This document shows, piece by piece, positions 1 to 21,190 of a stretch of 21,190 bases of DNA (position 1 is the stretch's first letter; the number at the start of each line of letters is the position of its first letter). The notes beneath the pieces are model-generated. The model was not told the origin of the DNA. It saw only the letters and a list, made by a program, of their open reading frames with translations, and made no database searches. The position numbers and the translations under genes are program-made. The DNA comes from a virus, in IMG/VR virus record IMGVR_UViG_3300001683_000100, positions 1-21,190 of that record; one strand, 5' to 3'.

Positions 1-64
1 TGATGGGGGTTTGAGAATATACAAAACTCATTACCATCATGAGGCTTAATAAAAATTTACGCAA
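1..64 (-). CDS. Secreted protein, N-terminal fragment with signal peptide (partial)
   Basis: Only the first 21 codons are inside the window; the gene continues past base 1. The reading begins at a TTG codon (64 to 62), preceded by the strong ribosome binding site GAGGAG (77 to 72) with about seven bases between. The visible protein starts MRKFLLSLMMVMSFVYSQ: a short basic n-region (Arg2, Lys3), a hydrophobic core and a plausible cleavage site around VYS-Q, which is a classical Sec signal peptide without a lipobox cysteine. The product is therefore probably exported from the infected cell or inserted in the envelope. It lies downstream of the tail genes but is separated from them by a 135-base gap with its own promoter-like motif. 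The function cannot be told from 21 residues. The TTG start is inferred from the ribosome binding site; the downstream ATG codons (M9, M10) would cut away the basic n-region. Confidence 0.6.
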   Translation of the reverse strand, partial: MRKFLLSLMMVMSFVYSQTPI

Positions 65-96
65 GGTAAATCTCCTCGTTATGTTTTAAGTGAAGT

Positions 97-120
97 AACC
101 TTTTAGAATAAAAAGGGTTT
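97..120. other. Imperfect hairpin in the gap between tail gene and secreted-protein gene
   Basis: AACCTTTT (97-104) can pair with AAAAGGGTT (111-119), with one bulged G and a six-base loop. It lies just after the last tail gene in the minus direction. Read on the minus strand, no clean U-tract follows, so it is at best a weak terminator or an mRNA-end stabilising structure. The rest of 65-199 is very AT-rich and holds only the promoter-like motifs listed separately. Confidence 0.3.
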
Positions 121-121
121 T

Positions 122-144
122 GATTTATTCTTTATATATAAATA
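122..144. promoter_or_regulatory. Putative late-promoter motifs in opposite orientations
   Basis: A plus-strand TATAAATA lies at 137-144, an exact match to the T4 late-promoter octamer. The minus strand carries AATAAATC at 129 to 122, one mismatch from the NATAAATA form reported for cyanophage late promoters. The minus copy is suitably placed to drive the TTG-start secreted-protein gene at 64. The plus copy points toward the tail genes and would give antisense RNA. AT-richness makes chance matches possible; the support is that similar pairs recur in the other main gaps of this window. Confidence 0.35.
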
Positions 145-199
145 TCATATATATAGAAGTTATTTAATCTAATATTAAATATTTTATTGGATATATTAT

Positions 200-1303
200 T
201 TAGTTATCGAATCTGATTGTAAATGAAATATCGTATTCTTTTGGTTTTTTTATTGGTCGGGACAATTTAGCCACTGCTAATAATTCACTCTGATCATTGT
301 AAAGACCCACACTTGTTATATAAGGTCTAAAATCTGAATGTGTTACAAAATTAGAATATGTTCCTGGTGGATTATAAACGGAACTAGTAACATATTCTTC
401 TTGAGTTCCTACTTCATTATAAACAGATGATGTAATATAATCAAAAATACCTTCTTTATAAAATCCAGATAAATCACTTCCCAATAATTGAGAGCCACTT
501 CTACCAGGAGTTACGCTTATATTATCAGAATCGTTATATTCATATTCTTGCACATTACATAAAAATTCATACTCTCTAATAGTTTTAGTTCCTTGGAATT
601 GTAATTCATATCCATCAACCCCATTTAATGTGGCTGCATTTCCATATCTAGAACCAGTGTCTGTAATTGCGATTATACCTTGATCATAAAATACATTCCC
701 CACACATTCCCCCAATACCGTATCAGTTGATCCCGACATTGAAGATGAACGTTTTGCAAAACTCGACGAATATACAGTATCATATAAATGTCCTCGTTCA
801 TCATCTCGTAATACAATAGTAGAATCTGTTAATGAGTTATCTATTAGTGAGATACTTCCAGGTTTTATTTCTTCTCCAAAAAACTTTCTTGGAATGTTTA
901 TGACTGTAACGTTATTGTGAATTTTGTTCATAAATGACCCAGAGGAATCTCTTGGCCATGGATCTTGATTTAATACATATTGAGGATGCGGAGCACCGCC
1001 CCATGGATTATTTTGTTGCTCGTATTTATAAAATAAATGGTATATAGAATTATATACCGGAATATTATAAAAGGTACCTACACTATACCAAGTATCTTTA
1101 TCTTTTCCAAGTGATTCTGATAACGAATTTAGAGTACCAATAGATTTTGATGCTGCTGAACCAGTTTGAAAATTGTGAAAGCTTCCACTAGTACCCTCTA
1201 AAGCAAAAACTCCACTACCGCTATCAGCATCCGTGAATTCATATTCTTTGAATACTTTAAACGGAGTGATTGTTACATTGCCATCTCCAATCGGCTTAAA
1301 CAT
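200..1303 (-). CDS. Tail/baseplate-associated structural protein (paralogue of the next gene upstream)
   Basis: This 367-residue protein has no signal peptide or membrane segment, is rich in Ser, Gly, Tyr and Asn, and is typical of phage tail appendage proteins. Around residues 137-155 it has the segment IPRKFFGEEIKPGSISL, and its C-terminus (about 327-367) contains ITSVGLYN followed by ELLAVAKLSRPIKK and an IRFDN-type ending. The same C-terminal module ends the neighbouring 355-residue protein, so the two are diverged tandem copies. A 15-residue unit beginning Y(I/V)TSSVYN is repeated in tandem near residue 290-320. The start is supported by the ribosome binding site GAGGTGAG just upstream of the ATG, and the gap to the preceding gene is 13 bases. 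It is the last gene of the tail operon. It is probably an adaptor or fibre-attachment protein by position, but this is inference; I know no biochemical function for this family. Confidence 0.7.
   Translation of the reverse strand: MFKPIGDGNVTITPFKVFKEYEFTDADSGSGVFALEGTSGSFHNFQTGSAASKSIGTLNSLSESLGKDKDTWYSVGTFYNIPVYNSIYHLFYKYEQQNNPWGGAPHPQYVLNQDPWPRDSSGSFMNKIHNNVTVINIPRKFFGEEIKPGSISLIDNSLTDSTIVLRDDERGHLYDTVYSSSFAKRSSSMSGSTDTVLGECVGNVFYDQGIIAITDTGSRYGNAATLNGVDGYELQFQGTKTIREYEFLCNVQEYEYNDSDNISVTPGRSGSQLLGSDLSGFYKEGIFDYITSSVYNEVGTQEEYVTSSVYNPPGTYSNFVTHSDFRPYITSVGLYNDQSELLAVAKLSRPIKKPKEYDISFTIRFDN
350..439 (-). repeat. Two-unit tandem repeat encoding 15 residues each
   Basis: Inside the 367-residue tail protein, two consecutive 45-base units encode YITSSVYNEVGTQEE and YVTSSVYNPPGTYSN. 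The first eight residues of each unit (Y, I/V, T, S, S, V, Y, N) and the later G-T pair are shared. It looks like a recent in-frame duplication in a surface loop or stalk just before the conserved C-terminal module. Confidence 0.7.
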
Positions 1304-1316
1304 AGGCTCACCTCAC

Positions 1317-2384
1317 TTAAAAATCAAGTCGTATTTTTATAACAGCTTCCCGCGCTGGAGTCTTTAAGAACGGTTTACTAAGTTTAGCAAGTGCTAATAA
1401 CTCACTATTAGCATTATATAATCCAACCGTAGTAATATAAGTTCTAGGATCAGTTACAAATGTTGGATTTGTTAATTCACCACTTCCAGTATAATATGAT
1501 GGATTTTGACTAAAATTATATCGTTTATTAGTTACTCTGCAAAAATAATGAGTTGATTTAATATCTTCTTCACGTCTTGCTTGGAAATATCCACCTGTAG
1601 TATTAAAACTATTAAATAATCTTGAACTATTATTATCATTAGCATTTGTACTGCGGGCTGTCCCCAAACTAATTCCCTTTTGAGTTGCCCCACTCCCACT
1701 ATCCACAGACGGAGCATCTATATAAAATACTCCCAAATATGGATAAAATCTACCATAATACATTTTAGTTGTTCCAGCAGAATATTTATAATCTGCAGTG
1801 CCAGTTGATATACTACCAGATACTATATTGAAATAAGTAGTTCCTTTAGCTACACTCGAATCCGAAGTAGCGCCACTATCATCAATTAATCTCAATCCCT
1901 TTTCTCCTGGAAGTCTTATTTCCCAGTTGCCTGGGTCAACTTTTTCTCTCATACGAGCTCTAGATACTGATAAAAAATATCCATCTAATGAGGTTTCTTC
2001 ACTGCCATTAGGTCCAAATTCAAAATTAGTTTTGGTTGGTGAAAGTATTATATTTTTAAATTGTGAATAAATTGCCTTAGATGCATCAGTCCCAGTTGTA
2101 GAATTTGTTGATCCACTACCAGCATAATGCCCGTATGCAATACTAAATTGCACTTCTGATGTAGATGAAGATGAGGCCTCTTGTTGTACATCATAATAAT
2201 ACTCACCACTAGAAGCACTTTGTGCAGATGATGAGAAAAATCCTGCTGTAGTAGACCCCTGTGTTAATGTTGTCCCACCAGATGACCATATTCCACTAGA
2301 AACTGTAGTTACTCTGTTAGAAACTATATCTTCAGATAAATCGAATAACTGAAATACACCTGACGTTTTTGTTCCATCTGCCAT
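1317..2384 (-). CDS. Tail/baseplate-associated structural protein (paralogue of the 367-residue protein)
   Basis: This 355-residue protein has a strongly Ser/Thr/Gly-rich N-terminal third (about residues 25-100, many SSG and GST runs). A middle segment with KVDPGNWEIRLPGEKGLRL (about 148-167) corresponds in position and pattern to the FFGEEIKPGSISL segment of the next gene. The C-terminal module begins ITTVGLYN, continues ELLALAKLSKPF and ends in IRLDF. By my alignment more than half of the last 40 residues are identical to the neighbour. The start is supported by AGGAG seven bases before the ATG. It lies in the tail operon between the basic 163-residue protein and its paralogue. Together these two could form alternative or stacked subunits at the baseplate or fibre base; this is inferred from position and duplication only. 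Confidence 0.7.
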   Translation of the reverse strand: MADGTKTSGVFQLFDLSEDIVSNRVTTVSSGIWSSGGTTLTQGSTTAGFFSSSAQSASSGEYYYDVQQEASSSSTSEVQFSIAYGHYAGSGSTNSTTGTDASKAIYSQFKNIILSPTKTNFEFGPNGSEETSLDGYFLSVSRARMREKVDPGNWEIRLPGEKGLRLIDDSGATSDSSVAKGTTYFNIVSGSISTGTADYKYSAGTTKMYYGRFYPYLGVFYIDAPSVDSGSGATQKGISLGTARSTNANDNNSSRLFNSFNTTGGYFQARREEDIKSTHYFCRVTNKRYNFSQNPSYYTGSGELTNPTFVTDPRTYITTVGLYNANSELLALAKLSKPFLKTPAREAVIKIRLDF

Positions 2385-2432
2385 TTTTAACTCCTGTTTA
2401 TATTAAATGTTTTTTTCATAAAAATTATTTCT

Positions 2433-2924
2433 TTATACTCCGGATTGCTTCCCAGTTGATTTTTTACCTGTTAATTTTTCTACAATTTCATCAACCAATT
2501 CTTCTTCAGTCACTTCGTCCTCTATTACACTTCCTAGGTTGCCGGATAGGTCTAAACCCAAATTAGCTAAATTTATTCCACCTGATTTAACTAAATTCTT
2601 TAATGCGTCTGAATCTACCATGCCACTAAATTGACCTGGTTTAATACCGGTTCCTTTTAAATCTTCAACTCCCCTTTTATTCTTTTCTATCTCTTTTTTA
2701 ATCGATCTAGTAGATAAAGTTCCATTTGGTTTAAAAACAAACCCATCTAACGATTTCTTTTTTCTTCCAGATTTAATAGTTATCTCGGTTGTAAAGGGTT
2801 TACCAGATTTTACTCCCTTTCCAGAAACAATCACGGTTTTATCAGGAAAAACTGCGGAAGTATTTCCAACTATATTCTTAGCTATTAAAATAAACTTCTT
2901 TCCTTGTACTATTTTCATTCCCAT
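2433..2924 (-). CDS. Basic conserved phage protein of unknown function
   Basis: This 163-residue protein was not recognised. The N-terminal half (residues 1-60) is rich in beta-type alternation and lysine (GKKFILIAKN, then VIVSGKGVKSGKPF), which suggests a small beta-sandwich or OB-like fold. The middle (70-100) is charged and probably helical. The C-terminus has a run of acidic residues (EDEVTEEELVDEIVEKL, about 134-150) before a short basic tail. It starts three bases after the stop of the preceding gene. The GGAG of its ribosome binding site is embedded in that gene's last codons, so translation is probably coupled. Its place among tail genes suggests a structural or assembly role, for example a tail-fibre assembly factor, but nothing in the sequence proves this. 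Confidence 0.6.
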   Translation of the reverse strand: MGMKIVQGKKFILIAKNIVGNTSAVFPDKTVIVSGKGVKSGKPFTTEITIKSGRKKKSLDGFVFKPNGTLSTRSIKKEIEKNKRGVEDLKGTGIKPGQFSGMVDSDALKNLVKSGGINLANLGLDLSGNLGSVIEDEVTEEELVDEIVEKLTGKKSTGKQSGV

Positions 2925-2927
2925 AAA

Positions 2928-3404
2928 TTAAACTCCGGTATCCATATCTATAATATCACCATCTTTAAACACAACAATGTAAGCATCGTCTGGTAAAGTC
3001 AATATGTATTCTTCATCAGGATAATTTTCGGTGTTTGGTGAAATTACAATATAATCCATAGCTCCAACGGTTTCTGTTGCAGATGGTATTCCAGTTACCA
3101 ACACCACATCTACTGTATCAGCCAATATATCAACCAATGGAAATTTCATTGCTCCATCTTTACCATCCTCGGATACTGCTACAGTTCGTGTTGTGGCTTC
3201 TAATAGCGGCATATTCAAAATAGCATTATCATAATAATCAGGACCATTAGTATGAGTAACATCAAATAGATTATAATCTATTCCATCATCAGCTAATGCA
3301 AATTTACTAATACTCAAATTTCCAGTAGTGGACAATCTCTGCCTCCCCATTTCAGTTAAAACGGCATCTACAAACACAGTTACGCTTTTATCTAAAAATG
3401 CCAT
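2928..3404 (-). CDS. Tail structural protein, shorter copy of a tandem related pair
   Basis: This 158-residue protein has an N-terminal 70 residues that are clearly related to those of the gene immediately upstream. Both begin MA(F/Y)L(D/N)K and share a G-R-x-(R/K)-L pattern near residue 20. Both then have FALADD, a D-Y-x-L-(W/F)-D segment, DYY and PLLE. After residue 75 the two diverge; this copy ends in a short acidic beta-rich tail (YIVVFKDGDIIDMDTGV). Start and stop of the pair overlap as TAATG, which indicates coupled translation. The family occurs next to large baseplate/tail proteins in T4-like phages as far as I recall, but without an assigned role. A baseplate-peripheral or fibre-attachment subunit is plausible. 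Confidence is high that this is a real gene and low for function. Confidence 0.65.
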   Translation of the reverse strand: MAFLDKSVTVFVDAVLTEMGRQRLSTTGNLSISKFALADDGIDYNLFDVTHTNGPDYYDNAILNMPLLEATTRTVAVSEDGKDGAMKFPLVDILADTVDVVLVTGIPSATETVGAMDYIVISPNTENYPDEEYILTLPDDAYIVVFKDGDIIDMDTGV

Positions 3405-4081
3405 TATTCATTTGCCTTATAATTAACTCTAATTGTCAATGCTGCAGTTGCACCAGATGTCTTAGATGCATTTTGAGTGCTTGTAATTCTTTTAGCTTTA
3501 ATTTTCATCAAATTTGTTCCAGACTGTGTAATTAATGTCTGAGATGATCTAAATCTTAAAGATTGTTCTGTCGGTTGAGCAAATCTGCCTGCACTTGAAG
3601 GATCATCGTCCAAATATAAAAATGCTATATTGGTATTCAATAACGTATAAGAATACGGTTCTGGCACTCCACTTAAATTTATTGTAGTTGCCCCCAAATG
3701 ATCCTCTTCCCCCACATTACTTGTATTTTTCCAACTTAAATCTAATATTCCACTGTTAGTATTCACCTTGTTAGCAAATGATCCTCCAATAACTGCCATT
3801 TTTAACCCCTGAGATTTATCTAAATGATCTGTAGATCTTAGTAATTTATATCTCATTACACTTGTTTCATTAGGTACCGGTTCTAACAATGGTAAGTTTT
3901 CAATAACTGTACCGTAATAATCTGATCCCGATGGGTGTGCTGTATCCCACAAAGTATAATCCACCTCATCATCTGCTAATGCGAATTGGGTAACATTAAA
4001 ATTACCTTGAGCTAATTTTTCTCTACCTTTATTGGTAAGGATCGCTTTTAATACTTGCGTTGTTTTGTTCAAATATGCCAT
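3404..4081 (-). CDS. Tail structural protein, longer copy of a tandem related pair
   Basis: This 225-residue protein shares its first 70 residues (MAYLNK, FALADDEVDYTLWD, PLLEPVP) with the 158-residue protein downstream. It has its own C-terminal half (residues 80-225), which is beta-rich and ends in TAALTIRVNYKANE, as expected for a structural beta-sandwich. It is the first gene after a 75-base gap that follows the 1835-residue protein, and this gap holds promoter-like motifs, so it may head a separate transcript. A GGAG site lies 12-15 bases before the ATG. It was probably produced by gene duplication followed by replacement of the C-terminal half; function is unknown beyond presumed incorporation in the tail. 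Confidence 0.65.
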   Translation of the reverse strand: MAYLNKTTQVLKAILTNKGREKLAQGNFNVTQFALADDEVDYTLWDTAHPSGSDYYGTVIENLPLLEPVPNETSVMRYKLLRSTDHLDKSQGLKMAVIGGSFANKVNTNSGILDLSWKNTSNVGEEDHLGATTINLSGVPEPYSYTLLNTNIAFLYLDDDPSSAGRFAQPTEQSLRFRSSQTLITQSGTNLMKIKAKRITSTQNASKTSGATAALTIRVNYKANE

Positions 4082-4156
4082 TTTATTAATTTCTCCGATT
4101 TTATGATATTATCATAGATAACCTTTTACATCTATAAATATATATATAATTTATTT
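4082..4156. promoter_or_regulatory. Intergenic gap with opposed late-promoter motifs and a palindrome
   Basis: The gap carries TATAAATA on the plus strand (4133-4140) and AATAAATT on the minus strand (4155 to 4148, one mismatch from NATAAATA). A perfect inverted repeat, TATGATA-T-TATCATA, lies at 4102-4116. The minus motif could start transcription of the 225-residue gene. The palindrome would then lie in its 5' leader, either as an operator-like site or simply as AT-rich sequence. This is the only sizeable gap inside the tail operon, which supports a promoter here. Confidence 0.35.
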
Positions 4157-7100
4157 TTAAGTGTCTTTTTCATCACTCAAGTCAAATTCTGTTCTTAATT
4201 GTACACTTTCTCTAGGATCACCTACTAATGTGTATGGGTTGGTTAATATGTAAGTAACTGGGGTATAATTTTTTTTACCATTGGCATCTATACTTGAAAG
4301 TGCGGTATTAATAGTATTTTTACTACCTTCAAAATTTATTCTACGTAATCCAGTTTGGTTTTCTGTGATTTTCTCAAAGCTAGATGTAACAAAAGAAACG
4401 GAACTAGCACTTCCAACTAAATAATTATTCTTACTATTATAAATATAATGTTTTCCTTTATTAAATACAGAAAGTCTTTGAGTATCTATCATAGAAATAG
4501 ATTCTGTAAATACACTAATTGGTCCTCCCTTATAAATACTAGATGTAGCGTAATTTGTGCCAAAATGACCAAATTTATCCAATCTATTTAAGTCTCTTAA
4601 TGTAGGTTTATCAAATACTGAATTATCTATTTGTGAATCCCAATACGTATTTTCAGAAATTAAATCATAGGTAGATTCCTCGTCCATTTCTCTATCTAAT
4701 CTGGCTATACTTTGACTTACTTCATGATATTCATTTTCTGCAAATTGTTTTATATAATCTCCATCTTCATCTTTTAAATTGATAGTTTCCTCAAATACTG
4801 GATTTTCATACACTGGATGATTTATAGGTTGTTTATTTCTTTCTAATATATTATTTTCAATTAATACTCCAACAACCGCTTTATTTCTAGCTGGTAATAG
4901 AGATTCTAATTGTTTAAATAGTGAATGATCAAAATAATTTAATAATCTCAAATAATCCCAAAAGTTATTGGCTCCAGTATATTTTTTAAAATATTCTTCT
5001 TTTACTTGATCTAATCCCCTATATTGATATTCAGTATCATCTCTGGAATCCCCCAGATAATTATCAAAATTAAAATCAGACATTTGATTTATTATATCTT
5101 GATTTATCACATCAATAGGACTAAAATATACACCAACTCTATTGGAATCTAATGGCGATCTATCAAATGATGAAACTTCAACACGTTGAGTTGAACTTAA
5201 ATTTATATTTTCACCTATTCTATCCATATATTCAGCAGTTTCAATTCTTACCTTATTATCACTCCTACGAATACCACCCAATTTCGGTAATGGAAATTTT
5301 GTTCTATCAACAACACTAGAATAACTTGTTTCATCTGCGAATCCAGTAGCTATTCCAGCAATCGGTGAAGATTGATCAGTTGAAGTATCTCTAACAGTTG
5401 TATCACTATTATGATTCTTAGATTCATTAAAACTATATCTAAGTGATATATCTTCATAGGAAGCACTCACTGAATTGCCAGTAAATGATTGTGGATTTTC
5501 TACATGTTCATCAAAATATTTTTCTTCCAATGATGATTTCCAAGTTCTAAATTCCATCATAGACCCACTAAACTGTCCACCAAAATCATTTGTAGTATAT
5601 CCACCAATATACATAGATCCTGTGTTGTTATATGCAGTATTATATGATTGGGATACTGCGTTTAAATCTCCTGGCATATTTAAAGATGTTTTTCCAATAT
5701 ATTGTATTACATCTCTACCAGCATCATATTGTTTAGCAACCAAATTATAAATAACATTATTGCCAGATGCATTGGCATGTATTTTATTAAATGTGCCGCC
5801 ATCAAAAAATACTGATCTACGAGGACCATCACTTGGTTGAGTAAATGATAATTGTACTGATATATTCACTGCAGCCTTGCTTATTATTTCTGGAGAAAAA
5901 CTTATTTTTTCCCAATCAGTACTAATACTTTTATCAATGTAGTGATATCCACCTGTAGCAGATTTTGTATTTGGATATCCAACTGGACTCCAGTTAATAA
6001 CTCTACCGTCTGTATCCAATTCTATAACAACCAATCTAGCCGTTACACCACCACCATCTGTTTTTGCATACATAGAAAATTCAAATTTTTCACCAATTGA
6101 CGCGGTTACAAATCTAGCATCTCCAGTATCAACATTTATAATTCCATCCGGATTCCTATATGGATACGAATAAGTTCTACTACCTGGATTATTTTGAGTA
6201 ACTTTTATAGATGTTGCTCCACTATGAGCATCAGTACTAAAACTAGAACTTCCGTTTGCCCATGCCTTAAATGGTACTTGTAATGATCCAGTTTCGAAAT
6301 TATTATTAGTAAATAAATCTTCCGATACTGTATTCTTAGTTAACAGTACAGACCAATAATCCCCATTATAAAATGGAAGTGGTTCTGTTGAGGCTGTTAT
6401 ATATCCTGAAGATCCACTTAATGAGAATGATAATCTACCTATATTATCAGAAGATGCATTATCTTTGAGATATATTCCCAGTTGATCTCCTGATGTTCCA
6501 TTACCAGTCTGTACAAGAGTCATATCAGAACTAGATACTGCTTTATATCTAAACTCAACAGTATTTGGAACTTGAGTTCCACCCAATCCCAACGAATCTG
6601 ACCAAGAGCTAGATACATATTGGGATGATTTAAAATCTAATGCCTTACTAAACTTCCTACTAGTTTCATAAATTGGCTCTACTTCGGTGATAGTAGGTCC
6701 ACCATATTCTCTAACTCTCAATATTGTAGATGGAATTCCATAACAGTTTATTAGTCCACGTAAAGCTTCTACGGTTCCTTTTGATTTCAAAAAGAATGGC
6801 ATATTTGCAATAATTCTTTTCCATATTTCACGTGAAATATCCTGTAGTGATGAACTTGCATAAAGTGATGTAGATTTATTAACAGGGTCTACCGATTTAC
6901 CAAAATAAAATTTATCCAGTTTAGCTAAATCATACCCATCTTGTAAATTCCAACCAAATCCCTGAGCTACTGAATATACTAATTGCTTTGATAATCCCTT
7001 ATCTAATGCTTCATCAATACTATAAATTTGACCAAATTCATCGATATAATTTTTTAAATTATCAAAATGATGTCCTACCATATCCACAAATGTCACAAAA

Positions 7101-9664
7101 TCATTATTTCCCATATCATCTCGTATATGATCAGGTAAATGATATATAAGTCTATCTATATTGTCAGTATCATAATTAGAAGCGCTGGTATTATTTAAAT
7201 TATACCATTCGACCCCCTGAGATGATGATACTTCATATAATGTATATGGCTTAGTATTATTTTGCTTAGGCCAAGACGCATCATAATAAATTCCGGCACT
7301 TCCAGACGAATATGAAGAACTATTAAAATACAAATATCTTTCATACCCATCAAAACTATTTACAACTTCACTATTTGCAATTTCCCATCTAGTTGCATCA
7401 GTTCCTGCATTTTCTATTGTAGTATTTGGATCATTTCCCAAATATCCTGTATCATAATATGTGCCTGCAATTGATTGACTGTAAGCGTTATGTAATTCTA
7501 TCTTTTCCAATTTAGTTTTAAAATTGTCCAATCGTTTCTTAGCGGAACTAAATTTAATAAAATTGTCTAAATTAGAATAGTCAATATTTAATTGCACTCT
7601 ATTTATGGATCCACTAACAATATCTCGTTCTATATCTTGGGATAAAGAACTACTAGTCAGAAGTAAATCATCATACGATTGATATTCGGTCTGTCTATGC
7701 CTAACTATAGGCTCTGAATTATTTCCAGTAGAAGAATTTGGCAATCTCAAAATTGTAGTGGGAATAATTGGGTCTATAAAATTAACTAAATTTATAGCAT
7801 ATGATTGAGGATCCATTACATCCCTAACAAAATATATATCGTCCCCAATTTGTACATTTTCATTTACTGGATTTAAAAATTTAACAAACATATCATCATC
7901 ACTACCCGCAGTATTTAAAACTGAATGTAATGAAGATTGACCTATAACTGCGCTAAAAGATAAATCCAATATTTCTCTCTTTTTAGCAGTCAATATAATT
8001 TTTTTAATATCAGTATTTAATGATTCATACTCAATTCCATATTTTTTAGCATAATTTTCAGGAGTTATATTAATAGAAAAATTGTCAACTTTATCACCAA
8101 TTCCAGTATATGGTTTTGTTGGGTCTGTAATCTCACCAGTATTCAATTGAAAATTTTGTAAATCTGTTATCAATGGAGCGTAACTATATTGTGTGGTATT
8201 TGTAACAGATTCCACATCTTTAAAATACAATGTAGAAGATGAATTTGGATCCATATATCTATATTCAGCTAAAATAGTATCTAATATTACATTAGCATTA
8301 AACTCTGAACCATCCTCCGGTATTACTGTAACACCATCAATTACTTCAGTATATCCAGAATCTAATCTGTCTTGAAGAAAATTAAATAATATCAATTTAT
8401 TTGGTAGTTTATTCCCAAATGTTTCATGAAAAAATAATCCGCTGGCATTAGTATTAAACCAGTTTTTGAACGATGGTGTGAAGGCAACTCCACTAATATA
8501 AGACATTTCGTTATCGCGATCATCTTGATCACGATCATCGGTAAAATTAGTAGAAGAATTTTTTGTATCAAATATAAAAATTGAAGATGGGGCATTTGGT
8601 ATTAACGAATCTTGAATTGTAGCATTTGAAAATTCTTGTAATTTAGACGCGTTTGATGCTATAGATAACGGCATTCCTGTAACTAAATTATTTGGATATA
8701 ATACATTACCATCAGAATCTACTTCTAATCCTTCCGCATTTAAAACCCATTTACCATCAGTAGATCCACTAAAATCTCTAATAAATTTCCACTGTCCGAA
8801 TTCGGATTCATGAGAATCTTGAATAGTTGGAATTAACGTCGGCTTATCTTCTATAAATAATTCTTTATTAACAGTTGTAATGGAATTTTCATTGGCTGAT
8901 ATAATAAAAAAATCTGGAATTTCTATTATTATATTAAATTCTCCTGCTTTGGCAGAATTACTAAACTTAACTAGTTGTCCTGAAATAGCCTTTGATGAAT
9001 CTACAGTAGATTTTATAATAGTACTATCTCGAGCTTCTCCACCATATGATATATTTTTAGATTCTATTATTAATTGATCGCTTATATCACTTCTAAAATT
9101 ATTAAATTGACTTTTATAAAATAAATTATTTTTTAAATTATCTTTTAATTTTATTTTAATTTCTTTTCTAGTTGGGGAAATTCCAGATATTTCATAAGAA
9201 AATTTCCTAGAAAATACTTCTTGATCTTCTATATCGTCTAGCATAACAATAGAATCCGTTGAAGATGGATCCGGAGTTTCAGTGTCATCTATTACTGTAT
9301 TTTTATAAAGTTTCCCGCCGTTATTTATAACTTTTCCATTATAAAATGAAAAATTTTTATCTATTGTTCCTAATTTGTACGTTCCAGCTACTGTTCGTAA
9401 AAAATTATATTCTAACGTTATATCTCCAGTTAATACTCCAATTGAATTTACATAATTTGCCAAATTAATAGATAAATTATCACCAACTTCACTGTCAATT
9501 ATAAATTTTTTGGTTCCTAATGTAACGCCATCGTTGGAAATAGCTCGAGCCAATATAAAATCTCTACCACCCAGACTATCAGATCCGGCGCCAAATTTTA
9601 ATTGAGGGACTTCCGTCTCACTTTTAATGTTATCTTTTTGATTTTTTGATAAAAAACGACTCAT
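4157..9664 (-). CDS. Giant baseplate/tail protein with tail-protein-I-like segment and LamG-like domain
   Basis: This 1835-residue protein is the largest in the window. About residues 838-985 resemble phage tail protein I (P2 gpI type): a helical region followed by FFLKSKGTVEALRGLINCYG and a conserved REYGG. Residues about 1006-1400 look like a LamG/concanavalin-type beta-sandwich; it is interrupted at about 1118-1290 by a module resembling carbohydrate-binding family 4/9 (NNFETG, WANGSSSF, FEFSMYAKT, FFDGG). About 1500-1541 carry a YFSPIDVINQDI segment and 1590-1608 a PARNKAVVGVLIENNILER segment, both familiar from large phage structural proteins. By position after gp6-like it corresponds to the gp7-gp8-gp10 zone of the T4 baseplate, but I see no direct T4 counterpart. 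The N-terminal 800 residues are unassigned. The ribosome binding site is weak (GAGAATATAAATG). It is probably a peripheral baseplate component linking the wedge to receptor-binding parts. Confidence 0.75.
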   Translation of the reverse strand: MSRFLSKNQKDNIKSETEVPQLKFGAGSDSLGGRDFILARAISNDGVTLGTKKFIIDSEVGDNLSINLANYVNSIGVLTGDITLEYNFLRTVAGTYKLGTIDKNFSFYNGKVINNGGKLYKNTVIDDTETPDPSSTDSIVMLDDIEDQEVFSRKFSYEISGISPTRKEIKIKLKDNLKNNLFYKSQFNNFRSDISDQLIIESKNISYGGEARDSTIIKSTVDSSKAISGQLVKFSNSAKAGEFNIIIEIPDFFIISANENSITTVNKELFIEDKPTLIPTIQDSHESEFGQWKFIRDFSGSTDGKWVLNAEGLEVDSDGNVLYPNNLVTGMPLSIASNASKLQEFSNATIQDSLIPNAPSSIFIFDTKNSSTNFTDDRDQDDRDNEMSYISGVAFTPSFKNWFNTNASGLFFHETFGNKLPNKLILFNFLQDRLDSGYTEVIDGVTVIPEDGSEFNANVILDTILAEYRYMDPNSSSTLYFKDVESVTNTTQYSYAPLITDLQNFQLNTGEITDPTKPYTGIGDKVDNFSINITPENYAKKYGIEYESLNTDIKKIILTAKKREILDLSFSAVIGQSSLHSVLNTAGSDDDMFVKFLNPVNENVQIGDDIYFVRDVMDPQSYAINLVNFIDPIIPTTILRLPNSSTGNNSEPIVRHRQTEYQSYDDLLLTSSSLSQDIERDIVSGSINRVQLNIDYSNLDNFIKFSSAKKRLDNFKTKLEKIELHNAYSQSIAGTYYDTGYLGNDPNTTIENAGTDATRWEIANSEVVNSFDGYERYLYFNSSSYSSGSAGIYYDASWPKQNNTKPYTLYEVSSSQGVEWYNLNNTSASNYDTDNIDRLIYHLPDHIRDDMGNNDFVTFVDMVGHHFDNLKNYIDEFGQIYSIDEALDKGLSKQLVYSVAQGFGWNLQDGYDLAKLDKFYFGKSVDPVNKSTSLYASSSLQDISREIWKRIIANMPFFLKSKGTVEALRGLINCYGIPSTILRVREYGGPTITEVEPIYETSRKFSKALDFKSSQYVSSSWSDSLGLGGTQVPNTVEFRYKAVSSSDMTLVQTGNGTSGDQLGIYLKDNASSDNIGRLSFSLSGSSGYITASTEPLPFYNGDYWSVLLTKNTVSEDLFTNNNFETGSLQVPFKAWANGSSSFSTDAHSGATSIKVTQNNPGSRTYSYPYRNPDGIINVDTGDARFVTASIGEKFEFSMYAKTDGGGVTARLVVIELDTDGRVINWSPVGYPNTKSATGGYHYIDKSISTDWEKISFSPEIISKAAVNISVQLSFTQPSDGPRRSVFFDGGTFNKIHANASGNNVIYNLVAKQYDAGRDVIQYIGKTSLNMPGDLNAVSQSYNTAYNNTGSMYIGGYTTNDFGGQFSGSMMEFRTWKSSLEEKYFDEHVENPQSFTGNSVSASYEDISLRYSFNESKNHNSDTTVRDTSTDQSSPIAGIATGFADETSYSSVVDRTKFPLPKLGGIRRSDNKVRIETAEYMDRIGENINLSSTQRVEVSSFDRSPLDSNRVGVYFSPIDVINQDIINQMSDFNFDNYLGDSRDDTEYQYRGLDQVKEEYFKKYTGANNFWDYLRLLNYFDHSLFKQLESLLPARNKAVVGVLIENNILERNKQPINHPVYENPVFEETINLKDEDGDYIKQFAENEYHEVSQSIARLDREMDEESTYDLISENTYWDSQIDNSVFDKPTLRDLNRLDKFGHFGTNYATSSIYKGGPISVFTESISMIDTQRLSVFNKGKHYIYNSKNNYLVGSASSVSFVTSSFEKITENQTGLRRINFEGSKNTINTALSSIDANGKKNYTPVTYILTNPYTLVGDPRESVQLRTEFDLSDEKDT

Positions 9665-9672
9665 TTATATTC

Positions 9673-10209
9673 TCATATTACTTTATCCAAAACCGCCGTC
9701 TGAGCTCCACCAGACCCTCCTGATCCACCACCAGAGGAAGTACTACTGGTAGAGCCAGTATTCCCGCGTGTTGTATTTGTTGATGATGTATTATTATCAA
9801 TTGCGTTCTGATTTGCATCGATTCCACCATTAATATCATTTGTAGTTGCTTTTGTATTAATGTTACCAATCTCTTGAAATTTAGTTACTATTTTATCATT
9901 AACAGACGTTGGATCATATAATTTTCGTTTATGTGGAACCGCCACGTTAAAATTGCATGATCCACCGTCAAAATTTATATTAGTTTCAAAATCAAACCCA
10001 TTTACATTTTGAAATAACACATAGTTTCCATTTTCATCCGTTGGCGGTTCATTGATAGTAAATGGAGCTGATAAATTATCTTCTTCTTTTTTTGTAGATA
10101 CTAAATTCTGTAAAATTTCTTCTATCTTTTTAAAATACTCCATTTTAGCCTTTTCCTCAAGTCTACGTACGAATGGAGTATGTTCCATTTCTAGTTTATT
10201 ATAGGGCAT
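9673..10209 (-). CDS. Small tail-operon protein with Ser/Gly-rich C-terminus, unknown function
   Basis: This 178-residue protein was not recognised. Residues 1-45 are charged and probably helical (LEEKAKMEYFKKIEEILQNL). Residues 48-95 form a compact beta-type segment (NGNYVLFQNVNGFDFETNI, then NFNVAVPHKRKLYD). The last 50 residues are low-complexity Asn/Thr/Ser followed by a Gly/Ser run and AQTAVLDKVI, like a flexible tether. The ATG overlaps the stop of the preceding DNRLRE-like gene as TAATG, and the stop is eight bases before the giant tail gene. It may be a small partner or connector of that protein, given the tight arrangement. The low-complexity tail may vary in length among relatives. 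Confidence 0.6.
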   Translation of the reverse strand: MPYNKLEMEHTPFVRRLEEKAKMEYFKKIEEILQNLVSTKKEEDNLSAPFTINEPPTDENGNYVLFQNVNGFDFETNINFDGGSCNFNVAVPHKRKLYDPTSVNDKIVTKFQEIGNINTKATTNDINGGIDANQNAIDNNTSSTNTTRGNTGSTSSTSSGGGSGGSGGAQTAVLDKVI

Positions 10210-11324
10210 TATCTACTCACTTTGAATTTAAAATCACCACCATAATAATTTATCTGCTCGCCAGATCCACTTCCACTAACCATTTTATATTCTATCTGAT
10301 AATATCTTTCAGCCTGTAACCCATTTAACCAAAGATTAAAATAATTACCTGTTGAGTCGCATGATAAATACGAACCCGATCCATATGGTACCATAACATC
10401 TTCAGTTAAAGCATCTTTTATTTGATAGTATGTTGATGCACTTGGTAATTGGTGCACCGATACGGTATCTGATACTGTCGTTGTAGAAAATGTTTTATCA
10501 GGATATCTTTCTCTAGCTACTAATTTAAATTTTGTTTTTGAATTTTCCTTATAATCAGGTCTAAGCCCTTTCATATAAAAAACTATATCATCTAATTGAG
10601 AACCACTTAATTCTGTAAGACTGCCCGTTGCCCAAGTCGAATCATTCCATTCTACTTCCAATTTTGGTTGATATATAGTATTAGTTTCTCTACTAAAAAA
10701 TGCAAAATGACCATATTTTGTAGTATTTCCTTCTTCAACATTAGAATTAGAATTTCCAACGCTCCCACTTCTCTTTAACATAAATCCTTGATTCGGTATA
10801 GTACTATCCAACCATTTATTTACTATGTCTGTAACATCCATCCTCATATCGCCAGTCTCATATTCGAACGACTGTGAGGCTTCGTATCCACTTCCACTAT
10901 ACCAATTACCACCAGTATCATTTGATCCACTTATCCATTGTGTACCATCCGTTTCACCTACTCTGTATCTCCAACTAACACCTTCTGTATCTTTGGGATT
11001 GTCATGAAATCTTCCTTCACCACCAGTCCAAGATTGACTTACTGGATATCCATATAACGATTGAGATGTAGTTAAATTTGAAGAATTAGCGTCATATAAA
11101 TTTAAATAGTATTTGGCGTTAGATGAAATAGTGCTGTTATGTACCGATTGAGATATAGTAGATATATCAAATTTAATTAAGATTCTAGATACATTTATCA
11201 CACTCGCATTATTATTAGTATCTTTACGAATTTCTAAAATTTCATCCAATCCAGTATTTTGAGATTGGGTAACTGAACCTTCATATATGGTAGCATCTAC
11301 TGATGGGTATTCAAAATAATGCAT
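10209..11324 (-). CDS. DNRLRE-like beta-sandwich tail protein
   Basis: This 371-residue protein has an N-terminal 230 residues that fit the DNRLRE pattern. They begin with DATIYEGS near residue 10, then SRILIKFDIS (45-54) and a run of beta strands with Y-L-x-L-Y-D. A WTGGEGRFHD segment follows near 100, then DVTDIVNKWL (about 164-173), GFMLKR and a closing YQPKLEVEWND (about 218-228). Such domains are usually stable beta-sandwiches in surface or stalk proteins, sometimes in phage tails. The C-terminal 140 residues form a second beta-rich domain ending GGDFKFKVSR. The gene overlaps both neighbours as TAATG, and the ribosome binding site AGGAG lies within the end of the gp6-like gene. It is probably attached to the wedge next to gp6, by gene order. 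The DNRLRE call is from pattern recognition only. Confidence 0.65.
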   Translation of the reverse strand: MHYFEYPSVDATIYEGSVTQSQNTGLDEILEIRKDTNNNASVINVSRILIKFDISTISQSVHNSTISSNAKYYLNLYDANSSNLTTSQSLYGYPVSQSWTGGEGRFHDNPKDTEGVSWRYRVGETDGTQWISGSNDTGGNWYSGSGYEASQSFEYETGDMRMDVTDIVNKWLDSTIPNQGFMLKRSGSVGNSNSNVEEGNTTKYGHFAFFSRETNTIYQPKLEVEWNDSTWATGSLTELSGSQLDDIVFYMKGLRPDYKENSKTKFKLVARERYPDKTFSTTTVSDTVSVHQLPSASTYYQIKDALTEDVMVPYGSGSYLSCDSTGNYFNLWLNGLQAERYYQIEYKMVSGSGSGEQINYYGGDFKFKVSR

Positions 11325-13234
11325 TATACGTCTCCTATTACACGGCCAATTATATCTGTATCTGAAAATTTCAATTCAAATATTGATGGATCTTTTGAGG
11401 GGTAAATTACTCCACTTTTTATTACTGTGGGATCTGCCAAATCATATACATTTCCAGAATATCCAGTTGATATATCATATTTATTTTCAAATACTATACT
11501 AGTACCCAATGGATTGGAATCTTCAGGTCGTTCTACCCCTAGAACCCCATCTACTTCTAATAAGCTAGATACCACTTCGGCAATAACTATTGGTTGATTA
11601 ATCTGCCACCTATCTATGTTAAAAAATTCTTTCATTTTCTTTATAGACCTTAATAGTACTTCATTTTTATTATACCCACGATTCACCATAATATCATATT
11701 TAATAGCTATATTGATAACATATGCATCTTTTATATTGATAGCGTCAGTTACCATTCTAAATCTATTCAAATACGTTTTTAAATTATTTTTAGTTACTGT
11801 ATTTAATTTAGTAAGTCTTCTACTAGAATTGTACCCAGCTAAATATAAATTCAATCCCAATTGATTTTTTGTAAAACTCACTTCTTCACCAGGCTGTGTA
11901 GTTATTTGCTCATCCTGTACAACATATGCTTTAGCTATATTACCAAATCTCTCTGGTAATGCATATACTCTAGTAATTATATCATCTTTAGTAACCATTC
12001 TACTCTGAGCTTGAAAAGACGCTAATGCATTTTGTCTTATCTCAGCTACAGATTCAACATCCATTCCTCCAGACGACGGTTCTTTATTTGTTAAATTTAA
12101 AGAATTTTTAACTCTGGATAATTTCACGGAGTTTAAATTGCCAGTAAATGAAGATATAACTTTACTAGCAAACGAATTTATATCTCCAGACCTAACATTA
12201 TGAGATGTTCCTCCCCCATATGCGTATTTAATCGTAAGAGTGGTATTTGACGGCGCTTCTCCATATGCCCTAGTACTAGTAAAATTATTTGGATCAAATG
12301 CAATTCCCAATTTAGAAGGAGACCCAGGTAAAGATGAACCAACATTATCTGGATTAGGAATTAATTCTTCATCTGGTGTTACTTGAGTTCCAGCCCCAAA
12401 TCTCAATTCTGTTTTTTTATCTGACTTCACATAAGTTCTAAATCTTTTAGAAGTCTTTAATCTTTTTAAAATATAAGGATTAGTACTGTCATATTGTACT
12501 AATGAAGAATCGTTTTCCGCTAAATTTTGAAATTCTGCAAATACCATATCTTGTGCCAAAAACGGAACCTCATACCAAGTATTACCATCACTATCTGATA
12601 CTGAAAGTATATCAGTTATATTATCCTCAGATAAAACTATTTTTTCATATTTACTAGGACTCCCAAATGAAAAAGTTTCTTCCTTAGAATGTCCACTTAT
12701 AGCATCAACAGTTTTATATAATCTCCAATATTCAATTGTCCCACTTGTCGATGTTTGAGATATTTCTTTTCTAACATTTCCCTGATCCACCTTAAAATTA
12801 CAATCTGATAATAATCTAAATTCTACCCCCTGAATTGGAGAAAAAACTCTAGTATCAGACTTTATATTCATTGCATAATCATAATCCGGTTGAGTAGAAT
12901 CATCAGTTCTAGACGGAACTTCTTGTGAAAATGTTATTGTCGTTAATGACGGTGATATCAATCGTGGGGTGTATCCCATAAATTGTGCTATATTATATAT
13001 TTGATTTTTTTCCTCTGCATAAGGTAACAAACTTTCTTTAAACGTGACATCTGTGTAATATGCCATTACATCGCCTACATATGCAGCAGATTCTAAAAAC
13101 ATCATCCCAGGAGATGCTTCGTTAAAATCTTTATATGCATTTGGAAAATATGTTTTAGCAAATTCCATCAAATTTTCTCGTAAACTTGCAAAATCTCTGC
13201 CCACATATGATATGTCTTTTTTATAATTTGCCAT
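11324..13234 (-). CDS. 6: Baseplate wedge protein, T4 gp6-like (baseplate J family)
   Basis: This 636-residue protein is close in length to T4 gp6 (about 660). The N-terminus is characteristic: YVGRDFASLRENLMEFAKTY, then FNEASPGMMFLESAAYVGDV and SLLPYAEEKNQIYNIAQFMGY (residues about 10-90). The second half has the baseplate-J-type core, including a conserved VAEIRQNALASFQAQSRMVT stretch followed by KDDIITRVYALPERFG (about 405-440). In T4, gp6 forms the dimeric ring that holds the wedges together and changes conformation on sheath contraction. AGGAG precedes the ATG by 11 bases. It follows gp25-like by 13 bases and overlaps the DNRLRE-like gene as TAATG. The 25-6 order is conserved among T4-like phages, which strengthens both calls. 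Confidence 0.93.
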   Translation of the reverse strand: MANYKKDISYVGRDFASLRENLMEFAKTYFPNAYKDFNEASPGMMFLESAAYVGDVMAYYTDVTFKESLLPYAEEKNQIYNIAQFMGYTPRLISPSLTTITFSQEVPSRTDDSTQPDYDYAMNIKSDTRVFSPIQGVEFRLLSDCNFKVDQGNVRKEISQTSTSGTIEYWRLYKTVDAISGHSKEETFSFGSPSKYEKIVLSEDNITDILSVSDSDGNTWYEVPFLAQDMVFAEFQNLAENDSSLVQYDSTNPYILKRLKTSKRFRTYVKSDKKTELRFGAGTQVTPDEELIPNPDNVGSSLPGSPSKLGIAFDPNNFTSTRAYGEAPSNTTLTIKYAYGGGTSHNVRSGDINSFASKVISSFTGNLNSVKLSRVKNSLNLTNKEPSSGGMDVESVAEIRQNALASFQAQSRMVTKDDIITRVYALPERFGNIAKAYVVQDEQITTQPGEEVSFTKNQLGLNLYLAGYNSSRRLTKLNTVTKNNLKTYLNRFRMVTDAINIKDAYVINIAIKYDIMVNRGYNKNEVLLRSIKKMKEFFNIDRWQINQPIVIAEVVSSLLEVDGVLGVERPEDSNPLGTSIVFENKYDISTGYSGNVYDLADPTVIKSGVIYPSKDPSIFELKFSDTDIIGRVIGDV

Positions 13235-13247
13235 ATTTCTTTAACTC

Positions 13248-13655
13248 CTATTGGTTATACGTCACCACGGTAGTATTACTTTGAGTTGGATCTGTCACTA
13301 AACTAAAATGTATTTTAATATTCAGTCTATTTAAATCTTTATTTAAACTAGGTGATATATTATTAATTTTTATATACGGAAGCCATTTTGATACCGCCTC
13401 ATTTATAGATTCTTCCGATTTGACCAATATATCATCGTCCATTTGTTCAAAATTTAGTTGGGATAACGAGCATCCAAAAGTGGGGTGTCCGAATCGCTCC
13501 CCAAATTTAGTTAATAGTAAATTTTTCAAATTGTACTCTGCCTGCTCTATGGTTGTGGATGTTTTATTAAAAAATCCACTAGTGCCATATTCTATGGGAA
13601 GCTTTACCCCTATAAATACATCGGGATCATTATCATATTCTCTATTAGATGCCAT
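13248..13655 (-). CDS. 25: Baseplate wedge protein, T4 gp25-like (GPW/gp25 family)
   Basis: This 135-residue protein is nearly the length of T4 gp25 (132). It has the family signature: an N-terminal acidic, aromatic stretch leading to VKLPIEYGTSGFF, and a helix IEQAEYNLKNLLLTKFGER. The conserved GERFGHPTFGCSL turn (about residues 56-68) follows, and a C-terminal beta segment (INIKIHFSL pattern) with hydrophobic alternation. Proteins of this family sit at the inner baseplate and trigger sheath assembly, pairing with gp6. The ATG overlaps the stop of the 165-residue gene as TAATG. Next downstream is gp6-like, the standard neighbour. Confidence 0.92.
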   Translation of the reverse strand: MASNREYDNDPDVFIGVKLPIEYGTSGFFNKTSTTIEQAEYNLKNLLLTKFGERFGHPTFGCSLSQLNFEQMDDDILVKSEESINEAVSKWLPYIKINNISPSLNKDLNRLNIKIHFSLVTDPTQSNTTVVTYNQ

Positions 13656-14152
13656 TATTTATCTTTGTTTATTACTTTCATTAAATCCGAATAATCTCGT
13701 GTTAGTGCCTTCATTATTCCGTCTGGAACATCACTCTCTTTAACTCCTGATGATCTAGCAGTCATTGCTGCGCCCAACTCTCTTTTAAATTCTTTCTGAT
13801 CACCAAATTGACCACTTTTCATCGCAATCTCATTAGCCTTACTAGAATCGAATACATCACCGCCCATCAACGGGTAATCATCCCCAGTCGACTGTGGCAA
13901 TCCACCCTTAGTTTCATTTAATACTCTATTTAATGCTTCATCCTTAGTATAACGAACTGCGGTCATTTTCGTTGGGGGTGTATTTGGTGTGGTAGATTTT
14001 TTAACTATATTGTTTTCTACCTTTTCATCAGAATACCACCCATTTTTAGGTATATTCTTTACACCCTCTTTAATAAATATACCGTTGACTTCTTTTTTCA
14101 CTTCTTCTCGAACTACTTTTCTTATTATTTTTATTAGTTCATTTTTCTTCAT
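13655..14152 (-). CDS. Conserved small baseplate-operon protein, unknown function
   Basis: This 165-residue protein begins with a strongly charged helix, MKKNELIKIIRKVVREEVKKE (first 21 residues), a pattern I associate with small proteins beside baseplate genes of marine T4-like phages. The middle is Pro/Thr-rich (VKKSTTPNTPPTKMTAVRYT) and likely disordered. The C-terminal 60 residues are helical and end SDLMKVINKDK. The ATG is inside the ATGA overlap with the 471-residue gene, and its stop overlaps gp25 as TAATG, so translation is coupled on both sides. It may be a chaperone or tether used in wedge or hub assembly; that is a guess from position. Confidence 0.65.
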   Translation of the reverse strand: MKKNELIKIIRKVVREEVKKEVNGIFIKEGVKNIPKNGWYSDEKVENNIVKKSTTPNTPPTKMTAVRYTKDEALNRVLNETKGGLPQSTGDDYPLMGGDVFDSSKANEIAMKSGQFGDQKEFKRELGAAMTARSSGVKESDVPDGIMKALTRDYSDLMKVINKDK

Positions 14153-15564
14153 GATTTATTCTCCTCCAGAAATATTTCTGTTCCATATCTATTTTGTATC
14201 ACATAAATTTCCTCAAACGTGGTTCCCTCTAAAGTCTTTACCTCTTGCCTAAGTAACCATTTTACTTCATATCCTATTATCGCATGCACGGAAAAATCGG
14301 CAAAATCGTCTGTCATATCCACTAGTATTCCAGTTTCAATCTCACTGACATTTTCCATAGAATCCATCTGTGCTGACTGAATTTGTACACTGTCATACGC
14401 TACATTAATAGTAGCCCCGACAGACTCATCTAATAATTGACGGTGGCGCTCTGAAATTTCTGCATTATATTCATGTTGTGTAATTTTTCCACTAAATCCG
14501 CCTGTAAAGCCTGACGTATCCAGATCAACTTTCAAATATTCATTTTTTCTAACTTGAGCTGGGATATTTTTAGCCAATGAAGTTAAAACGGACGCGTTTT
14601 TCGTGTAATCCATTTTTAATTTTTTAATATCTTGTAATATTTTTGACACCTCTTCTTCAATCGACTCTCCTATTTTTATCAATTTATTAAATTCAGATCT
14701 GGGCTTTAATGGATCTCCCATGAGTCCATTAGGCCACATTTTTTTAAGTCTTTTCATCTCCAGTATTTTTAATTCGTTCCGCTGATCTTTTTTTAAAATA
14801 TACTCCACCATTATATTATTCATTTCTACTTCAGTCTTTACTCTGGTATCCAACCAAGGATCTTTCTTTACCCCAATACCTTTTATTGCATCGATGGACC
14901 ATTGGCCACGAGCCGCAGCATGCTCTAAAACTATAGCATATCGTTTTGGATCTTGATGGACAAAATCTCGCCAAGCATTTGCTAAGGGGGTGTTGCCCTG
15001 AGTATAAAATATATCAGCAGTTCCGGCATTTACATACTCATTCCATTTTTTTTCCAGCATTTTTTCTTCTTCTGTAGGTCTTCCTTCATTATGAGTAAAC
15101 CCAGCTTTTATCATTTGGGCATTTTCTGTACTCATAGTCACACCCTCAGATACAACGTTCTGTATATTATTCATAGCTCCGCCGGCTCGTTCCACTGATT
15201 CTGCCCCATCTTCTATAAGTTTGCTAGCTTCCTCATTAACTTTTACTTGAGGTCCTAACGGACCACTAGTACCAACCATTGAACCTAGTGCTATATCTTG
15301 CCCAGATTTAACAGATGTCAAAGAAGATTTTATATTTCTTATGGAATTCCTTATATCTTTAGTATTTACATCCATTAATCGCTTACCATATCTTTCAGAT
15401 TCTATTTTTATTTCGGCCAATTCCGCGTCAGTCAATGATCCAACCCGTTGAGATTTCTTTAATTCTGCATTTATACGTCTTAAATTATCTAGTGGGTCTG
15501 ACATTTTTTTTGATACTTTATTTACTGTATCATCAATCATTTTTCCTAAAAAAGTTTTTGCCAT
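14149..15564 (-). CDS. Hub/baseplate-region protein of unknown function, largely helical
   Basis: This 471-residue protein is in a position usually occupied by baseplate hub or wedge genes, between the spike gene and gp25. Residues 1-110 are helical with coiled-coil character (LRRINAELKKSQRVGSLTD). Residues about 185-230 contain a compact aromatic segment: PLANAWRDFVHQDPKRYAIV followed by LEHAAARGQWSIDAIKGIG. Residues 250-340 are charged helices (LEMKRLKKMWP), and the last 120 residues are beta-rich, ending IQNRYGTEIFLEEN. No catalytic motif is evident. GGAGA precedes the ATG, which overlaps the spike gene's stop as TAATG. The product is presumably part of the virion; a tape measure is unlikely because it is too short and the location is wrong. 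No T4 counterpart recognised. Confidence 0.65.
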   Translation of the reverse strand: MAKTFLGKMIDDTVNKVSKKMSDPLDNLRRINAELKKSQRVGSLTDAELAEIKIESERYGKRLMDVNTKDIRNSIRNIKSSLTSVKSGQDIALGSMVGTSGPLGPQVKVNEEASKLIEDGAESVERAGGAMNNIQNVVSEGVTMSTENAQMIKAGFTHNEGRPTEEEKMLEKKWNEYVNAGTADIFYTQGNTPLANAWRDFVHQDPKRYAIVLEHAAARGQWSIDAIKGIGVKKDPWLDTRVKTEVEMNNIMVEYILKKDQRNELKILEMKRLKKMWPNGLMGDPLKPRSEFNKLIKIGESIEEEVSKILQDIKKLKMDYTKNASVLTSLAKNIPAQVRKNEYLKVDLDTSGFTGGFSGKITQHEYNAEISERHRQLLDESVGATINVAYDSVQIQSAQMDSMENVSEIETGILVDMTDDFADFSVHAIIGYEVKWLLRQEVKTLEGTTFEEIYVIQNRYGTEIFLEENKS

Positions 15565-16667
15565 TAAATATCTCCGGCCTTTAATCTATCTACCGATATT
15601 TTTTTTATGTTATGATGTCCTGGAATCGCCCAATATTCTTTTAATTGAGATTTTAAGTTTATTAATTGATTCGTCACATCCAAAACATTTAATACTGACG
15701 CATTCACTGGATCTGCCGCAATACCTTTAATCATTTGTTCCAATAATTTAGTTATTAACTCTAAAACTTCAGTTAAAGTTTTGCCCAATACTGCTGGCTC
15801 GTTATTAATATAAACATTGGGAGCATTTATATATAATTCTGACGCACTATTAATATGTATGGGTTCATCTCTACTTTGAAAAATTAATTGATCTGAATTT
15901 ATTATTACTTTATTACCTATAGTATTTGACATATTTTTAACATTTTCAACTACCTGAGCAGGAAAATCCAATGACATATTACTATCCAACAATATAGTAG
16001 ATCCTTCATTATAAAAGGTGGAATGGAAAAATGGGAAAGAATGTATTTGACTTTGATGATTGCTCAATTTAATCTTAGGTTTAGCTTCTGTATGATCTAA
16101 TGTGATGGTACTACCATATCTACTACCAATTATTTTCCCACCCTGTCCAATTATTTGTCTTTTTTTAGGAGATGATGGGGCATCATATCCTTTTATTCGT
16201 TTTTTTAATTCTTTAAGTAAATCATCTGGTAAATTTGCTTTCCCAATGTCTGGGTCATAATTAGAACCTAATCCGTCAATAGTTATTTTATCTAAATAAT
16301 AATTTTTTCCAAAATATTTTACCACTATCACTATTTCGCCAGGTATAGGCAATTCAAAATTATCTACATCTATGGGGAAAGCGCTGGCAGGCCTGGGTAT
16401 TTTTTTACCTTCACTATAAATAAATTTTCCAGATACCATCCCAAATTGAGACATATCGTTTTTTGCATCTTCTTCTTTATCCTTTACTTTACCAACTTGT
16501 AAAAAATCTATTTCAAATAGAGAAATTTTCTTCTCTTCCAAAATAGATTTTATCATATTATAAACGTCTAATTTACTCGGTATTCCTTTAGGTATATCAT
16601 CAGGAGTTCCAACTGGATCACTAGATTTAAAAAATTTACTATTATCAATTTTTGAAATATTTGGCAT
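15564..16667 (-). CDS. Baseplate central spike/hub protein, T4 gp5-like
   Basis: This 367-residue protein has an OB-fold-like N-terminal half (about residues 45-150, with FELPIPGEIVIVVKYFG). A conserved GSRYGSTITLDHTEAKPKIK stretch follows (about 181-200), typical of the start of the beta-prism in spike proteins. Next come short beta-helical strands with the alternating pattern IGNKVIINSDQLIFQSRDEP and ELYINAPNVYIN (about 243-285). The C-terminus is helical. In T4, gp5 is the membrane-piercing spike of the central hub; this version has no lysozyme domain between OB-fold and helix, as in many relatives. It is followed by the 471-residue gene with a TAATG overlap. The general fold and role are well supported; the exact T4 gene equivalence is less sure. 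Confidence 0.82.
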   Translation of the reverse strand: MPNISKIDNSKFFKSSDPVGTPDDIPKGIPSKLDVYNMIKSILEEKKISLFEIDFLQVGKVKDKEEDAKNDMSQFGMVSGKFIYSEGKKIPRPASAFPIDVDNFELPIPGEIVIVVKYFGKNYYLDKITIDGLGSNYDPDIGKANLPDDLLKELKKRIKGYDAPSSPKKRQIIGQGGKIIGSRYGSTITLDHTEAKPKIKLSNHQSQIHSFPFFHSTFYNEGSTILLDSNMSLDFPAQVVENVKNMSNTIGNKVIINSDQLIFQSRDEPIHINSASELYINAPNVYINNEPAVLGKTLTEVLELITKLLEQMIKGIAADPVNASVLNVLDVTNQLINLKSQLKEYWAIPGHHNIKKISVDRLKAGDI

Positions 16668-16668
16668 A

Positions 16669-17070
16669 TTATGATTCTACTATCTTTGAGGACCCGGATT
16701 CTACCTTATTATTAATCTCATCGGTGTATTTCTGTAAATCTTCTGCAACTGGTTTTAAAGATTTTAATAAATCTTCTTTTTCCGAATCAGATAGTCCGAA
16801 TTCAGACTCACTGGATCCCTTTTGTTCACCTGATATTAATCGCTGAACTATTCCAGCCATTTTTACTAATTGATCATCATTTTTTACTTTAATGTCCAAA
16901 TATTCTTTTATTGCTGGAATAAGCTGTACTGCAGTGTCACCATCTTTTATGAATGTTACCACCTCTCGTATCAGCACGTCCAGCTGTTTTTTATTGTCTG
17001 AAGAATTATTGTATATATCTTCAAACAAATCTGATAGCGATTTTTCTTTAAATATTTTGTAATCTGACAT
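16669..17070 (-). CDS. Conserved small acidic protein heading the baseplate operon
   Basis: This 133-residue helical protein begins YKIFKEKSLSDLFEDIYNNS and includes IPAIKEYLDIKVKNDDQLVKM, a pattern I recognise from short uncharacterised proteins near spike genes in T4-like marine phages. No membrane segment, signal peptide or catalytic motif is present. The C-terminus is Ser/Glu-rich. It is the first gene of the tail operon: the upstream 152-base gap holds the divergent late promoters, and its stop is separated from the spike ATG by one base. No clear Shine-Dalgarno sequence precedes the ATG (TTTAATAATATCATG), unusual compared with most genes here. It may be an assembly factor for the hub. 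Confidence 0.65.
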   Translation of the reverse strand: MSDYKIFKEKSLSDLFEDIYNNSSDNKKQLDVLIREVVTFIKDGDTAVQLIPAIKEYLDIKVKNDDQLVKMAGIVQRLISGEQKGSSESEFGLSDSEKEDLLKSLKPVAEDLQKYTDEINNKVESGSSKIVES

Positions 17071-17084
17071 GATATTATTAAACC

Positions 17085-17092
17085 TATTTATT
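17085..17092 (-). promoter_or_regulatory. Putative late promoter of the tail/baseplate operon
   Basis: The minus strand reads AATAAATA, an exact match to the NATAAATA late-promoter form, 15 bases before the ATG of the first tail gene. A second candidate, TATAAATG (7 of 8 to the T4 octamer), lies just upstream around 17102-17095. The leader would be very short. A gp55-type sigma factor is encoded 500 bases away, which makes late promoters of this type expected. Confidence 0.5.
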
Positions 17093-17096
17093 CATT

Positions 17097-17144
17097 TATA
17101 AATATAACTAATTAAAAAACCTTGTGTATATAAATATATAAATA
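17097..17144 (+). promoter_or_regulatory. Triple late-promoter array driving the forward gene
   Basis: Three exact TATAAATA octamers lie on the plus strand at 17097-17104, 17129-17136 and 17137-17144; the last two are directly adjacent, forming TATAAATATATAAATA. They precede the only plus-strand gene, whose ATG is at 17223, leaving a leader of roughly 70 bases. In T4, gp55 recognises this octamer without a -35 element. The tandem arrangement suggests strong or redundant late initiation. Confidence 0.6.
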
Positions 17145-17180
17145 TTTCGGAAATATGCCAAGTTAAATAGTTATTTTAGT

Positions 17181-17215
17181 AGGGCATTTAGTCCCTTTTT
17201 CATAATAAACGGGAG
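17181..17215 (+). promoter_or_regulatory. 5' leader with alternative pairing over the ribosome binding site
   Basis: AGGG (17181-17184) can pair with CCCT (17193-17196), followed by a T-run. The same C-tract (TCCC, 17192-17195) can instead pair with GGGA of the ribosome binding site GGGAG (17211-17215), seven bases before the ATG. The two pairings are mutually exclusive. Each helix is only four base pairs, so this is weak evidence for a switch. Confidence 0.25.
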
Positions 17216-17222
17216 AATAACC

Positions 17223-17444
17223 ATGAAGGAAGTCGTAACAACAGTTAAAGGATACATAGATGATTTAGCTCATCTGATGTTGTCCTTTATTACCATAGGT
17301 GCTATTTCCGAAGTAATCTTCGGAACAGGCATTTTTGGTGTCAATGTTATAGGTAACCTGACGGCTATTATCGGTCAATTCGGCGAAGGCGGATTTACTG
17401 GTCTGGTAGCATTGTTGGTTTTGGTAGGTTTATTTCGTAAATAG
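17223..17444 (+). CDS. Small hydrophobic membrane protein, strongly expressed late cassette
   Basis: This 73-residue protein was not recognised. After a short charged start (MKEVVTTVKGYIDD) it has hydrophobic, glycine-spaced stretches at about 15-33, 35-51 and 59-71, then a basic end FRK. It probably has two or three membrane-associated segments with no signal peptidase site. It is the only plus-strand gene in the window. It is preceded by three exact late-promoter octamers and a strong GGGAG ribosome binding site, and is closed by a 12-bp terminator. By my count 87 of 222 bases are G or C (39%) against roughly 30% nearby, with many GGT, CTG, TTC and CGT codons, as expected for an abundant product. 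Holin, virion membrane-interacting protein or a scaffold-like small protein are all possible; the sequence does not decide. The start is unambiguous. Confidence 0.75.
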   Translation: MKEVVTTVKGYIDDLAHLMLSFITIGAISEVIFGTGIFGVNVIGNLTAIIGQFGEGGFTGLVALLVLVGLFRK

Positions 17445-17464
17445 AAATACTACCGAATAATAAA

Positions 17465-17504
17465 AAAAGGGAGTGATTTAATTGTCACTCCCTTTTCTTT
17501 TTTT
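17465..17504. terminator. Strong bidirectional rho-independent terminator
   Basis: AAAAGGGAGTGA (17465-17476) pairs perfectly with TCACTCCCTTTT (17485-17496) around an eight-base loop, then CTTTTTTT. On the minus strand the A-rich flank at 17462-17468 supplies the T-run. It lies 20 bases after the forward gene and 23 bases after the stop of the sigma gene in minus direction, so it ends both converging transcripts. Confidence 0.92.
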
Positions 17505-17527
17505 ATAGTTTATAGTTATATTGTAAA

Positions 17528-18265
17528 TTATCCGAAAATTGATCCTGTATTAGATGTATTTATACTATACCCATCCTGGTATTCAGATACTAACTCATGA
17601 TATTGTGATTTCATTTGATTAACAACTCTGGTTATATGCTGAGTATTAGATCCTGTCATTTCTCTAATGAGAATGTAAAGAGCCTTCTTATTAAAATTTT
17701 CTAACGTGTGACGTCTCTTAAATAATTCTAATACTGAATATGCTACATTCAAATCTTTTTTTCGTTTGAAAAAATTATTCAAATTATTGTCCCAGAATTC
17801 AACCATTTGCCCAACCAGATCATCATAATATTCAGCAACTTCTCTGGCTCTCTTCTCACCTTCTACACTTCTCTCAAAATCAAGAACATCAATATCAGTA
17901 TGAGATTTCATTTTTTTATAATTATTATTATTATGAAGTATTAACCAATTTTTCCCAACTATTGAAAAATATGAAAAGGCTCTGCCTTTATCAGGATCAA
18001 ACTTATTGATATTCATTAGCATAAATGCCACTACTTCATTTTTAACATCTGTTAATGGAACGTCAAAATAATAAAACTTAAAAGTATGAATCAAGTTTTC
18101 TGCCAATTTATCAAATGGAGCCGCGATATTTTCAGCATATATTTTATTTTTAAGTACATGATCGTCACTGGCATTATATCTAATTATAGCATCTTGGGCA
18201 GGTTTTCCAAAATACATTTTACTTTTCTTTTTTCGTTTCTTTTTTATATTTGGTTTAGTTGTCAT
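17528..18265 (-). CDS. 55: Late-transcription sigma factor, T4 gp55-like
   Basis: This 245-residue protein is longer than T4 gp55 (about 185). After a Lys/Arg-rich N-terminus (KKKRKKKSK, residues 8-16), residues about 45-125 look like sigma region 2: VKNEVVAFMLMNINKFDPDK, then GRAFSYFSIVGKNWLI with the conserved Phe-Ser-Tyr-Phe core-binding/DNA-melting pattern. The C-terminal half is helical (LELFKRRHTLENFNKKALYI) and could bind the upstream edge of the promoter or the sliding clamp. gp55 directs host RNA polymerase to TATAAATA promoters late in infection, and several such octamers are present in this window. The ATG lies inside the end of the 90-residue gene (11-base overlap). The terminator just downstream closes the unit. 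Confidence 0.82.
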   Translation of the reverse strand: MTTKPNIKKKRKKKSKMYFGKPAQDAIIRYNASDDHVLKNKIYAENIAAPFDKLAENLIHTFKFYYFDVPLTDVKNEVVAFMLMNINKFDPDKGRAFSYFSIVGKNWLILHNNNNYKKMKSHTDIDVLDFERSVEGEKRAREVAEYYDDLVGQMVEFWDNNLNNFFKRKKDLNVAYSVLELFKRRHTLENFNKKALYILIREMTGSNTQHITRVVNQMKSQYHELVSEYQDGYSINTSNTGSIFG

Positions 18266-18527
18266 TATTTTCCTCTTCTAATCCGGCTGCGTTTAATTCT
18301 GCAGTTATGTCTTTTAATTGTTTGAATACATCACCAGTTTCATCTTCTGATTCAAAAACTCCACGATGATCTATTGTTTGCATTTGTTTATATGCAATTT
18401 CAATTTTCCCAGTATAATCTTCTACCCAAGTTTCCAATCGTTCTGTTTTTTTCATAAGATTCCATACTATATAACAATCAATTATGAATGCTATGATAAA
18501 GATTCCTAATATTATTTCTATAATCAT
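18255..18527 (-). CDS. Small membrane-anchored protein, conserved in T4-like phages
   Basis: This 90-residue protein has an N-terminal membrane segment (IIEIILGIFIIAFIIDCYIVW, about 2-22), then a charged helical cytoplasmic part. The stretch IDHRGVFESEDETGDVFKQL (about 53-72) matches my memory of a small conserved family in marine T4-like phages, where ID-x-RG-x-FES-(D/E)-DE is invariant. Function is unknown to me. Both boundaries are coupled: its ATG sits in an ATGA overlap with the HD-domain gene, and its end overlaps the sigma gene by 11 bases. With a ribosome binding site GGAGA inside the HD gene, it should be translated together with both. Confidence 0.7.
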   Translation of the reverse strand: MIIEIILGIFIIAFIIDCYIVWNLMKKTERLETWVEDYTGKIEIAYKQMQTIDHRGVFESEDETGDVFKQLKDITAELNAAGLEEENNDN

Positions 18528-19318
18528 GATTTGTCTCCAAATAGTTCATCAAATAAATCTTTAGCTGAATCGCTCGTGATAGGTCTCTTCTCTTCAGTCG
18601 TATTCTCTGATGTTGTTTCAGGTATATCCAATTGTTCCTTAAATTTCTCCACTGCCTTTTCTTCTTCATCACGTTGAATAACTTCGCCCTGTACGTGATG
18701 TTGTTTTTCCGCTATAGTAGAAGACCAATCTGCAAAATGGACTATATAATGTAATATATTACGAGTATCTGATGGGCTTCTGAAATACGTTTCATTTCCA
18801 GCTTCAAACATACCGTCTGACATTTTAATTGCTTTCCATACTGCAGGACTTATTTTAACATTAAATTCTTGTAACATCCAAAGTGACCTATCAGTTACAG
18901 TCATATATTCTAATTCCGGATTTCTGGTGTAAAACTCTCCAAGTTTATTACGATGCCATTCTGATTTCTGTTCTATATAATATGGAATATCCAAATCACC
19001 CAATTTTCCCCAGTCATGAAAGGCTGCAGCTAAAAACACATCTGAATCTGAATGTATTACTTCTACACCCAATCCTTCAAAATGTTTTTTCATCTTTAGT
19101 GCCGTTTTAGCAACTCTAACGGTGTGATCTATAAATCCGCCAACGAAGCAATTGTGATAATCTAACCTACCAGATGCAGGAGATTCTACCAATCTACTCT
19201 CGAAATGTGATATTATTTTTTTGACCGAATCCAGAACTTCACCTTCAAGATGTTCTTCTACCATTCCTTCAAATTCTTTATATTTTTCTATTATTTGTTC
19301 AGTTGTTAATGTAACCAT
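18524..19318 (-). CDS. HD-domain metal-dependent phosphohydrolase
   Basis: This 264-residue protein has the HD superfamily pattern: His65 in DHTVRVAKTA, His101-Asp102 in AAFHDWGKLG, and a distal Asp197 in HYIVHFADWSS. These residues bind a divalent metal and support hydrolysis of phosphate esters, usually of nucleotides. The C-terminal 55 residues are acidic and likely disordered (EEEKAVEKFKEQLD, then TTSENTTEEK). Such proteins occur in many T4-like phages without a defined substrate; nucleotide-pool control or degradation of a signal nucleotide are both reasonable. It begins three bases after the methylase stop, with GGAG overlapping that stop, and its own stop forms ATGA with the membrane protein. 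Family call is firm, substrate unknown. Confidence 0.85.
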   Translation of the reverse strand: MVTLTTEQIIEKYKEFEGMVEEHLEGEVLDSVKKIISHFESRLVESPASGRLDYHNCFVGGFIDHTVRVAKTALKMKKHFEGLGVEVIHSDSDVFLAAAFHDWGKLGDLDIPYYIEQKSEWHRNKLGEFYTRNPELEYMTVTDRSLWMLQEFNVKISPAVWKAIKMSDGMFEAGNETYFRSPSDTRNILHYIVHFADWSSTIAEKQHHVQGEVIQRDEEEKAVEKFKEQLDIPETTSENTTEEKRPITSDSAKDLFDELFGDKS

Positions 19319-19321
19319 GAT

Positions 19322-20191
19322 TTAACTCCAAAATTCATGTTTTATTGTGTTAAGTTTTTCGTTTCTACTTCTCATTTGATAATTCATAATCAATAATTCT
19401 GTTCCTTTATTTTGACTTTTGCCTCTTTGAGCAGAAGCTGGTTTTGTGAAATCTCGCAATTTCCAATTATATTTATTTTTAGGAAACCAATCATGTAACA
19501 AATTAAAATCATAGTAGGATAAACTAAATCTACCTTCTATATTTTTTAATACGTCTGCCAATCTTTTATGATCATCTGTGTCGAAGTCGTGTAACGAATA
19601 ATAATTTTCTGTTTTCCAATATGGGGGATCTACATAAAAATATGTAGTTGGACTATCATATTTTTTAATCACATCCGCACAATCCATATTTTCTACATTG
19701 GTTATTTTTTTCAATTTTTTAATAACGATTGGATTTTGCAATCTTCTGCGGAATGCATCAAATTTAGAATTATATTTTCCTTGTAGGTCAATATATTCTC
19801 CTAGCTCAGGATTCAATCCTGAAAATATTTGAGTTACTATATAGGCATATTTCATACCATACTCATAGTCCGGAATTTTAATATCAGATATATTTTTATT
19901 TTCAAATACATCTTTTTTATATTGATAAAATAAATCGGAATCTTGGGCTATAATGCCCACCATAGAATCTAAAAATTTAGCTGGGTTTCTACAACACCCA
20001 AATAAATTAGTCATATATCTATTAAAATCATTATATACTACGGTTTCCAGTACTGGGTTTTTATAAAAATCTCCATTGACATATACCCAATATGCTCCAC
20101 CGAACACTTCTACGTAGGTTTCTATATCATTTGGAATATAACCGCCGATCCAATCAGCCATACGATTTTTTCCGCCGATGTACGAAATCAT
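19322..20191 (-). CDS. D12-class DNA adenine (N6) methyltransferase
   Basis: This 289-residue enzyme has YIGGKNRM at residues 4-11 (the FxGGK motif of D12-class enzymes), a SAM-binding motif YVEVFGGAYWVY (26-37) and VYNDFN (52-57). The catalytic DPPYW is at 188-192 and the C-terminal TELLIMNY at 264-271. It transfers methyl groups to adenine in DNA, probably protecting the phage genome from restriction or marking it for replication and packaging. The sequence resembles the Dam branch, though the target site cannot be read from it; GATC sites are present throughout the window. No restriction endonuclease lies beside it, so it is an orphan enzyme. A sigma70-like promoter lies 30-60 bases upstream, while the ribosome binding site is poor (GGAATATTGTAAATAATG). 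Confidence 0.88.
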   Translation of the reverse strand: MISYIGGKNRMADWIGGYIPNDIETYVEVFGGAYWVYVNGDFYKNPVLETVVYNDFNRYMTNLFGCCRNPAKFLDSMVGIIAQDSDLFYQYKKDVFENKNISDIKIPDYEYGMKYAYIVTQIFSGLNPELGEYIDLQGKYNSKFDAFRRRLQNPIVIKKLKKITNVENMDCADVIKKYDSPTTYFYVDPPYWKTENYYSLHDFDTDDHKRLADVLKNIEGRFSLSYYDFNLLHDWFPKNKYNWKLRDFTKPASAQRGKSQNKGTELLIMNYQMRSRNEKLNTIKHEFWS

Positions 20192-20225
20192 TATTTACAA
20201 TATTCCAATTTAATTAACATACCTT

Positions 20226-20254
20226 AATTTACAACATTTTTTTACTAAAGTCAA
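20226..20254 (-). promoter_or_regulatory. Putative sigma70-type promoter of the methylase unit
   Basis: On the minus strand TTGACT (20254 to 20249) and TAAATT (20231 to 20226) are separated by 17 bases. The -35 box matches consensus in five of six, the -10 in four of six. It starts about 20 bases before the gap ends and gives a leader of about 25-30 bases to the methylase ATG. It differs from the octamer-type late motifs elsewhere and would suit early or middle expression. Confidence 0.5.
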
Positions 20255-20264
20255 GTATTATTTA

Positions 20265-20758
20265 TTAGTTCACTTTATAAACCAAATCAGTTTTTTGTAT
20301 TTTAGCTGACGTGAATTTATATGGTTTAGTTCCTGGCGATTCCAATATATCAACTCTGTTGACCCATCGCTTGTTCATTGTATCTCTAACTTGATAAATA
20401 CCATCTTTTATATCGGTACCTTGAAGTAAAATAAAATCACCATAATCTAACCATCCACCCCATCGTTATAATTGGACGCATCTTGCGTCCTAATACGCGT
20501 TCCATCTGCGAGAATGTTCGGTGTAGAATCAGTCTGTCCACGAACTGGTTGATACATAGTTACTATCACGGCCATTCCTTCACTTCTAAATTTAAGAAGT
20601 TGGTTTGTAAGTAATTTATTTTCTTCTTTAATTATTTCAATTAAAGAATTGTAATTTCTTTTATTTTTTTGCATCATATTAACAGAAACGTATCCATTAA
20701 TCATGACTGTAAAAATAATAAAAGCTAATACACTTTTACTATTAAATAGTTTAATCAT
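20265..20758 (-). pseudogene. Membrane-anchored 3D-domain cell-wall protein, broken by a frameshift
   Basis: The in-frame start gives 103 residues: a membrane segment (about 9-27), a short coiled coil (33-56), and the beginning of a 3D domain (VTMYQPVRGQTDSTPN, ADGTRI) with its first two conserved aspartates at 77 and 85. It stops at 20447. In the -1 frame the rest continues with RWGGWLDYGDFILLQG, carrying the third aspartate, then YQVRDTMNKRWVNRVDI and PGTKPYKF, and ends at 20265. Together this is a 3D domain, a double-psi beta-barrel related to MltA-type lytic transglycosylases. From memory, relatives have about 10-12 more residues just before RWGG, so a small deletion or assembly error fits better than a simple slip. 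The intact protein would be an inner-membrane-anchored cell-wall enzyme, perhaps for lysis. It begins one base after the H1-like gene. Confidence 0.75.
20474..20490. repeat. Perfect 7-bp hairpin beside the frameshift
   Basis: GGACGCA (20474-20480) and TGCGTCC (20484-20490) are exact reverse complements around a 3-base loop. The hairpin is in the coding sequence of the 3D-domain gene, seven bases before the last codon that fits the domain (20466-20464). It is much richer in G and C than its surroundings. Confidence 0.85.
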
Positions 20759-20759
20759 T

Positions 20760-20945
20760 TTACTGCTTTGAAAATTCTATTGATGCTTTCCTATATCCAG
20801 TAATTAATTTTTTTAATTCACCTATTGCCAATCTAGCTCTTTTACCTGCTGTCTTATTTCCGGTTGTAGAATAATCATCATGATTTGATTTAAATTCTTC
20901 ATACAACTCATCAATTTGACCATTAATTGTTTTTAATTCAGTCAT
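20760..20945 (-). CDS. Histone H1-like (Hc1-type) DNA-binding protein
   Basis: This 61-residue protein has a charged N-terminal helix (INGQIDELYEEF) and a C-terminal half GNKTAGKRARLAIGELKKLI followed by YRKASIEFSK. The G-N-K-x-A-(G/A)-x-R-x-R pattern with a following leucine/lysine helix and Y-R-K-x-S is that of the N-terminal domain of chlamydial Hc1 and its relatives in Bacteroidota. No lysine/alanine-rich tail is present, so it is a minimal version. It may bind or compact DNA, affect transcription, or help packaging. ACGGGAG lies ten bases before the ATG. It is the first protein gene after the tmRNA and is separated by one base from the 3D-domain gene. Confidence 0.65.
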   Translation of the reverse strand: MTELKTINGQIDELYEEFKSNHDDYSTTGNKTAGKRARLAIGELKKLITGYRKASIEFSKQ

Positions 20946-20962
20946 TTTTTTCTCCCGTTTAA

Positions 20963-20980
20963 TATAAATATCTATTTATT
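20963..20980. promoter_or_regulatory. Opposed late-promoter motifs before the H1-like gene
   Basis: TATAAATA lies on the plus strand (20963-20970) and AATAAATA on the minus strand (20980 to 20973), two bases apart. The minus copy is an exact NATAAATA match placed 28 bases before the H1-like ATG. The plus copy faces the tmRNA gene and would give antisense RNA to it. Confidence 0.4.
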
Positions 20981-21005
20981 TTTCTATTATTGATTATTTT
21001 TTTAG

Positions 21006-21190
21006 TGGAGCCGGGCGGAATTGAACCGCCGTGTTCTCTGTTTTCTTCGTAAAGTCATTCACAACTTAGTTAGTTTCAAATCGGTAGAAACCAACAAACC
21101 ACCATCGAGTTCGTAACCTCGACTCCGACAACATATCTCTGTGTTGCTCAGGGATAGTTTCCACTAAGGTAGGATTCTATCTCACCCAAC
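21006..21190 (-). ncRNA. ssrA: tmRNA (ssrA), 3' portion, truncated by the window edge
   Basis: The minus strand ends with a tRNA-like T-arm GGCGG-TTCAATT-CCGCC followed by CGGCTCC and discriminator A (21006). The next bases are CTA, so CCA is not encoded. Upstream, CTAAGTTGTGAATG resembles the conserved helix after the pseudoknots of bacterial tmRNA (E. coli CUAAGCAUGUAG). There is no anticodon arm at tRNA spacing, which rules out a normal tRNA. Further upstream are self-pairing segments, TCGAG with CTCGA around a loop, and GTTTC with GAAAC, as expected for pseudoknots. About 185 bases are visible; by comparison with tmRNAs of about 350 bases, the tag-peptide segment and the 5' tRNA-like half lie outside. 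It presumably rescues stalled ribosomes during infection with SmpB from the host. I see no smpB in the window. Confidence 0.78.

Follow-up and report, generated by a model that had tools for sequence, protein, structure and literature searches.

A strongly conserved gene for a small predicted membrane protein of uncultured marine T4-type phages and the putative promoter elements beside it

The window analysed here is a stretch of 21,190 nucleotides of viral DNA (IMG/VR record IMGVR_UViG_3300001683_000100) that contains a single convincing rightward gene, an open reading frame of 73 codons that we named Q. Comparison with relatives showed that Q is a conserved gene with a structured leader, a terminator, alternative genomic sites and strong purifying selection. 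Taken as a whole, the best explanation, to which we give about an even chance, is that Q and its signals form a self-contained, moron-like unit in an uncultured marine T4-type lineage. The product of Q is most likely an oligomeric inner-membrane protein that would act on the host envelope late in infection, in a lysis-related role or in exclusion.

The locus and the Q family

The features of the locus are as follows, in the coordinates of the window.

16669-17070, minus strand: gene E, the first gene of a leftward baseplate operon, to which genes of the cultured phages immuto and Mel-JY01 are related
17071-17222: divergent intergenic region from E to Q, a layout kept in 78 distinct relatives
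17093-17108, minus strand: probable promoter of the leftward late operon, holding the octamer at 17097-17104, read as TATTTATA (14.1 bits)
17125-17140, minus strand: second probable leftward promoter, holding the octamer at 17129-17136 (11.6 bits), its edge overlapped by the tandem octamer at 17137-17144
17164-17179, plus strand: probable own promoter of Q, TAAATAGTTATTTTAG, with a predicted start near 17179
17181-17196, plus strand: leader stem-loop AGGG-CATTTAGT-CCCT, then a U tract
17210-17215, plus strand: Shine-Dalgarno sequence CGGGAG, 7 nt before the ATG and conserved in relatives
17223-17444, plus strand: Q, predicted to encode a two-helix membrane protein of 73 residues
17462-17506, plus strand: intrinsic terminator with a 15-bp stem and a T tract, convergent with the gp55-like gene
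17528-18265, minus strand: gp55-like gene, weakly assigned as a late sigma factor

The last assignment comes from a weak match to the sigma factor family phrog_1740 (E=0.061) and from a collinear but weak alignment to T4 gp55 (hhalign P=0.024).

The first-pass annotation had described one rightward gene amid leftward ones, forming a self-contained cassette with a strong ribosome binding site, raised G+C and a strong terminator, and most of this description held up. All other long open reading frames of the window are on the minus strand, the CGGGAG element supplies the ribosome binding site, and the G+C content is 39% against 32% for the window. The terminator is present, although its stem measures 15 bp rather than the 12 bp given before, with an 8-bp GGGAGTGA/TCACTCCC core at 17462-17499. 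A terminator-like hairpin follows the stop codon in at least 93 of 127 relatives, compared with 15 of 298 random segments. The high G+C of Q needs no argument from expression, because in two related genomes the gene for the T4-type capsid protein gp23 equals Q in G+C (0.41 and 0.38). Codon adaptation of Q to gp23 is ordinary, and codon usage does not support the idea of very high Q expression. Between stop codon and terminator, one clade (L014-L026, L031-L034, L041, L045-L067 and others) also conserves a second stem, CGAAATAG...CCTAC...GGACAC, which is apparently a 3'-UTR structure.

Relatives of Q were found in at least 454 IMG/VR contigs, a number that counts contigs and not viruses since the collection is redundant. 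The 80 that were kept are 62-93% identical to Q over essentially its full length, and the close relatives that were read are 73-74 residues long. Q is therefore a conserved gene and not a chance open reading frame, nor is it a misplaced fragment of a longer protein. By way of the loci of the neighbouring gp55-like gene we also reached two further subfamilies, 29-40% identical and 73-79 residues long. Subfamily 2 (141 contigs) is about 30% identical to Q, matches it in length and nearly always occupies its site; the members of subfamily 3 (18 contigs) have 75-79 residues. Mean column identity among 51 sequences of the Q subfamily is 88%, and G26, F33, G39, N45, G57 and G60 are invariant in 36 diverse members.

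The suggestion that this is a small membrane protein of an unfamiliar family was supported by the searches. No family of Pfam, PHROGs or NCBIfam matched the window Q and nothing convincing appeared for the 51 subfamily members, holin families included; profile searches of the PDB gave nothing credible, and Foldseek found no match in the PDB or in viral libraries. Among cultured phages, tblastn over 50,697 phage records gave no match, and a profile search found no Q in T4, P-SSM2, P-SSM4, Syn9, S-PM2, HTVC008M, immuto or Mel-JY01. Bacterial genomes yielded two matches only, both on contigs of metagenome-assembled genomes and probably viral, Rfam gave only sub-threshold matches, and we found no paper containing the peptide GVNVIGNLT. 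A candidate assignment to phrog_23618 was rejected, as the match is weak (best E 0.007 among the 51 members) and the family also matches unrelated control genomes. As judged from these searches the family appears to be previously undescribed and, being missing from the curated libraries and from all cultured phages tested, Q is likely to be overlooked by annotation pipelines.

Over 55 distinct loci, the median pN of Q is 0.072 with a pS of 0.54, compared with 0.223 and 0.71 for E, 0.257 and 0.71 for the gp55-like gene, and 0.298 and 0.60 for gp6. With comparable pS, these values show much stronger purifying selection on Q than on its neighbours. Recent horizontal transfer was ruled out as the cause of the high identity by the strongly diverged synonymous sites, and by this measure purifying selection accounts for most of it; low pS in a few pairs with distant backbones nevertheless suggests occasional exchange. 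Phages that have Q thus appear to depend on it, and amino-acid change about four times slower than in the baseplate protein gp6 would fit a demanding, conserved interaction at the host membrane.

Octamer orientation and the transcription signals of Q

Three exact TATAAATA octamers had been described upstream of Q and read as a triple late promoter driving its very high expression. The octamers are there, on the plus strand at 17097, 17129 and 17137 with the last two in tandem, and the window as a whole holds 16 copies over both strands against 7.1 expected (none of 100 shuffles reached 16). Measured to the start of E, which runs leftward, they stand at 26, 58 and 66 nt, and TATAAATA is the late promoter of T4 and KVP40, while S-PM2 uses NATAAATA (PMC2984593). 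In the lineage of the window, however, the octamer points the opposite way. In same-strand intergenic gaps of this lineage TATTTATA was found in the coding orientation 23 times and TATAAATA 3 times (p 9e-5), and ATATTTAT 30 times against 2 for its reverse. Coding-strand TATTTATA was noted in the window, G001, G003, G005, G008-G010, G012, immuto and Mel-JY01. The TATTTATA to TATAAATA counts were 18:6 in immuto and 10:2 in Mel-JY01, whereas the same test gave 0:11 in T4 and 0:3 in S-PM2 (heptamer 0:13), in agreement with the published orientation in T4 and cyanophages (PMC2984593). Like the T4 late promoter, the element is an AT octamer that precedes late-type genes, here in phages whose structural genes are of T4 type, but it is the reverse complement, (A)TATTTATA, that has the coding orientation.

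Scores agree with this orientation. With a motif matrix built from the other genes (ATATTTATnA...R), the two octamer sites facing E stand well above anything on the plus strand, where no site exceeds 6.8 bits. When the top-scoring site in each direction was taken from the 78 distinct E-Q gaps, the median was 13.2 bits toward E, at 31 nt from that gene, and 9.0 bits toward Q, at 59 nt. Shuffled gaps reach 5.3 bits (95th percentile 10.3), and the score toward E is the higher in 72 of the 78. From the mirrored orientation and these scores, the most likely assignment of the three octamers is to the leftward operon, and the element is probably a late promoter in the strict sense. Two of these octamers overlap a single AT element that is nearly palindromic and may therefore be used in both directions.

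That the octamers instead work as three T4-type promoters for Q now seems very improbable. They are exact copies, and many relatives keep the 32-bp spacing of the first two; yet in four relatives the corresponding place is taken by TATTTATA, several alternative-site copies of Q keep the leader hairpin with no octamer at all, and the codon usage of Q is unremarkable. We found no paper that combines TATTTATA with promoter and phage. A mirrored late promoter, if confirmed, would change how promoters are called in many marine phages of a large group, and it could be tested in the cultured phage immuto.

The own promoter of Q is probably the element at 17164-17179, as judged by the motif and by its conservation. 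The match in the window is weak (6.8 bits) and is better in relatives, where it reaches 14.7. A TAKTTAT element lies directly before the leader hairpin in both subfamilies found at the gp55-E site and in several alternative-site copies. An outer RNA helix pairing TAGTTA with TAACTA around the hairpin was also considered and rejected; subfamily 2 keeps the TAGTTATTA element without TAACTA, and TAGTTATTA is therefore read as promoter DNA.

Transcription from this element would place the 5' end of the mRNA almost at the leader hairpin. The position of the hairpin is conserved over 89 leaders with many different stem sequences, such that MAFFT and RNAalifold gave no usable alignment. Q leaders fold at a median of -11.1 kcal/mol, whereas the leaders of the lineage's other genes reach -4.9 (p 2e-25, from related sequences that are not independent). 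The leader of the window itself folds weakly (-5.3 kcal/mol in the same test; z -1.3, not significant). The mRNA of T7 gene 10 starts with a stem-loop, followed by a U-rich stretch and a strong Shine-Dalgarno sequence. The Q leader has the same three parts, with the stem-loop at the predicted mRNA start, but bears no sequence relation to it. The expected role of such a 5'-terminal stem-loop would be to protect the mRNA or to aid ribosome loading. It is improbable that the hairpin is instead an intrinsic terminator acting as an attenuator: a run of at least five T follows the stem in 43 of the 89 leaders, as a terminator would have it, but about half of the leaders lack the run and keep the stem, and a terminator role is therefore not general.

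Genomic sites of the cassette

In most relatives Q stands antisense at the junction of E with the gp55-like gene, and the synteny of the latter with the baseplate operon, which had been named as a point to check, is kept. In four gp55 loci (L244, L247, L264 and L297) Q is on the same strand as gp55. The junction can also be without Q. In two genomes gp55 and E follow one another uninterrupted, with 43 and about 120 bp between them, and Q lies about 30 and 12 kb away. Among cultured phages the closest in backbone are Flavobacterium phage immuto and Microcystis phage Mel-JY01, in which gp55 and E are likewise adjacent. The uninterrupted junction without Q is also seen in G005, G010 and 27 of 80 gp55 loci. 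A further 15 of these 80 have a wider gap and no direct Q match, several of them carrying subfamily 2, so that a third or more of the loci have no Q at the junction. Two genomes with Q at an alternative site are T4-type phages too, since both encode a T4-type gp23 and one of them also the T4 portal. In a tree of Q DNA the alternative-site copies fall into two weakly supported groups.

Q resembles a moron in being a single gene with its own terminator, in an orientation independent of its neighbours, and in being present in some relatives and missing from others whose flanking operon is uninterrupted. A promoter of its own is predicted, weak in the window and better in relatives. Q differs in that it is found in T4-type phages, at a mostly fixed site, and is more conserved than the backbone rather than sporadic.

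Predicted structure and possible roles of Q

Hydropathy and AlphaFold2 both predict two transmembrane helices, as expected from the earlier description of a small hydrophobic membrane protein. The AlphaFold2 model, from 36 diverse members, has helices at residues 2-33, 42-55 and 58-72 with moderate confidence (pLDDT 80, pTM 0.44). The protein is amphipathic over residues 2-18 and 42-56 and hydrophobic over 15-34 and 55-72, and its C-terminus is positive. We infer that it folds as a hairpin of helices within the inner membrane. In each half an amphipathic helix would lead into a transmembrane helix (15-34 and 55-72), both ends would be inside, the conserved turn would be glycine-rich, and oligomers could form through faces of glycine and other small residues.

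Some contexts point to the envelope. Members of subfamily 3 follow the gene for a secreted protein whose C-terminus is beta-barrel-like (ending ASYSF or ASYKF), and in four loci (L319-L322) the Q relative is in front of a protein of 55-57 residues, of which the two tested match phrog_34682 'holin' at 3e-4 and 9e-4. Genes for TonB_C or mini-MscS-like proteins adjoin some other Q copies. These are minority contexts, none of them beside Q copies of the window type, and they fit lysis, exclusion and other membrane roles alike. For the role of Q we hold lysis or its control to be possible, and superinfection exclusion or another host membrane target equally so, neither reaching an even chance; a virion or assembly role and any other role are each improbable.

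The more specific proposal that Q is a class II holin, pinholin or antiholin, which would assemble in the inner membrane and set the timing of lysis, is doubtful. Its size, the two predicted transmembrane helices, the charged C-terminus and the separate transcription unit with its predicted promoter all resemble such proteins, and in L319-L322 the relative stands between an outer-membrane-like secreted protein and a match to a holin family. In those loci, however, the small neighbour is the better holin candidate. Q is moreover near-invariant, which is atypical of holins, has no sequence match to them in Pfam, PHROGs or NCBIfam, and has no endolysin or spanin recognised next to it at the window site.

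To the same doubtful degree, Q may act in superinfection exclusion or on a host target, with the conserved turn binding one conserved host membrane complex. Moron-like mobility combined with very strong conservation across very different backbones favours this, as do the alternative-site copies beside TonB_C proteins, but late expression, if real, would be late for exclusion and no target is known. A virion or assembly protein, for example a membrane-associated morphogenesis factor, is less probable: Q usually borders the baseplate operon and is conserved in the manner of a structural gene, but it is movable, antisense and by prediction separately transcribed, and cultured relatives that share this baseplate operon lack it. 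A wider reading is somewhat unlikely. In it, this near-invariant hairpin family, with three subfamilies and at least some 600 contigs, would serve an abundant uncultured marine T4-type lineage as a core late effector that acts on a conserved membrane target of the host, and this lineage would use a mirrored T4 late promoter.

Several other genes were observed near Q. Proteins with a TonB C-terminal domain and apparent signal peptides are encoded close to alternative-site copies (L039:3420-3752, L078, L101 and L119:6646-7017; PF03544 in L039 and L119). A mini-MscS-like protein of 113-115 residues, with a weak match to the MscS beta-domain, adjoins Q at both kinds of site (L119:8506-8853, L003, L004, L005, L253 and L266) and is a possible partner. 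Type IV pilin-like proteins with an N_methyl motif are found beside the alternative site (L088:7613-8738, L086, L089 and L119:9954-11094). The gap between Q and gp55 is an insertion hotspot, with clusters of two to four tRNA genes (Thr, Glu, Ala, Gly; Tyr/Leu/Lys in L074) and small basic open reading frames in L017, L041, L052, L067, L073, L074, L079, L096, L113 and others. In the same gap, L024:6297-7682 encodes a 460-residue protein that matches the NTPase and finger domains of DNA polymerase III alpha (PF07733, PF17657), with similar open reading frames in L047 and L020, and L141:8456-9620 carries a PIG-L deacetylase adjoining a glucosamine-6-phosphate isomerase-like gene.
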